From Candidatus Kapaibacterium sp. (GTDB lineage: Bacteria > Bacteroidota > Ignavibacteria > Kapaibacteriales > JAEUSM01): a DNA stretch of 64,000 nucleotides. Each line of letters starts with the position of its first letter. Within the stretch, counting starts at the first letter, position 1. Below the pieces are notes generated by a model. It was given only the letters and a program-made list of their open reading frames with translations, was not told the origin of the DNA and made no database searches. Location of the stretch: positions 1-64,000 of the forward strand of contig JAEUSM010000018.1 in assembly GCA_016788785.1 (NCBI GenBank), in the 5' to 3' direction. Positions 1 to 64,000 of the stretch are shown here, piece after piece. The position numbers and the translations under genes are program-made.

Positions 1-234
1 CCAACAATTTTTCATTAATACAACAGAGGCAAGATCTAAATACTTTGTAAAGTTCAAATCCATGTGATTTGCTCTTTCAACAGTTCCACCACCAGCAGAA
101 GAACGGATTGGTGATGTTGGTTGGTTAAAACCATGAGACCAACTCATGATTTCGATTTCTCCAGCATGAGTTGCATTTGCAGCATCACCGGCAACATCTG
201 GTCCGGTGAATTTGATAAACATTTGAGTAGCCAT
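1..234 (-). CDS. hcp: Hcp (TssD) type VI secretion tube protein, partial
   Basis: The first 78 codons of an Hcp-family protein read from an ATG at 234 toward the left edge, where the gene is cut off. The N-terminus (MATQMFIKFTG, then GEIEIMSWSHGF and the SSAGGGTVERA stretch) is the standard Hcp1-family beginning. Hcp hexamers stack into the inner tube of the type VI secretion system and are also shed into the medium. A GGAG ribosome-binding site lies about eight bases upstream (247-250). The gene is separated from tssC by 162 bases containing a terminator, so it is probably transcribed on its own. The rest of the gene, and any further tss genes, lie outside the window. Confidence 0.93.
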   Translation of the reverse strand, partial: MATQMFIKFTGPDVAGDAANATHAGEIEIMSWSHGFNQPTSPIRSSAGGGTVERANHMDLNFTKYLDLASVVLMKNCW

Positions 235-343
235 TAATAACTCCGATATAAAAAGTAAAAATAAAATCTGTTTAGTAAAACGACGATATAGTTTTATTAT
301 TTTAAAATGAAAGAAAAATGAATAAAAATTTATCTAACATCGC

Positions 344-377
344 AATAAAAGAGGTCGACTTCTTTCGAAGCCGACCT
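344..377 (-). terminator. Intrinsic terminator after tssC
   Basis: Hairpin with arms AGGTCG/CGACCT extended by CTTC/GAAG around a TTTC loop (one A-C mismatch). On the minus strand it is followed by a TTTTATT run. It lies about 20 bases past the tssC stop and separates tssBC from hcp. Confidence 0.75.
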
Positions 378-396
378 AAATACCTTCAATTTTTAA

Positions 397-1875
397 TTAG
401 GCTGGAGGAGGTAATTCTGCAACCAATCGAATAGAAGTTGTTAATTCTTCTAATTGGAAGTGCGGACGCAAGAATGCAACTGCACGGTAAGAACCAGGGC
501 GACCTGGAATATCATATACATCAACACGAGCTTCACGTAATGGGAATTTCGCTTTAGTATCTTGACCAGCATCATCCATATTCAATACATACATCATCAT
601 CCATGTATTCAAATATGCTTGTAAAGTATCTTTTGTTGCAAAGCTACCAATTTTATCACGAACGATAACTTTGAGGTAGTGAGCAAAACGAGATGCAGAA
701 AGCATATAAGGAAGCATAGAAGAAATACGAGCATTAGCAGTAGCCTGAGGAGTATTATACTCTTTTGGCTTGTTGGTAGTTTGACCACCAAAGAATGCCG
801 CGTAATCTGTGTTTTTGCAATATGCAAGTGCCATGAAACCTAAGTCATTAAGCTCTTTTTCACGACGATCAGTAATTGCAATTTCCGTTGGAACTTTTAC
901 AGCAATTTCACCGTCATCAGTTTTGAATGTATGAACTGGAAGTCCTTCAACAAGTCCACCACCTTCTACACCACGAATAGCAGCAGTCCAACGATGTTTT
1001 GCAAATGCGTCTGTGATACGAACACCTAATGCATAAGCAGCATTACCCCACAAGTATTTGTTATGATCTTTACCATCTACATCTTCAACATAGTTGAATT
1101 CTTCAACTGGAACTGTATCAGGTCCATAAGGTAAACGCATTAAAATACGAGGTAATACCAAAGAAACATAACGTGAATCTTCAGAATCACGGAATGAACG
1201 CCATTTGATTAATTCAGATGATTCGAAAATTTTTGAAAGGTCACGAGGATTTGATAAATCAGTCCAAGCACCAAAGTCAAATAATTTTGGAGAAGCAGCA
1301 GAAATCAAAGGTGCATGAGCAGCCGCTGCAATATTAGATAGTTTTTCTAACATTGACATATCTTGAGGATGACGACCAAATTCAAAATCTGCAATTAAAC
1401 AGCTATATGGATGTCCACCAAAAGAGCCATACTCTTCTTCGTAGATTTTTTTGAACAATGAACTTTGATCAAATTCAATTGCTTTTTCAACATCATTCAA
1501 GACTTCTTTTTTAGTAGCACACATTAAACGAAGTTTTAAAGAAGTAGAAGTTTCCGTATTGAAAACTTGATACTTCAAACCACGCCAAGCACCTTCAAGT
1601 TGTTGAAATTCTGGAGCATGCATTACTGCAGAAAGTTGAGAAGAAATCAATGCATCAATTTCAGCGATACGGCGTTGAATCATTTCAACTGTATCATGAG
1701 AAACGGTCATTCCTTCATCAAGAATTTGCGTAACAAATTCACCAATCAAGTTTGAGGCATACGATTTTTGCGATTCATCGCGAGCCATATTCCCTTGATG
1801 GATAATTTTTTCGAGTAACGGTAGGTTTTCTACATCAACTGCAGCACCACCTTGTAATTCTAATTCTTCAGCCAT
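397..1875 (-). CDS. tssC: TssC, type VI secretion contractile sheath large subunit
   Basis: 492 residues, the usual length for the TssC/VipB (EvpB, VC_A0108) family. Family hallmarks include the LEGAWRGLKY segment near residue 93, the FDQSSLFKKIYEEEYG and PYSCLIADFEFG segments, and the C-terminal DIPGRPGSYRAVAFLRPHFQLEEL block. TssC pairs with TssB to build the cytoplasmic contractile sheath around the Hcp tube. The ATG overlaps the tssB stop by one base (TAATG), so the two subunits are translationally coupled. A terminator follows at 344-377. Confidence 0.96.
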   Translation of the reverse strand: MAEELELQGGAAVDVENLPLLEKIIHQGNMARDESQKSYASNLIGEFVTQILDEGMTVSHDTVEMIQRRIAEIDALISSQLSAVMHAPEFQQLEGAWRGLKYQVFNTETSTSLKLRLMCATKKEVLNDVEKAIEFDQSSLFKKIYEEEYGSFGGHPYSCLIADFEFGRHPQDMSMLEKLSNIAAAAHAPLISAASPKLFDFGAWTDLSNPRDLSKIFESSELIKWRSFRDSEDSRYVSLVLPRILMRLPYGPDTVPVEEFNYVEDVDGKDHNKYLWGNAAYALGVRITDAFAKHRWTAAIRGVEGGGLVEGLPVHTFKTDDGEIAVKVPTEIAITDRREKELNDLGFMALAYCKNTDYAAFFGGQTTNKPKEYNTPQATANARISSMLPYMLSASRFAHYLKVIVRDKIGSFATKDTLQAYLNTWMMMYVLNMDDAGQDTKAKFPLREARVDVYDIPGRPGSYRAVAFLRPHFQLEELTTSIRLVAELPPPA

Positions 1876-2375
1876 TATTCGGTCCCTCCACTTACAGTCT
1901 GTGTTTTAAGTTCTTCTAACTCTTCTGTTTTCGATACGACATCTTGAAGGAGAGCATCTAAAGCATCATTTCCATCAAGTTTAGCAACCAAATCTGTCAA
2001 ACGCTGACGAGCTTCGTACAATTTTCGTAATGGTTCAATTTGACTCACTACGTTAATTGGTTCGAAATCATCAATACTAGTAAAATTCAACGATACATTC
2101 AATTTCGTATTATCATCTTTTAGTGTGTTATTCACTCTAAATGACAATGTTGGATTGATAGATCGTAAAACATCATTGAAATTGTCACGATCAATTTCAA
2201 CAAATTTGCGGTCTTTTAAACGAGGCAGAGCAGTTTTTCCAGCCAGATCACTAATGATACCAACTACAAACGGTAGCTCTTTTTTCTGAATTGCGCCACC
2301 AATTTCCACATCATAGGTAATCTGGACTCTCGGTGGTCTTACCCTACTTAGCTTATGCTGCGTGCTTTCAGCCAT
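1875..2375 (-). CDS. tssB: TssB, type VI secretion contractile sheath small subunit
   Basis: 166 residues, typical of TssB/VipA (ImpB family). It carries the conserved RVQITYDVEIGGA beginning, the ELPFVVGIISDLAG segment and the KLNVSLNFTSIDDFEP segment. It forms the sheath protomer with TssC. It directly precedes tssC with a one-base overlap and has its own candidate promoter at 2433-2463, so tssBC may be transcribed apart from the tssK-to-tssA block upstream. Confidence 0.96.
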   Translation of the reverse strand: MAESTQHKLSRVRPPRVQITYDVEIGGAIQKKELPFVVGIISDLAGKTALPRLKDRKFVEIDRDNFNDVLRSINPTLSFRVNNTLKDDNTKLNVSLNFTSIDDFEPINVVSQIEPLRKLYEARQRLTDLVAKLDGNDALDALLQDVVSKTEELEELKTQTVSGGTE

Positions 2376-2432
2376 GTAACACTCCTAGAAATATAGAGAA
2401 TAAAAATAAAGGTTTCCCTTTTTTGATTTTAA

Positions 2433-2463
2433 CAAAGATAGCAATTTTTTTTAATAAAACAAT
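2433..2463 (-). promoter_or_regulatory. Candidate Bacteroidota-type promoter for tssBC
   Basis: On the minus strand a TATCTTTG element (2433-2440; consensus TAnnTTTG) is preceded at exactly 19 bases by ATTG (2460-2463; consensus TTTG). It falls inside the 93-base gap between the 61-codon gene and tssB. The match is by consensus only. Confidence 0.45.
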
Positions 2464-2468
2464 ACCTT

Positions 2469-2654
2469 TCAGTTAACCTTTTTCACAAATACATTTTGTT
2501 GCAGGTTTATACTGTGTGGTAATGGTTCTTTTTTGGGTGCCAATCGAGCCTCTGAGGCTGTGATATCCATCCCAATTCTTTCGGATTTTCGGCGTATTGG
2601 AGTAGCATTTCCTATTTCAACTCCGAAGGTCACTGTTTCGCGTAATTTTTTCAT
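2469..2654 (-). CDS. Small protein of unknown function inside the T6SS locus
   Basis: 61 codons with an ATG 26 bases after the tssA stop, same strand, no overlap with neighbours. The product is basic and shows no signal peptide, membrane segment or recognised domain. It contains a GVEIGNATPIRRKSER stretch and ends in KKVN. I do not recognise it. Position and orientation in a co-directional T6SS cluster suggest a real gene, perhaps an accessory or locus-specific protein, but this could also be a chance reading frame. The tssB promoter candidate begins just past its stop codon. Confidence 0.5.
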   Translation of the reverse strand: MKKLRETVTFGVEIGNATPIRRKSERIGMDITASEARLAPKKEPLPHSINLQQNVFVKKVN

Positions 2655-2680
2655 AATGTTCTCTGAAATGATATTAATAA

Positions 2681-3733
2681 TTATCGTTTCATTCCTAATA
2701 ATTTGAAGATATCTTGCAATTGTTGCTTATTTTCAACTAATTCTTGGAAGACATCTATTGCATTCATATTGCCCCACGCTACTGCTCGTTTAACTAAATA
2801 CGGTGTTGGAGAATGTGGTTCAATTCTTGCCAAATACTCTGCTGCAGCATCTAACATTCGATAAGCATCAGCACGAGTTTTTATTTTTGTTCCAGTAAAG
2901 GATGTTGCATCTGGATCATCATCATATGTATCGCCAAATTCATCATCAATAACATTAGCATCAGAAGATTCAAACTCTTCTGTTCTATCTTTTAGGATAT
3001 CTAAAAAAACTTTATGTATAGTTGTGATAGAATCTTTTAACTGTGTCAACGATGGTGCAGCATTTCCACACATTTCTGACCAAAACTGATTTATACGATA
3101 GATTTCCTCCAATGCACCTTTGAGGTGTTTGTCAGCATTAATATAGAACTGAACAGGAGTCAACATCATCACATTCACAATTTTTGCATGAGAAACTACA
3201 TTCTCTTGTTTTTTTGCTGAAGCCGGATCTTTTTTTGCCATAGCTTCAGAATGTAATGCAAATTCCCATTTGTTCCATGTATAAATCTCATCATGGACAC
3301 TGGTTATAGGAATATTTTTAATCGACATTGAAACTTTTTCATTCAACCATACTAATGGAGAGCAACGAAAATCAAAGTCATCTTCTTCAATAGGTGGATA
3401 AATACTATCCCAAAATGCCATCGATAATTCGTTTATTATTTTCAAACCATCATAAAGACCTTCAAAACCACGCAAATTCATCATTGCTTCCGTCAGCCAA
3501 GCGGCTAATTGTAAGTCTTTGGTAACAGTTTCTAATGCATCTAATGTCAATTCCTCGACCTTACCCCAATCAGACTTTTTAATATCTGTTTGCCACACTC
3601 CTTGGGGTAAATCTTGATCTTCACGAATATGTTCTCTTACCTCATCATAGAGTGACTCATACAACATATATGAGCCAGAAGGCTGTTCTATTGATATCGG
3701 AGCTAATATTTTTTCTAAATCTACAATTGCCAT
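2681..3733 (-). CDS. tssA: TssA, type VI secretion baseplate/cap protein (ImpA family)
   Basis: 350 residues. The N-terminal ImpA_N domain (about residues 8-135) shows ISIEQPSG, DWGKVEELTLDAL, LAAWLTEAMMNLRGFEGL and WDSIYPPIEEDDFDFR. The C-terminal block has the family pattern AYRMLDAAAEYLARIEPHSPTPYLVKRA then WGNMNAIDVFQELV and KLLG. This is the short TssA class. TssA primes or caps tail-sheath assembly at the membrane complex. It lies 15 bases after the tssM stop in the same orientation. An acidic linker (about residues 255-275, rich in D/E) separates the two domains. Confidence 0.93.
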   Translation of the reverse strand: MAIVDLEKILAPISIEQPSGSYMLYESLYDEVREHIREDQDLPQGVWQTDIKKSDWGKVEELTLDALETVTKDLQLAAWLTEAMMNLRGFEGLYDGLKIINELSMAFWDSIYPPIEEDDFDFRCSPLVWLNEKVSMSIKNIPITSVHDEIYTWNKWEFALHSEAMAKKDPASAKKQENVVSHAKIVNVMMLTPVQFYINADKHLKGALEEIYRINQFWSEMCGNAAPSLTQLKDSITTIHKVFLDILKDRTEEFESSDANVIDDEFGDTYDDDPDATSFTGTKIKTRADAYRMLDAAAEYLARIEPHSPTPYLVKRAVAWGNMNAIDVFQELVENKQQLQDIFKLLGMKR

Positions 3734-3748
3734 GGTTATACCTCAGTT

Positions 3749-6700
3749 TTATTTGCTTAAGCCAAATTGTGGTGCAATGGTCGGGTAAATGGTATTTACT
3801 CGTAATTCTGTTTTCTTATCAGCTCCAAATACACCCATCCGCATAAACAGTCGTGCATAATTTGGAGAATTTGACGGAGTCATCGACTGCTTTTCTAAAT
3901 TAGGTTTGACGTTGAAGTTAAATCCTAACATATAATACAAATCTTTCAACGGCAAAGACTTGTCCCAATCATTTTCAGTCATTGCACATTTTTGTAAAAA
4001 TTCGATTAACGACCATTTTTTTGTAAATGCGTAAGTAACTGTTCTATTTTTCACATCAATCACAGGAAAATCTGGTCTATTTGGATTGTATTCTGGCATT
4101 TTCGGAGCATCTTTCGCCCATTTGAAAACGACATATATCGAATCCCCATATCTCCATGTCCAACGCTTGTCTGGAGAGAATGAACGGATAGTTTTTCCGC
4201 CAATTGTGATATACCAATCAATCAATTGATTTCCATTTACTTCTTTTTTCGGATTTGTTCTAAAGTAAATGTTTCCTTCAAATGTAGGGGTATTATCTTC
4301 AGAAACACCGCCAACAATTGGATGTAAGAAATCTCGAATTGATCGCATATTATCTAAGAAAATGGCGGCTTGGAACATTTGCGGGTAGTTGTTTCTCATT
4401 TCAGAAAGTCTTGCTCCACCGATTTTCATATATCTATCATACATCACCAAAAACTCAAAAATATCTTTTGGTTCTGCATCAGATGCTTCGTTAATTTCGG
4501 TAGTCGCTACAAATGGGAAACGACCTTGTAAACGTTTCGAGAAATAGAGTCTCAATTGGTTGTAACCATTACGTATTTCATATGCAGTAAGGAAATCACA
4601 TCTATCCTTCATTGCCTTACGAATTTTGTCGCGACGATCCAAGAAGAAGCTCTCACCAATTCGTAACTTTGCTTCTCGAGAACTGAGTACATCAGAACAA
4701 TTTACCAATTCAACGCTTAAGGTTGAGTAGATAAGATTTTCTAATAGAACTACATGATTACCTGGTACTTTATCCTTATTTTTCTGTAATTCTCGAAGGA
4801 TATTTTGCCATTCAATATATCCTTGAGATCGAGCCATATCCCCACCTTGTGTAGCTAAAAAGTCGGTAATGATTTTAGCATAATCATTCGAGAACCTAGT
4901 AACTGTGGTTAATTGTTTATCCAAATAATCTGCTAATTGAACAGAATCTTGAGCATTATCAAAGAGTAAAGACACTCTTCTATCACCGTTCCAGTTTTCG
5001 AGTAATCTATCGTTAATTAGATAGACACTATTTTTATCTAATCTTTGTCGTAGAGATTTAAAAATATTTGAAGATTGTGAACGAATCAAATCTCGCAAAT
5101 CCTGTTCGCCACCTACATATATTCGTTCTTGACGTAAGGTTCTAAATATCTGATTTAACGTTTCTGTTGCAGCTTGGAAACTTTGCACTTCAGCACGTAT
5201 ATCATCTTCTGAACGAATTTCTGCAAAATCCTTACTTATAGGTTCTGTGTTGGCAGCTTGAGCAATATATCCAACATAGGTTGTTTTGAATCCACCCAGT
5301 GCAACCATTTTCAATGGAGCAAATTCTATTGGCAACTTACCAACTTCTTCCGTTGAATATTTTGTAAATGGATCATATAAACTATTAGCTTGTGTTAAAA
5401 TAGCAGTGTTCCATTGCAATAATGAGTTTTCGTCAACAGAATTTGGAATTGATTCTTGGTATTTTGCTGACATAAATTTTTGATTCAACAAATTACTCAA
5501 AGCAAGTTTTAATTCTGTCACTTTTGGTGTAAATTCTGTTTTCAATAACAAATCTCCACCTTTATTTTCACGATTGAGAACCAGACCAGTCATTGGAGTT
5601 TGTTGTTCCAATAAATTTTCTTGTAATTGATCTAATCGAGTTTCAACTTGGAAATCTATGATTGCTTTTGGATCTTCACCTTTAGCTTTTAAAAGCATAG
5701 AATTTTGAAGATCAGCAACAACCTTATTATAATCAGGTCCACCTTCGAAAAATTGTTTCGTTATCCAAGCAATCATCGGATTAGACAACAACAATTCGGT
5801 CGATTCTATGGTGCTCACTAAATTACGTGCATTTTCAACATCTTTAAATTCACCAATTGCTTGGTCAAGATCTTTAACTCCAGTAACCAAAGCCATTACT
5901 TGTTTTTTGACAATGTTGTTGTCAAAGAAACTTTCTGCGAATTTTCCAATGAGTAAAGAAGCCTTGATGTGAGCAGGTTCTGCGTATTTATCGTATCGGA
6001 ATTTTTCTAATGCTCGCTCTTCTACAGATCGTTCATAATATGTACCCTCTTGTTCAAATTGTGCTGGTAATTCTATTTCAAATAAATAGGAACTTAAAGC
6101 TCGAATTTTCCGTAATGTCCCTGATTTATCAAGGTCATTGTATAGAAGGATGTTATATTCTAATTTTGTAAGTTGTTCAATATATTCTTTGAGCTTTATA
6201 AACTCAGTGTTGTTAGATACTGTAATTAAATCTGCTGATTTCGTTTGAACTCCAACTGCTTCTTTTAAAAAGTCCAAATCTTCATTACTTGATTCATTCG
6301 CTTCAATGGTAACAATTGACGATGCTTTTGATTCTAATTTGATTAACATCGCTTTGAAAATCACCTTATGATAGGTAACAGAGATGATGGATTTGACATC
6401 TCCATGCAAGCCCGTTATGTACGAACTTGGAACAAAAACTGAGCGAAGATTATCTCCAGATATTTCTGAAATCCCTTTTAATACTCTAGTTCCAGATTTC
6501 AAATAATCTTCATCAGGAACATCTTGATTTAATCGTTCCAATTTGTAGATATTACCCAAGTACTCATACATATCCTTCAACAGTGATGTCATGGATTTTT
6601 GAGAAGTATCCAAACCGGAATAAGCAAACAAAATTCCTACTCCAAATATGAGTGGAATAAGGAACGTAGCTATTTGAGTTATAAGGACAGTTCTATTTCG

Positions 6701-8170
6701 AGAGAAAAAACTCCCAGTATCAGGGGTTGCAAGTGTATATTCTTGAAATATTTTCGTTGCAAAAAGGTTTCGAGCAAAAAACAGTTTTTCTTTACCAATA
6801 AATCTTGGGTCAAGTTTTTGTGTTGGAGAAGAATTTTCAACTATTTCACTTTCGTTTTCAGTAGGAGCGTCCTCATCTGGAATCACCAATGTAGGTGAAG
6901 AAACTGAGGCGTATGCTTGATATTCTTTTGTAACTGATGAACGTACATCTTCATCATCTGCTTCATCAGCTGGATTAATTACTCCTGCTGGGAAATGCAT
7001 TCCCTGACCAGAAAGATACACACCTCTAAAGAGAATTACATTACTAAATGCAGATGGTTTAAATATTGCATCAATTCTATTTCTTAAAACGGGAAGTAAC
7101 GATGAAACAGTTTTCGGGAGCATAAATAACCCATCATAATCTGCTGGGTTTTTCGCTTGAGAGAGAATTTCTATTTGAGCAGAATACAATTGCTGTTTGA
7201 TTTCCGCAAATGCATCGTTGAGCCATTGGGTTGAATATGCACGTTCGAAAGAGTAAGGATTTGACCAGCCAAGTCCATCGTCAGAAAGTCTTGAAGGAAC
7301 ATTTGAGCAGAAGCTTTTAAATTCTGGCATCAAATCACATTGCGAAACAACGACATACACAGGTACTTTCATACCCAATTTCTCATGCAAACCAACTAAA
7401 TAGTTTTGAATGATTGCAGAGCGTTTGTCAAATTCTTCCGCATTGTACTCATCATAATTGAGTAATTCTGTAGCAGAAATAGTATAGATAATGCCGTCTA
7501 TTGGACGTTGTGGACGGAAACGTTGAAGATTTTTAAGTACTTTTAACCAATTGCTATTCGAAGGTTTTCCATTATCGTCATTGGCAAAGGCAAAAGAGCC
7601 TTTGAGGTCTAAAACAACACTATTTTCATATATAAACCAATTAAGGTCTTCATTAAAAGTTTGTTCAAGACCGTAAAAATCTTTTGAGTAGGGTATGTTT
7701 AATTTTTGCAGTAAGTTAGTTTTACCAACACCTGAATCTCCAACAACTAAATACCAAGGAAGTTTGTAGCGATAATCACTTGTACCAACATATCGTTTTA
7801 AATATTTTGTCGCATTTTCAAAAGATTCTTTAACCTTACGAGCAATTGCTTTTTCTTCAGCCTTTTTACGTCGTGCAATTTCTTTTTCATCGGGTTTTAC
7901 TTCTTCACCAGCCTCTTCAGCAGCAGCTGCTGCTTCCAGTTTTTGCTTTTGTTTGTACTTATATACACCATAAACGAGCATACCCAGTACGAAAACGATT
8001 CCGAAGATAATCCAAAATGTACGTGGAATACCTCCAAATAATTTTCCTATTTGGTTGATAAATCCAATATTCACACTCGGTGCATCAGGTCCACCCCCCA
8101 ATGGGATTTTTTGAGGCATTGCCTGCAAATAAAAGATAGCTGTGTATATAGTAGAAACTATTGGAATCAT
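3749..8170 (-). CDS. tssM: TssM, type VI secretion inner-membrane core protein (IcmF family)
   Basis: 1473 residues. A membrane segment at about 52-70 is followed by an Ala/Glu/Lys-rich cytoplasmic linker, then a Walker A motif GDSGVGKT at residues 144-151 opening the IcmF GTPase-like domain. A second clear membrane segment lies at about 493-515. A very long periplasmic region with the TssM C-terminal domain (GGKTIRSFSPDKRWTW region) completes the protein. TssM forms the trans-envelope complex with TssL and normally TssJ. The first N-terminal helix usually seen in TssM is weak here (residues 2-17). A later Met at residue 18 is an alternative start. It is followed by tssA and preceded by tssL. 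Confidence 0.94.
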   Translation of the reverse strand: MIPIVSTIYTAIFYLQAMPQKIPLGGGPDAPSVNIGFINQIGKLFGGIPRTFWIIFGIVFVLGMLVYGVYKYKQKQKLEAAAAAEEAGEEVKPDEKEIARRKKAEEKAIARKVKESFENATKYLKRYVGTSDYRYKLPWYLVVGDSGVGKTNLLQKLNIPYSKDFYGLEQTFNEDLNWFIYENSVVLDLKGSFAFANDDNGKPSNSNWLKVLKNLQRFRPQRPIDGIIYTISATELLNYDEYNAEEFDKRSAIIQNYLVGLHEKLGMKVPVYVVVSQCDLMPEFKSFCSNVPSRLSDDGLGWSNPYSFERAYSTQWLNDAFAEIKQQLYSAQIEILSQAKNPADYDGLFMLPKTVSSLLPVLRNRIDAIFKPSAFSNVILFRGVYLSGQGMHFPAGVINPADEADDEDVRSSVTKEYQAYASVSSPTLVIPDEDAPTENESEIVENSSPTQKLDPRFIGKEKLFFARNLFATKIFQEYTLATPDTGSFFSRNRTVLITQIATFLIPLIFGVGILFAYSGLDTSQKSMTSLLKDMYEYLGNIYKLERLNQDVPDEDYLKSGTRVLKGISEISGDNLRSVFVPSSYITGLHGDVKSIISVTYHKVIFKAMLIKLESKASSIVTIEANESSNEDLDFLKEAVGVQTKSADLITVSNNTEFIKLKEYIEQLTKLEYNILLYNDLDKSGTLRKIRALSSYLFEIELPAQFEQEGTYYERSVEERALEKFRYDKYAEPAHIKASLLIGKFAESFFDNNIVKKQVMALVTGVKDLDQAIGEFKDVENARNLVSTIESTELLLSNPMIAWITKQFFEGGPDYNKVVADLQNSMLLKAKGEDPKAIIDFQVETRLDQLQENLLEQQTPMTGLVLNRENKGGDLLLKTEFTPKVTELKLALSNLLNQKFMSAKYQESIPNSVDENSLLQWNTAILTQANSLYDPFTKYSTEEVGKLPIEFAPLKMVALGGFKTTYVGYIAQAANTEPISKDFAEIRSEDDIRAEVQSFQAATETLNQIFRTLRQERIYVGGEQDLRDLIRSQSSNIFKSLRQRLDKNSVYLINDRLLENWNGDRRVSLLFDNAQDSVQLADYLDKQLTTVTRFSNDYAKIITDFLATQGGDMARSQGYIEWQNILRELQKNKDKVPGNHVVLLENLIYSTLSVELVNCSDVLSSREAKLRIGESFFLDRRDKIRKAMKDRCDFLTAYEIRNGYNQLRLYFSKRLQGRFPFVATTEINEASDAEPKDIFEFLVMYDRYMKIGGARLSEMRNNYPQMFQAAIFLDNMRSIRDFLHPIVGGVSEDNTPTFEGNIYFRTNPKKEVNGNQLIDWYITIGGKTIRSFSPDKRWTWRYGDSIYVVFKWAKDAPKMPEYNPNRPDFPVIDVKNRTVTYAFTKKWSLIEFLQKCAMTENDWDKSLPLKDLYYMLGFNFNVKPNLEKQSMTPSNSPNYARLFMRMGVFGADKKTELRVNTIYPTIAPQFGLSK

Positions 8171-8210
8171 GTGTTGTTTTTATTCATTAGATATGATAGT
8201 TCAACCTTGC

Positions 8211-9299
8211 CTATTTAAAAAAATCTTCGTCATCGATTGGTTCAACAGGCTTTTTCTTTGTCGTCTTTGTTTCTGGAGTTAACTTTGGTTCTACTGTTTT
8301 CTTTTGTGGAGTTGTAGTACTTTTCGCGTTTTTCTCCATCATTGCATCTATTCCACCAGTCGTTTTTTCTGGAGTAGCTCCAGGTGCTTTAGGAAATTCC
8401 AAATCATCGATTTCAGAACTTCCACCTCCATCAATTGTTGGTGCTGGTGAGGTTAACTTATTCGCTTTGTCAAATTCTTTTTGTTTTTCGAGAACTTGTT
8501 TAAACGAGTTTTTCAATATTCCTCGCCAAGATACTTCTTCGGCAATGGAATTTGTTTGTAATTGATCTATTTTCGTAACTGTTTCTCGTAAATCCGATGT
8601 CAATGACAACCAAACAAAATGTTGAATTATCATTGTAAGGACAAATACACCAAGTCCGATAAGTAACCAGCGTAGTAACGCAGGAAACATCTTCACTTTT
8701 GAATCAGTCAATGCTTCCACTCGTGGGAACAATGCTTCTACTTCATCATTAGTAGAAAAGTCTCTATTGAATATGTAATTAAACAAAGACTGTTTGTAAT
8801 ATTGAAGTCTTTGATCTGGGTCGTTATCGCGATATTTACCCTCAAAACCAACAGACAATGTCAATAAATACACTTGTGCTAATTCTAAATTATCTTGGTC
8901 TTGTCGCTCTAATAATTTTTCAATTTCTTCGAAGAAAATTTGACCAGCAATTCTTGTTCTGTACAACTGTGATTCGACTAAGTTGTAATTCCAAGCTGCA
9001 GCCCCTTCCCAATCGTGATTGAGAAAAATTTCATCTGCTAAAATAGCCATCGTATAACGAGCTTTTTCGTACACTCTTCGATAATCTTTACTCAAACTTT
9101 GAGCAGAATATTCTTGTTTTTCTATTATGCGTAATACTTTTTGCAAGACTGCATTTGCCAAAGTTTCTGCATCTGCAGACGCTAATCTATTATGTTCAGC
9201 GAAAACCTTACCAAAACGAACTTCGTTTTTGATACGAATTAACTCTTCGTAAAATTCACGAAAATACGTTAAAACGACGTAATCGGTGGTAACTTCCAT
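8211..9299 (-). CDS. tssL: TssL, type VI secretion membrane protein (DotU family)
   Basis: About 362 residues from the ATG at 9299. A TTG at 9320 would add seven residues and sits at a better distance from an AGG, so the start is uncertain. The N-terminal cytoplasmic DotU domain contains ARYTMAILADEIFLNHDWEG and LLTLSVGFEGKYR. One membrane anchor follows at about 205-230 (LLRWLLIGLGVFVLTMII). The periplasmic tail is rich in Pro, Thr and Lys and ends DDEDFFK, with no OmpA-type peptidoglycan-binding domain, so this is a short TssL. It should pair with TssM in the inner membrane. It lies between tssK and tssM. Confidence 0.92.
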   Translation of the reverse strand: MEVTTDYVVLTYFREFYEELIRIKNEVRFGKVFAEHNRLASADAETLANAVLQKVLRIIEKQEYSAQSLSKDYRRVYEKARYTMAILADEIFLNHDWEGAAAWNYNLVESQLYRTRIAGQIFFEEIEKLLERQDQDNLELAQVYLLTLSVGFEGKYRDNDPDQRLQYYKQSLFNYIFNRDFSTNDEVEALFPRVEALTDSKVKMFPALLRWLLIGLGVFVLTMIIQHFVWLSLTSDLRETVTKIDQLQTNSIAEEVSWRGILKNSFKQVLEKQKEFDKANKLTSPAPTIDGGGSSEIDDLEFPKAPGATPEKTTGGIDAMMEKNAKSTTTPQKKTVEPKLTPETKTTKKKPVEPIDDEDFFK

Positions 9300-9329
9300 T
9301 GAGTGAGTGGTAGTTGTCAAAATTTAAAC

Positions 9330-10655
9330 CTAAATATTTTTGACATAAAGCACGATTTCCGTTGGCTTCGATACATTCGTAGCCAAATTTATTATTTGTA
9401 GCATTTCCCCTGCTACAATGTTTTCTGCATCAAATTCTAATGTGTACAGCAAATACGATTGGGTGATGATTTCATCAGCTCCGGTATATGGGAATCTATT
9501 TGCACCTAAAATTCTTCTATCTCGAAGGGAAACAGTTTTAGATTTTGAACCAATAATACTTGATTCTATCCATTGAGAAACTTCTTCTTGCAAACTTCCT
9601 TTTCTGCCACGTACTCCAATTACCAATTCTTTGTCTGCCCATGATTTGTCGAACATCAAAGAGAAGATATCGTTTTCTAAGTAGAATGGGATAGTCAAGA
9701 ATTGTTCCAAAATTCCTTCATCAATCATTCTAAAGATATATTCTAACACTTCTTCGAATGTTGTTCGAATTTTGTGGTGGTCGTAAGGAGGCAACGATGG
9801 CGGTACATACGAATGCCCTAATGCAGCTATTTTTCCTGCAATTTCTGTTAATAATGAATAGAATGTAAAAGGATGAATTGTACCTGAATGTAAGTAGGTC
9901 TCAAGTTCAGGTAAGGAAGAGGATAAATTTTGAATGGCAAATCGAGTTTCTAATGCTTGTAATGGTCCTAATTCAGAAAAATACATTCGTACTTTATCAG
10001 AAAGGAAGATAGTTTTTTCCCTCATCAATGTTGCTAATGGTGTAACCATTTTAGCAAGTTCTGATTTTTTTGTTACTTGTACTAATGGTGGAATAAAGCT
10101 TGTCAAAGCAAAGACATCATTTCTATATTCTATTTGACACAATGGTATGGTCACATATTTCGAAGGAGGAGTATCTGCAACAATCAATTGCAATTTTGGT
10201 TTGAGACGGGGAATAGTCATTTCGCCGTCACCCGTATTCAAATCAACAACTGGTGGACCATCAACTGATTCATAACGAACTAATTTTGCTGCAGATGAGG
10301 CAGAATCTGATTTTTCCGGTGCAATTGCCAAATGAATTGTCTGCGGAGAAGCCTTGATTGCTTCTGCATATTGGTCTAATGATAGTTCCAGATCCACTTC
10401 ATCCCCTGCTTGATGATGGACTAAGAGCCCATCGGGCATGATTGCCTCCAAATCTGAGATTCGTAATACACCGGTTATCAACAAAATTGAATCGATTTCT
10501 AATTGTACCACTCCCCAAAAATAGGGAACAGCATGAGAAAAATGATAATTCAACAGACCATCTTGACGGATGGAAAATTGTTGAAAATGTTGTGGCGACA
10601 AAAGCATGCCTTCATGCCATTGTATTGCCGGTGGTATCTTTTTAAATATTGACAT
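9330..10655 (-). CDS. tssK: TssK, type VI secretion baseplate protein
   Basis: 441 residues, standard for TssK (VC_A0114 family). The diagnostic N-terminus reads IQWHEGMLLSPQHFQQ, followed by PYFWGVVQLEID and LPDGL-like segments. The C-terminal part has LPPYDHHKIRTTFEEVLEYI, typical of the family. TssK links the baseplate to the TssLM membrane complex and binds receptor-binding-like partners. It is the first gene of the T6SS block on this strand, with a candidate promoter at 10686-10716 and a divergent neighbour at 10967. Confidence 0.95.
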   Translation of the reverse strand: MSIFKKIPPAIQWHEGMLLSPQHFQQFSIRQDGLLNYHFSHAVPYFWGVVQLEIDSILLITGVLRISDLEAIMPDGLLVHHQAGDEVDLELSLDQYAEAIKASPQTIHLAIAPEKSDSASSAAKLVRYESVDGPPVVDLNTGDGEMTIPRLKPKLQLIVADTPPSKYVTIPLCQIEYRNDVFALTSFIPPLVQVTKKSELAKMVTPLATLMREKTIFLSDKVRMYFSELGPLQALETRFAIQNLSSSLPELETYLHSGTIHPFTFYSLLTEIAGKIAALGHSYVPPSLPPYDHHKIRTTFEEVLEYIFRMIDEGILEQFLTIPFYLENDIFSLMFDKSWADKELVIGVRGRKGSLQEEVSQWIESSIIGSKSKTVSLRDRRILGANRFPYTGADEIITQSYLLYTLEFDAENIVAGEMLQIINLATNVSKPTEIVLYVKNI

Positions 10656-10685
10656 TCCAACCTTCTATTTCTAATTCTGCATATG

Positions 10686-10716
10686 CAAATATATGAACAA
10701 TATGTAAATAAACAAA
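10686..10716 (-). promoter_or_regulatory. Candidate Bacteroidota-type promoter for the T6SS operon
   Basis: On the minus strand TTTG (10713-10716), exactly 19 bases, then TATATTTG (10686-10693), matching TTTG-N19-TAnnTTTG. The predicted transcript start would fall about 25 bases before the tssK ATG. Inferred from consensus and spacing only. Confidence 0.55.
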
Positions 10717-10966
10717 CACTTTTTATTCACAAAAGTGCATTTTACGTCAAATTAATAAATTTCTCAGATAAAATGACAGTTTTTTCATTTGTAGTTCATT
10801 AAAAACGATTCTTTTTTGTTGATTCCAATTTACTGTTTTATCAAATTTTCCAATTCTTCTTTGTATTTATTAGAAGAATGATACTCAATTTTCAATTTTC
10901 GATTGTTAGAATGATTCCGTATTTTTCCGTACATTTGTATACTTTTATCTACTATCAGTACTTCCT

Positions 10967-11905
10967 ATGAAATTACTTTTCTCTACACTCTTGTTTCTCA
11001 TTCTAATATCTCCCATTTTTTCTCAAGTTGACAAAGCAATTGTCAATGATTTGATTGTAAAAAAAGCAGATACCAGTGGTTGGATTATAAATGGTATGTC
11101 CACTCTTAATTTTTCGCAAGTTGGTTTACAAAATTGGACAGGTGGGGGAAATAATACTGTTGCAATTCAAGGATTGTTTACAACAACTGCTAATTACCTT
11201 TCGACCAATACCTATTGGGACAATAGTTTGTTACTCGGGTATGGTCTGACGAAAATTGGAACTGACCCTTTCCGTAAAAGTGATGACAGAATTATGATTG
11301 TTTCTAAATATGGAGTCAATGCAACGGAAAATATTCGCTATACTGGTTTGGCAGATTTTCGTACACAATTTACGATTGGACGAAACTACACTGCTCCGAT
11401 AGATACTGCAATTGGAGATTTTCCAAAAACTTCCAGCTTTTTTGCTCCAGCTTTTTTAACTACTGCGATTGGGATGGAATATGCTCCTACCAAGTCATTA
11501 TCAGTTTTATTAGCACCACTTTCTGGTCGTTTTACCTTTGTGAATGACCCAGATTTGTCGAATGCTGGTGCTTTTGGTGTAACCCCAGGTGAGTCAATGT
11601 TATCAGATATTGGAGCATTTTGTAATATTCTCTATACAGATGAAGTAATGACGAATGTTAATATCACCAGTAGGCTCAATTTGTTTTCTCGATATAATAG
11701 TTTTTCGACGATGATAGTAACTTGGGAAAATATGATTACGATGAAGGTAAATAGCTTTTTGAATGTTTCTTTGGCTACCGATGTGTTTTACGACCAACGT
11801 ATTCCTATTACGCGTGAAGATGGAGCCATAGGTCCAGCAACACAATTGAGAAATATCTTCTCATTGGGTATCGGCTATGCCTTTACAAATGTAGAGAAAA
11901 AATAA
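10967..11905 (+). CDS. DUF3078 family outer-membrane/periplasmic protein
   Basis: 312 residues with an N-terminal signal peptide ending near FSQVDK. After it come WIINGMSTLNFSQVGLQNWTGGG and TNTYWDNSLLLGYGLTKIG, the recognisable DUF3078 signature of Bacteroidota. The remainder alternates short hydrophobic and polar stretches typical of a beta-barrel and ends in an aromatic-containing strand (LGIGYAFTNVEKK). The function of the family is unknown. A TACATTTG element at 10930-10937 could be its -7 box. A hairpin terminator follows. It is transcribed divergently from tssK and no evidence ties it to secretion. Confidence 0.88.
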   Translation: MKLLFSTLLFLILISPIFSQVDKAIVNDLIVKKADTSGWIINGMSTLNFSQVGLQNWTGGGNNTVAIQGLFTTTANYLSTNTYWDNSLLLGYGLTKIGTDPFRKSDDRIMIVSKYGVNATENIRYTGLADFRTQFTIGRNYTAPIDTAIGDFPKTSSFFAPAFLTTAIGMEYAPTKSLSVLLAPLSGRFTFVNDPDLSNAGAFGVTPGESMLSDIGAFCNILYTDEVMTNVNITSRLNLFSRYNSFSTMIVTWENMITMKVNSFLNVSLATDVFYDQRIPITREDGAIGPATQLRNIFSLGIGYAFTNVEKK

Positions 11906-11920
11906 CTGTAAATTCTAAAC

Positions 11921-11951
11921 AAAAAAGGCTTGTTGTTACAAGCCTTTTTTT
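11921..11951. terminator. Bidirectional terminator
   Basis: Perfect stem GGCTTGT/ACAAGCC around TGTT, flanked by six A on the left and seven T on the right, so it can stop transcription of the DUF3078 gene (+) and of the sorting-domain gene ending at 11953 (-). Confidence 0.88.
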
Positions 11952-11952
11952 G

Positions 11953-13548
11953 TTATTTCATGACGACAAATTGTTTGGTTTGGGTAATGCCGTTGTTTTC
12001 AAGAACTATCAAATACACGCCATTGGAGATGGAACTTGATGGTAATGGGAAGCGATAAGTGGCACCTTCTTGTATCATTCCTTCGTAGATGGTTCCGACG
12101 AACGTTCCTTGCATTGTGTACATTCGTATTCTTGTATTGCCAGATGCGAGATTGTCGACTACTAATTCATTGTTTGCTGTTGAAGAACCGCCTTGATGAA
12201 TGAAAATGGATGGGACAGAGTTTGTGCCTTTGTCCGAAACGCTCGTTGCATTGAAGGTAAATTTTGCGAGGTACAAATCATTTCCCTTTTGACCAGAAAC
12301 TGCAATTTCGCCTAAAGAATCGATAACGCAATCATTTAATCGATCGTATTCATCCCCACCCCATGATTGTTCAGACAGTTCACCCAAAGAATTGAAAAAG
12401 CCCAGATAAAAATCATTGTTTCCAGCGTTATTTTTTGTACCAACAATTGCCAAAGCTCCAATGCTGTCGATACAAAGCGAACGACAATCAACCGAAGGAT
12501 CTAATGGAACCGTTGTAAACGTTTGCGTTGCAGTATTATACCGAATAAGGATATTTCTGTTATTATCATCTATATTTTCATAGAGTGCCACAAACCCAAA
12601 TGAAGAATTGGTAAATCCCTTCCACCGTAACCGCTTACCTGCAAAATTCTCCACTAAATATGGATTCACATCCACCACTTGATCAAATTTTTCAAGACCA
12701 TTTACTCCAACGAATTGAGCAGTTCGCACTTGTGTTACAGTTTTTGAAGTTGGAATTAAAGTATCAGCACTAATCATCATCCCTAACTGACCACTATTTT
12801 GCTCTTGGAATCGACCGTCATGATATTGAGGCCATTGTCCGTATTTTGGTTGCCATCTCATTGCTTTAGGTTTTGGCATAGTCTCAAATTCATCTTTGTG
12901 AGAAGCACTGAGTAAGAATGAATCTATAGTACGAGTTAAAACTCCTACTTGATTTATCTGACCAACTTTTACAACTGTATAAACACTATCTCCAATTGAA
13001 GAAAATTCACTTCTCGCAATAAAACGAATATCAAACTTTAATTGAGAGTTTATAGAGGAGTGGAAATACTCATTCTTAGTTTCATTAAATCCTTGAAACT
13101 GATTGCCCCATAACTGAGTTAATACGCGAGAAATACTCAGGTTTTTTGGAAAGAATATTTTGTTTGCTGAATCTGAAATTGTTGTTTGAATTCCGAAACA
13201 AAAAAAATCATAAAAAGTATCTTCAACACTATTCAAATATATATTATCTGCCTCAATTTTAAGTTTGTAAATTGCATCTGCAATTGGCGGTTTTGGAAAA
13301 TAAAATCCATATAAATATTCACCATTTTCATCTACAACTAAAAGGTAAGGATATTTTTCTGGGTGATCAATTGAAGTAAAAGTAAATCCTCCCCTTGCTA
13401 CGCCTATATTGTATGCATGTAGAAATTTATCGTCTACTTTAAAGCCACCCCTTGTAAACTCCCATCTTTGAATTGGAGTTTGGGAAAAACAGTAGGTTGA
13501 AATCAGAAATAAACTTATTAGGTATAACATTCGTGAAAAAACTTTCAT
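11953..13548 (-). CDS. Secreted protein with type IX secretion sorting domain, paralogue 1
   Basis: 531 residues: signal peptide (MKVFSRMLYLISLFLIS...CFSQ), a body of unknown fold, and a C-terminal Por-type (TIGR04183-like) sorting domain of about 75 residues (GNTRIRMYTMQGTFVG, then SNGVYLIVLEN and KQFVVMK). Such proteins cross the outer membrane by the type IX system and are released or attached to the surface. The second half has GxxDFYLGF and GNDLYLAKF segments around DRLNDCVIDSLGEIAVSG, reminiscent of beta-propeller (SBBP-like) blades. It is a tandem paralogue of the next gene upstream (PIQxWEF start, shared blade and tail motifs). It lies 9 bases after that gene's stop and is probably co-transcribed. 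Confidence 0.88.
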   Translation of the reverse strand: MKVFSRMLYLISLFLISTYCFSQTPIQRWEFTRGGFKVDDKFLHAYNIGVARGGFTFTSIDHPEKYPYLLVVDENGEYLYGFYFPKPPIADAIYKLKIEADNIYLNSVEDTFYDFFCFGIQTTISDSANKIFFPKNLSISRVLTQLWGNQFQGFNETKNEYFHSSINSQLKFDIRFIARSEFSSIGDSVYTVVKVGQINQVGVLTRTIDSFLLSASHKDEFETMPKPKAMRWQPKYGQWPQYHDGRFQEQNSGQLGMMISADTLIPTSKTVTQVRTAQFVGVNGLEKFDQVVDVNPYLVENFAGKRLRWKGFTNSSFGFVALYENIDDNNRNILIRYNTATQTFTTVPLDPSVDCRSLCIDSIGALAIVGTKNNAGNNDFYLGFFNSLGELSEQSWGGDEYDRLNDCVIDSLGEIAVSGQKGNDLYLAKFTFNATSVSDKGTNSVPSIFIHQGGSSTANNELVVDNLASGNTRIRMYTMQGTFVGTIYEGMIQEGATYRFPLPSSSISNGVYLIVLENNGITQTKQFVVMK

Positions 13549-13557
13549 TTCATTTTA

Positions 13558-15084
13558 CTAAGGTGTGTGAATGAATTTTTTAGTAATGACATTTTGATTA
13601 TTTTGTACTACAACTATATACATTCCGCTTGTCAAGTTTGCTGTATGAATTGGAAAACGATACCTTCCATTTCCAAATGTAGTTCCATCGAAGATAGTTG
13701 AAACTTCAGTCCCTTGTAATGAGAACAGTTTTACAGTTGTATTTCCGGATTCAAGATTTTCAAGAACAATTTCACCTTTATTTGATGCAAAATTATCTTG
13801 ACTTACAAAAAGAGTTGGAAGAAAATTTGTATTATTGTCAGGTACAGTTGTTGCATTCAAAGTAAATTTTGCCAAATACAAATCATTTCCTTTTTGTCCA
13901 GAAACGGCTATTTCGCCAAAAGAATCAATAATTACATCATTCAACCTGTCATAGTCTTCACTACCCCACATTTTTTCCGTTAAATCTCCATTTACAGGAT
14001 AAAAACCGAGATAAAAATCATTATTATTTGAAGAATTTTTTCTACCAACTATTACTAAATTTCCGAGACTATCCAAAAATAATGAGCGACAATCAATAGT
14101 GGTATCTAAAGCAACAGTAGTAAATTGTTGATTTTGATTAATATATCGTATCAGTAAATTTTGATTATTATTATCGAGATTCTCGAACAGGGCAACAAAC
14201 CCATAAGAGGAGTTTGTAAAGCCTTTCCAGTTGAGTCTTTTACCCGAAAAATTCTGTACTAAATAAGGATTTACATCTACCACATCATCAAATTTTGCAT
14301 CAATATTTGTTACAACATTTGATCTACGTACCTGAACAATGGAATTTGAAGAAGGAATTACTGTATCAGGGCTTATCATTATTCCCAATTGTTTTGTATT
14401 TGTATACCACCTCATTGATTGTGGTTTTGGTAAAGATGTGTATTCATCTTTGTGGATAGTTCCTACAGTAAATGTGTCCAAAGTCCAATCTATTTTACCG
14501 TTATTTGGCAATTGAAATACTGATGTTTGAAACGAAATACTATCTTCTTTTTGTTTCGATAATCCTAACGAAATAAATTTTAATAATTCATGATAACCAG
14601 AATGAGTAGTACTATGATAAACAAAATTTCCTTTATCAAAATTGTCCAAACTATTGGTATTTTTAACAAAAAAATTTCTACTATAACTAAGATCTGCTGG
14701 GTAAAATCTTGTGTTCGTTGAGTCAACCCAAGTACACTGTAATCCAAATAAACTTCTGATATCAAATGTACTATTTTTATATATGTCATTAGCTTCAGAT
14801 CTAATTTTGAAGACGTAATTAGCAAAAGACTGTTTATTAAATTCAAATGTAAATAACTCACTTGCATTTGGTAATAAAGTAACCATGATTGGATATTGAT
14901 CATTATGATAACTCGACACAAATGTGAAGCCTTCAGTACTCACTCCAACGTTATATCCATGAAGGAACTCCTTATCAACAGATGAAAAAGTTTTAACAAA
15001 CTCCCACTTTTGAATGGGAGTTTGTGAAAACAGAGTTGTCAAACTAAATAGTAGTACTATTGTAAAATAAAGTGTTCTATACAT
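13558..15084 (-). CDS. Secreted protein with type IX secretion sorting domain, paralogue 2
   Basis: 508 residues, colinear with the 531-residue product downstream. It has a signal peptide ending TLFSQ, PIQKWEFVKTF, NLLIRYINQNQQFTT, NNDFYLGFYPVNGDL, EDYDRLNDVIIDSFGEIAVSG and a Por-type C-terminal domain (NTTVKLFSLQGTEVS, LTSGMYIVVVQNN, KKFI). Compared with paralogue 1 it lacks a Gly/Gln-rich insertion around the KYGQWPQYHDGRFQEQ region. Exported by inference from the sorting domain; no catalytic motif is visible. The pair arose by tandem duplication and shares its strand and close spacing with the Cys-rich gene at 15102. Confidence 0.88.
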   Translation of the reverse strand: MYRTLYFTIVLLFSLTTLFSQTPIQKWEFVKTFSSVDKEFLHGYNVGVSTEGFTFVSSYHNDQYPIMVTLLPNASELFTFEFNKQSFANYVFKIRSEANDIYKNSTFDIRSLFGLQCTWVDSTNTRFYPADLSYSRNFFVKNTNSLDNFDKGNFVYHSTTHSGYHELLKFISLGLSKQKEDSISFQTSVFQLPNNGKIDWTLDTFTVGTIHKDEYTSLPKPQSMRWYTNTKQLGIMISPDTVIPSSNSIVQVRRSNVVTNIDAKFDDVVDVNPYLVQNFSGKRLNWKGFTNSSYGFVALFENLDNNNQNLLIRYINQNQQFTTVALDTTIDCRSLFLDSLGNLVIVGRKNSSNNNDFYLGFYPVNGDLTEKMWGSEDYDRLNDVIIDSFGEIAVSGQKGNDLYLAKFTLNATTVPDNNTNFLPTLFVSQDNFASNKGEIVLENLESGNTTVKLFSLQGTEVSTIFDGTTFGNGRYRFPIHTANLTSGMYIVVVQNNQNVITKKFIHTP

Positions 15085-15101
15085 AACTTATTCATTATAT
15101 T

Positions 15102-15974
15102 CTAATCAACTATTTCAGATCCATATCCATCTTCATCACAAGTTTCTTTGCAAGTTCCAGACCAAATTCCTAGAACTTGGTATCGAGGATCACCAATATA
15201 AGGGGATTGGCAACTTTCTGTGGAATTATATAAAGTACAATCATCGCCATTTGGTGATGTACCTGTAGGAACGGTAATATATGATCTTCTCCATCTTGGT
15301 GGGTTCGTAGAATTATCTAAACAGTAAGCAACCTTTAAAACACAACAAGTATTAGCACATTTATTCCATTTGTACGACCAAAAAGTTTTGTAACCATCTG
15401 ATACTTGTTTCCTATACTTGATGGCACAATAAGCCATACAAGTTCCCTCAAATGCTTGGAAAGTGTATTGACCATTTACTGGATTACCATTAGCATCGCA
15501 ATTATATCCATAAGCACCTACAAGAAATGGAGGAATACTATTTAGTAAAGGCAAGGTTAAAGCATCCGATAATTTAAAATACAAATCAGTTACTACTTCC
15601 CTAAAGTTAGCTTCATTAAAGTAACCAAATGGAGCGGGAGAACTATTGTAAATATAATTAATTAATCCACAGGGTGGGGTAGTTTCCTCAATTTCAAATC
15701 GTTGCATTTCTATGTGCGTGTAAATAACACTTCCTGTAGTACATTTTCTTACAAAATAGACTATTTTAACATCACAACCCAAATGCGAGACTACAGTAGA
15801 GTCTTCATTTATTGTTTCACAATTATCAAATTCATTACTGGGAGGCCAACAATTTAAAAATCTCGGTGTAATTACTTGTGCCTGTGATTCAATACATAAA
15901 CCTAATACACCGAAAAGAACAAATGCAGATATTACTATACTTTTGTATAGTAATTGAGAGTAACGAGTAACCAT
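15102..15974 (-). CDS. Secreted cysteine-rich protein of unknown function
   Basis: 290 residues. A signal peptide (hydrophobic VISAFVLFGVLGL, cleavage near ESQAQ) is followed by a mature part with 16 cysteines, including an NTCC pair, suggesting multiple disulfides in an exported protein. I recognise no family. No sorting domain is visible at the C-terminus, which ends DGYGSEIVD. It sits 17 bases before the start of paralogue 2 in the same orientation, so it is likely the first gene of a three-gene transcript of exported proteins. Confidence 0.75.
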   Translation of the reverse strand: MVTRYSQLLYKSIVISAFVLFGVLGLCIESQAQVITPRFLNCWPPSNEFDNCETINEDSTVVSHLGCDVKIVYFVRKCTTGSVIYTHIEMQRFEIEETTPPCGLINYIYNSSPAPFGYFNEANFREVVTDLYFKLSDALTLPLLNSIPPFLVGAYGYNCDANGNPVNGQYTFQAFEGTCMAYCAIKYRKQVSDGYKTFWSYKWNKCANTCCVLKVAYCLDNSTNPPRWRRSYITVPTGTSPNGDDCTLYNSTESCQSPYIGDPRYQVLGIWSGTCKETCDEDGYGSEIVD

Positions 15975-16212
15975 AAGAAACTCCTTTTGAAGAGTTAATG
16001 AATATTTATGGTCGTAAAATTAACTAAATAAAAACTATTCTCCAAATCTTTCTTGAAAAAAGTTTCTGATATTCAATAGTATAAGAAACATAACGTCGCT
16101 TTTTGGGAATATTACAGATGAAAAATATTTTTTGGAGTATTCATAGATAATCTACTCTTCTATGTAAAAAAGAAGAGATGAACTATAATAAGTGTAGTAC
16201 AATTAAAACTAC
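15975..16212. other. Intergenic region upstream of the Cys-rich gene
   Basis: 238 bases between prmA and the Cys-rich gene, very AT-rich. A 7-bp hairpin (CTCTTCT/AGAAGAG, 16155-16177) lacks a following T-run, so it is a poor terminator. No RNA gene or clear promoter is seen. Confidence 0.4.
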
Positions 16213-17061
16213 TTACTGTATTGTTAGTGCTATCCCTACCCACTCATCTTCTTGAATGGTTTGGAGGTGGGTGAAGCCAGTATTTTTGGCAGCGGTGATG
16301 ATTTCTTCGGCATCATAGACCAAGATGCCAGAAAGCAAAAGAATACCTTTGTGGGAGGAAAGTGAGGCATAAAACATCGGAAGACATGGCAATATCACAT
16401 TTCTGTACAAATTTGCGACGATGCCGTGAGCATTCAAAGGAAGGGATTGTTGCAACAAATCGACTTGCTCAACGGTGATACGACCAGTCAAATCATTGCG
16501 TTCCAAATTTTCTTTTGAATTGAGAACCGACCATTCATCATTGTCGCACGCATAGATTGTCGTTGCACCAAGACGATGAGCAGCAATTGCTAATACGCCT
16601 GTTCCAGTTCCTGCATCAATCCAAAAGGTGTCAGATTTGACATACTGCTCCAAGAGTTGGCACATCATTCTGGTAGTACAATGATACCCAGTTCCGAATG
16701 ACATTTGGGGAGTGATAACAATTTTGATGGGTTGGTCGAAGGTATCGGTATTCCAATCTGGAACAATGACAATATTTTGAGATGCGACGATAGGTTGTAC
16801 GGTTGCTTCCCAATCGGCATTCCAATTTTGTTCGATGATTTCGTAACTTGGTTCAATGGTTGCTTCAGGAAGAAGCTCATAAAATGACGCTGTTAAATCT
16901 GTTAAGATTTCATCTGTGAATTGTTCTTTATCAAAACAAAGAATCAAAGAATCGAATTGTTCTTCGATTCCAATGACATCAAATTGGTATAAAATACCGT
17001 AGGCTATCTCATATTGCTCTTCTGGCAATGAGATAGGAAGCATGGTAAAAGTACGTGGCAT
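16213..17061 (-). CDS. prmA: Ribosomal protein L11 methyltransferase
   Basis: 282 residues. The C-terminal Rossmann methyltransferase domain shows the PrmA signature MSFGTGYHCTTRMMCQLLE, motif I DAGTGTGVLAIAAHRLGA, then ACDNDEWSVLNSKENLE and GIVANLYRNVILP (the usual post-II NILA/NPPY-like position). The N-terminal part is the smaller L11-recognition domain. It transfers methyl groups from S-adenosylmethionine to ribosomal protein L11 in the cytoplasm. It is the last gene of the gyrB-to-prmA run, starting two bases after the tatA stop. Confidence 0.93.
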   Translation of the reverse strand: MPRTFTMLPISLPEEQYEIAYGILYQFDVIGIEEQFDSLILCFDKEQFTDEILTDLTASFYELLPEATIEPSYEIIEQNWNADWEATVQPIVASQNIVIVPDWNTDTFDQPIKIVITPQMSFGTGYHCTTRMMCQLLEQYVKSDTFWIDAGTGTGVLAIAAHRLGATTIYACDNDEWSVLNSKENLERNDLTGRITVEQVDLLQQSLPLNAHGIVANLYRNVILPCLPMFYASLSSHKGILLLSGILVYDAEEIITAAKNTGFTHLQTIQEDEWVGIALTIQ

Positions 17062-17063
17062 TC

Positions 17064-17258
17064 TTACTTTACTTCTGCCTTTTTTTCTTCAGCTGGAGCA
17101 GTTTCTGATTCTTTTTCAGGATGAGTTGCTGCTTTTTTAAATTCTTTTACTCCGGAACCAAGTCCCTTCATCAATTCAGGGATTTTTTTTGCTCCGAACA
17201 GCAAAACGATTACTAATAGAATCAGTATCCACTCACTACCGCCAGGTAAACCGAACAT
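17064..17258 (-). CDS. tatA: Sec-independent translocase TatA/TatE-type subunit
   Basis: 64 residues: a short periplasmic start ([10 protein letters not shown]), one membrane helix ([11 protein letters not shown]), the FG hinge, then the amphipathic helix [20 protein letters not shown] and a charged Lys/Glu tail. This is the canonical TatA architecture. TatA oligomerises to let folded twin-arginine proteins across the inner membrane with TatC. The other Tat genes are not in the window. It is translated between purQ and prmA (20 and 2 base gaps). Confidence 0.93.
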
Positions 17259-17278
17259 AGGATTATTCTCCGTATATA

Positions 17279-17977
17279 TTAAAGTTGATGGAACACATTT
17301 GCCAACGATTCGAATACTGCCAAGCCATCGTCATTGCCCAAAACACTATCACAACAACGCTCAGGATGGGGCATCATACCCAAGATATTTCGTTCTTTAT
17401 TAATGATACCAGCAATATTATTGATAGAACCATTTGGATTAGCATCGCTTGTGATTTCACCAAACATATCACAATAACGAAACACAATTTGATTCGAATC
17501 TTCAAGCGAATGCAACGTATCAGTATCAACAAAATAATTTCCTTCACCGTGTGCAATTGGCACTCGAATGATATCATTTTGTGCAAATTGAGACGTAAAA
17601 CGTGTACTATTGTTTTCAACTTTCAAATAGACATCTTTGCAAACGAATTTCATCGACATATTCGGAAGCAATGCACCAGGCAACATTCCCGAATCTGTAA
17701 GAATTTGAAACCCATTACAAATCCCCATTACATATTTACCTTTTTTCGCAAACGCTGCAACTTCTTGCATAATGGGTGAAAATCGTGCAATGGCACCACA
17801 ACGCAAATAATCGCCATACGAAAATCCTCCGGGAAGGATAATCGCCTCGATATCGCTTGGAATACTCGTATCTTTATGCCACAACATTGTGGTTTCGCAA
17901 CCTAAATTTTTGCTAATCGCATAGTATGCATCTTGGTCACAATTCGAACCCGGAAATAAAACAACTCCAAATTTCAT
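17279..17977 (-). CDS. purQ: Phosphoribosylformylglycinamidine synthase, glutaminase subunit
   Basis: 232 residues, class I glutamine amidotransferase. It has the N-terminal [15 protein letters not shown] typical of PurQ, nucleophile Cys87 in GICNGFQ, and the His204/Glu206 pair in [10 protein letters not shown]. It supplies ammonia to PurL for the fourth step of purine synthesis. Its ATG directly abuts the purS stop with no gap. The split PurS/PurQ arrangement implies a small PurL encoded elsewhere. Confidence 0.95.
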
Positions 17978-18238
17978 TTATGCATTCCCACTTAGAATTT
18001 GAATCGAATAATCTTCCATAATTTGATTGCATAACAATTGTTTTGTTGCAGACTCCACAATGGAAAATGCTTCATCTTTCGATGCAGCAGTAACCGTCAT
18101 TTTGAAATGTTTCCCAATGTGTAATTGCTCAATTGCTTTGAATCCGGTCGAATGAAGAGCATGTTCAACGGTTTTTCCTTGAACATCTAAAATGCTTTTG
18201 CGTAACATCACATCGACAATTGCTGTATACTGTTCCAT
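17978..18238 (-). CDS. purS: Phosphoribosylformylglycinamidine synthase subunit PurS
   Basis: 86 residues, the usual size. The pattern is AIVDVMLRKSILDVQGKTVEHAL, then a GFKAIEQLHIGKHFKM strand-turn, and a C-terminal CNQIMEDYSIQI, all typical of PurS. It bridges PurQ and small PurL. It lies 14 bases after ddl and abuts purQ, so the two are translationally linked. Confidence 0.93.
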   Translation of the reverse strand: MEQYTAIVDVMLRKSILDVQGKTVEHALHSTGFKAIEQLHIGKHFKMTVTAASKDEAFSIVESATKQLLCNQIMEDYSIQILSGNA

Positions 18239-18252
18239 ACGTCTATCTATTA

Positions 18253-19278
18253 TTATATTGAATCAACTAATTGTTGACATAAATCTTCAAATGTAAGGTC
18301 AATTTCTTTTGCTGCCATTGGCAATAACGAGGTCGTCGTAAATCCTGGTAAGGTATTAACTTCCAAACAAAACGGAATATTATCAGGACTTAACCGAAAA
18401 TCAACCCTTCCAAATCCTTCACAGCCCAATACTTTGAACGCTGCATACGCCAAATTGGCGATATATTCGTTCAATTCATCGCTGAGTTCTGCTGGACAAT
18501 GATACTCAGTTTTCCCTTTGGTATATTTGTTGGAATAGTCGTAATACCCTTCTTTGGGTTCAATTTCAATAATTGGCAATACTTCATCACCAAGCATACT
18601 GACTGTCAATTCGCGTCCAGGTACAAAGGTTTCCAACAAAATTTGGTCAGAATATTGCCCAGCTATTTCCACTGCTTCTACTAACGAATCCAAATTTCCA
18701 TCTCGAACAAAGGTCATTCCTACTGTAGACCCCTGATCATTTGGCTTTACAACGATATCTTTGCCCAATTCTTCGCGGATTTCTTTGGCAATTTCCAAGT
18801 CAATGGCGTCATTCTTATGAAGCACATGCCATGGTGCCGTTGGAATACCTGCTGTTTGAAAGAGCGATTTTGAAAGAGCTTTGTCCATTGCAACAGCAGA
18901 TGCTAATCGCTTAGAGCCGGTATATGGGATATCTCGTAACTCTAAAAGCGTCTGCAAGACACCATCTTCCCCATACTGACCATGAAGTACCAAAAAGCAA
19001 CAATCGACATCATCAAAAAGTGATGATTGGATACAATCCATATATGCACGTTTCGAAAACTGAGCAAGAAAGTCGTTATCAACTGGTTTTGCTTCAGCAG
19101 AAAGTACTTCTTCTGTCGTCAGAAGTCCATTTTTCCCTTTTGCAGGATCAATGGCTTTGACTGTATAACCAAGTTGTTGTAATGCATGGGTGACAGCTTT
19201 TCCACTCACCAAAGAAACATTTCGCTCAGAGGAAATACCCCCCATGAGGACAGCTATTGTTTTATAGTTTTTTTCCAT
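18253..19278 (-). CDS. ddl: D-alanine--D-alanine ligase
   Basis: 341 residues, ATP-grasp fold. Seen: the N-terminal VLMGGISSERNVSLVSG, LHGQYGEDGVLQTLLEL, AMDKALSKSLFQTAGIPTAPW, the ATP-binding VVKPNDQGSTVGMTFV, and the catalytic FGRVDFRL with LEVNTLPGFTTTSLLPMAA. It makes the D-Ala-D-Ala dipeptide for peptidoglycan in the cytoplasm. The start overlaps the end of the uracil-DNA glycosylase gene by 25 bases, consistent with coupled translation. Confidence 0.95.
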   Translation of the reverse strand: MEKNYKTIAVLMGGISSERNVSLVSGKAVTHALQQLGYTVKAIDPAKGKNGLLTTEEVLSAEAKPVDNDFLAQFSKRAYMDCIQSSLFDDVDCCFLVLHGQYGEDGVLQTLLELRDIPYTGSKRLASAVAMDKALSKSLFQTAGIPTAPWHVLHKNDAIDLEIAKEIREELGKDIVVKPNDQGSTVGMTFVRDGNLDSLVEAVEIAGQYSDQILLETFVPGRELTVSMLGDEVLPIIEIEPKEGYYDYSNKYTKGKTEYHCPAELSDELNEYIANLAYAAFKVLGCEGFGRVDFRLSPDNIPFCLEVNTLPGFTTTSLLPMAAKEIDLTFEDLCQQLVDSI

Positions 19279-20126
19279 TCAGGATTTGTCTTTTCAATCA
19301 AAGAATTATATGTTCTCATCACCAATTGAATATCTTCCCAAGCAGGTTTTTTCCATTCAGGGTTTCTCAGCAATGCTGCAGGGTGATACGTTATAATCGT
19401 CGGTATTTTTTTATAAAGAAGTATATTCCCGCGAATATCCTTCATCGTCACTTTTTGTTTAAAAAGCGTTTCTGCAGCTGTTAATCCTAAGGCTAAAATA
19501 ACCACTGGTTGGAGTAATTCAATTTGTTTCCACAAATATGGTTCGCATTCTACGACTTCTTCGGACGTTGGACGTCGATTTTTGGGTGGTCTGCATTTCA
19601 AAATATTCGCAATATAAATTTCTTCTCGCGTAAAATTGATAGCCTCCAACATTTTCGTCAGTAACTGTCCCGCTCTTCCAACAAATGGCTCTCCTTGTTT
19701 ATCCTCTTCTTCACCGGGAGCCTCTCCAATCACTAATAATTTCGCATTGGGACTTCCTACTCCAAACACAAATCGTAACCTCGTTGCACCTAACGAACAA
19801 TTCATACACGTATGAATATGCGAATACAAAATATCCAGCGTTGGAGCTTTTTGCCATTCGTGTTGGATTGTTGGTTCCGCTTTTACCGTTTCAATAGTTG
19901 GAAGTGTTATTGACACTTTAGGAACTTCGATTGGAGTTACCGTTTGCGTTTGAACTACTTCCGCAGTGGGTTCTTGGGTTTTCTGTTTGGTTAGTTTACG
20001 AACAGATTGCACCGAAGGTACAGTGTTTTCTAACAATGTACTATCAGTGCTTGTAAATTTCGAACTATGCGGTTGTTGTCGTTGAAGCAATGCAAGGACT
20101 GATTCGGCGACTTTCTTTTTGCTCAT
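19254..20126 (-). CDS. Family 4 uracil-DNA glycosylase
   Basis: 290 residues. The catalytic domain (about 95-285) has motif [21 protein letters not shown], motif [10 protein letters not shown], and four cysteines (HTCMNC, LKCRPP, VVECEP) placed as the 4Fe-4S ligands of family 4 enzymes. It removes uracil from DNA as the first step of base excision repair. The first 90 residues are a low-complexity Thr/Val/Pro/Gln-rich extension of unknown role. It lies 11 bases after gyrB and overlaps ddl by 25 bases. Confidence 0.92.
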
Positions 20127-20137
20127 TCCTCGATGAA

Positions 20138-22159
<2,022 letters not shown>

Positions 22160-22423
22160 TTATATCTATACAAAATGTGTATCAAAACTATATATTGCAA
22201 AGATACAAAATTTTCACCAATTTTCCGTAAAAAGGTTTGAAAGAGGGAGGAATTGCTTGGAATATGCAAGATTTTTTTTGTTTGAAAAATTAATTTCACA
22301 AATAATAATGTCAATGTTAACCAATACCTATTAAATTGTTTTCTTACTTTATATCATTCACAAAAATTACTTAAACTGTTTTTGTTAAATATTTGGAAAA
22401 GTGATGTATTTTGATTATATTTT

Positions 22424-22467
22424 AAGGTTTAATATTTTTTCCTTAAAGGTTTAATATTTTTTCCTTA
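22424..22467. repeat. Perfect 22-bp tandem duplication upstream of the subtilase gene
   Basis: Two exact copies of a 22-bp unit (AAGGTTTAA, then TATTTTTTCCTTA) at 22424-22445 and 22446-22467, ending 18 bases before the ATG at 22486. The rest of the 332-base gap to gyrB (22154-22485) is AT-rich with no RNA gene seen. Confidence 0.85.
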
Positions 22468-22485
22468 ATTTTTTAGGATTCTCAA

Positions 22486-25032
22486 ATGTCACAATTCACC
22501 ATGAAAAAATTGAATTCTGTTGTTCAGTTTTTAGTAATCTTATTATCTATTGTTTTCACTATTTCTGTCCATGCTCAAACGATTAAATACCCCGTACCAC
22601 CACCTTGGAATGTGTATATTGATTCGATTCCCTTCCCTTGGCCTCATGACAGTACTTTCGTGAAAGATGAGATTATCATTCGATTTAAACCGAATTCAAT
22701 TAATACGAACAAACTATGTATAAACTATAGCAATTTTAGCCAAAATAATGCTATCTATGATAAAAAGAGTGAAAAAACTTATACAAATTTGATAAATGAA
22801 GTAAGAAATTATGCGTTTTCCCAAACTTTTCCAATAGATAGTCTCATATCACATAGTGGGTTACGATTATTTTTAAAAAATCGAGGAGCATTGTATTTAC
22901 GAAGAATGTCTGCGGCAAGTCCTTGCAGGGATACTTTATCTGTTACAAGAAGAGGAGATACAATTCCTAATAGCTCATATTTGTGGATGGTACTTAAATT
23001 TGACAATGACACTAGTGCAGTGTTTTCTGCCATTGCCTTAAATGCTTTTTACTATAATCAAGTAGATATAGCGAGTACCAACGATTTTTTAAAACAACGT
23101 TCTACTCCAGATGATGAGTCCTTCCCTTTACAAAGAAGTTTGCAAAGTAATTATCTGGATTTGGAAACAGCATGGAGTAGTACCACAGGTCATTCAGATG
23201 TAAAAATTGGAGTTTTAGAAGTTGGAGTAGATTATGAACATTGTCAACTTGGAGGTAATATAGGATATGGCTATAAGATACAAGATGGTTGGAGATTTGA
23301 GACCAAGAATAACTTTGTTAAAGGAGATCCAAATGATATTGGAGACATAGTTCCTACTTCACATGGTACTCAAGTTTGTGGAATAATAGGAGCAATGTCA
23401 AATTACAATTGTGGCTCACCACTTCGAGGAATAGCTGGTATAAACGGTGGATGGTATCAGGAAAGTATTGGAAGTCCAATTTTTCTTTTTGCAACAAGTG
23501 ATAGGAGAATTAGTTTTAGCTCAATAATTAAAGAGTATGTTATTTCTTCTTTGCTAGATGGAGCAAATTTATTCAATAGTGGCTTAATTGATTATGGATA
23601 TGGAATAAATGTATTTAATTTAAGTTTAGGAGGTGGTAATATTTTTTCACCATCTTCAGAAGATTATAGACAAGCAATTATGGTTGCTTATGCAAATGGA
23701 ACTTCAGTAGTAGTATCTTCAGGAAATAATGGAGTATTTGGGGTTGAAAATTTTGACCAGATTTCCTGTAATGATCCACAAACTGTAATTAATGTGGGTG
23801 CAAGTGACAAAAATGAAAATAGAAATTTTTATTCTGATTATAATAAATACCTTGATATTATAGCACCCGGTGGGAAGAATGTAAACTCAGGTATTCCATT
23901 ACAGCAACAAAAAGAAGATCTAATGGTATATACATTGACTTCTTTACATTCTTATGATTCTACATATTCTTGGGTGGAGGGTACCTCATTTTCTGCACCA
24001 CATGTTACAGGAGTAGTTTCACTTATACAATCCTACGAAAAACTTTATCCAGGTACCGAACCAATGCGACCAGAAGATTTTGAAGGAATTATCAAAGCAA
24101 ATGCCTTCGATAGGATCTACGATGCAGGCATTGCTGAAACAAATATTTCGCCATATCAATATTTGGATGGTTATGATAAAAAGACAGGTTGGGGTTCGTT
24201 AAAAGCAGGAAAAATTTTTACACGATTTACCAATGGTTACGCTGTGCATCACAAGCATTTTAATGATGTAGAAAATTTTAATATTAGTGAATGGTCTGCA
24301 CCGGTAAATCTTACCTTTAAAAATCCAATAAAAGACCATTGTGATTATATTGAATGTGGTTTTTATAGTGTCAGGGTAAGAAGGTGGACGCGGAATGTAG
24401 ATCTGGAATTAGACCTGTGGAAACGTGGAAATGGCGACGAGGTTTATGTTTGGGGTATTGGAGGAGAAGAGTTACAATATTCAGGTTGGGACTCCCTGCC
24501 AGAAGTCTATTCAGAAAACTACTATAAACCTCACTATCAAAATAATTTTACTGTAGTTAACTCAGGTGATGGTGGAAACGGTATCGTCAAAGGAATACGT
24601 CATACGGACAAAGCAATGGTTTCCGCAACAACTTTTCAGTATGAGTTTTCTCAAAATGGTACTGTCATTGGTGTCTATCCACCGGATGAAAAGATTGGAG
24701 TCAATTTTTCTATTTATGGTGCATTAGTTACTCCGACAAGTATAGAAAAACAACCATTACATAAAACAAAAGATATTTCTATTCAACCATCTGTCATCAG
24801 TACAAAAAGCACTCTTACGTATACATTTTCTTCATCTGGCCCAATAACCGTACAAGTAACAAATGTAGAAGGAAGATTGGTTTTCGGTAAAAATATTGAC
24901 TATCAAGAAGGAACCATTGGAATAGAATACTTGGACTTTTCGAACTTTTCCAATGGACATTATATAATTTCTCTTATCCACTCACTTACTGGAGAAGTTT
25001 TACAAACCAAATGTGCAGTATTGCGATATTAA
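22486..25032 (+). CDS. Secreted S8 (subtilisin-like) peptidase with type IX sorting domain; non-canonical catalytic Asp
   Basis: 848 residues. The signal peptide ends near VHAQT. An N-terminal prodomain-like region runs to about 200. The S8 fold spans about 220-560 with His293 (SHGTQVCGIIGA), oxyanion Asn414 (SSGNNG) and nucleophile Ser501 (GTSFSAPHVTG). The Asp position of the triad (normally VLDTG) reads VLEVG, with Glu245 instead of Asp. A C-terminal Por-type sorting domain (about 775-848: VTNVEGRLVFGKN, SNGHYIISLIHS) predicts export by the type IX system. Activity is uncertain because of the Asp-to-Glu change. A later Met at residue 6 is an alternative start. It is followed 11 bases later by a lipoprotein gene. 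Confidence 0.87.
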   Translation: MSQFTMKKLNSVVQFLVILLSIVFTISVHAQTIKYPVPPPWNVYIDSIPFPWPHDSTFVKDEIIIRFKPNSINTNKLCINYSNFSQNNAIYDKKSEKTYTNLINEVRNYAFSQTFPIDSLISHSGLRLFLKNRGALYLRRMSAASPCRDTLSVTRRGDTIPNSSYLWMVLKFDNDTSAVFSAIALNAFYYNQVDIASTNDFLKQRSTPDDESFPLQRSLQSNYLDLETAWSSTTGHSDVKIGVLEVGVDYEHCQLGGNIGYGYKIQDGWRFETKNNFVKGDPNDIGDIVPTSHGTQVCGIIGAMSNYNCGSPLRGIAGINGGWYQESIGSPIFLFATSDRRISFSSIIKEYVISSLLDGANLFNSGLIDYGYGINVFNLSLGGGNIFSPSSEDYRQAIMVAYANGTSVVVSSGNNGVFGVENFDQISCNDPQTVINVGASDKNENRNFYSDYNKYLDIIAPGGKNVNSGIPLQQQKEDLMVYTLTSLHSYDSTYSWVEGTSFSAPHVTGVVSLIQSYEKLYPGTEPMRPEDFEGIIKANAFDRIYDAGIAETNISPYQYLDGYDKKTGWGSLKAGKIFTRFTNGYAVHHKHFNDVENFNISEWSAPVNLTFKNPIKDHCDYIECGFYSVRVRRWTRNVDLELDLWKRGNGDEVYVWGIGGEELQYSGWDSLPEVYSENYYKPHYQNNFTVVNSGDGGNGIVKGIRHTDKAMVSATTFQYEFSQNGTVIGVYPPDEKIGVNFSIYGALVTPTSIEKQPLHKTKDISIQPSVISTKSTLTYTFSSSGPITVQVTNVEGRLVFGKNIDYQEGTIGIEYLDFSNFSNGHYIISLIHSLTGEVLQTKCAVLRY

Positions 25033-25043
25033 AGGACACCAAT

Positions 25044-26117
25044 ATGAAAACGCCAATGTATTTAATTGCTTTTCTACTATTAGTAGTAGTTTCATGTAAC
25101 GATAATGTAGTAGACCCGAAAGTCAATGAATCAGATGATACTACCACCTATTACCCCAATTGTAAGAATTTTGTTCCAACAGATATATATTTTCCAGAAA
25201 GTATTGATTTATATTCAATTTCTTATAATGGAATTAATGCTTCAATTTTAAGTACGAATTATACATATTTTGACAACTTAAACTTAACTACCGGTATTGT
25301 TACAAGAATAGAATTTGACAAAGCAAAATTTCTTAATATTAAAAACATTTCAATGTATTCAAATAGAAAATTTTGCCCCTATAATTCTAATCTAGTTGTT
25401 TTTTCTGCAAAAGTACAAAAAGATACAATAGGAGATGGGAAAAATTATACAGTTACGGATGAAATTGTTTTACACGATATTAATTCAAATGAAATTAAGT
25501 TAATCACACCTAAATCATTTGGGAATATAACAAGTGGAATATTGTCTATAGAATGGGTAGGCACTTCTAAACAAGATAGTAACGTTTTTTTTATTTCAAG
25601 GAGTTCTACTAATAGAAGTTTCTTTCATTTAGAGACCGAAACTCTTGTATCAGATAATTCAATAATTGGTAAATACTCAAAAAATTTTGAGTACAAAGTC
25701 CATACCATAAGTAGAAATAATAAAAGTTTTTATCTTAATGATAAGATGATATCTTTACAAGATACCATTAACTACTTGAATATTGTAAATATTGATTTCT
25801 CATTTGATAACAGGTATGTTATGTTTACAGTAATTCCTCAAGTAACTGAAGGTTTTGTATTACAAGATAGCAATGCCAGAGGAAGAGAACTGTGGATTAT
25901 TGAAGTAGAAAAGCTACGGACATCTTCCGGAGTATTCACCGATATAACAAAAATAAATACTCGTTATAGGCATTGTCTCTTCATATATGATAAAACAGCT
26001 CTTTTAACACCCATGAATACTATTATAGCAAGTATGCACTCCCATGACAATCTCAAAGGCAACGTCTACGAAATGGACTTAAAGGGTAATATTCTTAGGA
26101 AGATTACGAATAATTAG
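25044..26117 (+). CDS. Lipoprotein, possible beta-propeller
   Basis: 357 residues from the ATG at 25044, which follows an AAGGA site and gives a clean lipoprotein signal (MKTPMYLIAFLLLVVVSC, lipid Cys18). The body contains repeated strand patterns such as EIVLHDINSNEIKLIT and GRELWIIEVEKL, and ends GNVYEMDLKGNILRKITNN, resembling TolB/PD40-type propeller blades, but no family is certain. It is 11 bases downstream of the subtilase-like gene and probably co-transcribed. A strong terminator follows. Confidence 0.75.
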   Translation: MKTPMYLIAFLLLVVVSCNDNVVDPKVNESDDTTTYYPNCKNFVPTDIYFPESIDLYSISYNGINASILSTNYTYFDNLNLTTGIVTRIEFDKAKFLNIKNISMYSNRKFCPYNSNLVVFSAKVQKDTIGDGKNYTVTDEIVLHDINSNEIKLITPKSFGNITSGILSIEWVGTSKQDSNVFFISRSSTNRSFFHLETETLVSDNSIIGKYSKNFEYKVHTISRNNKSFYLNDKMISLQDTINYLNIVNIDFSFDNRYVMFTVIPQVTEGFVLQDSNARGRELWIIEVEKLRTSSGVFTDITKINTRYRHCLFIYDKTALLTPMNTIIASMHSHDNLKGNVYEMDLKGNILRKITNN

Positions 26118-26151
26118 ATTGTTTTCCTATTTCGCTCTGTTTGTTGTTTTA

Positions 26152-26187
26152 AGGGGACTTCAAAAAAAAAGGAAGTCCCTTTTTTAT
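26152..26187 (+). terminator. Intrinsic terminator after the lipoprotein gene
   Basis: Stem GGGACTTC/GAAGTCCC (26155-26162 and 26173-26180) with an A-rich loop and a following T6 run; upstream A residues extend the stem. The orientation suits the plus-strand subtilase-lipoprotein transcript. Confidence 0.85.
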
Positions 26188-26216
26188 TTTCAGAATTTCT
26201 ACAACTTACCCTCCAA

Positions 26217-26615
26217 TCATCCCAAAAACTGCTCTCTTTGTGCAGGGGTTGGGAGATGGCAGTGGTCGTGTTTGCCGAAGATTTGATAGCGGTTTTTGGC
26301 GATGAGGCGATAGAGTGCATTGCTGATGAATGGTGGAATGATGAAGGAGATAATTCTGAGTACATTCCAAAAACCACCGAGCGTTTTGCCGATGTGTTGG
26401 AGTGCTTTGACTTCTGTAAAAAAGGTACTTTGTGAATAGACTACGATAGAATCGAAAGAAGTTTGTTGCGTATTGGTGAGCGATTGGTAGGTTGTTCCTT
26501 GTAAAGGTGAAAACTTCAGTCGGTGGTGGCGGTCGAGTTTTAAAAGCAATTGCACTGAGCGAGTACACAATCCACAAACTCCATCGTAAAAAACTATTGT
26601 TTGTTCAGTGTTCAT
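26217..26615 (-). CDS. DCC-family (DUF393) thiol-disulfide oxidoreductase-like protein
   Basis: 132 residues from the ATG at 26615. The N-terminal IVFYDGVCGLC carries the DCC motif (Asp11, Cys14, Cys17) that names the family. LKFSPLQG and VVYSQSTFFTEVKALQHIGKTLGG follow the DUF393 pattern, as does the FISNALYRLIAKNRY near the C-terminus. The family is predicted to be redox-active; its substrate is unknown. The start codon overlaps the stop of the EamA gene by four bases (ATGA), so translation is coupled. The longer upstream reading frame would overlap EamA extensively and is rejected. Confidence 0.87.
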   Translation of the reverse strand: MNTEQTIVFYDGVCGLCTRSVQLLLKLDRHHRLKFSPLQGTTYQSLTNTQQTSFDSIVVYSQSTFFTEVKALQHIGKTLGGFWNVLRIISFIIPPFISNALYRLIAKNRYQIFGKHDHCHLPTPAQREQFLG

Positions 26616-27550
26616 CGTTTTGAAGAATATAATTTCGCTCCAAATTGTGAGACGACAATTCCCCCCAATATCCACAATGAACCGTAGAGTTCTGCAGGTG
26701 ACAACATTGATTGGGATACAATACAAAAGAGAATTGCAGCAACAATGGGTTCAATACTGAAAATGACGGAAGCCGTGATGGGCGATGTTTTTGGTTGATA
26801 GACCGTTTGAATATACGTCGCTACAACGGACGCAAATATGGCTGTGTAGACAATAGCTCCAATAACAACTGGAGTGATGTGAACAACAGAACGATAGGTC
26901 GTATACTCAGCAACAATATTCGAGAAAAAGTATGGCTCAATTAACCAAAAAACTCCTGAAATAGGAACCGTCAGAAAAAATTGTACAATGGTTAACTGCA
27001 ACGATTTTTGGTACATATCCGCAGAAGTTTCAACATACTTATTGATATAAACGATATAAAAAGACCACAAGAGCGAACCCAGTAAGGTCATCACATCACC
27101 CACATTCACGTCTGTCAGCGATTCTGGTTGTGTAAACACCCACAATCCAATGAAGCAACAAATTACTCCGAAGAGTTGCCACATTGTCATTCCTTTTTTG
27201 AGGACTATTATTTGTGCAAACGGCACCAAAACCACCAACATACCAGTGATAAATGCCGATTTGGTTATGGTTGTAAAGGCAAGACCATACGTTTGGCACA
27301 AATATCCAATTGCAAAGAGCAAAGCTAAAACAAATCCCTCCAACCAAGTCGAACGTTCAAATGATTGGACTGGAGTTTGCAATTTATTACGAAAGTATAA
27401 CCACCCAACGATAGATGCAATAACAAAACGAATTGTCGTAAATGGAGCTGCACTACAATCTGGAATTGCCTCTTTCACCACTATAAACGTCGATCCCCAT
27501 ACAATCGCCACCTGCAACAGCAACCACTCCGCCTTTCGTTGTTCAGTCAT
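26612..27550 (-). CDS. EamA/DMT-family transporter
   Basis: 312 residues from the ATG at 27550, which has AAGGA just upstream. A TTG at 27613 would add 21 polar residues and is less likely. Ten hydrophobic segments arranged as two EamA repeats are visible: AIVWGSTFIVVKEAI, PFTTIRFVIASIVGW, then in the second half SLLWSFYIVYINKYV and SVIFSIEPIVAAILF with GSLWILGGIVVSQ. Drug/metabolite transporters export or import small molecules across the inner membrane; the substrate cannot be told. It is divergent from the metal-efflux cluster. Confidence 0.9.
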   Translation of the reverse strand: MTEQRKAEWLLLQVAIVWGSTFIVVKEAIPDCSAAPFTTIRFVIASIVGWLYFRNKLQTPVQSFERSTWLEGFVLALLFAIGYLCQTYGLAFTTITKSAFITGMLVVLVPFAQIIVLKKGMTMWQLFGVICCFIGLWVFTQPESLTDVNVGDVMTLLGSLLWSFYIVYINKYVETSADMYQKSLQLTIVQFFLTVPISGVFWLIEPYFFSNIVAEYTTYRSVVHITPVVIGAIVYTAIFASVVATYIQTVYQPKTSPITASVIFSIEPIVAAILFCIVSQSMLSPAELYGSLWILGGIVVSQFGAKLYSSKR

Positions 27551-27647
27551 TCCATCCTTAGTTTTTGTGCTTGAATTTGAATGTAGACGTTTGAAATTAT
27601 AATCTTCTTTCAATATACCAAAATGGGATGCGTCAATGTATATAATA

Positions 27648-28025
27648 ATGAAAAAGATTATTTCATATTGTTTATTATCTGCAATTCTGTTTTCTTTAAC
27701 AGAATTGCATGAATTTGTGAAAATCCCCTTCGCAATAGGTCATTTTATTGAGCATTATTCTGAAAATTCATCAACTTCCATTGTAGATTTTTTAACAGAA
27801 CATTATTCTGCTAATGATTCCCATTCTCAAGAACATTCTTCCTTGCCATTTAAAGAACATTGCACCTCAATAGTTCTCCATTTAGTGTTGTATACTGAAA
27901 ATATTCTTATTGATTTCATATTACCCTATTCAACAATCCAATACTTTCAATTTGGTTCTCATTCCACTGCAAAAGGTACCAAACTCGGCGTTTGGCAACC
28001 CCCACAAACCCTTTCACTCTCCTAA
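27648..28025 (+). CDS. Small exported protein preceding the metal-efflux genes
   Basis: 125 residues from the ATG at 27648 (an in-frame ATG at 27636 is possible). A hydrophobic N-terminus is followed by LHEFVKIPFAIGHFIEH and SIVDFLTEHY, with His/Glu-rich SHSQEHSSLPFKEHC, and ends WQPPQTLSLS. Similar small proteins with a KIPxxxxHxxEH stretch are commonly seen ahead of CusA/CzcA genes in Bacteroidota, where their role is not established. The His-rich segment suggests metal sensing or buffering in the periplasm. This is inference from composition and position. Confidence 0.72.
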   Translation: MKKIISYCLLSAILFSLTELHEFVKIPFAIGHFIEHYSENSSTSIVDFLTEHYSANDSHSQEHSSLPFKEHCTSIVLHLVLYTENILIDFILPYSTIQYFQFGSHSTAKGTKLGVWQPPQTLSLS

Positions 28026-28046
28026 CATTTACTTTTCATCATAGCA

Positions 28047-28067
28047 AATGATACTTGAAGTATCATT
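28047..28067. promoter_or_regulatory. Perfect 21-bp palindrome ahead of the CzcA-type pump
   Basis: Arms AATGATACTT and AAGTATCATT around a single G, located 22 bases after the small gene and 74 bases before the pump ATG. The TGATA...TATCA core resembles Fur/Zur-type operators but with an 8-1-8 rather than 7-1-7 layout. No T-run follows, so it is a better operator than terminator candidate. Confidence 0.5.
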
Positions 28068-28140
28068 GAAGCTTACTTAACTCAATGGCATATACTTGCA
28101 ATTGAGGTTATATTCTTATACTTTATAAAAATCAAACATC

Positions 28141-31100
28141 ATGTTTTCGAAAATTATACATATTTCGATTCGAAACAAGATCTATGTTTTGATAGCATCG
28201 TTGATATTGTTTATCGCAGGAATTTACAATCTCACGATATTACCCATAGATGCAGTTCCGGATATTACGAATAATCAAATTGTCGTTATCACTACCTCAC
28301 CCTCATTGGCGGCTGCTGATGTGGAACGATTTATCACCATACCCATAGAACAATCAATTGCAACCATTCCTGGAAGGATAGAACTTCGTTCATTCTCTCG
28401 ATTTGGACTTTCCATTGTAACTATCGTTTTTAAAGATAATATTGATATATATTGGGCAAGACAACAAGTAAGCGAACAATTGTCCCAAATTCAATCTTCT
28501 ATTCCCACTTCAATTGGTATTCCAACATTAGGACCTGTTACAACAGGTTTGGGAGAAATATTTCAATATACGGTAGTGGCAAAAAAAGGATATGAAGAAA
28601 AATATAGTTTGCAAGATTTGCGAGAAATTCAAGATTGGATTGTCAGAAAGAATTTACTCGGTACAGAAGGAGTCGCAGATGTCAGTAGTTTTGGCGGTAA
28701 GGTTCGGCAATATCAAATCTCTTTGGAACAGGAAAAACTAAGTGCATTTAACATCAGCATTCAAGATATTTTTGATGCTGTCAATACTAATAATGAAAAT
28801 GCAGGTGGTGCATACATTGAGCGAGGTTCTAACACCTACAGTATTCGTACTGAAGGGCTTATAACTAGTAAAGAAGCATTGCAATCCATCGTTGTCAGAA
28901 GAACAAAAGAAGGCATCCCTATCATATTGGGTGATGTTGCAACTGTTGAGGACGGAAGTGCTCTTCGTTACGGAGCATTAGTTCAATCCTCAATAGGTGA
29001 AGTATCTGGTGGTATAGTTATGATGATCAAAAATGGTAACTCTAGCCAAATTATAAAAAAAGTAAAAGATAAAATTGCACTGATTGAAAAAGGATTACCT
29101 GAAGGAATAACAATAGAACCATTTTTGGATAGAACCAAGATGGTGAATTCATCCATTAGTACTGTATCAACAAACTTAATAGAAGGTGCATTGATTGTCA
29201 TCTTTGTGTTGGTATTGTTTTTGGGAAATATTCGCGCCGGTCTCATTGTCGCATCTGTGATTCCACTTTCGATGCTGTTTGCAGTTATAGCAATGAACAT
29301 TTTTGGTGTTTCAGGCAACCTAATGTCCTTAGGTGCAATTGATTTTGGACTTATTGTTGATGGTGCGGTTATTATAGTAGAGTCAGTTCTTCATCAGATG
29401 CAACAACACGTAGGCTTCCATCAAAAGACAGAGAATTCCATTGACTCAATAGTGGAATCTTCCAGCAGTAAAATGATTCAATCAGCCGTGTTTGGTCAAG
29501 CAATTATTCTCATAGTCTACATTCCAATTCTTACCTTAGTTGGTATTGAAGGAAAGATGTTCAAACCAATGGCACAAACTGTCTGTTTTGCATTAATTGG
29601 AGCATTCATACTTTCACTGACCTATGTTCCAGTAATGAGTGCATTATTGCTCAAATTTCCAATCACTTCAAAACGAACTTTTTCCGATAAGTTTATTCAA
29701 TTTTTAGAACGATGGTATAGAAAAACACTCTTAAATGCTATTCGAAAAAGTTCATTCATTCTTGTTGGAACTTTAGTAATTTTCATTGCAAGTGTATTGT
29801 TGTTTACTACATTGGGCGGAGAATTTATTCCAACATTAGAAGAAGGAGACTTTGCTGTCGAATTTCGAATTCTGACTGGAGGTTCATTGCAGGAAACGAT
29901 TGATGCATCCTATAAATCTATGCAATTGTTACAATTCAAATTTCCAGAAATTGAAAAGGTAGTAGCAAAAATAGGTTCTGGTGAAATTCCTACTGATCCT
30001 ATGCCAATAGAAGCTGCGGATATGATGATAATTTTAAAGAAAAAATCAGATTGGACTTCTGCAAAAAGTTTTGATGAATTAGCGGAAAAAATGAGCCATA
30101 CTTTAGAAGATATCCCCGGAATTTCATACAGTTTTCAATATCCTGTTCAAATGAGATTCAATGAATTAATGACTGGTGCAAAGCAAGATGTCGTTGTTAA
30201 AATCTATGGAGAAAGTTTAGACTCATTGGAAAAATATGCACAAAAAGTTTCATCTCAAATTCAAACAATAAAGGGAGCTTCTCAAATTTATGTTGAGCAG
30301 GTAATAGGCTTACCACAAATTGTTGTACAATTTCATAGAGAAGCTTTAGCTCGGAACGGTATAAGCATTCAAACAGCAAATTCTGTTGTACAAACGATGT
30401 TAGCTGGTTCTACAGCGGGTACTGTTTATGAAGGTGAACGACGATTTGATATAGTACTTCGAATGAAGAATGCAATGTCAAAAAACATTGATGATATCAA
30501 AAATTTTTACATTCCAACTTCACATGGCAATTTTGTTCCACTTTCCGCCATTGCAGATATCAACATTGTGAATGGTCCCAATCAAATCCAACGAGATGAT
30601 ACTAAACGTAGAATTGTTATAGGATTTAATGTTCAAGGCTCAGATGTAGCAGGCGTAGTTGAAGAACTTCAATCGAAAATTTCGACTTCAGTTTCATTGC
30701 CTTCAGCATACTTCATTACTTATGGTGGACAGTTTGAAAATTTACAACATGCCAAAAACCGATTATTAATTGCAGTTCCACTTGCATTATTACTTATCTT
30801 TTTCTTGTTGTATATTGCTTTTTCATCATTCAAAAACAGTATACTCATCTTTTCTGCAATTCCACTTTCTGCTATTGGAGGTATTGTAGCACTTTGGTTA
30901 CGCTCTATGCCATTTAGCATATCTGCCGGAATTGGATTTATTGCATTATTTGGGGTTGCAGTTTTAAATGGAATTGTGTTAATTTCTGAAATAGAACGTC
31001 GAAAAACGCAGATAGGAACTTCGTTGTTGTATTCTATAGTCAGCGGTGCTGTCTCTCGCATAAGACCTGTTTTAATGACCGCTGCTGTTGCATCATTAGG

Positions 31101-32520
31101 TTTTATTCCAATGGCATTTTCTACTGGTTCTGGGTCAGAAGTTCAACGTCCTTTGGCAACGGTAGTCATTGGCGGTTTAGTTTCATCAACATTATTAACT
31201 TTGTTGTTTATTCCTTTATTGCTTTTAGCAATTCAACGTTTTTCATTAAAATCGATAGGTCTAAATAATCGAACAAAAGTACTTGTTGTTCTTCTAAGTA
31301 TTGGCATATTTGCAACTTCTGCAAAAGCTCAAACCTATCAGCAAGAATCCACACAATATGTATCTGAACAGGAGATTTTAGAAATTGTTATCGAAAACAA
31401 TCTTTCTCGAAAACAGCAACTTTTGGGAATTGATGCTTCAAAAATTTTGGAACAAACAAGTGTTCAAATTTCTAAAACATTGATTTCGACAGACCTTGGA
31501 CAATATAATAGTTCATTTTTTGATACTAAATTTTCACTGCATCAATCCTTTGAATTTCCTACGGTATATTCCAATCGTTCTGATTTGTTACAAGCAAATT
31601 CAAAAGTTTCTTTGTCTGAACATCAACTCAAAGAAGCTATGTTGCGAACTGAAACCAAACGTTTATATACAGATATTCAATTTTACATTTCTCAACAGAG
31701 GATTTATGAAGAAATTGATAGTATTCTTATTCAAATGATGATTCGAGAGGAAGCGAAGTTACAATATGGATCTACTGAAAGATCCGCTTTGTATCATATT
31801 TCATTATTACAATCTCAACAATTATTTTTCAAAACTAAGAATGCTAATTTATTACGAACTGCTCAAATTGAACTCTCTCAATTAACAAATAATAGTATAT
31901 TCTATTTGCCAACTGAACCGTTAACGAAACGAAAAATGTTTCGTGATTCAACAACAGCAGTACATCCTCAAATACAACTTGCTCGTACATTGTTAGAACA
32001 GCAAAAACATACTCGAGAAGTTCGAAATTCTCAATTACTCCCTGAAATACATCTTTCAATTGAAAATCAGTCACTGAAAGGTTGGATGACTACGAATGGT
32101 GTTGATGAGTATTATTCTAGTGCTTGTAATAGATATAATAGTGTTCAGCTTGGTTTTGGTATATCATTGTTTACAAAGGCTGAACATGCAATGATAGAAT
32201 CAATTCGAGTTGGAGAAGCAATTGCAGAATTAGAAATTAGAAAATCAAACGATAATGTAGCAAATCAACAGTATCGAATTGTAACACATCTGAGAGCAAA
32301 TGAAAAATTGTTGCTACAATATGAAAAGACTCTTATTCCTGAATCAGAAAAAATTCTTACTCTTTTTCAGCAACAATATGCATTAGGTGCAATTTCATAT
32401 ATCGAGTGGTCTACTAATATTCTTTCTGTATTAACTACCAAATTGCAATATTTAGAAACTATTCGTGATTTCAATCAATCAGCAATTGAAGCTGAATTTT
32501 ATAACGTTACTACTTACTAA
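28141..32520 (+). CDS. CzcA-type heavy-metal RND pump fused to a TolC/CzcC-like outer-membrane domain
   Basis: 1459 residues. Residues 1 to about 1035 are a complete heavy-metal RND pump: the N-terminal ILPIDAVPDITNNQV-like segment, the TM4 proton relay AIDFGLIVDGAVIIVE (Asp401, Asp407, Glu414), QMRFNELMTGAKQDV typical of the Czc rather than Cus branch, and LFGVAVLNGIVLISEIER. After the last pump helix comes a second hydrophobic stretch (VLVVLLSIGIFATSAKAQT, about 1048-1065) that looks like a signal peptide with a cleavage site after Ala1063. Residues 1070-1459 are a TolC-family channel protomer. Likely exports divalent cations such as Zn, Co or Cd. The adaptor gene follows after two bases. 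The fusion is known in some Bacteroidota; how the halves reach different membranes is unclear. Confidence 0.93.
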   Translation: MFSKIIHISIRNKIYVLIASLILFIAGIYNLTILPIDAVPDITNNQIVVITTSPSLAAADVERFITIPIEQSIATIPGRIELRSFSRFGLSIVTIVFKDNIDIYWARQQVSEQLSQIQSSIPTSIGIPTLGPVTTGLGEIFQYTVVAKKGYEEKYSLQDLREIQDWIVRKNLLGTEGVADVSSFGGKVRQYQISLEQEKLSAFNISIQDIFDAVNTNNENAGGAYIERGSNTYSIRTEGLITSKEALQSIVVRRTKEGIPIILGDVATVEDGSALRYGALVQSSIGEVSGGIVMMIKNGNSSQIIKKVKDKIALIEKGLPEGITIEPFLDRTKMVNSSISTVSTNLIEGALIVIFVLVLFLGNIRAGLIVASVIPLSMLFAVIAMNIFGVSGNLMSLGAIDFGLIVDGAVIIVESVLHQMQQHVGFHQKTENSIDSIVESSSSKMIQSAVFGQAIILIVYIPILTLVGIEGKMFKPMAQTVCFALIGAFILSLTYVPVMSALLLKFPITSKRTFSDKFIQFLERWYRKTLLNAIRKSSFILVGTLVIFIASVLLFTTLGGEFIPTLEEGDFAVEFRILTGGSLQETIDASYKSMQLLQFKFPEIEKVVAKIGSGEIPTDPMPIEAADMMIILKKKSDWTSAKSFDELAEKMSHTLEDIPGISYSFQYPVQMRFNELMTGAKQDVVVKIYGESLDSLEKYAQKVSSQIQTIKGASQIYVEQVIGLPQIVVQFHREALARNGISIQTANSVVQTMLAGSTAGTVYEGERRFDIVLRMKNAMSKNIDDIKNFYIPTSHGNFVPLSAIADINIVNGPNQIQRDDTKRRIVIGFNVQGSDVAGVVEELQSKISTSVSLPSAYFITYGGQFENLQHAKNRLLIAVPLALLLIFFLLYIAFSSFKNSILIFSAIPLSAIGGIVALWLRSMPFSISAGIGFIALFGVAVLNGIVLISEIERRKTQIGTSLLYSIVSGAVSRIRPVLMTAAVASLGFIPMAFSTGSGSEVQRPLATVVIGGLVSSTLLTLLFIPLLLLAIQRFSLKSIGLNNRTKVLVVLLSIGIFATSAKAQTYQQESTQYVSEQEILEIVIENNLSRKQQLLGIDASKILEQTSVQISKTLISTDLGQYNSSFFDTKFSLHQSFEFPTVYSNRSDLLQANSKVSLSEHQLKEAMLRTETKRLYTDIQFYISQQRIYEEIDSILIQMMIREEAKLQYGSTERSALYHISLLQSQQLFFKTKNANLLRTAQIELSQLTNNSIFYLPTEPLTKRKMFRDSTTAVHPQIQLARTLLEQQKHTREVRNSQLLPEIHLSIENQSLKGWMTTNGVDEYYSSACNRYNSVQLGFGISLFTKAEHAMIESIRVGEAIAELEIRKSNDNVANQQYRIVTHLRANEKLLLQYEKTLIPESEKILTLFQQQYALGAISYIEWSTNILSVLTTKLQYLETIRDFNQSAIEAEFYNVTTY

Positions 32521-32522
32521 CA

Positions 32523-33692
32523 ATGAAAAACTCCATCAAAATACATATTCTATTCCTTTGTGTTATCTCGCTTTTCGGATGCAGTGAAAAAAAGAATCCC
32601 GAAGATGCTCATATTCACCAAACTACCAAAGAACATGATCATTCAGATGAAAAAATAGTAAAATTAACTGATGAACAATTAAAAAATACAACTATTCAAA
32701 CTACGCAATGTAGTTATAGCCCATTTGAGGAAACTTTGCAATTACAAGGAGTAGTAGATGTTCCTCCACAATCGTTAATTTCAGTTTCCTTTCCGTTGAA
32801 TGGAACTATTGTTTCTACTACGATGCTTCCAGGAACCTATGTGAAAAAAGGTAGCATTGTTGCTGTAATAGAAGATCAATTGTTTTTAGAATTGCAACAA
32901 GAATATCTTTTAACGAAGCTTGAACGTGAACAATTAGGTAAAGAACTTTCACGACAAAAGAATTTATCACAAGTAGATGCAACTTCAAAAAAATTATATG
33001 AAGAAATCTCAACAAAAGATGCTCAAATGGAAGTGAAACAGAATACCTTAAAGAAAAAGTTACAACTCATTGGTGTCAATACTGAGCAATTACAATCAAA
33101 TTCTATGTCCTCAAAAATTGTAATACGTTCACCAATTACTGGATATATCACAAAGGTACATTGTAATATTGGGATGTATGTATTGCAAGGAAATCCTCTG
33201 TTTGAAATTGTAGATCCAACCCATATTCATGGCTCGTTGACTGTATTTGAAAAAGATATTGACAAAATCAAAATAGGTCAAAAAGTGAAAATTGTAGCAC
33301 CATCATTAGTTCACGATACCATAGACGCCGAAATTGTGTTGATGTCAAAATCCATCAATGAAGATCGCTCAACTACTATTCATTGTCATTTTGAAAAAAT
33401 AGATGACCACCTATTGCCGGGAATGTTTTTACGTGGATTGGTTCTGAATACTGGCACTACAACACCAAGCATTGAAGAAAGTGCCGTAATCAGATTTGAA
33501 AATAAAACATATATTTTTGAAAAGAAATCCAAAAACGAGTATCATTTACAAGAAATCAGTATTGTTGGAGAACAAAACTCTATCGTATATTTCACATCAA
33601 ACGAACCAGTGGAAAATAAACAATATGTAACAAAAGGTTCATTTACTTTACTAAGCGTTCTCAAAAATACGGAATCGGGTCATTCACATTAA
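32523..33692 (+). CDS. CzcB-type periplasmic adaptor lipoprotein of the metal pump
   Basis: 389 residues, with a lipoprotein signal ending LFGC (Cys20). A His-rich segment follows (HIHQTTKEHDHSDE), and the C-terminus is SGHSH, both potential metal ligands. The body is a membrane-fusion protein: a lipoyl-like half (VSFPLNGTIVSTTMLPGTYVKKGS), a coiled-coil hairpin (about 120-180), the second lipoyl half (VIRSPITGYITKVHCNIGMYV) and a beta-barrel (PTHIHGSLTVFEKDIDKIKIG). It links the pump to the outer-membrane channel. It starts two bases after the pump and its end overlaps the convergent flippase-like gene by four bases. Confidence 0.92.
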   Translation: MKNSIKIHILFLCVISLFGCSEKKNPEDAHIHQTTKEHDHSDEKIVKLTDEQLKNTTIQTTQCSYSPFEETLQLQGVVDVPPQSLISVSFPLNGTIVSTTMLPGTYVKKGSIVAVIEDQLFLELQQEYLLTKLEREQLGKELSRQKNLSQVDATSKKLYEEISTKDAQMEVKQNTLKKKLQLIGVNTEQLQSNSMSSKIVIRSPITGYITKVHCNIGMYVLQGNPLFEIVDPTHIHGSLTVFEKDIDKIKIGQKVKIVAPSLVHDTIDAEIVLMSKSINEDRSTTIHCHFEKIDDHLLPGMFLRGLVLNTGTTTPSIEESAVIRFENKTYIFEKKSKNEYHLQEISIVGEQNSIVYFTSNEPVENKQYVTKGSFTLLSVLKNTESGHSH

Positions 33693-34717
33693 AGTGAATT
33701 TTCTATCGGGTGGGCTATCGTTTCTTTCGGTGAGATGTTTTCGCGGAGCATAAAGAGTCCACCCAAAAGGAAAGATAGGAGATAATGGACTGAATGAGAA
33801 AGTGTAGCAAAAGCAAGTCCTTCTTCCAAAGGGATGGAATAGAGGCGGTACATTGCTTCTTGCATAAAGAGGTGGTAAACGCCGACTGTACCGGGAGTAG
33901 GGGCTATTGCGACACCAACGGATGTGATGATGAGCAAGATAATAGCATCAGTGAGAAATAGTTGGTGATGGAGATTGAAGGCAAAAAAGAGGACATATAT
34001 TGGCAAGACATACAGCACCCAAATTCCAATTGATTGTAGTATGATAGGCAAAAACGAGGATGGTTGTTTGACTATGGAAAGTCCTTCGGTGAAAGATGTA
34101 AGGAGTGAGAGTATTTTTTCGCCAAGTGTTGTTGGTAAGGGTTTTATGAGTATTGAAATAGCTTTGTGTCCGAAAGAGGTAAAAGCAAAAATAATAATCA
34201 AACCTAAAAGAACTATCGTTGGTATTCCTGCATAAACAATCATTTGCGTTGACGAAACTGAAGGCAATGCAATGCGAAGTTTTTCGGTAAAGAGCAAGGT
34301 AGCGATAGAAATAAAGAATAGCAAATTTAGCACGTCAAAAAACCGCTCTAATACCACTGTTCCTAGTAGGGATGCAATTGGTACACCTTCACGTTTTGCA
34401 ATCACATACGGTCGAACAAACTCACCACCACGCGGAATGACATTATTAATGCCATAACCAATCATAATCGCAGAAAAAAGATTGAAAGTTTTTGTGTTTT
34501 TGTGAATTGGATTGATGAGAATTTTCCAACGCATTGCTCGAAGATAGTGGGAGACAATGACAATGGGAATAACCAACAAATAAAACCAATAATTTACAGA
34601 TTGGATATACCCCCACAATTTAGAAAAATTGATATTATTGACTGCAAAATAGACCGAAAAACCCACCAAAGCGATAGTGATGCTCAATTGAATAATTTTC
34701 GAAGTGGTTTTGTTCAT
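33689..34717 (-). CDS. LPG synthase/flippase-like integral membrane protein (UPF0104)
   Basis: 342 residues with about eight membrane segments. The conserved family blocks are visible: HYLRAMRWKILI, MIGYGINNVIPRGGEFVRPYVIAKREG, GTVVLERFFDVLNLL and PTPGTVGVYHLFMQEAM. This is the lysylphosphatidylglycerol-synthase transmembrane/glycosyltransferase-associated (UPF0104, AglD-like) family, usually in lipid or lipid-linked sugar flipping. There is no C-terminal synthetase domain, so aminoacylation is not predicted. It is convergent with the metal adaptor gene (4-base overlap) and divergent from smc. Confidence 0.87.
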   Translation of the reverse strand: MNKTTSKIIQLSITIALVGFSVYFAVNNINFSKLWGYIQSVNYWFYLLVIPIVIVSHYLRAMRWKILINPIHKNTKTFNLFSAIMIGYGINNVIPRGGEFVRPYVIAKREGVPIASLLGTVVLERFFDVLNLLFFISIATLLFTEKLRIALPSVSSTQMIVYAGIPTIVLLGLIIIFAFTSFGHKAISILIKPLPTTLGEKILSLLTSFTEGLSIVKQPSSFLPIILQSIGIWVLYVLPIYVLFFAFNLHHQLFLTDAIILLIITSVGVAIAPTPGTVGVYHLFMQEAMYRLYSIPLEEGLAFATLSHSVHYLLSFLLGGLFMLRENISPKETIAHPIENSL

Positions 34718-34807
34718 TTTTCGTAATTGTTAAGTGTTTTTTTTCAAAATCTTGGTACAAATATACATTGAAGAATGTTCTAAATTTGTTGAAACCTCTC
34801 ATTCTAT

Positions 34808-34838
34808 TTTGATAATACCTTTTGACGTTGTATTTTTG
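34808..34838 (+). promoter_or_regulatory. Candidate Bacteroidota-type promoter for smc
   Basis: TTTG (34808-34811), exactly 19 bases, then TATTTTTG (34831-34838), matching TTTG-N19-TAnnTTTG and ending 28 bases before the smc ATG. Confidence 0.6.
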
Positions 34839-34866
34839 CACTCTTCATTTCATAAAAACTCTTACT

Positions 34867-37800
34867 ATGTACTTATCAAAACTCGACATCATCGGCTTCA
34901 AATCCTTCGCATTAAAAACTTCCTTAGAGTTTCCTGCTGGTATAACTGCAATCGTTGGTCCTAATGGTTGCGGCAAATCCAATGTCGTTGATGCTGTCCG
35001 TTGGGTTTTGGGTGAGCAAAAAAGTAAGGTGTTGCGTTCTGATGTGATGGAAAACATTATTTTCAATGGCAATCAAAAACGTAAACCATTGGGTATGGCA
35101 GAAGTTTCACTCACTATTGAAAACACCAAAGGTATTCTACCTTTGGAATATACCGAAATCACCATCACACGCCGATTGTTCCGCAGTGGTGAGAGCCAAT
35201 ATTTCCTCAACAAAACAGCCGTTCGACTTCGCGATATCGTGAATTTGTTTATGGATACTGGTATGGGTGCAGATTCGTATTCAGTGATTGAGTTGAAAAT
35301 GGTTGAGCAAATACTTTCAGGAAAAACAGACGAACGTCGCCATTTGCTGGAAGAAGCCGCATCGATAAGCAAGTATAAAATCCAATTACGTGATGCAACT
35401 CGAAAGCTAAAAGATGTTGAAAGTGATATGACGCGTGTCATGGATATCACGACAGAATTAGAAAAAACAGTCGCATCATTAGGTAACCAAGCAGATAAGG
35501 TTCGTCGATACAATGCTACATCAGGTAAGTTACAAGAGGTTGAAATTTATGTACTCAGAAAAGAGTATATTGCTTCCCATGGTGAACTGAAGGTTGTCAA
35601 CGAAGAATTACAGGCATTTTTAGAAAAGCGAAAAGAAATCGAAACTACTCTTGAGCATCAAGAAAACTACACCAACGAATTGGAAGAACGCTCAAGACAT
35701 GAGGAAAATGAGGTTAATACACTTCGTTACAAAGAAAATGATTTACGCACTCAATTGGCAAAATTGGAACAAGAATTTGCAGTTGCGGATGAGAGAATTA
35801 AAGCAATCAATCAATCTACCTTTCGATTGGGAAATGAACAAAGCGATCTTGAAAATGCTCAACAGAATTTGAATAGAACATTAGAACAAACGAAAATTCG
35901 CAAAGAAGGAATCGAAAAAACGATTGAAGAGCTACGAACTTCTTTCCAAGAATCAAAAGTTGTACGCGACCAAAAATCCCAAGCATTACAAGAACTTCGC
36001 CACCTTTCCAGACGAGTGAATGAACAATATTACAATGCTCTCAATGGATTGAACGGACTTAAAGGAATTATTGAGCGAAATGCACGAACTACAGCTCAAA
36101 AACAAAGCATCATAACGGAACAACAATCGGGAATTGCAAGAGAAGAAACTGCTTTGGCAGAAAAACAAACTCTCATCAATGCCGAAGAATTGAAAAGGAC
36201 AGACTTTGAAAAAGCAATTGAAAAAGCTGAAAAACTGTATAAACAAAAAGTAGAATTACAGGCATCCTTACAATCCTCTATAGAAGGCTTGCGACAAGGT
36301 TTGAGCGATGAACAACAACAACGTAGTTATCTCAATGCATCGTTAGAATTTTTGACCAGTTTGGTGGATTCATCAGAATCGTCTAAGTTTTTACAACAGA
36401 ACCTGCAATGGAATAATAATCACGAATTTTCAACCTTGGCAGAAGTCATTGGAACAGATGAGCCGTATAGAATTGCTCTTGAAGCAGCATTGGGAGATGC
36501 ATCGAAATACATTGTAGTTGCAACAGAACAAGAAGCACTTTCTGCGGCAAAAATACTGAAAGAGTCAAAAAAAGGAAAAGCAACATTTCTTTGTAAATCC
36601 ACCATTCCTACAAGCCAAAAAAAGGTAAAACCTATCAAAGGGGAAGGAATTATCGGTTGGGTTCATGATTTAGTTCGTGCTGATAAAGAAATACTTTCTG
36701 CTATTTCACTCTTGTGTGGTAATTGCGTGATTGTAGAAAATTTACAGATTGCGGAAAAACTTGTTTCCTCAAATACAGAAGTTGAATTAGCGGTTACTTT
36801 GGAAGGGGAGTTGGTTAGTTCTTCTGGATATATTCGTGGTGGTTCTGTTTCGAAATCGGAAGGTATCTCTGTTGGTAAAAAAGAACGAATTCAACAATTG
36901 CAAGAGTCATTACAAACAATTCAAGAATCAATTGCTACAAAAGAAGCATCTTTGAAAGATTTACGTTCGCAATTACAAGAAATTAACATCAATGAACTTA
37001 CTCAGGCAGTTCGAAGAGCTGAAAATGAGAAAAACAACTTCGAGCGTTCGTTAGCACAAATGATAGCTGGTACAGATTCCATTCGTCAACGCATCGAAAA
37101 TAACCGCAAAAATTTGACAAGAACTCAAGACGAACTTCAGGAATTGGAACGAGAATCTGCCGAAACCACCAAAAATATCACTGCAAAAGAAGAAGAAGTG
37201 TCCTCCTTCAAACAACAAACTGATGAAATTACAAAACAACTCCAAGAATTTGAATCTGAATATTCTAGCGTAGAGGCGACAGTTCGTCAAAAAGAATTGC
37301 AGCTTGTTCAAACTGAAGGTGAGAATAACTCCTTACGTGCAGATATTGACAGAATAACAAATTCCATTCGAAACTTAGACAATCGAAAAAAAGGATTTAC
37401 CACAGATATTGAATCATCAAAACAAAAACTTGAAGAATTAAAAGAAACTGTCAAGCAAAAAGAAACCGAAATTCGAACATTTCGTGAAGATTTGGTCAAT
37501 ATCTCCAATGACAGAGAGCAATTGGAAACAATTTTGCGTTCAACAAAAGAGGAATTGCACCAGTATACTGAAGAATCAAAACAATTACGTTCTGTATTGG
37601 AAAAAAACATTCGTAATGTTCACGAACGGGAAGTAACTATCGCCACTTTGACACAAAAAATTGAGTCGATTTTACAAAAAGCAAGTGATGAATTGCAAAT
37701 TTCCATTGAAGATGAGCAACCAATGACACCAGAATTGGAAAAATTGCAAGAATCATCTCACGAAGAACTTCTTGAATTAATTCGCGTTTACAGAAAAAGA

Positions 37801-38415
37801 CTTCTCAGTTATGGTAATGTCAATTTTGAAGCATTAGAAAGTTTTGAACGTGAAAATGAACGATTAGAAATATTACAAGCTCAATTAAAAGATCTTACAG
37901 AAGGTCAAGAAACACTCAAAACAACCATTGCAGAAATCAATGAAATAGCACAAAAACAATTCAATGATACGTTTGAAAAAATCAATGTCTATTTCAAAGA
38001 ATTATTCCAAGTGTTATTTGGTGGTGAAGGTGAATGTGCAATTACCTTAGGAGAAGGGGATCCTTTGGAAGCAAGCATCGAAGTAACAGCAAAACCACCA
38101 GGAAAGAAACCAAATACGATTGAGTCATTGTCCGGTGGTGAAAAAACAATGACCGCAATTGCACTTTTATTTGCTATATATATGGTAAAACCATCTCCAT
38201 TTTGTATATTAGATGAAGTTGACGCACCTTTGGACGATGCAAATATTGGTCGTTACATCGAAATGATACGAAAATTCAGCGTCAATACGCAATTTTTGAT
38301 GATTACTCACAACAAAAAAACTATGGAAGCAGCGGATTCATTGTATGGAGTAACGCAAGAAGAACGAGGGGTCTCAAAAATAGTTTCTGCAAAACTAACG
38401 TCTAATGTAGCATAA
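34867..38415 (+). CDS. smc: Chromosome partition protein SMC
   Basis: 1182 residues from the ATG at 34867 (MYLSKLDIIGFKSFA), the start expected for SMC; the longer frame begins inside the promoter. Walker A GPNGCGKS is in the N-terminal head, long coiled coils run on either side of a hinge at about 525-670 (EVIGTDEPYRIALEAALG to SGYIRGGSVSK), and the C-terminal head has signature LSGGEKTMTAIALLFA near 1087 and Walker B FCILDEVDAPLDD. SMC with ScpAB organises and segregates the chromosome. A small exported-protein gene follows 19 bases later. Confidence 0.97.
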   Translation: MYLSKLDIIGFKSFALKTSLEFPAGITAIVGPNGCGKSNVVDAVRWVLGEQKSKVLRSDVMENIIFNGNQKRKPLGMAEVSLTIENTKGILPLEYTEITITRRLFRSGESQYFLNKTAVRLRDIVNLFMDTGMGADSYSVIELKMVEQILSGKTDERRHLLEEAASISKYKIQLRDATRKLKDVESDMTRVMDITTELEKTVASLGNQADKVRRYNATSGKLQEVEIYVLRKEYIASHGELKVVNEELQAFLEKRKEIETTLEHQENYTNELEERSRHEENEVNTLRYKENDLRTQLAKLEQEFAVADERIKAINQSTFRLGNEQSDLENAQQNLNRTLEQTKIRKEGIEKTIEELRTSFQESKVVRDQKSQALQELRHLSRRVNEQYYNALNGLNGLKGIIERNARTTAQKQSIITEQQSGIAREETALAEKQTLINAEELKRTDFEKAIEKAEKLYKQKVELQASLQSSIEGLRQGLSDEQQQRSYLNASLEFLTSLVDSSESSKFLQQNLQWNNNHEFSTLAEVIGTDEPYRIALEAALGDASKYIVVATEQEALSAAKILKESKKGKATFLCKSTIPTSQKKVKPIKGEGIIGWVHDLVRADKEILSAISLLCGNCVIVENLQIAEKLVSSNTEVELAVTLEGELVSSSGYIRGGSVSKSEGISVGKKERIQQLQESLQTIQESIATKEASLKDLRSQLQEININELTQAVRRAENEKNNFERSLAQMIAGTDSIRQRIENNRKNLTRTQDELQELERESAETTKNITAKEEEVSSFKQQTDEITKQLQEFESEYSSVEATVRQKELQLVQTEGENNSLRADIDRITNSIRNLDNRKKGFTTDIESSKQKLEELKETVKQKETEIRTFREDLVNISNDREQLETILRSTKEELHQYTEESKQLRSVLEKNIRNVHEREVTIATLTQKIESILQKASDELQISIEDEQPMTPELEKLQESSHEELLELIRVYRKRLLSYGNVNFEALESFERENERLEILQAQLKDLTEGQETLKTTIAEINEIAQKQFNDTFEKINVYFKELFQVLFGGEGECAITLGEGDPLEASIEVTAKPPGKKPNTIESLSGGEKTMTAIALLFAIYMVKPSPFCILDEVDAPLDDANIGRYIEMIRKFSVNTQFLMITHNKKTMEAADSLYGVTQEERGVSKIVSAKLTSNVA

Positions 38416-38434
38416 TAACTAAAGGATTAATACG

Positions 38435-38956
38435 ATGAGAATAGTACACATTTTTACCATTGCTTGTTTCATTTGCTTATCAAATGTTTTTGTGATGGCC
38501 CAACAAGAAGATTTGCTCCCACCAACGGAAATCAAAGAAGTATTTCAAGCTGATTTCCCAACAGTATTGAATGCTGTAAAGAAAACCATCAAAGACAATG
38601 GGTGTATGATTGAAGATGAAAAAGATCCCAAAATTACAGAAGAAGACTTATACAAAATCGTTATTCGTACGAATATGTGTGTGTATGTCGTTGGGGAAGA
38701 CTCCACACTCATCACAATGCAACGATACTCTCGTGCTGTCCCTGTGATTCGTGCAGGACGTTGGGTCAACGGCAGAATTCAATATAGAATTATTTTGAAC
38801 GAAAATAAAGACCGAGAATCAACCAGTTTGGTTCTTAAATCAGAAATGAGTGGATTTGAAGATTACGTTACTTCGAAAGTCCACTTTTGGAATTCTAACG
38901 GAATATTAGAAAACCAATTTATTGAAAAACTCAAAGCAAATATTGCCAACAAGTAA
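38435..38956 (+). CDS. Small exported protein of unknown function
   Basis: 173 residues. The signal peptide is cleaved near FVMAQQE. The mature part shows EVFQADFPTVLNAVKKTIKDNGCMIEDEKDP, then RYSRAVPVIRAGRWVNGRIQYRIILNE and ends IEKLKANIANK. This layout resembles small periplasmic proteins that take part in envelope functions, but I recognise no family. It is 19 bases after smc on the same strand and is followed by a strong terminator, so it likely shares the smc transcript. Confidence 0.75.
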   Translation: MRIVHIFTIACFICLSNVFVMAQQEDLLPPTEIKEVFQADFPTVLNAVKKTIKDNGCMIEDEKDPKITEEDLYKIVIRTNMCVYVVGEDSTLITMQRYSRAVPVIRAGRWVNGRIQYRIILNENKDRESTSLVLKSEMSGFEDYVTSKVHFWNSNGILENQFIEKLKANIANK

Positions 38957-38980
38957 AATCCATACATTTAGACTTTCAAC

Positions 38981-39010
38981 AAAAAAGCCCATCATTGATG
39001 GGCTTTTTTT
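38981..39010. terminator. Bidirectional terminator between smc transcript and RND pump
   Basis: Perfect stem GCCCATCA/TGATGGGC with a one-base centre, A6 on the left and T7 on the right. It serves the plus-strand smc transcript and the minus-strand efflux operon ending at 39032. Confidence 0.9.
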
Positions 39011-39031
39011 GTTTGATTAGATTTGATAATC

Positions 39032-42000
39032 CTATTGATTCAATGCTTTCAGTTGTTCTTCCAACTTCATTGCGTTTCTTTGCGAACGTCGTTTGAACTT
39101 CAATTGAATTCCATATTGAACTAAATACATACATGGTACGATTACCAATGTAAGGAAGGTTGAAAAGGTCAATCCGAAAATGATTGCCCATGCCAAAGGT
39201 CCCCAGAATGCAACAGAATCACCACCCAAATGGAAGTGTGGATTTCCAGTCGTTAGCAATGACTCAAAGTTGATATTTAGTCCAACAGCCAATGGTATAA
39301 GTCCTAATGCAGTTGTTGCAGCTGTGAGAATAACTGGATTAAATCGAATAGCTCCTGCATCTACAATTGCAGTGCGAATTTTATAACCACGATCCAAAAG
39401 CACGTCAGTAAAGTCTACTAAGACTATACCATTTCTCACGACAATACCTCCAAGAGCAATAATACCCACACCGGTAAATACAATTGAAATATCTATCCTG
39501 AATAGCATAAATCCTGCGAAAACACCAATGGTAGAGAGCAATACTGTAACCATAATGAGGATTGGTTTTGCAATTGAATTGAACTGCGTTACCATAATCA
39601 TAAAGATAAAGGCAATAGAAATCATAAATGCAAGACCCAAGAATGCGGATGTTTCTTCCTGATCTTCTTGTTCACCAGTTAATTTTACTTCATATCCTTC
39701 TGGCAATGAGAATTGTGGTAATGCCTCACGAATAATTTGGTTTATTTCGTTAGCATTAAATCCTTCAACAACACCAGATGACAATGTAACAACACGTTTT
39801 AAGTTTTTACGGTAAATACTTGCGTACGTTGAGGTAAAATCTGTAGAAGAAACCGAAGAAATTGGAATTTCTTTCAATTGACCATTGGATGCACGGAACA
39901 CCATTGGCATATTCATCAATGAGTTGATATCTTGTCTATATCGTTCTTCTAAACGAACATTGATTGGGTATTCTTCGTCAGCAACCCTATATTTTGAAGC
40001 TTCAAGACCATATAGTGCTGAACGGAGTTCAAAACCTATCTGACCTGCAGATAGTCCTAACAAATTTGCTTTTTCACGGTCAAGATTTACTAAGACTTCT
40101 GGTTTATTTTTTTGCAAAGAGGATTTTAACATCTGGATACCTTTAACTCGCAATGAATCAGTTACAAACTTTTTCATACGTTGTTCAATAGTAACCAACA
40201 TATCAAAATCATCACCTGAAATTTCAATATTAACTGGTTTTCCTGTTGGAGGACCACCTGCTTCTGTTTCAACAGAAATTTCGGCACCAGGAATATCTTT
40301 GATTTCTTCTTGCATTCTATTAAGAATATCACTTGAGAGCTTACCATTTCGTTCAGCAAATTTCACAAATGCAACAGATACCTTCCCTTTATGAGGAGCA
40401 ACAGTTCTATCTGGATCTTGTGGGTCACCAGCACCAATACCGACATTTGAGATAACTGAATTAACGATAGGGTTTTTATCACCTATAATTTTCATTACCT
40501 TTTTTTCGACGATTGCTGTAATAGAGTCTGTAACGGCAGCATCAGTACCAATTGGCATTTGAATGTATACATAGGCAAAATTTGGCTCAGAATCTGGGAA
40601 GAATACCACCTTTGGTCCTACAATTCCCAACGCCATAAATGTACCAATGAGAATTACAAACATAACTGCAATTACTGCGTATGGTCGTTTTCCTTTTATT
40701 ACGAATGATAATGTACCTTTATAAAAATCCATAAGTTTTGGCAAGAGAACATTTTGGAACCCTTTGATAAGAACAGGTGTCAAAAAATACTTATTTAAAA
40801 GCCACAAAACTAATAATATAAAGGTAAGATTTCCATACAATGGTAATGAAAGTAAATGGAAAAATAAACCAATTCCCCCCATAACTGCTATTCGAAGTAT
40901 GAGTCCTTGTTTTGGAAGAGGAATATTTTTTTCTTCCATAAATTGTACAGCAAATACTGGATTGATGATATACGCAACTATCAAGGAAGCTGTCAATGAC
41001 ATAATCAATACTGCAGGTAAGTACACCATAAATTCACCAACAATCCCAGGCCAGAAAAGTAGTGGGAAAAATGGTGCAAGTGTCGTTAATGTCCCGGCTA
41101 CTACTGGGGCAAAAACCTCTTTTGCAGCTACTTTCGCGGAAAGATTAATATCTAACCCTTCTTCTTTATGAAGTCGGTGCATATTTTCGATTACTACAAT
41201 CGCATCATCAACGATAATTCCTAAAGCTAAAAGGAATGCAAAGGTAACAACGAGATTGAAGGTGATATCCAATGTTGGCATCAATAAAAACGACAAGAAT
41301 GCTGATAACGGCGTTGCCAATCCAACAAACAATGCGTTTTGAACACCCATAAAGAACATCAGAATAACAGTCACCAAAATAAATCCGATAATAATCGAAT
41401 TTATTAAATCTGTCAAATTTGTTCTCGTAATATCAGATTGATCTCCAGTTACATCAATAACAACTCCCTTTGGAAGTGTTTTCTGAAACTCATTTTTAAT
41501 CTCCATTACTTTATCAGAAGCATTAATCAGATTCTCTCCTGCCTTTTTTAGAATTGCCAAGGAAATAACAGGTTTCCCATTTAAACGAGAGTAAGACTGT
41601 TGTTCTTTATTCGTTTCAATTACTGTTGCGACATCTCTGAGATAAAATGTTGAACCACCGGATGCACCTACAACAATACCTTCAATTTGTTTTGGACTGG
41701 TAAATTCTCCTGTAATACGAAGATTTCTACGAACTCCACCAGCTACCAGATCTCCACCTGAAATATTCACGTTTTCATTCGCAATCGCTCGAGCAACATC
41801 ATTGAAGGAAAGTTGTGCAGATTGCATTTTGAAGGGGTCAAGATTTACTTGAACTTCTCTATCTAATGCACCGATTATATCCACACGACGAATTTCTTTG
41901 AGTGCTTCCACTTTATCTTGGAGATTATCTGCATACTTTTTCAAACGTTCCAAAGATACATCACCGGCGATATTGACATTCATAATGGGAAATTCTGAAA

Positions 42001-42427
42001 AGTCAATTTCAATAACGGATGGCTCTAAAGTTAGATCGGTTGGCAAATCCGAACGAGATTTATCAACTGCATCTTTAACACGTTGTTTTGCTACTGATGG
42101 TTCAATACCTGTTGTAAACTCAACAGTGATTATAGAGGCATCTTGAAATGATTGAGAAGTTACTCGTTTGATGTTAGCAACAGATTTAATTTGTTTTTCA
42201 ATCTGACGAGTTATCAAAGTTTCTACATCCGAAGGAGATGTCCCTGCATTAATTGTCGTAACTAATATTGTCGGAATAACAATATCAGGGAAATTTTCTT
42301 TCGGTAAAGAAGAATATGTTATTATTCCCAATATCGTAATTAGAATGGTTATTACATAGACAGTCATTTTATTTTCGACTGCCCATGCGGTAGGACCAAA
42401 CGTTTTTAATTCATATTTTTGTTTCAT
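39032..42427 (-). CDS. RND efflux pump (AcrB/HAE-like) with extra membrane hairpin
   Basis: 1131 residues. RND features: the N-terminal PKENFPDIVIPTILVTT, the TM4 LALGIIVDDAIVVIENMHR with the Asp-Asp pair, and the C-terminal GIIALGGIVVRNGIVLVDF where an Arg occupies the place of the essential Lys of AcrB TM10. Between TM6 and TM7 (about 509-553) is an insertion with two additional hydrophobic stretches (LILRIAVMGGIGLFFHLL and LTFILLVLWLLNKYFL), giving about 14 membrane segments rather than 12. It likely exports organic compounds. It is last in the tolC-tetR-adaptor-pump operon, 20 bases after the adaptor. Confidence 0.92.
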   Translation of the reverse strand: MKQKYELKTFGPTAWAVENKMTVYVITILITILGIITYSSLPKENFPDIVIPTILVTTINAGTSPSDVETLITRQIEKQIKSVANIKRVTSQSFQDASIITVEFTTGIEPSVAKQRVKDAVDKSRSDLPTDLTLEPSVIEIDFSEFPIMNVNIAGDVSLERLKKYADNLQDKVEALKEIRRVDIIGALDREVQVNLDPFKMQSAQLSFNDVARAIANENVNISGGDLVAGGVRRNLRITGEFTSPKQIEGIVVGASGGSTFYLRDVATVIETNKEQQSYSRLNGKPVISLAILKKAGENLINASDKVMEIKNEFQKTLPKGVVIDVTGDQSDITRTNLTDLINSIIIGFILVTVILMFFMGVQNALFVGLATPLSAFLSFLLMPTLDITFNLVVTFAFLLALGIIVDDAIVVIENMHRLHKEEGLDINLSAKVAAKEVFAPVVAGTLTTLAPFFPLLFWPGIVGEFMVYLPAVLIMSLTASLIVAYIINPVFAVQFMEEKNIPLPKQGLILRIAVMGGIGLFFHLLSLPLYGNLTFILLVLWLLNKYFLTPVLIKGFQNVLLPKLMDFYKGTLSFVIKGKRPYAVIAVMFVILIGTFMALGIVGPKVVFFPDSEPNFAYVYIQMPIGTDAAVTDSITAIVEKKVMKIIGDKNPIVNSVISNVGIGAGDPQDPDRTVAPHKGKVSVAFVKFAERNGKLSSDILNRMQEEIKDIPGAEISVETEAGGPPTGKPVNIEISGDDFDMLVTIEQRMKKFVTDSLRVKGIQMLKSSLQKNKPEVLVNLDREKANLLGLSAGQIGFELRSALYGLEASKYRVADEEYPINVRLEERYRQDINSLMNMPMVFRASNGQLKEIPISSVSSTDFTSTYASIYRKNLKRVVTLSSGVVEGFNANEINQIIREALPQFSLPEGYEVKLTGEQEDQEETSAFLGLAFMISIAFIFMIMVTQFNSIAKPILIMVTVLLSTIGVFAGFMLFRIDISIVFTGVGIIALGGIVVRNGIVLVDFTDVLLDRGYKIRTAIVDAGAIRFNPVILTAATTALGLIPLAVGLNINFESLLTTGNPHFHLGGDSVAFWGPLAWAIIFGLTFSTFLTLVIVPCMYLVQYGIQLKFKRRSQRNAMKLEEQLKALNQ

Positions 42428-42447
42428 TGTTTAGATTCCAATTATAA

Positions 42448-43584
42448 TTAGAATTTAATTGACTGACCGTCTGAAATGCTTTGAGCACCCGCATTGACAA
42501 CTTGCTCACCAGCTTTGAGACCTTCAACAATTTCAACAGTATTCCCTTGAACCAATCCTGTTGCTACTTGTTTTTTTACAGCAACTTTAACTTTTCCTTT
42601 TGTTTCATAAGTGAATACAAATTTCTTGTTTGCATCATATTGCACTGCACTCAAAGGAACAACCAAAGCATTTGCTTGAGTTTTATCATTAATTGCAATT
42701 GAACAAAGAAGATTTGGACGAATATTTTCTGGTCGTTTTGTCAACGGTACTTCAATTCTAAATGTGCGTTTCGATGGATCTATGGCTTTTGATAAAACAC
42801 CTATTTTCGAAACATAATCTGTTATTCCTAACTCAGGAAATGAAACTACTACTTTGTCCCCTTTGTTGATAGAATTGATATACGCCTCAGAAACTTCTGC
42901 AGCTATATGTAAATCTGATAACGAAACTATTTGCATTGCAGGCATTCCCGGAACTGCAAGTTCTCCATTATTTATGGCAACTCTGTCAACAACTCCAGAA
43001 ATTGGAGCTCTGACTGTCATTTGACGCAGTTGTTCTTTTGTTGAAATAATTCTTTTTTCTAAAGACTCAACTTGATTTTTTGCTTGTAGATATTGAATTT
43101 CAGAACCAGCTTTTTGTTCCCAAATCGCTTTTTGTTTTTCGTACACTGTATTTGCAAAATCCAATTGCAATTGTAATTCATCTAATGCTTTTTCCAAAAT
43201 ATCGGACTCAAGTACAAATAATACTTGACCTTTTGCTACTGATTGACCTGGCTTGACGTTCATTCGAATAACTCGTCCGCCCATTGTAGGAGAAACCATT
43301 GCCATCGAACGAGATTCAACCGCACCTTTTACATCAACAAATCGTTCTAAAACTTGATATTCTGCAGATACGACAGAAACTGCAATCGCATTTTTAACAG
43401 CTTCTTCTTCGTTTGTTCCCAGTTCTTTTTCCAACGATGCAATTTGTTTTGATAATGCATCTTTTTGGCTAATTAACTGTTGTAACTGTTGTTTTTTACC
43501 TTCAGGCGTATTCGCATTTTGATTTTGCGAACAAGAAAGTACTAATGAGAGAATGAATACAACTACTACATGTTGCGTTTTCAT
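42448..43584 (-). CDS. RND periplasmic adaptor lipoprotein
   Basis: 378 residues with a lipoprotein signal (VFILSLVLSC, Cys18). A short coiled coil near 30-60 is followed by the membrane-fusion core: GRVIRMNVKPGQSVAKGQVLFVLES, a helical hairpin around LQLDFANTVYEKQKAIWEQKAGSE, VRAPISGVVDRVAINNGELAVPG, a barrel domain, and the C-terminal LVVPLSAVQYDANKKFVFTYE with VEGLKAGEQVVNAG. It connects the adjacent RND pump to the TolC-like channel of the operon. Confidence 0.93.
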   Translation of the reverse strand: MKTQHVVVVFILSLVLSCSQNQNANTPEGKKQQLQQLISQKDALSKQIASLEKELGTNEEEAVKNAIAVSVVSAEYQVLERFVDVKGAVESRSMAMVSPTMGGRVIRMNVKPGQSVAKGQVLFVLESDILEKALDELQLQLDFANTVYEKQKAIWEQKAGSEIQYLQAKNQVESLEKRIISTKEQLRQMTVRAPISGVVDRVAINNGELAVPGMPAMQIVSLSDLHIAAEVSEAYINSINKGDKVVVSFPELGITDYVSKIGVLSKAIDPSKRTFRIEVPLTKRPENIRPNLLCSIAINDKTQANALVVPLSAVQYDANKKFVFTYETKGKVKVAVKKQVATGLVQGNTVEIVEGLKAGEQVVNAGAQSISDGQSIKF

Positions 43585-43599
43585 TATTGATCCTATTAA

Positions 43600-44253
43600 T
43601 TATTTTTTTAAACTTTTGTAAAATCGTTTCGCCAAAGATTCCATAAATTCTAATTTGGACATTCGACAAAATGTTTCAATATCATCATAGTGACATTGCA
43701 TCATAACAATGGCACCTGTTCCAGAAAACCAGATTTGTATAACAACTTCAAAAGGATTTTCACTCGAGTCAATAATCCCCTTTTCAATTCCTTCTTGAAC
43801 AATTGAAACACACAAACTCATAATTTCATTATGATGAAACTCAATTTCAGAAGTTACATCAGAACTAATACAATTAATTTTTGGTAAACTTTCGGTTTGA
43901 AAGCTCATCATTAAAGAGAAATACTGAGGTTGTTCAATTGAAAACTCGTAAGAAGCTATGACTAAAGTTTGAATAAACTTGTCTTCATAGTTATCATTTT
44001 CTCGAATCTTCTGAAGCATTTTTTGCTTAAGAAGTTTTATTCCTTCAATCAAAAGAGAAATGTATAATTCATCCTTATTCGAGAAGTACAAATACAAGGT
44101 CCCTTTTGCTAAACCAACTTTTTGTGCTATTGCATCCATTGAAGTTTTTTCATAACTATGTTCGAAAAACAACTCCTTTGCAGCCGCCAAAATCATTTGT
44201 TTACGGAGTTCTTTTTCTTGTGATTTACGTGATATCACCTCAATAGTTGCCAT
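43600..44253 (-). CDS. TetR-family transcriptional regulator
   Basis: 217 residues from the ATG at 44253, which begins four bases past the tolC stop; the longer frame overlaps tolC and is less likely. The N-terminal helix-turn-helix has KQMILAAAKELFFEHSYEKTSMDAIAQKVGLAKGTLYLYFSNKDEL, the classic TetR pattern. The C-terminal ligand-binding part resembles other efflux repressors. It is encoded second in the efflux operon, so it probably autoregulates through the paired TGAC-N5-GTCA sites at 45676-45706. The inducer is unknown. Confidence 0.92.
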   Translation of the reverse strand: MATIEVISRKSQEKELRKQMILAAAKELFFEHSYEKTSMDAIAQKVGLAKGTLYLYFSNKDELYISLLIEGIKLLKQKMLQKIRENDNYEDKFIQTLVIASYEFSIEQPQYFSLMMSFQTESLPKINCISSDVTSEIEFHHNEIMSLCVSIVQEGIEKGIIDSSENPFEVVIQIWFSGTGAIVMMQCHYDDIETFCRMSKLEFMESLAKRFYKSLKK

Positions 44254-44257
44254 TTTC

Positions 44258-45625
44258 TTACTTTTTGTAATCGAAATACCGTGGATTAACCGAACCAATC
44301 AATACTTTCAATTCAGCCACTGCAACCTTGTAATCATGGATTGCTTGAGCTTTATTCAATCGAGCTTGTCGCAATGCAACATCTGAATCAGAAATTTCTA
44401 TTTGAGAACCTAATCCTGATTTGTAGCGAATATTTGCAATTTCATAAGCACGAGTCGCCTGTTCAACATTTTTTTGTTGACCCAAAATTCGTTGTTCCGC
44501 TGATTTAATTTGCAACTGCAAAGAATTTGCCTGAAGGAGTAAACTCTGACGTAACAATTCTTGTTGAGAAGCTAATGTTTGAGCATCAATTTCTGCTTGT
44601 TGTACTCTAGCTTGAGTTCCAAATCCATTAAACAATGACATTTGAACTTGCAAACCAACAGTAGAACTTTGAGCAGTATTCATAGAACCTAATGAATTTC
44701 CTGCACCAAGATATTGATAATTTGCAAATGCAGCAACAGAGGGATAATACTCTGTTTCTTTGATTGAAACCAAATCTTTGGACACATTCAATTGCATTTG
44801 TAATGACTTCAGATCATAATTTGAATTTATGACCATATCATACATCTCTTGTTCAGTTGGCAACTTTTCAGGAGTATAGTCTAAACTTCCTTCTACAGAG
44901 ATATCTTCTTTAATATCTTTGCCCATAGACAATTTCAACCCATTGTAAGCAGTTAATTTGGTTGCTTCAGCTTGAATTACAATAGGTCGAATGTTTTCAA
45001 CCCCTACATTTGCACGCATTTCATCAAACTCAGCTACTAACCCTTGTTTTAGATAAATACGAACATTTGCCAAGTTTTCTTCTCCATTCAATAAAGAAGC
45101 CTTTGTAACTTCATGAAACTCTTTGGCTAATAAAGCTCCATAAAAAGCTTTTTCGGTCGCCAAAAGCGATTTTGCTACTGTTGCTTTGTATTGCTCAACG
45201 GATATTTGAGAATACCGCTCAGAAGCACTAATTGCTTTGAATACAGCAGCATTAAAAAGAACTTGTGTTACTTGTGCAGTGGTAGTAAAACCATTGGGTG
45301 CACCTGCACTAACAGCCACAAAACCTCCCGGAGGTTGACCTGCAAATTCTGAAGGTAGGAAAAATACTGGTAGCATCAGGTTGTAATTATAGCTACCTGA
45401 AACTGTTACCGATGGCAAGGTATTGCTGTAGGCTTCCTTGACCGTTGCATCGGATTTTTTAATCCCCAATAGAGCAGACTCTATCGATTTGTTTTGAAGT
45501 ACCGAAAGCTCTAAAGCTTTCTCTAAGGTTATAGGAGTTTGTGCTTGAAGCGACAGAAAACCTATAAAAAACACTGAAAAAAGCACTCCGAAAATCCTTG
45601 AGGATCTTCTTGCGTCAAACGACAT
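44258..45625 (-). CDS. TolC-family outer-membrane efflux channel
   Basis: 455 residues, with a signal peptide ending LSLQAQTP. The two OEP repeats are visible: ITLEKALELSVLQNKSIESALLGIKKSDATVKEAYSNTLPSV early, and later AEQRILGQQKNVEQATRAYEIANIRYKSGLGSQIEISDSDVALRQA, the hallmark TolC helical segment. It trimerises into the outer-membrane exit duct for the downstream adaptor and pump. It is the first gene of the operon, directly behind the operator. Confidence 0.93.
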   Translation of the reverse strand: MSFDARRSSRIFGVLFSVFFIGFLSLQAQTPITLEKALELSVLQNKSIESALLGIKKSDATVKEAYSNTLPSVTVSGSYNYNLMLPVFFLPSEFAGQPPGGFVAVSAGAPNGFTTTAQVTQVLFNAAVFKAISASERYSQISVEQYKATVAKSLLATEKAFYGALLAKEFHEVTKASLLNGEENLANVRIYLKQGLVAEFDEMRANVGVENIRPIVIQAEATKLTAYNGLKLSMGKDIKEDISVEGSLDYTPEKLPTEQEMYDMVINSNYDLKSLQMQLNVSKDLVSIKETEYYPSVAAFANYQYLGAGNSLGSMNTAQSSTVGLQVQMSLFNGFGTQARVQQAEIDAQTLASQQELLRQSLLLQANSLQLQIKSAEQRILGQQKNVEQATRAYEIANIRYKSGLGSQIEISDSDVALRQARLNKAQAIHDYKVAVAELKVLIGSVNPRYFDYKK

Positions 45626-45675
45626 TGTACTTTCCTTGTAAATGTTAAAGAATTTGTTTTGGTTAAAATAGAAAA

Positions 45676-45714
45676 TGACCGAGAGTCATTTTCTGACTAA
45701 CGGTCACAAAAGTA
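45676..45714 (-). promoter_or_regulatory. Paired TetR-type operator and -7 box of the efflux operon
   Basis: Two TGAC-N5-GTCA sites, at 45676-45688 and 45694-45706, centres 18 bases apart. Together they form a larger near-palindrome bounded by TGACCG and CGGTCA. On the minus strand a TACTTTTG box (45707-45714, consensus TAnnTTTG) abuts the second site, so a bound repressor would cover the transcript start. The link to the TetR gene is inferred from position. Confidence 0.7.
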
Positions 45715-45800
45715 CAAAATTTCTTTTTACGTGATACCTTTTTATGAAAATATTTTGTGAAAATATTGAGTTAATAATGTGAAACGTATTGGATATTGCC

Positions 45801-46382
45801 CTAAAAACGGTAGCCAACTCCAAATGTAATAAGACTTCTTGTTCCAAATCCAAGATCTGTAAATACATTGATTTTTTTACCTACACGAAGTTTCAATAAG
45901 TCAATTTGAGCAGCAAGCACAACTTTTGAAGATGTATTTTTTTCATTTTCGACTGAGACATATTCTTGATTTCTGAATGTAATACCCATACCTAAAGAAG
46001 AACTAAGTCCAATCACATCACCATCAAGATAATTAAAATTTACTCTTGGCATTAGAGAAGTATATGATGAAGTAAGAGTTCCCAAAACATTACTATTTCC
46101 GTTATCAATATAATCACGAACAATACTCACATATTGTCCTTCAATAGAATACGAAAAAAAGTTATCAGCATTTGATGTATAGGATAGAGTAATTGGAGAC
46201 ATACCTCTATAATTATCGGAAGCAACACTATTTGCTGATGCAATTACGACAGAAGCATCTACAAACACATCAAGTAATTGATACAAAGATCCTGTTCCAA
46301 TTCGAGCCGCAACTTCACTTTTTTGAGAAAACGAATTTTGAGTCGACAAAAGTAGTACAATAATTAGTATAAGTGTTTTCAT
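45801..46382 (-). CDS. Small outer-membrane beta-barrel-like protein
   Basis: 193 residues. The signal peptide (MKTLILIIVLLLSTQNSFSQ) is followed by alternating strands such as SPITLSYTSNADNFFSYSIEGQYVSIV and SLGMGITFRNQEYVSV. It ends LITFGVGYRF with the terminal Phe usual for outer-membrane barrels. Family unknown. It lies downstream of the DUF4249 gene with a repeat-bearing gap, so co-transcription is uncertain. Confidence 0.72.
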   Translation of the reverse strand: MKTLILIIVLLLSTQNSFSQKSEVAARIGTGSLYQLLDVFVDASVVIASANSVASDNYRGMSPITLSYTSNADNFFSYSIEGQYVSIVRDYIDNGNSNVLGTLTSSYTSLMPRVNFNYLDGDVIGLSSSLGMGITFRNQEYVSVENEKNTSSKVVLAAQIDLLKLRVGKKINVFTDLGFGTRSLITFGVGYRF

Positions 46383-46503
46383 AGGATGAAAGTATGTTGT
46401 TAATAAGTAATTGGCGTGATAGAAGAATTTTAATTGTTGATTTTCTACTGCTCCCCTTTAAGGAGAGCTGTCCGTAGGACTGAGGGGTTTTATTCAAACA
46501 ATA

Positions 46504-46546
46504 CCACCCCGCCATTTCATGGCACCCCTCCTAATTTAGGAGGGGA
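46504..46546. repeat. Interspersed GC-rich repeat (CCACCCCGCCA/TGGCACCCCTC type)
   Basis: Copy of a repeat also seen at 51205-51240, 51387-51442 and 53659-53715: CCACCCCGCCA, short spacer, TGGCACCCCTCC, then an inverted GAGGGGA end. The preceding stretch 46444-46490 (GCTCCCCTTTAAGGAGAGCT, ending TGAGGGG) is a related degenerate copy. Nothing else is seen in the 181-base gap 46383-46563. Confidence 0.65.
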
Positions 46547-46563
46547 GTTTGAAAAATCTAATA

Positions 46564-47400
46564 CTATCTATTTATATTTACAGCATATCCTGGATTTACT
46601 CCCAAAAACAAGCCGAGTCCATCTCCGGTTACATTCCATACCGGATTTCTTCCACCACCACCAAAGATTCCGTCGTTGTTATTTCTTCCATCTAATGTTC
46701 GGATATATTGCAAAAACGCTGGATCAAACGCTATTAGTCTTGCGTATGGGTAACTACTATAAAATGGATCATCAAATCCTCTTGAAAATGATACTATAGT
46801 AGAATCTTGTGAAAAATTATAGTCCATTAATTCGTACGGACTATCTATAAAGAATAAATCATGAAATGGTTTTATAGTATCTTTATCTGCAATTATCCCC
46901 ATAATGACAGCATTTGGAACATTTTTAGCAGAAATATTGGTTCGAAAAGCTTGTAAGAATACAAGATCAGAATTTGAAGTATCCGAATTCCAAACAGAAG
47001 ATACAATTGGTTTATATGGTATAAATGTTGAGCTTTTTACAGTTTTACCATTCCAACGGACAGTCAAATTGTACGTTTTACCTTCCTGAATTATGAGTTC
47101 ATTGGAAGTAAAGTAACTTTCCACTATATTTGGGTAAACACTATCTTTGACAAACAAAGTAAATACTCTTCCTTCTGATTCAATTTGCACATTTGCATCA
47201 CGTAAAATTGCAAATGTAGGGTTTTGTGTTAATGCTGGAATAGTTTTGTTGATATGTAATTCCAAAGGTACATTTGGCTCAAGTATGCCATAAACTACAA
47301 TCCGCTCTTCAAAAGGTAGATTCGGGTTTTCGATTACTTCTACACAAGATGATAAAACGACACAAAAAAGTACAATACTGAATAATGTTATGTATTTCAT
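46564..47400 (-). CDS. DUF4249 family lipoprotein
   Basis: 278 residues with a lipoprotein signal (LFCVVLSSC, Cys19). The NLPFEERIVVYGILEPNVPLELHINKTIP and LRDANVQIESEG segments mark the Ig-like start of DUF4249, common in Bacteroidota. The KTYNLTVRWNGKTVKSST segment follows. It starts two bases after the TonB-receptor stop, so the two probably form an outer-membrane uptake pair like SusD-SusC in arrangement though not in sequence. The substrate is unknown. Confidence 0.88.
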   Translation of the reverse strand: MKYITLFSIVLFCVVLSSCVEVIENPNLPFEERIVVYGILEPNVPLELHINKTIPALTQNPTFAILRDANVQIESEGRVFTLFVKDSVYPNIVESYFTSNELIIQEGKTYNLTVRWNGKTVKSSTFIPYKPIVSSVWNSDTSNSDLVFLQAFRTNISAKNVPNAVIMGIIADKDTIKPFHDLFFIDSPYELMDYNFSQDSTIVSFSRGFDDPFYSSYPYARLIAFDPAFLQYIRTLDGRNNNDGIFGGGGRNPVWNVTGDGLGLFLGVNPGYAVNINR

Positions 47401-47402
47401 AT

Positions 47403-49751
47403 TTAAAACTTAAATTGTAATCCAAATGTTGGGATAATTGGGAAGAGAGAAATCTGTTTTACTACTTTTTTAGGAGGACCTGATGAAAAATCAATTTCAG
47501 TATCAATATAATGAGCAAAAGCATTAGCTCGATTATAGACATTAAATATATTGATGGAAAAAATCCAAGGTTGTTCGAACCAAGTATATTCGTATTGGAA
47601 ACTCAAATCCAATTTATGATATGCAGGTAAACGGTAATTATTTCTTTGAGGATAATCATAATGTATTTGAGAAAAAATTCCTGGTTTTAATGAATACTGT
47701 CCTACTGGCATAGTAAACGCCTGACCTGAGGCCAATACCCACGTTGCACCAAATTCCCATCGTTCGGATAATCGGTACGATAATACAGCTGAAAAGTCGT
47801 GTCTTCTATCATATCTCGGAAAAAATGGTTTTCCATTATTTAGCTCAGGAAAAGTTCGTTCTGTTACTGACCACGTATATCCCAACCATCCAGTTACTGC
47901 TCCAATTTTCTTTTGTAAAAACACTTCGAGACCGTATGCCACACCTGTACCTGCAGTAAATTGTGAAGCTAATGGAATTCCTAATGAAAATGTGACACTA
48001 TCTTTATATTCATACAAATTACTCATCGTTTTGTAGTATGTTTCTACTGCCAGTAGGGCTTCATTATCGAATAAATCTTGTTCATATCCCAAGACAATTT
48101 GGTTGGATTTTGAAGGTTTTATATCTGCTGTTGATGGGAACCACAAATCGGTTGGTAAGGTAATGTCATTTCGAACAATGAGATGTAAAAACTGATGAGC
48201 AGTCGCAAATGCTGCAGTCATACGCTTAGAATCATCAATCAGATACTTCATCGAAATTCGAGGCTCTGGAGCAATGTAATTTCCGTTTTGAAAATACATC
48301 AATCGTCCACCGATATTAGCATTGAGTCTGTCAGAAATTTGCCACTCGTCTTGGATATAATAAGAAAATTCCATTGCATTAATGGGATTTCGTTCGATTT
48401 GAAACTCTCCATTTGAGAAGTTGAATAAATCGGTAGCAGCAGCGACAAATTGATGGCGTGTTGCCTCAACCCCAGTTTTGATAGTATGTTCGGTACTGGG
48501 GAAAATCTGCAATTCTGACCGCAACATATAATCTTCAATTTTAGACTCAGATAAAAATGTTATTCTAAATTGAGGGTCATTGAGATTATCTTTGATGAGG
48601 ACTTTTGAAGAATAATTTGTGTAAATGAGTGAGGTGTTCATAAACACTGTAGGTGAGAAAATATGCATCCATCGGATATTCGCCGTTGAATTCCCCCAAG
48701 AAAGGTCAAATTCTGGGTCAGTTGGTTTCTCTTGTGGAAAAGAAAACACATCTTTTCCAAAATATCCACTGACAAATAATCGATCATTTGCTCCTAATTT
48801 ATAATTCACCTTTGCATTCAAATCATAAAAATAATAATCAGGAAAGGTTGTATTTTCTGTTTGAAACACTCTAAATGTTTTTGCTATAAGGTCAAAATAC
48901 ATCCTACGTCCAGAAATCATAAATGTACAATCTTCGTTGATTGGACCTTCTAAGGTCAAGCGAGAATTTATCATTGAAATTCCAGCTGTTCCTGAAAATT
49001 TCTCTTTTGTTCCCTCTTTCATCGTTATATCCAAAACACTCGAAAGTCTTCCTCCATATTCTGCTGGAAATGCACCTTTGATAAGTGTGATATCATTGAT
49101 TGCATCGGAATTAAATGTAGAAAGAAATCCACCTAAATGGGAAGGATTATAGACAATAACACCATCGAGTAGCGTAAGATTCTGGTCAGGTGAGCCACCT
49201 CGAATATACAAACCGCTCGAAAGTTCGGTTGAGGGTTTCACACCTGGTAATAATTGCAAGACTCTAAATATATCAACCTCTCCTCCCAAAGCAGGTAATC
49301 GTTTTATCAAATCCGTTGTTACTTGGACTGTACTAATTTTGGATACACTTTTATCTTGTTTATCACCTTCAACTGTAACAGTACCTAACTTCACAGTTGA
49401 TGAAATCGGTTGAATATTGAGAGTAATTGCATCAGTAGAGATAGTATCTGAAATAACAAGTATAAATTTTTCTTCTTTGACTGTAACACCTGTTACAACA
49501 ATAGTATAGGTTCCTACATCAAGTTTTGGAATTGAGTAGAAACCAAATTTATTAGAAATAGCTCCTTTGAGAACCTTGGTCAGTGATGTATCTTTAAATA
49601 CTTTTACGGAAGCACCAATAACCACTTCGCCTGATACTTTTTCCGAAATAAAACCAGAAAGTGTTAACTGCTTTGTTGTTTGAGAATAACTTACGGCACT
49701 TATTACTAGAAAAAGTAGTGTTACTGTAATTTTGAAAATAAATGAATTCAT
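47403..49751 (-). CDS. TonB-dependent receptor with CarboxypepD_reg-like N-terminal domain
   Basis: 782 residues: signal peptide (SAVSYSQ), an Ig-like CarboxypepD_reg domain (about 28-110, LSGFISEKVSGEVVIGASVKVF to KFGFYSIPKLDVGTY), a plug (LPALGGEVDIFRVLQLLPGV, then SGLYIRGGSPDQNLTLLDGV) and a 22-strand-type barrel ending TFGLQFKF with terminal Phe. It imports an unknown ligand across the outer membrane with TonB energy. It is paired with the DUF4249 lipoprotein 2 bases downstream. Confidence 0.93.
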   Translation of the reverse strand: MNSFIFKITVTLLFLVISAVSYSQTTKQLTLSGFISEKVSGEVVIGASVKVFKDTSLTKVLKGAISNKFGFYSIPKLDVGTYTIVVTGVTVKEEKFILVISDTISTDAITLNIQPISSTVKLGTVTVEGDKQDKSVSKISTVQVTTDLIKRLPALGGEVDIFRVLQLLPGVKPSTELSSGLYIRGGSPDQNLTLLDGVIVYNPSHLGGFLSTFNSDAINDITLIKGAFPAEYGGRLSSVLDITMKEGTKEKFSGTAGISMINSRLTLEGPINEDCTFMISGRRMYFDLIAKTFRVFQTENTTFPDYYFYDLNAKVNYKLGANDRLFVSGYFGKDVFSFPQEKPTDPEFDLSWGNSTANIRWMHIFSPTVFMNTSLIYTNYSSKVLIKDNLNDPQFRITFLSESKIEDYMLRSELQIFPSTEHTIKTGVEATRHQFVAAATDLFNFSNGEFQIERNPINAMEFSYYIQDEWQISDRLNANIGGRLMYFQNGNYIAPEPRISMKYLIDDSKRMTAAFATAHQFLHLIVRNDITLPTDLWFPSTADIKPSKSNQIVLGYEQDLFDNEALLAVETYYKTMSNLYEYKDSVTFSLGIPLASQFTAGTGVAYGLEVFLQKKIGAVTGWLGYTWSVTERTFPELNNGKPFFPRYDRRHDFSAVLSYRLSERWEFGATWVLASGQAFTMPVGQYSLKPGIFSQIHYDYPQRNNYRLPAYHKLDLSFQYEYTWFEQPWIFSINIFNVYNRANAFAHYIDTEIDFSSGPPKKVVKQISLFPIIPTFGLQFKF

Positions 49752-49789
49752 ACTTGAAGGAATTTTAGATTCAAAGAGTGAACAAAATG

Positions 49790-50890
49790 TTAATCGCCAA
49801 AGAGAATTCCTAATTCTCGTGCAGTTTGCACAGAGTCTGAATCAACAGGTACACATTTCATACGCGAAACGGCATCTACTAACGGTACCAAATTCACATT
49901 TGGTGGATCTAATGCTACCATACAACCAGTGCTTCCATTTGCCAAAGCACGAACTGCCGCAGCTCCAAACCGCAGAGATAGCAATCTATCTGTTGCTGTT
50001 GGGCTACCACCTCGAAGAAGATGTCCCAAAACAACTAACCGAGATTCTTTTTTGGTCAACGATTGAAGTACCTCAGTAACTTGTTCGCCAATACCGCCAA
50101 TTCGTTCCAAACGACCAATGATATTTTCTTTCACAGTAACAGAACCACCAATTTCTTTTGCACCTTCAGCAACGACAACGATCGAATATTTTCGTTTTGT
50201 TTTTGCTTCAGATTCAATTAATTGTGAAGCTAATTTTTCATAATCAAAAGGTATTTCCGGTATCAAAATCGCATTTGCTCCTGCAGCAATACCTGCATGA
50301 AGTGCAATCCACCCTGCATAACGACCCATTACCTCAACGACGATTATTCGTTTGTGTGAATCGGCAGTCGAATGCAATCTGTCGATACATTCTGTTGCAA
50401 AGGAAACTGCTGAATCAAAACCAAAAGTAACGACGGTTTTATCCAAATCATTGTCAATAGTTTTGGGAACTCCGATAACAGGAAATCCCTTTTTGGAAAG
50501 TGCATTCGCAATAGCCAACGATCCATCTCCACCAACAGACACCAAGGCATCAATACGAAAATCTCGAAAGCGTTGAATCAATTCATCGGTTCTATCGATG
50601 GTTGACCATTCACCAGCGTCATTTTTCACAGGAAAGCTCATTGGATTCCCACGATTCGTCGTTCCAAGTATCGTTCCACCCAATTTAGAAATTGACGACA
50701 CCATTTCCGGACGTAATTGAACAATTCCATCTTCTGGGTAATCCTCTGGCATCAAAACACCGTTAAAACCATCCTTAATTCCATACACTTCCCAACCGCG
50801 ATTGTTGGCTGCGAATGTAACTGCTTGGATAACAGCATTCAGCCCAGGAGCATCTCCACCACCAGTATTAATAGCAATTCTTTGTATCAT
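49790..50890 (-). CDS. pfkA: 6-phosphofructokinase (group III-like)
   Basis: 366 residues. GGDGS at 120-124 carries Gly at the position that favours ATP, whereas pyrophosphate-dependent enzymes have Asp there. The substrate loop reads PKTIDND at 142-148, with Lys where classical bacterial ATP enzymes have Gly. This Gly/Lys pairing is the pattern of ATP-using group III (mixed-substrate) PFKs. MGRYAGWIALHAG and LGHLLRGGSPTATDR complete the fold. It phosphorylates fructose 6-phosphate in glycolysis. It overlaps the small membrane protein gene upstream by four bases. Confidence 0.93.
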   Translation of the reverse strand: MIQRIAINTGGGDAPGLNAVIQAVTFAANNRGWEVYGIKDGFNGVLMPEDYPEDGIVQLRPEMVSSISKLGGTILGTTNRGNPMSFPVKNDAGEWSTIDRTDELIQRFRDFRIDALVSVGGDGSLAIANALSKKGFPVIGVPKTIDNDLDKTVVTFGFDSAVSFATECIDRLHSTADSHKRIIVVEVMGRYAGWIALHAGIAAGANAILIPEIPFDYEKLASQLIESEAKTKRKYSIVVVAEGAKEIGGSVTVKENIIGRLERIGGIGEQVTEVLQSLTKKESRLVVLGHLLRGGSPTATDRLLSLRFGAAAVRALANGSTGCMVALDPPNVNLVPLVDAVSRMKCVPVDSDSVQTARELGILFGD

Positions 50891-51114
50891 TGTAGTTTTT
50901 TCCGTTTATCCATAAAATAGACTATTACTGCAGAAATTCCCACTCCACCACCATAGAGCAACGCAGTATAAATAGCTTTAGCAGGTGTTGTTAGAAAAAA
51001 CTGTAGCACTGTCATAAACGCAACCAACACTATAATTGGAATACGCTTTTGTGGAAACTTTATATAATAAAATATCATCAAACCAACAAAAAAGAGCAAT
51101 AAATAGTCTGTCAT
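50887..51114 (-). CDS. Small membrane protein of unknown function
   Basis: 75 residues with three hydrophobic segments (LLLFFVGLMIFYYI, IPIIVLVAFMTVLQFF, ALLYGGGVGISAVIVYF) and a basic tail MDKRKKLQ. Its stop overlaps the pfkA start by four bases (ATGA-type), supporting a real, translationally coupled gene. No family recognised. Confidence 0.7.
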   Translation of the reverse strand: MTDYLLLFFVGLMIFYYIKFPQKRIPIIVLVAFMTVLQFFLTTPAKAIYTALLYGGGVGISAVIVYFMDKRKKLQ

Positions 51115-51204
51115 TTCAAAATGTAAAAATGAAAAATACCCCCTTATTGACGATTGTACAGAAAAAACTAATACGAAAACGACAAATATGTGACCACATC
51201 AGTT

Positions 51205-51240
51205 TCCCCTCTTGAGGGGTGGCACGAAGTGGCAGGGTGG
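51205..51240. repeat. Interspersed repeat copy (TGGCAC/CAGGGTGG type)
   Basis: TCCCCTCTTGAGGGG hairpin followed by TGGCACGAAGTGGCAGGGTGG; inverted orientation relative to the copy at 46504. The gap 51115-51487 has no gene and is almost entirely built of such repeats. Confidence 0.65.
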
Positions 51241-51261
51241 ATTCTTCCAATCCTCGCGTGT

Positions 51262-51281
51262 GGACAGGTCTCGACCTGTCC
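51262..51281. repeat. 9-bp-arm palindrome GGACAGGTC/GACCTGTCC
   Basis: Perfect arms around TC, preceded by CGTGT. A half copy (GCGTGGACAGG) occurs at 61139-61148 just before another of the window's palindromic repeats, so the two travel together. Confidence 0.6.
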
Positions 51282-51301
51282 CTACAATCCAACGAATATC
51301 T

Positions 51302-51340
51302 CCCTCTCCCCTTGAGGGAGAGGGCAGGGGTGAGGGGTAA
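51302..51340. repeat. Stand-alone copy of the DUF559-element end sequence
   Basis: CCCTCTCCCCTTGAGGGAG, then AGGGCAGGGGTGAGGGGTAA. It corresponds base for base, with few changes, to the terminal repeat of the element at 60299-60747, but has no nuclease gene. Confidence 0.75.
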
Positions 51341-51343
51341 TGG

Positions 51344-51366
51344 GAGACGCCCATATAGGGCGTCTC
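51344..51366. repeat. 23-bp palindromic repeat, copy 1
   Basis: Arms GAGACGCCC and GGGCGTCTC around ATATA, followed by TAC. Further copies are at 53805-53827 and 61168-61190. Confidence 0.85.
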
Positions 51367-51386
51367 TACAAAAACAACATCTAATT

Positions 51387-51442
51387 CCCTTCTTGAGGGG
51401 TGGCACTAGTCACTGAGCATAGTCGAAGTGTGACGGGGTGGT
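51387..51442. repeat. Composite repeat, left of the cyclase gene
   Basis: CTTGAGGGGTGGCACTAGTC, then CACTGAGCATAGTCGAAGTG, then TGACGGGGTGG. It is an inverted copy of 53659-53715 on the other side of the cyclase gene. It contains the 22-base unit (51409-51430) also found at 53587-53608 and 53670-53691. Confidence 0.75.
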
Positions 51443-51450
51443 TTCTTCTC

Positions 51451-51488
51451 TGCGACCTTTGCGGTCTTCCCTTTGCGACCTTTGCGGT
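51451..51488. repeat. Direct 15-bp repeat touching the cyclase stop codon
   Basis: TGCGACCTTTGCGGT at 51451-51465 and again at 51474-51488, the second running into the stop codon (51488-51490) of the cyclase gene. Confidence 0.75.
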
Positions 51489-53464
51489 TACATCTTCCCC
51501 TTCTCCAACCAAAATGTTTTCATACTTCCTTTGCCTTTGATGGTAATTTCGCCACGTGGGATGAGTGAAAATTCTGGATATGTTTCGATGGATTTGGCAA
51601 ATTCTTCGCTGATGTGGATACGTCCAGCTTCAGAATTGGATTCCATTCGTGATGCTACGTTCACTGCATCACCCCACAGATCGTAGGTGTATTTGTTTTT
51701 GCCGATGATTCCTGCAACAACTTCTCCCGTGTGAATGCCTATGCGAATTTCGATGTCGTTCATATCCTTTATCCATTCTGTATCGCCCAAATCTGATGGA
51801 ATATTGACGGTAAAGTCACGCATTGTTTCGAGAAGTTGGAGTGAAGCCAAAGCTGTTGCTTTTTGGTGGTTTTTCAGAGGGGAAGTTACATTTGCAACTG
51901 CCAAATACCCATCACCAATGGTTTTGATTTTTTCTAAGCCAAATGTTTCAACCACTTCATCTGCTTTTTGGAAAATAGCATCAAGTAAATACACAAGTTG
52001 TTTTGGTGGGGCAATGGAAGCAAGTGTCGTAAAACCTACTAAATCCATAAAAAGGACTGATGCCGTTTCAAAGTGGTCGGCGATGAAGGTTTCTTTTTGG
52101 ATGATTCTGTCTGCAATGCTAGCAGGAAGTATGTTATGGAGAATTTGTTTGATCGCTGCAGATTCTGCTCTTTCAACAGCCAATTGTTTTTCACGTTCGG
52201 CAATTTTACGTTCACTGTCAAATCGGTCTGCTTGTTTTTTGGCTTCGATAGATTGAATTTCTTTTTCGAGAGTTATTACTTTTGATTGAAATACAAAAGC
52301 TTTCTCAAAGTATTTTTCATTGGAATGAAGCGACGATAATATTCCGTATACTTCTTTTATACCTTCTTTATATCCTATTTCTTCTGCAAGTTGTAACGAC
52401 TTTTGTAAATATTCTTCTGCTTTTCTTGCATCATAATATGTTGATTCTTTCGTTGCTTTTACAGCCCCAATATGCAGTAGGTTAACAGCTATTCCATTTT
52501 TGTTTCCTATCTCTTCATTGATAAGTAATGCTTTTGAAAAATACTCTAATGCTTTTGGGTAGTCAGAAAGACTATTGTAAACATTTCCAATATTCAAAAG
52601 GCATATTGCTATTCCTTTTTTGCTTCCAATTTCTTCATTGATAAGTAATGCTTTTGAAAAATACTCTAATGCTTTTGGGTAGTCAGAAAGACTATGGTAA
52701 ACAAGCCCAATATTCCCGAGGTTAGTTGCAATTCCAACTTTTTTTCCAATTTCTTCATTGATGAGTAATGCTTTTAAGTAATACTCCAATGCTTTGGGGT
52801 AGTCCGAAAGACTATGGTAAACAAGCCCAATATTCCCGAGGTTAGTAGCAATACCAACTTTGTTTCCAATTTCTTCAGCGATGAATAATGCTTTTGAATG
52901 ATACTCTAAGGCTTTGGGGTAGTCCGAAAGACTAGTATATACATTTCCTATATTCCCAAGGTTACCTGCAATTCCTTTTTTGTCTCCAAGTTCTTCATTG
53001 ACGAGTAAAGATTTTGATAAATACTCTAATGCTTTGGGGTAGTCCGAAAGATACAAGTAAACAAGCCCAATATTCCCAAGGTTATTTGCAATGCCAACTT
53101 TGCTTCCAATTTCTTCATTGATGAGTAATGCTTTTGAGTAATACTCCAATGCTTTGGGGTAGTCCGAAAGATTACTATAAGTAGTCCCAATATTCCCAAT
53201 TACGTTTGCTATACCATTTTTATTCCCAATTTCTTCAAAGATGAGTAATGCTTTTGAATGATACTCTAATGCTTTGGGGTAGTCCGAAAGATTTATGTAA
53301 ACAATCCCAAGAATGTTATAGACATTTGCAAGAGATTTTGCATCTTCTTGGATTGCTTGTTGTTCCAAGAGTTCATAAGCAAATACCTTTGCTTCTTGAT
53401 TTTGAGAAGTTCTCCAAAGATTATCTAATTTTTCTATTGCTTGTTGTATTTCGTCGGGAGTCAT
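51488..53464 (-). CDS. TPR-repeat class III adenylate cyclase
   Basis: 658 residues. Residues about 45-330 contain seven nearly identical 40-residue TPRs, each with SDYPKALEY, followed by two degenerate ones. A coiled coil (about 385-440) leads into a class III cyclase domain (about 465-640): metal Asp474 in LFMDLVGFT, the second metal Asp in KTIGDGYLA, and GDAVNVASRME. The base-selecting positions are Lys (IKTIGD) and Asp (YDLWGD), the adenylate rather than guanylate pattern. It has no signal or membrane segment, so it is cytoplasmic and likely activated by a protein bound to the TPRs. It is flanked by repeat clusters on both sides, in inverted arrangement. Confidence 0.9.
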   Translation of the reverse strand: MTPDEIQQAIEKLDNLWRTSQNQEAKVFAYELLEQQAIQEDAKSLANVYNILGIVYINLSDYPKALEYHSKALLIFEEIGNKNGIANVIGNIGTTYSNLSDYPKALEYYSKALLINEEIGSKVGIANNLGNIGLVYLYLSDYPKALEYLSKSLLVNEELGDKKGIAGNLGNIGNVYTSLSDYPKALEYHSKALFIAEEIGNKVGIATNLGNIGLVYHSLSDYPKALEYYLKALLINEEIGKKVGIATNLGNIGLVYHSLSDYPKALEYFSKALLINEEIGSKKGIAICLLNIGNVYNSLSDYPKALEYFSKALLINEEIGNKNGIAVNLLHIGAVKATKESTYYDARKAEEYLQKSLQLAEEIGYKEGIKEVYGILSSLHSNEKYFEKAFVFQSKVITLEKEIQSIEAKKQADRFDSERKIAEREKQLAVERAESAAIKQILHNILPASIADRIIQKETFIADHFETASVLFMDLVGFTTLASIAPPKQLVYLLDAIFQKADEVVETFGLEKIKTIGDGYLAVANVTSPLKNHQKATALASLQLLETMRDFTVNIPSDLGDTEWIKDMNDIEIRIGIHTGEVVAGIIGKNKYTYDLWGDAVNVASRMESNSEAGRIHISEEFAKSIETYPEFSLIPRGEITIKGKGSMKTFWLEKGKM

Positions 53465-53570
53465 AGTGGTTTAGGAAGGTTGGAAAGGGATCTTGCCATA
53501 CGAATATACGAAAATAAAGGTGAATATGGATGATTGTAGAGTTTGAAAGTAATGTCTCAGTCGTGTTAAA

Positions 53571-53632
53571 GAATGCCCCCTCTCCCCACTTCGACTTCGC
53601 TCAGTGACCGTTCTCCCTCGGAGGGGAGAGGG
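53571..53632. repeat. GC-rich repeat with inserted 22-base unit
   Basis: CCCCCTCTCCCC, the unit CACTTCGAC...TCAGTGAC (53587-53608), then CTCCCTCGGAGGGGAGAGGG. The flanks match the DUF559-element end family. The gap 53465-53849 has no gene and consists mostly of such repeats. Confidence 0.65.
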
Positions 53633-53658
53633 TGTTTTCGTGTTTTGGTTTGCAGATT

Positions 53659-53715
53659 CCACCCCGCCACACTTCGACTACGCTCAGTGACCAGTGGCAC
53701 TCCTCAAGAGGGGAA
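53659..53715. repeat. Composite repeat, right of the cyclase gene
   Basis: CCACCCCGCCA, the 22-base unit (53670-53691), then CAGTGGCACTCCTCAAGAGG. It is the inverted counterpart of 51387-51442, so the cyclase gene sits between two inverted copies of about 56 bases. Confidence 0.75.
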
Positions 53716-53804
53716 CCCAGACAGCCACCCAACCTTTTCAACATAGGCCTTACACCCTATGCTGATATAAAACGCCCTTTCAGGGCTTGACCGTTTTGTT
53801 TTTT

Positions 53805-53827
53805 GAGACGCCCATATAGGGCGTCTC
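53805..53827. repeat. 23-bp palindromic repeat, copy 2
   Basis: Identical to the copy at 51344 (arms GAGACGCCC and GGGCGTCTC around ATATA, then TAC). A short GCCCT-TTC-AGGGC hairpin (53774-53786) lies just before it. Confidence 0.85.
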
Positions 53828-53849
53828 TACGATATTAATTTAATTGAAC

Positions 53850-54560
53850 TTAAAATTTTGAGGTGAGGTGGGAGTAATCTTTTACAACGGTTCGAAGAAA
53901 ATCCAAATCTGATTGTTCGGTTGTAATTTGTAAAATGGATTTGACCTTTTCTGCTAATGCAGCTGCAACATTCGCATCCTTGCGTTTGATGGATTCACGG
54001 GCGATATGTCGGATGTTTTCTATATCACGGTCGGTCAAATGAATAACAATTGGATAGGTTACTTCATAGTTGTCATCGTGTTGAATATACACGGTATCTG
54101 TTGATTTGGTGCGTTGTTTCAAACTCACGACTGATGTTCCTGCCACCAAATCGCCAAGACGTTGACCTTTGCCATTGATGAGAATCGTCAGAATAGCAGC
54201 TAAACCGTAGGAAATACCAATATCAATTGGACGCAAAAGCCAACGTAGGAAATGTTTTCCCAACGAACCCTGTGTTCCATCGAGAGCTATCACCTTAATT
54301 TTGAGTAATTTTTTCCCCGGAGTTTGACCATCGTTGAATTGTTCAAACAAAAAATCATACATCAAAATTGGAATGAAAAACAAAAAAATGAGTATTTCAT
54401 TCGATGGAATATATTCAAAACTAATGATGACAAAAAAGGTAACAACAATAGCAGAAAGCAAAAGAATATCAACAATCCAAGCTAAAATTCGTTCACCAAT
54501 ATTAGCAAGTGTATATTCAATTTCTACATTTTGAAGGGTCTGAATTTTTATAGTATCCAT
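53850..54560 (-). CDS. RDD-family membrane protein
   Basis: 236 residues. The RDD domain (about 10-150) has ANIGERILAWIVDILLLSAIVV, FFIPILMYDFLFEQFNDGQTPGKKLLKIKV and LLRPIDIGISYGLAAILTI with KGQRLGDLVAGTSVV. The C-terminal cytoplasmic part (IHLTDRDIENIRHIARES) is a helical extension usual for this subgroup. It is divergent, 62 bases from the SpoIIM-like gene. RDD and SpoIIM-like genes are commonly neighbours in Bacteroidota, where their joint role is not settled. Confidence 0.9.
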   Translation of the reverse strand: MDTIKIQTLQNVEIEYTLANIGERILAWIVDILLLSAIVVTFFVIISFEYIPSNEILIFLFFIPILMYDFLFEQFNDGQTPGKKLLKIKVIALDGTQGSLGKHFLRWLLRPIDIGISYGLAAILTILINGKGQRLGDLVAGTSVVSLKQRTKSTDTVYIQHDDNYEVTYPIVIHLTDRDIENIRHIARESIKRKDANVAAALAEKVKSILQITTEQSDLDFLRTVVKDYSHLTSKF

Positions 54561-54622
54561 AGAAATGCTATTTTAGAAGATTAAGTATGTTTTTTGATTT
54601 CAAATTACCACAAAAATAACCA

Positions 54623-55636
54623 ATGAGAGAAAGTGCTTTTACGCATCAGAATAAGGAAAAATGGCAACTGTTTGAGGAAATGTTACGTTCCAAAACTGTC
54701 AACCCACAAGTGCTTTCTGATTTGTATGTCAAAATAACTGACGATTTATCATTCGCAAAAACTTTTTACCCAGATAGCAAAACAAGTAAATATTTGAATG
54801 AACTTGCTTCAAAAGTACATCATTCAATCTATAAAACCAAAAAAGAACGTTCAAATCGATTGATTACATTTTTTCGAGATGAAGTTCCTATTGCATTTGC
54901 CTCGATGCAAAAGCAAATGTTGATATCCTTTTTGATATTTATGGTAGCAGCTGGTATAGGTGCTATTTCTGCTTACAAAGATAGTACATTCTTACGTGTT
55001 ATTCTCGGAGATTCGTATGTTAATATGACAATCAACAATATTAAGGAAGGAAAACCATTTGATGTGTATGCAAAAATGGATCCAGTGGAAATGTTTTTGA
55101 AAATCACTTGGAATAATATCAATGTTTCTTTTATTGCATTTGCTTTGGGCATAACATATGGTTTCGGAACAGTTGTAGTATTATTCCGTAATGGTGTAAT
55201 GCTTGGATCATTCTTTACATTTTTCTTTCAGTATGGATTACTGGGAGACTCCTTGTTAACAGTCATGCTCCACGGAACTATTGAAATTTCTGCAGTCGTT
55301 GCAGCTGGTGGTGCAGGACTTGCAATTGGTAATGCATTGCTATTTCCAAAAACCTATACTCGTATCTATGCACTGCAAACAGCTTCAAAAAAAGGACTTA
55401 AAATCATTGTTGGATTGATTCCTTTGTTTATTATTGCAGGATTTATTGAAGGATTTTTGACTCGCTATGCAGGGATGCCTTCAGTAATTAAGGCGATTGT
55501 TTTATTACTTTCCTTTGTCTTTATTATTTATTATTTTGTGATTTATCCAAGAACAAAATCTAACCAACTTCGTGAAGAAAACAACATCCCAATTTCACTC
55601 TATGAACAAGAACCAGATTATGAACAATATGCATAA
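54623..55636 (+). CDS. Stage II sporulation protein M-like (SpoIIM/DUF95) membrane protein
   Basis: 337 residues. A soluble helical N-terminus (about 1-95; KWQLFEEMLRSKTVNPQVL, LYVKITDDLSFAKTFYP) precedes about five membrane segments. LHGTIEISAVVAAGGAGLAIGNALLFP and NNINVSFIAFALGITYGFGT are the family signatures. The organism class does not sporulate, so the role is probably general envelope or membrane remodelling. The next gene begins inside the end of this one with an eight-base overlap. Confidence 0.9.
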   Translation: MRESAFTHQNKEKWQLFEEMLRSKTVNPQVLSDLYVKITDDLSFAKTFYPDSKTSKYLNELASKVHHSIYKTKKERSNRLITFFRDEVPIAFASMQKQMLISFLIFMVAAGIGAISAYKDSTFLRVILGDSYVNMTINNIKEGKPFDVYAKMDPVEMFLKITWNNINVSFIAFALGITYGFGTVVVLFRNGVMLGSFFTFFFQYGLLGDSLLTVMLHGTIEISAVVAAGGAGLAIGNALLFPKTYTRIYALQTASKKGLKIIVGLIPLFIIAGFIEGFLTRYAGMPSVIKAIVLLLSFVFIIYYFVIYPRTKSNQLREENNIPISLYEQEPDYEQYA

Positions 55637-56603
55637 GATACTAATTGTAGGTATTTGTTTTCTGTCTACATTATCACTTTCAGCACAGAAAACAACAAAA
55701 TACTTCACAGAAAAAGAATTGTCCCAAGTCAAAAATGAAGGAACCATTTTTGGTACACTAACTACACCGCTGAAAACAAAAAAACCACCATTAGTTCTCT
55801 TTTACACAGGGACTATGGGTACTGACCGTGATGGGAATATGGTTCATAACCCCAAAAAAAACAATTGGGCAGCGTATCTTGCTGACAGTTTGGCAGCGAA
55901 TGGCATTGCATCGTTTCGATATGATAAAATTGGCACTGGTAAAAGCGTCTTGAATAATTCCTCACTCTCTATGTATAACATTGATTACAACAATCACATT
56001 GCTCACGCTCTTTCATGGATGATGTTTTTTTCTAAAAAGAAAGAAGAGTATTCTAAAATCATTGTGCTTGGTCATCAAGAAAGTGTGATTTTTGGTTTGT
56101 TGGCTGCAAATGTTGTATCTCCCAATGGTTTTATTGCGATAAATGCACCCGGAACTACTATCGATACCATTATTGAACAGCTCTATTATCCATCAATTCC
56201 TGATAAACTTAAAGATATAGGCAATACGATATTAAGAGAATTACGTCAAGGTCGAGTCTATGAGGACGTACCAACGCCACTTATTCCTCTCTTTGGAAAA
56301 GATATTCAAAAAATTCTTATCGCTTCGATGAAATTTAATCCTGCGGAAAAAATAAAGAATTTACAGTGTCCAGTTCTGGTTCTCTATGGTGAGAATGATA
56401 TGGACACACCAGAATCAGAGGCGTTGAAACTTGCTGCAGCTGCAAAAAATGCTACTGTCCATAAAATTCCGTTAATGAATACCATTATGAAGGAAGCCAA
56501 GGGTAAGAACTTGAAAAATAGGGAAACGTATTCGATACCTGTATTACCAATAATTGATGGTGTTACAAAAATAATTGTCGACTTTATTCGAGCAACCCCA
56601 TAA
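55629..56603 (+). CDS. Exported alpha/beta-hydrolase-like protein lacking catalytic Ser and His
   Basis: 324 residues from the ATG at 55629 (MHKILIVGICFLSTLSLSAQ), giving a signal peptide; earlier in-frame starts lie inside the SpoIIM-like gene. The alpha/beta hydrolase fold is seen in PPLVLFYTGTMGTDRDGN, GIASFRYDKIGTGKS and CPVLVLYGENDMDTP (Asp257). At the nucleophile elbow the usual GHSEG reads GHQES, with Gln150 in place of Ser, and the usual NH at the C-terminal His position reads NT (Thr285). It probably binds rather than cleaves a ligand. It overlaps the SpoIIM-like gene by eight bases and is followed by a strong terminator. Confidence 0.85.
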   Translation: MHKILIVGICFLSTLSLSAQKTTKYFTEKELSQVKNEGTIFGTLTTPLKTKKPPLVLFYTGTMGTDRDGNMVHNPKKNNWAAYLADSLAANGIASFRYDKIGTGKSVLNNSSLSMYNIDYNNHIAHALSWMMFFSKKKEEYSKIIVLGHQESVIFGLLAANVVSPNGFIAINAPGTTIDTIIEQLYYPSIPDKLKDIGNTILRELRQGRVYEDVPTPLIPLFGKDIQKILIASMKFNPAEKIKNLQCPVLVLYGENDMDTPESEALKLAAAAKNATVHKIPLMNTIMKEAKGKNLKNRETYSIPVLPIIDGVTKIIVDFIRATP

Positions 56604-56638
56604 AAAAAGAGCCATCGATTGATGGCTCTTTTTTTTAT
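56602..56638. terminator. Bidirectional terminator between hydrolase-like gene and groEL
   Basis: Stem GAGCCATC/GATGGCTC around GATT, preceded by A7 and followed by T8, serving the plus-strand gene ending at 56603 and groEL ending at 56656. Confidence 0.9.
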
Positions 56639-56655
56639 TATGATCACCGAAAGGA

Positions 56656-58299
<1,644 letters not shown>

Positions 58300-58327
58300 C
58301 TAATAAAATACGTTGATAAAAAGTGAA

Positions 58328-58615
58328 TTAACTGATTTTTGCAAAAACATCAGATTCTCTCATAATAAGAAAATCTTCACCATCAATTGATACTTCCGTT
58401 CCAGAATATTTTCCGTAAAGTACTTTGTCGCCAACTTGAAGGTCAAGTGGATTTACTTTACCGTCTTCAGAAACTTTACCTTTTCCAACAGCAATTACTT
58501 CACCTTGCATTGGTTTTTCTTTTGCAGTGTCAGGAATAATAATTCCGCCACGAGTTTTTTCCTCTGGTGTTGCAGCTTTCACCAAAATTCTGTCGTGCAA
58601 TGGAGTTAATTTCAT
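58328..58615 (-). CDS. groES: 10 kDa co-chaperonin GroES
   Basis: 95 residues. [33 protein letters not shown] includes the mobile loop; [14 protein letters not shown] and [13 protein letters not shown] complete the fold. It caps the GroEL chamber. A perfect CIRCE element lies 40 bases upstream, so the operon is under HrcA heat-shock repression. Confidence 0.97.
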
Positions 58616-58654
58616 TGTACGTATCCTTTTAATTAATGATTAAACAAAATAATA

Positions 58655-58681
58655 TTAGCACTCAAGTGTGCCGAGTGCTAA
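58655..58681 (-). promoter_or_regulatory. CIRCE element (HrcA operator) of groES-groEL
   Basis: TTAGCACTC-N9-GAGTGCTAA, a perfect match to the CIRCE consensus with the standard nine-base spacer. A TTATTTTG sequence just downstream on the minus strand (58645-58652) could be the -7 element. Confidence 0.97.
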
Positions 58682-58760
58682 CTAACTCGAATAAAAAATC
58701 AAATTATTGTGAGATTTGTGTAAAAATTTGGAAATGTGAAGTTGTGATTTCACCTACTTT

Positions 58761-58797
58761 AACAAGAAAAGCCACTCATTGAGTGGCTTTTCTTGTT
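58761..58797 (-). terminator. Terminator after rpmB
   Basis: Perfect 18-bp inverted repeat with a one-base centre (core GCCACTCA/TGAGTGGC, outer AACAAGAAAA/TTTTCTTGTT), 16 bases past the rpmB stop. It separates rpmB from the groES promoter. Confidence 0.9.
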
Positions 58798-58812
58798 TTC
58801 TTTTTTTTGGTT

Positions 58813-59043
58813 TTATTTAGCTTTTGCAGCCAAATCTTTCATCATTGCATGGTACCCTTTTTTATCAAGTGTACGTAATGCAGCGGCAGTTGCTTTTACA
58901 GTAATCCATTTCTTTTCTTCAGGCAACCAAATTCTTTTTTTCTGAAGATTTGGTAAAAATCTTCTTCTAGTTTTGTTGTTTGCATGGGATACATTGTTCC
59001 CATATTGCATTGTTGTTCCAGTTAGTTCACAACGTTTTGACAT
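58813..59043 (-). CDS. rpmB: 50S ribosomal protein L28
   Basis: 76 residues. [34 protein letters not shown] is the L28 signature, followed by [29 protein letters not shown]. It is a single-gene transcript: a candidate promoter upstream and a strong terminator downstream. Confidence 0.96.
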
Positions 59044-59079
59044 TCTCTATATCTCCGTTAATTTTTCTTCTAAAGAAAA

Positions 59080-59111
59080 CAAATATACGGAATTTCTTTG
59101 AATATCACAAA
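59080..59111 (-). promoter_or_regulatory. Candidate Bacteroidota-type promoter for rpmB
   Basis: On the minus strand TTTG (59108-59111), 20 bases, then TATATTTG (59080-59087), about 37 bases ahead of the rpmB ATG. Confidence 0.55.
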
Positions 59112-59123
59112 ACAAATTAGAAA

Positions 59124-59996
59124 TTATGGCAAAAATGCTTCTTTATTCTCTCTTGCAAACTGCTCGAATGATTGTGGATAGCGTCCTAAAATCTCGATTA
59201 ATGGTTCATTTGAAGCAACCATCATTCCTTTTTTCCACAATGAATTCAGTTCCATCATTGCTTTTACAAACCAATCTTCTGATCCCATAGAACGTAATGA
59301 TTGTTCTGCTACCTCTTCTGTAACATCTACATACGTAATTTGTTTTTGTAATACGATAGAAAGAATTGATGCAATTTCAGCATTTGTATAATCAAAACCA
59401 GCAATTGGCAAAGATTTACCCGCATATTCATTTGGATCCAATAACACTTCAGCAAAAGCCTCACCAATATCCACACAAGAAACCAATGATTTTGTAGCAT
59501 TTCCTTGTGGTAGATAGAAAGACCCACTTGATTTGATAGTTGCCCCTTGGAAATTTAAATAATTGTCCATAAACTCCACTGGATTCAATGAACAAAATTC
59601 AATTCCACTTTCCCTCACAGCGTTATCAGCCATTCCATGTTGTTTTGCAAAAAAAGTGGGCGCATTTGGATTTGCACCTGAGACACCCAATTTTGCAATA
59701 AATTTAACTCCAGCTTTTTTAGCTTCTGTAAGGATTTGTGGAACGGTATGAGCCATTGTAGGATGACTAGGAACATTCAAAAACATCGCATCACAACCGT
59801 CAAAAGCTGATGTAAACGTCGATGGATCTTGGAAATCAAACTTACGAATTTCGGTATTCTCGTCTTCAAAATCTTCAGCATTTTCAGGATTTCTTGTTCC
59901 AATCACAACCGAACATTCGTTAATTAGTTGCAACATATCAACAACATTTTTCCCAACATTGCCAGTCGCAGACATCACAAATACTTGATTTGGCAT
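59124..59996 (-). CDS. NmrA-like NAD(P)-binding oxidoreductase
   Basis: 290 residues with an atypical SDR (NmrA-like) Rossmann fold: FVMSATGNVGKNVVDML at the start is the dinucleotide-binding loop, then VVIGTRNPENAEDF, KFDFQDPSTFTSAFDGCDAMFLN and GVKFIAKLGVSGANPN. The Tyr-Lys pair of classical SDRs is not evident, as expected for this subgroup. The C-terminal part ends RYPQSFEQFARENKEAF. Function is either redox sensing or reduction of an unknown quinone or ketone. It is a stand-alone gene next to the repeat region. Confidence 0.88.
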   Translation of the reverse strand: MPNQVFVMSATGNVGKNVVDMLQLINECSVVIGTRNPENAEDFEDENTEIRKFDFQDPSTFTSAFDGCDAMFLNVPSHPTMAHTVPQILTEAKKAGVKFIAKLGVSGANPNAPTFFAKQHGMADNAVRESGIEFCSLNPVEFMDNYLNFQGATIKSSGSFYLPQGNATKSLVSCVDIGEAFAEVLLDPNEYAGKSLPIAGFDYTNAEIASILSIVLQKQITYVDVTEEVAEQSLRSMGSEDWFVKAMMELNSLWKKGMMVASNEPLIEILGRYPQSFEQFARENKEAFLP

Positions 59997-60183
59997 AGTC
60001 TTCTTTCAATAAAATAATAATAATGATACAAAAATAACGAATAAAAAATGAATCGGTGTGATAACCTTTCGTGATGTATGGAAAAATCCACATTTGGCAT
60101 GGTAGCATCTTAGAATCCCTTAAAGATGACAAAAATGGTAACCCCCAATTTCAATCGGGGGTGATTTGTGACGAGTCAAACTC

Positions 60184-60290
60184 CCTCTCCCCTTGAGCGG
60201 ATATGGGACACTGAGGCTCTCGAAGTGGGGTTAGGGGTAAATTCTGCATCAAATCTCCCTCTCCCCTTTAATTGGAAGAGGCTCTTCTCA
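60184..60290. repeat. Degenerate copies of the DUF559-element end sequence, left side
   Basis: One copy (60184-60240) starts CCCTCTCCCCTTGAG and ends GGGGTTAGGGGTAA, interrupted by CACTGAGGCTCTCGAAGTG, a degenerate inverted form of the 22-base unit seen near the cyclase gene. After the linker ATTCTGCATCAAA (60241-60253) a second, truncated copy begins (60256). The rest of the gap 59997-60183 holds nothing recognisable. Confidence 0.65.
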
Positions 60291-60298
60291 AAGTAACC

Positions 60299-60747
60299 CC
60301 CTCGCCCCTATGGGGAGAGGGTAAGGGGAGAGGGGTAAATAATCTACATCTTTTCCAACCGTATCCTATCAATTTCATTCAGCAATTGACTCGGATCCCA
60401 ATGCAACATCGTATTAGTTACTCGAATGACAGTATAACCTTTGGAACGTAAAAATTCATCTCGTTTTTTGTCATAAACAATCTGTTGAGGAGTATCGTGA
60501 ACATCACCATCAAATTCTATGATTAAATCTAACGAAGGACAATAGAAATCTACAATATAGGGTTCAATGACAACTTGACGTTTAAATTTTAGCCCAAAAT
60601 ACTTTTTAGTTCGTAGAAAATGCCAAAATTTTTTCTCAGTACTAGTTTGTTGTTTGCGTAGTTGTTTTGCAAAAATCAACTTCTCGCTATCGATTTTCAT
60701 GTAGGTTTTGCCCCCTCTCCCTGACCCTCTCCCCAATGGGGCGAGGG
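60299..60747. mobile_element. Putative DUF559-nuclease element with ~47-bp terminal inverted repeats
   Basis: Left end (60299-60347): CCCTCGCCCCTATGGGGAG, AGGGTAAGGGGAGAGGGG, then TAAATAATCTAC. Right end (60701-60747) read inverted: CCCTCGCCCCATTGGGGAG, AGGGTCAGGGAGAGGGGG, then CAAAACCTAC. The two agree almost throughout. The nuclease ATG is the base after the right end and its TAG stop lies inside the left end, so the gene fills the element exactly. No target-site duplication is evident. Calling it mobile is inference from the structure and from the many extra end copies nearby. Confidence 0.6.
60344..60700 (-). CDS. DUF559 (Vsr/PDDEXK-like) endonuclease-domain protein
   Basis: 118 residues from the ATG at 60700; a longer frame from 60736 only adds residues encoded by the terminal repeat (GRGSGRGG) and is rejected. 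An N-terminal helix (KQLRKQQTSTEKKFWHFLR) is followed by FGLKFKRQVVIEPYIVDFYCPSLDLIIEFDG with Asp51, Glu62, Asp64 and His68 at the conserved nuclease positions, then DKKRDEFLRSKGYTVIRVTN. This is the DUF559 family, related to very-short-patch-repair nucleases; its natural DNA target is not established. It is enclosed by inverted repeats, suggesting it acts on those repeat ends. Confidence 0.9.
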   Translation of the reverse strand: MKIDSEKLIFAKQLRKQQTSTEKKFWHFLRTKKYFGLKFKRQVVIEPYIVDFYCPSLDLIIEFDGDVHDTPQQIVYDKKRDEFLRSKGYTVIRVTNTMLHWDPSQLLNEIDRIRLEKM

Positions 60748-60814
60748 AAATCTTTAAGTTTTGAAAATTGAGACTAATATACCTGATTTTCTATTGTAAT
60801 CTAATCATTATCAT

Positions 60815-61092
60815 CTCCCTCGCCCCTTGAGGGAAAGAAAAAAAATCAAACTCCCCTCGCCCCTCTGGGGAGAGGGTTGGGGAGAGGGGTAAATTCTGCA
60901 TCAAAGCTCCCTCGTCCATCAGGCGGAAGAGGCGAATGGGGTGAGGGGTAATTCTGAATCAAGCTCCCTCGTCCCTCTGGCGGGAGAGGGCGGGGGTGAG
61001 GGGTAATTCTGCATCAAAGCTCCCTCTCCCCTTGAGGGAGAGGGCGGGGGTGAGGGGTAATAGAAGCGTATCTCCCTCGCCCCTTGAGGGAG
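60815..61092. repeat. Tandem array of DUF559-element end copies, period about 56 bp
   Basis: Starts of CCCTC(G/T) units at 60854, 60909, 60966 and 61022, with truncated ones at about 60816 and 61074. Each full unit ends GAGGGGTAA and is joined to the next by the same linker ATTCTG(C/A)ATCAAAGCT, which also occurs at 60241 on the other side of the element. Linkers are conserved, so this is not a CRISPR array. No gene is seen in 60748-61208. Confidence 0.8.
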
Positions 61093-61167
61093 TGCGAGTT
61101 ACGGTTTTTTTTAATTAATTTTATATATGTGACCAATGCGTGGACAGGAAGATTTATTGCATAAGGA

Positions 61168-61190
61168 GAGACGCCAATATAGGGCGTCTC
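61168..61190. repeat. 23-bp palindromic repeat, copy 3
   Basis: GAGACGCCA-ATATA-GGGCGTCTC, one change from copies at 51344 and 53805, again followed by TAC. It lies 18 bases before the era stop codon and could act as a terminator or a transcript-end hairpin for era. Confidence 0.8.
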
Positions 61191-61208
61191 TACGGTTATT
61201 GAGAAAAT

Positions 61209-62117
61209 CTACATATCTATAGAACTATATCCGAAGGAGTTTAAGGCACCTTTGTTGTCTCGCCAATCTCCGCGAACTTTCACGAAGAGTTCTAAATAGA
61301 TTTTTTGTTCCAAGTGTTCTTCGATGAGTGTTCTGGCTTTTTCTCCGAGGTATTTGATTTTGGCACCTTTGGCACCGATGATGATTGCTTTTTGGGAATC
61401 GCGTTCAACGATGAGTTCGGCGTGAATGTGCCATTTGCCATTTTCACGTTCAGTAAATTCGACAATTTGTACTTCTGTTGAGTAGGGGATTTCTTCTTTG
61501 TACTGATGGAATACCACTTCGCGAATAATTTCTGATACGAAAAACCGTTGTGGTTGGGTGGAAAGAACGTCAATGTCGTAATGAAATTCTTCTTCTGGAA
61601 GTGATGCCATAATCATCGGCAGTATTTCATTTGTAAACATACCCTTCAATGCGGAAATTGCTCGGTAGTCTTTGAAAAAACCTTCGTCAAGCACCTTTTG
61701 GATCGTTGGCAATACCACAGCTTTGTTGAAAAGAGTATCCATTTTGTTGATAAGCAAATACGACGGTTTTCCAGCATCACGACAATACTGTTCCAAAAAA
61801 GGGATTTGCTCAGTTGCAAATGTACGTTGGTCGGATGCATCAACAAGTGCCAATATCACATCAGCATCATCTAATGATTGCTCCACAATTTCCATCATCG
61901 AGCGGTGGAGTTCGTATTTGGGTTTGACGATACCGGGAGTATCTAAAAACACCACTTGGGTATCCCCTTCAGTCACAATTCCCAGAACACGTTTGCGAGT
62001 GGTCTGAGGTTTGGGTGATATTATAGAGAGTTTTGCCCCCAACAGTGAATTCATCAGCGTTGATTTTCCGGCGTTTGGTTTTCCGATTATGGTTACATAT
62101 CCAAATTTAGTTGACAT
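61209..62117 (-). CDS. era: GTPase Era
   Basis: 302 residues. G1 GKPNAGKST, G2 region PQTTRKRVLGI, G3 DTPGIV and G4 NKMD mark the GTPase. The C-terminal KH domain has IIIGAKGAKIKYLGEKART and VRGDWRDNKGALNSFGY. Era assists 16S rRNA processing and 30S assembly. It is divergent from the lipoprotein gene at 62167, whose promoter lies next to the era start. Confidence 0.96.
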   Translation of the reverse strand: MSTKFGYVTIIGKPNAGKSTLMNSLLGAKLSIISPKPQTTRKRVLGIVTEGDTQVVFLDTPGIVKPKYELHRSMMEIVEQSLDDADVILALVDASDQRTFATEQIPFLEQYCRDAGKPSYLLINKMDTLFNKAVVLPTIQKVLDEGFFKDYRAISALKGMFTNEILPMIMASLPEEEFHYDIDVLSTQPQRFFVSEIIREVVFHQYKEEIPYSTEVQIVEFTERENGKWHIHAELIVERDSQKAIIIGAKGAKIKYLGEKARTLIEEHLEQKIYLELFVKVRGDWRDNKGALNSFGYSSIDM

Positions 62118-62141
62118 TTATTTTGATTTTCTGTATATTTG
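62111..62141 (+). promoter_or_regulatory. Candidate Bacteroidota-type promoter of the lipoprotein gene
   Basis: TTG (62111-62113), 20 bases, then TATATTTG (62134-62141), ending 25 bases before the ATG at 62167. The upstream element is one base short of consensus. Confidence 0.45.
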
Positions 62142-62166
62142 GTTTTTAATTTCAAAAACATCAAAT

Positions 62167-62733
62167 ATGATTATGAAAAAGTTTCTTGTTGCAAGCTTAC
62201 TTGCGGTCTGTGTATTGGTTCTATCTTCTTGCTTGGGAGTAGAAACGAAAGAATATGAATATACATTTAAAACAGAAAAATCTGGTACAGGTGTGATTAC
62301 CTTTACAAACATAATGTCAAAAAAAGACAATGACAAAGATGTATCTATGCGAGATTTTGCAGAGGTCATTACCGACTATTATGAAGGTGACAGACTTGAG
62401 CGAGATATGCCGGGAATTCGCAACGTCAAAAAAGAACTTTTTGAAAAAGAGGGTCAATTGTGTGGAAAAATCACTTTCGAATTTGATTCTTTGGAGTCTA
62501 TAAAGGTTTTCAGCTACGATAAAAATTCTCCCTATATGATTAACATTTCGCGATTCAATTCTGAGGAATTTGTATCTTCTAATGGTACTTACGGTGGAGC
62601 AGATATGCCAATTTGCTTTGTTGAAAAATCAAAAAAGAAAATTTATTTGAAAACTTCAATGACGAAACCTGATGAATCTACAATTGGTTTAGTTGAAGAT
62701 TATAGAATGTGGAAGAAGCGAAATACCAAATAA
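62167..62733 (+). CDS. Lipoprotein of unknown function
   Basis: 188 residues from the ATG at 62167 (a second in-frame ATG two codons later is equally possible). The frame extends upstream over the era start, but only this start gives the lipoprotein signal (LLAVCVLVLSSC, Cys22). The mature part has KEYEYTFKTEKSGTGVITFTNIMSKKDND and EGQLCGKITFEFDSLESIKVF; no family recognised. A promoter and a terminator enclose it as a single transcript. Confidence 0.8.
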   Translation: MIMKKFLVASLLAVCVLVLSSCLGVETKEYEYTFKTEKSGTGVITFTNIMSKKDNDKDVSMRDFAEVITDYYEGDRLERDMPGIRNVKKELFEKEGQLCGKITFEFDSLESIKVFSYDKNSPYMINISRFNSEEFVSSNGTYGGADMPICFVEKSKKKIYLKTSMTKPDESTIGLVEDYRMWKKRNTK

Positions 62734-62756
62734 ATTTGGGTTTTGAACGATAATAA

Positions 62757-62792
62757 GCCATATTTCAGCATCTGAAATGTGGCTTTTTTTTT
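62757..62792 (+). terminator. Intrinsic terminator after the lipoprotein gene
   Basis: Stem GCCATATTTCAG/CTGAAATGTGGC around CAT (one G-T type pair) followed by T9, 23 bases past the stop and just before mnmA. Confidence 0.88.
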
Positions 62793-62802
62793 GAGTTAAG
62801 AA

Positions 62803-63918
62803 ATGAAATTAGATAAAAATAGAGTAGTTATCGGAATGTCTGGGGGAGTCGATTCTTCCGTTGCAGCAGCGTTGTTAGTGGAACAAGGCTACGATGTCAT
62901 CGGCATTACTATCAAAACATATAAATATGAAGACGTTGGTGGAAACGTTGGTAATGATTCTTCCTGTTGTTCTTTAGACGGTATCAATGACGCACGAAGA
63001 ATCTGTATGGATTTGGGAATACCACACTACGTTGTAGATTTCACCGAAACATTCAAAAAACAAATCATCGATTATTTTGTTGACGATTACATTGCAGGTC
63101 GCACTCCAAACCCATGTGTGAAATGCAATAGACATATCAAATGGGAAGAAATGCTAAAAAAAGCTGATTCTTTGGGGGCTTATTGGATTGCAACAGGGCA
63201 TTATGCAAAAATTCATTTCAATGAATCAAACCAACGATATATTCTCTCACGTGGAAATGATGTGAACAAAGACCAATCGTATGCATTATGGGGTCTTACG
63301 CAACGTTCACTTTCGAGAACATTATTTCCACTGGCTGAAAAAACAAAACCCGAATCACGAGCAGATGGTGAACGATTGAATTTGGGCATTGAAAAAAAAG
63401 GTGAATCCTATGAAATTTGTTTCATTCCTGATAATGATTATAAACGCTTTTTGAAAGATATGAAGCCCGAATTGGAGCATAATGTTGCTGATGGAGAAAT
63501 ACTCTTAGATGGCAAAAAAATTGGCACACATTCTGGCTATCCATTTTATACCATTGGACAACGCAAGGGATTGGGAATTGCTCATCCAGAACCATTGTAT
63601 GTTTTGGAAGTATTGGAAGAAACGAATACAGTTGTAGTTGGAACTGAAGATAAATTGTATCACAATGCACTTATTGCAGATTCGGTAAGTTTGATAGCAT
63701 ATTCTGAAGAAGATTTTACTGATAAACGACTCTTTACCGTCAAAATTCGCTATAAAGACAAAGGAGATTTGGGGACTTGTTTTCTTAATGAAGATGGCAA
63801 TTTGGAAATTCATTTTGATCAACCTCGATCTGCCATTACACCCGGTCAGTCAGTTGTTTTGTATGATGGCGATATTGTTGTAGGTGGTGGAATTATAAAA
63901 ACTTGGTTTGATGTCTAA
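62803..63918 (+). CDS. mnmA: tRNA-specific 2-thiouridylase MnmA
   Basis: 371 residues. The PP-loop GMSGGVDSSVAA binds ATP; catalytic Cys105 lies in NPCVKCNRHIKW and Cys206 in SYEICFIPDNDY. GQRKGLGI and the C-terminal barrel (PGQSVVLYDGDIVVGGG) complete the family. It installs the 2-thio group on U34 of Lys, Glu and Gln tRNAs. It starts 10 bases after the terminator of the preceding gene, so its promoter must overlap that terminator or it is fed by read-through. Confidence 0.96.
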   Translation: MKLDKNRVVIGMSGGVDSSVAAALLVEQGYDVIGITIKTYKYEDVGGNVGNDSSCCSLDGINDARRICMDLGIPHYVVDFTETFKKQIIDYFVDDYIAGRTPNPCVKCNRHIKWEEMLKKADSLGAYWIATGHYAKIHFNESNQRYILSRGNDVNKDQSYALWGLTQRSLSRTLFPLAEKTKPESRADGERLNLGIEKKGESYEICFIPDNDYKRFLKDMKPELEHNVADGEILLDGKKIGTHSGYPFYTIGQRKGLGIAHPEPLYVLEVLEETNTVVVGTEDKLYHNALIADSVSLIAYSEEDFTDKRLFTVKIRYKDKGDLGTCFLNEDGNLEIHFDQPRSAITPGQSVVLYDGDIVVGGGIIKTWFDV

Positions 63919-63983
63919 ACATTTGTTCACTTAAATTCTCATAAAATTAGGTTTTTTCCAAAAAAATAGCAATAAAAGAACAA

Positions 63984-63999
63984 AAACAAACGTTTGTTT
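63984..63999. promoter_or_regulatory. Perfect 16-bp palindrome at the window end
   Basis: AAACAAACGTTTGTTT, with a CG centre as in LacI-type operators. It could be an operator for a gene beyond the window. The rest of 63919-63983 holds nothing recognisable. Confidence 0.35.
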
Positions 64000-64000
64000 G

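Follow-up and report, generated by a model that had tools for sequence, protein, structure and literature searches.

The DUF559 nuclease gene within 60299-60747 of the window (the whole 64,000-nucleotide stretch of DNA analysed) is framed by two inverted copies of a palindromic repeat. This 449-bp segment is probably one copy of a widespread selfish unit, built like a REPtron and mobilised by an unrelated nuclease. The association between DUF559 genes and such ends appears to be real, general and previously unreported, with strong signs of a selfish element. Evidence for this reading is provided by the layout of the unit, by the occurrence of matched ends in many phyla, and by loci where the unit is present in one genome and absent in its relatives.

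The unit and its dispersed copies

On direct reading, the gene lies on the minus strand, and open reading frames and Pfam show that DUF559 is the only protein encoded between the ends. Lying 367 nt apart in inverted orientation, the two ends show 80% complementarity over 41 nt (repeat pair I1). A gapped alignment carries the match on to CTACAT at both inner edges. The end consensus is CCCTCGCCCC-N3-GGGGAGAGGG-N3-GGGGAGAGGGG. The initial annotation had described a gene framed by inverted repeats, with its ATG directly after one end and its stop codon within the other, and this holds: the ATG is found 6 nt inside the right end and the TAG in the inner part of the left end. The features of the unit and the gene-less copies in the window are as follows.

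60344-60700, minus strand: DUF559 nuclease gene (predicted Vsr/EDxHD-like PD-(D/E)XK), 118 aa, with ATG at 60698-60700 and TAG stop at 60344-60346 (open reading frame and Pfam PF04480)
60299-60339, plus strand: left end, on the 3' side of the gene; hairpin CCCTCGCCCC-TAT-GGGGAGAGGG, linker TAA, third strand GGGGAGAGGGG facing the gene
60707-60747, minus strand: right end, on the 5' side of the gene; architecture of the left end inverted, linker TCA
60854-60890, plus strand: gene-less end copy with third strand (repeat I2, 89% to the right end)
60966-61004, plus strand: gene-less end copy, diverged (3 mismatches)
61022-61058, plus strand: gene-less end copy with third strand (genome and window palindrome scans)
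61070-61096, plus strand: partial gene-less copy (repeat search and core scan)
60911-60950, plus strand: degenerate gene-less copy, third strand GGGGTGAGGGG retained (repeat family D3)
60179-60237, plus strand: degenerate gene-less copy to the left of the unit (repeat families D1 and D3)
60253-60274, plus strand: partial gene-less copy (repeat family D1)
60813-60834, plus strand: partial gene-less copy (repeat family D1)
51302-51337, plus strand: solo copy 9 kb distant, with third strand GGGGTGAGGGG (genome and window palindrome scans)

Six gene-less copies had been proposed. Those at 51302, 60854 and 61022 are good copies, the one at 60966 is diverged, and degenerate ones are found at about 60184 and 60909. 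The list is extended by partial copies at 60253, 60813 and 61074. The unit is situated inside a cluster of the same repeats. The palindrome core has 14 matches in the window (7 sites, read on both strands), against 0.01 expected in shuffled sequence. In the 2.97-Mb genome, 49 palindrome sites are found at no more than 2 mismatches, and none for a reversed control pattern. The repeat is a high-copy dispersed element and not merely the end of a DUF559 gene. None of 28 solo repeat sites in the window genome lies inside a coding frame; the coding insertions described below come from other lineages.

The same genome carries a second DUF559 gene on contig 14, 96% identical over 338 bp. The match begins precisely at the outer edge of the left end and runs to a contig break inside the gene. 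A weaker similarity further upstream (80% over 101 bp) seems to stem from another dispersed repeat, so that this pair alone is no proof of movement. A dispersed hairpin repeat (CCCCxATTTCAATCGGGGGTGAT) precedes both copies, at 60100-60165 of the window and at L002:1298-1365.

The protein belongs to Pfam family PF04480 (DUF559), with E=1.4e-31 and 109.1 bits against a curated cut-off of 20.6. Residues E22, D51, E62, H68 and D77 are invariant in two alignments, and D64 is invariant in the first and at least 90% conserved in the second. An AlphaFold2 model (pLDDT 87.8) was matched by Foldseek to NGO0050 (3hrl), to the catalytic domain of the homing endonuclease I-Bth0305I (3r3p, probability 1.00) and to Vsr (1cw0). 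Its predicted fold and its E-D-H-D residues place the protein in the EDxHD/Vsr superfamily. Because the active-site residues are conserved and the model is Vsr-like, an intact nuclease active site is likely, and activity is predicted. A Vsr-like fold is also seen by Foldseek in mitoribosomal proteins of Toxoplasma and Tetrahymena (PDB 9i05, 9g6k, 6z1p).

Ends across genomes and phyla

To look for ends, the 250-bp flank on the left of a short DUF559 domain was aligned with the reverse-complemented 250-bp flank on its right, at score thresholds of at least 28 and at least 34, with random 315-bp intervals from the same loci as controls. DUF559 is carried by 46 of 99 genomes of the same order, which a close family match (L124, in genome G003, Candidatus Kapabacteria KatS3mg040) marks as Kapabacteriales-like. 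Inverted ends were found at 57 of 68 short units in these 99 genomes at the lower threshold and at 47 of 68 at the higher, compared with 5/656 and 2/656 controls. In other phyla (Proteobacteria, Chloroflexi, Nitrospirota, Nitrospinota, Verrucomicrobiota and others), ends were found at 64 of 79 loci at the lower threshold and 58 at the higher, the controls giving 11/881 and 0/881. The possibility that most relatives would hold the gene without the repeats is contradicted by these counts. About 16-19% of short DUF559 genes gave no clear ends within the 250-bp flanks, which counts against the selfish-unit reading. Long DUF559 proteins of the same genomes have ends in 1 of 12 cases, even with 1-kb flanks. 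These proteins (L100-L112) are mostly 260-290 aa, match from about profile position 17, and form a natural negative control.

The end sequences vary by lineage, and their plan is common: a pyrimidine arm is joined through a loop to a purine arm, after which come a short linker or a mini-hairpin and then another purine strand. The hairpin is outermost, with the extra purine strand toward the gene, in 56 of the 64 ends that could be classified. When the ends are folded as single-stranded DNA, the pyrimidine arm is predicted to pair with either purine strand, giving two alternative hairpins.

Each gene has an end type of its own, and this is true even of paralogues in a single genome. In 14 genomes with at least two units, the median end score is 43 for the two ends of one unit and 23 for ends of different units (p=9e-8), and clean own-pair diagonals are seen in G090, G084 and G011. 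This comparison rules out a generic tie of DUF559 to any repeat-rich spot. Similarity of ends follows similarity of proteins (Mantel r 0.65 overall, 0.49 within the order and 0.23 in the named set), although species relatedness feeds into these values and not into the comparison within genomes. Repeats at random distances from DUF559 genes, which would have spoken against the initial annotation, are not what is found: the ends lie near the gene as matched inverted pairs specific to each.

Dispersed copies follow the gene as well. Short DUF559 genes occur in 14 of 15 genomes with an excess of at least 30 C-hairpin-G-G motifs, compared with 23 of 84 others, an enrichment whose significance is inflated by shared ancestry. 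Some genomes (G018, G052 and G094) are rich in repeats and have no short DUF559 gene.

Host genes, empty loci and gene-less pairs

Many units lie inside coding genes, a feature that the initial annotation had missed. In translation, such a long open frame runs from host protein through an end-encoded peptide, DUF559 and a second end-encoded peptide back to host protein. The ends are read through without stops, giving peptides such as LPSPTGRGAGGEG. Hosts confirmed by Pfam include restriction-modification proteins (HsdM, N6 methylases, Type ISP and Eco57I enzymes, HsdR) as well as methionyl- and valyl-tRNA synthetases, an HrpA-type helicase, MetH, a Mur ligase and RimM. The named sample was collected with a five-sequence subset as query, the original alignment being too diverse for a scan of the collection; it therefore leans towards a single DUF559 clade, and the share of in-frame units in it cannot be taken as representative.

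Protein comparison places the inserts between contiguous residues of the E. coli homologues. The insertion point in HrpA is 241/242-244 in five Gallionellales, that in MetG lies in a linker (about 545-571) in five cases, that in ValS is near 652, and MetH has insertions in two lineages. MetRS and ValRS are essential in E. coli, so an in-frame insert in them must be tolerated. Sites recur in HrpA, MetG and HsdM, and most units are at unrelated sites. In the protein tree, 13 changes of host gene are needed for 10 host groups, which means that units entered different hosts many times. Restriction-modification genes are preferred surroundings: of 149 unit loci, 23 are in or near them, compared with 0/40 random loci, 0/28 solo repeats and 0/13 long DUF559 genes.

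An example of change at a single site can be found in the HrpA of a Gallionella (L175). This protein has its own unit at residue 614, and at residue 241, exactly where its relatives hold a full unit, it has a gene-less in-frame end pair. Its DUF559 falls in the same well-supported clade as the units of those relatives. In another HrpA, from a Gallionellaceae genome (L150), a 307-aa in-frame insert consists of several nested ends and DUF559, a case of repeated insertion at one site. A different arrangement is seen at L069:1510-3789, where an intein-like insert in the gene of a DNA methyltransferase (LTDDHRVLV ... HNCGSGTTAF) contains a DUF559 that has no inverted ends. Could this DUF559 serve as the homing endonuclease of an intein?

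Presence and absence at orthologous sites, as expected of a mobile element, is seen in two settings. At one unit (L113 in genome G006), the flanks are 555 bp apart, and in five congeners they are 65-89 bp apart, so that empty sites do exist in close relatives. A separate repeat of about 140 bp at this locus (query 211-356, L113:1710-1855) has dozens of copies in G006 and G036 and is unrelated to DUF559. In E. coli, strains TUM2830, ECNB21 and 09A19 lack a gene-less pair that others carry between hrpB and mrcB, a polymorphism whose direction of gain or loss is not polarised. In strain UTAK-13 (L274) the inverted pair at this locus has collapsed to a single hairpin by deletion between the palindrome arms. 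The G006 and hrpB-mrcB loci, whose flanks have diverged, revealed neither a target-site duplication nor any other mark of insertion; the 12-40 bp beside the insert are non-homologous as well, being either replaced or diverged. For a unit in a type I restriction region (L065), the congeners had no orthologous region and hence no empty site.

Left and right ends without the gene occur together at many places in G030, G052 and G056. The central proposal of the initial annotation, that gene and ends form one unit with gene-less derivatives, is borne out by such pairs.

The DUF559 gene of E. coli is ycjD, present in 3366 of 5426 genomes. In MG1655 a perfect copy of the triplex motif (TMECO no. 9) is near ycjD, and a degenerate copy spans the ycjD stop codon, as at the window gene. 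Strains without ycjD retain the repeats. The gene was rejected as a clean empty site: strains lacking it have the eefRABCD operon instead, and there is no simple insertion site. Between fabI and sapF (L120 / L121), alleles bearing ycjD or eefRABCD alternate, with triplex repeats on the ycjD side. Repeat-mediated replacement is possible at this locus.

Known systems, mechanism and rival explanations

The repeat is not new; the initial annotation had considered the element possibly undescribed. Judged by sequence and architecture, the window end is the intrastrand triplex motif (PIT/TM) of E. coli, described in E. coli and more than 260 bacterial genomes (TMECO repeats; Holder et al. 2015, PMC4666352). 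Compared with Table 1 of that paper, 60299-60339 has the C-rich arm, the G-rich arm, a 3-nt linker and a second, TMECO-like G-rich arm. Both share the three-strand architecture CCCTCGCCCCTTTGGGGAGAGGGTTAGGGTGAGGGG, high copy number, intergenic position, inverted pairs and variation between strains. Holder et al. counted 23 copies in MG1655, in which inverted pairs are always type A plus type B and the loci are unstable, reported that the E. coli motifs form a triplex in vitro, and stated explicitly that no mobility gene is near the motifs (PMC4666352). The motif was described without a gene; here it marks the end of a unit with a nuclease gene, varies between lineages and also occurs as in-frame insertions in coding sequence. 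On sequence grounds the intrastrand-triplex motif can be linked to DUF559, including E. coli ycjD. Among the papers searched that mention ycjD or DUF559, none links either to triplex repeats, and a literature search for DUF559 with inverted repeats, REPs or in-frame palindromes found no link.

The REPtron, a RAYT gene with its REPs (PMC3733652), is similar in having a single small nuclease gene between inverted palindromes and many non-autonomous dispersed copies. It differs in that RAYT is an HUH/tyrosine transposase and the protein here appears to be Vsr-like PD-(D/E)XK. REPs carry GTAG (PMC3733652); here GTAG/CTAC is found close to the ends of the window unit and of some others (L056), and neither GTAG nor CGTC is the feature shared across units. 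A RAYT-type element was ruled out, since only DUF559 and no HUH/Y1 tyrosine transposase lies between the ends. CGTC repeats lack a dedicated transposase (PMC3733652). Rickettsia palindromic elements, cited in the same paper, are likewise inserted in frame within protein-coding genes; they have no known gene, whereas the palindromes described here are accompanied by a nuclease gene, and this across many phyla. Of the marks of a classical insertion sequence, terminal inverted ends are present; no duplication was seen at the two loci with empty relatives, where the flanks have diverged. EDxHD/Vsr homing endonucleases (I-Bth0305I; PDB 3r3p; PMC12350094) resemble the modelled protein in fold and in the E..D..H..D active site, and by analogy selfish spread by DNA cutting is plausible for DUF559. 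Unlike them, most units have no intron or intein, are bounded by hairpins, and occupy many unrelated sites, not one conserved site.

A mechanism for the selfish unit can be proposed in which cleavage and movement would be carried out by the DUF559 unit. The end is a GC-rich hairpin whose pyrimidine arm may pair with either of two purine strands. Ends made single-stranded at a fork or R-loop would fold, and the DUF559 protein would recognise its own end type and nick or cut there. Host repair or recombination could then copy the unit, or its ends only, elsewhere, often beside existing copies. Once the gene is lost, end pairs without it and solo ends would be left behind as the dispersed repeats. 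As the ends can be translated with no stop codon in the way, insertions into permissive loops within genes would be tolerated and kept.

The main rival is homing of DUF559 into pre-existing repeat pairs, which is compatible with part of the data and is nonetheless rather unlikely. The repeats would be spread by another agent, or by slippage or recombination at triplexes, and DUF559 would cut a gene-less repeat pair and be copied between its halves. The nearest characterised structure is indeed a homing endonuclease, units lie inside repeat clusters, and gene-less pairs occupy the same HrpA site as full units. Some repeat-rich genomes have no short DUF559 gene, and these, like the E. coli strains without ycjD, require another agent or past activity. 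Paralogues in the same genome, however, have different ends, and the two ends of a unit match each other, a pattern that homing into a common repeat would blur, and the repeats are enriched in genomes that have the gene.

More doubtful still is a role for DUF559 as a chromosomal nuclease of Vsr type, serving repair, restriction or defence, beside palindromes that act as terminators or as recombination hot spots aiding exchange. Caulobacter VsrA, a DUF559 protein that interacts with cytosine methylation, has been studied as a candidate repair nuclease (PMC12907096), which weighs against the selfish unit. The number of units in or near restriction-modification genes (23/149, against 0/40 random loci) fits a defence role, as does the proposal that the repeats are terminators in Enterobacter (PMC2869309). 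Gene-specific end pairs, nesting in HrpA, MetG, ValS and MetH, and translated ends with no terminator role are left unexplained by it. Ordinary domain fusion or chance can be given almost no weight. DUF559 is a common accessory domain, some long proteins have a genuine domain without ends, and C/G-rich inverted repeats might arise from composition; chance and base composition are refuted by the matched controls (5/656 and 11/881) and by the window shuffles, and fusion is countered by the E. coli homologues, which are contiguous at the insertion points.

A broader claim than the selfish unit itself is put forward tentatively, at somewhat less than even confidence. The units may represent a new class of mobile element, in which a lone Vsr/EDxHD nuclease mobilises hairpin/triplex ends across phyla and enters housekeeping genes, aminoacyl-tRNA synthetases included, in frame as a translated insert. 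Such an element could be the long-missing source of the PIT/TM repeats in E. coli and hundreds of genomes.

If this is true, it would be explained where a palindromic repeat that ranks among the commonest in bacteria comes from and which gene mobilises it, a repeat described in 2015 as having no gene for its mobility. A role would also be found for DUF559, a domain of unknown function that is very common and to which E. coli YcjD belongs. In-frame palindromes such as those of Rickettsia would have a nuclease-bearing counterpart, which would turn the entry of palindromes into protein-coding genes into a testable question. Nesting in MetRS, ValRS and HrpA would amount to a natural protein-insertion system, and the recurrence of peptides such as LPSPSGRGAGGEG in unrelated proteins would be explained.
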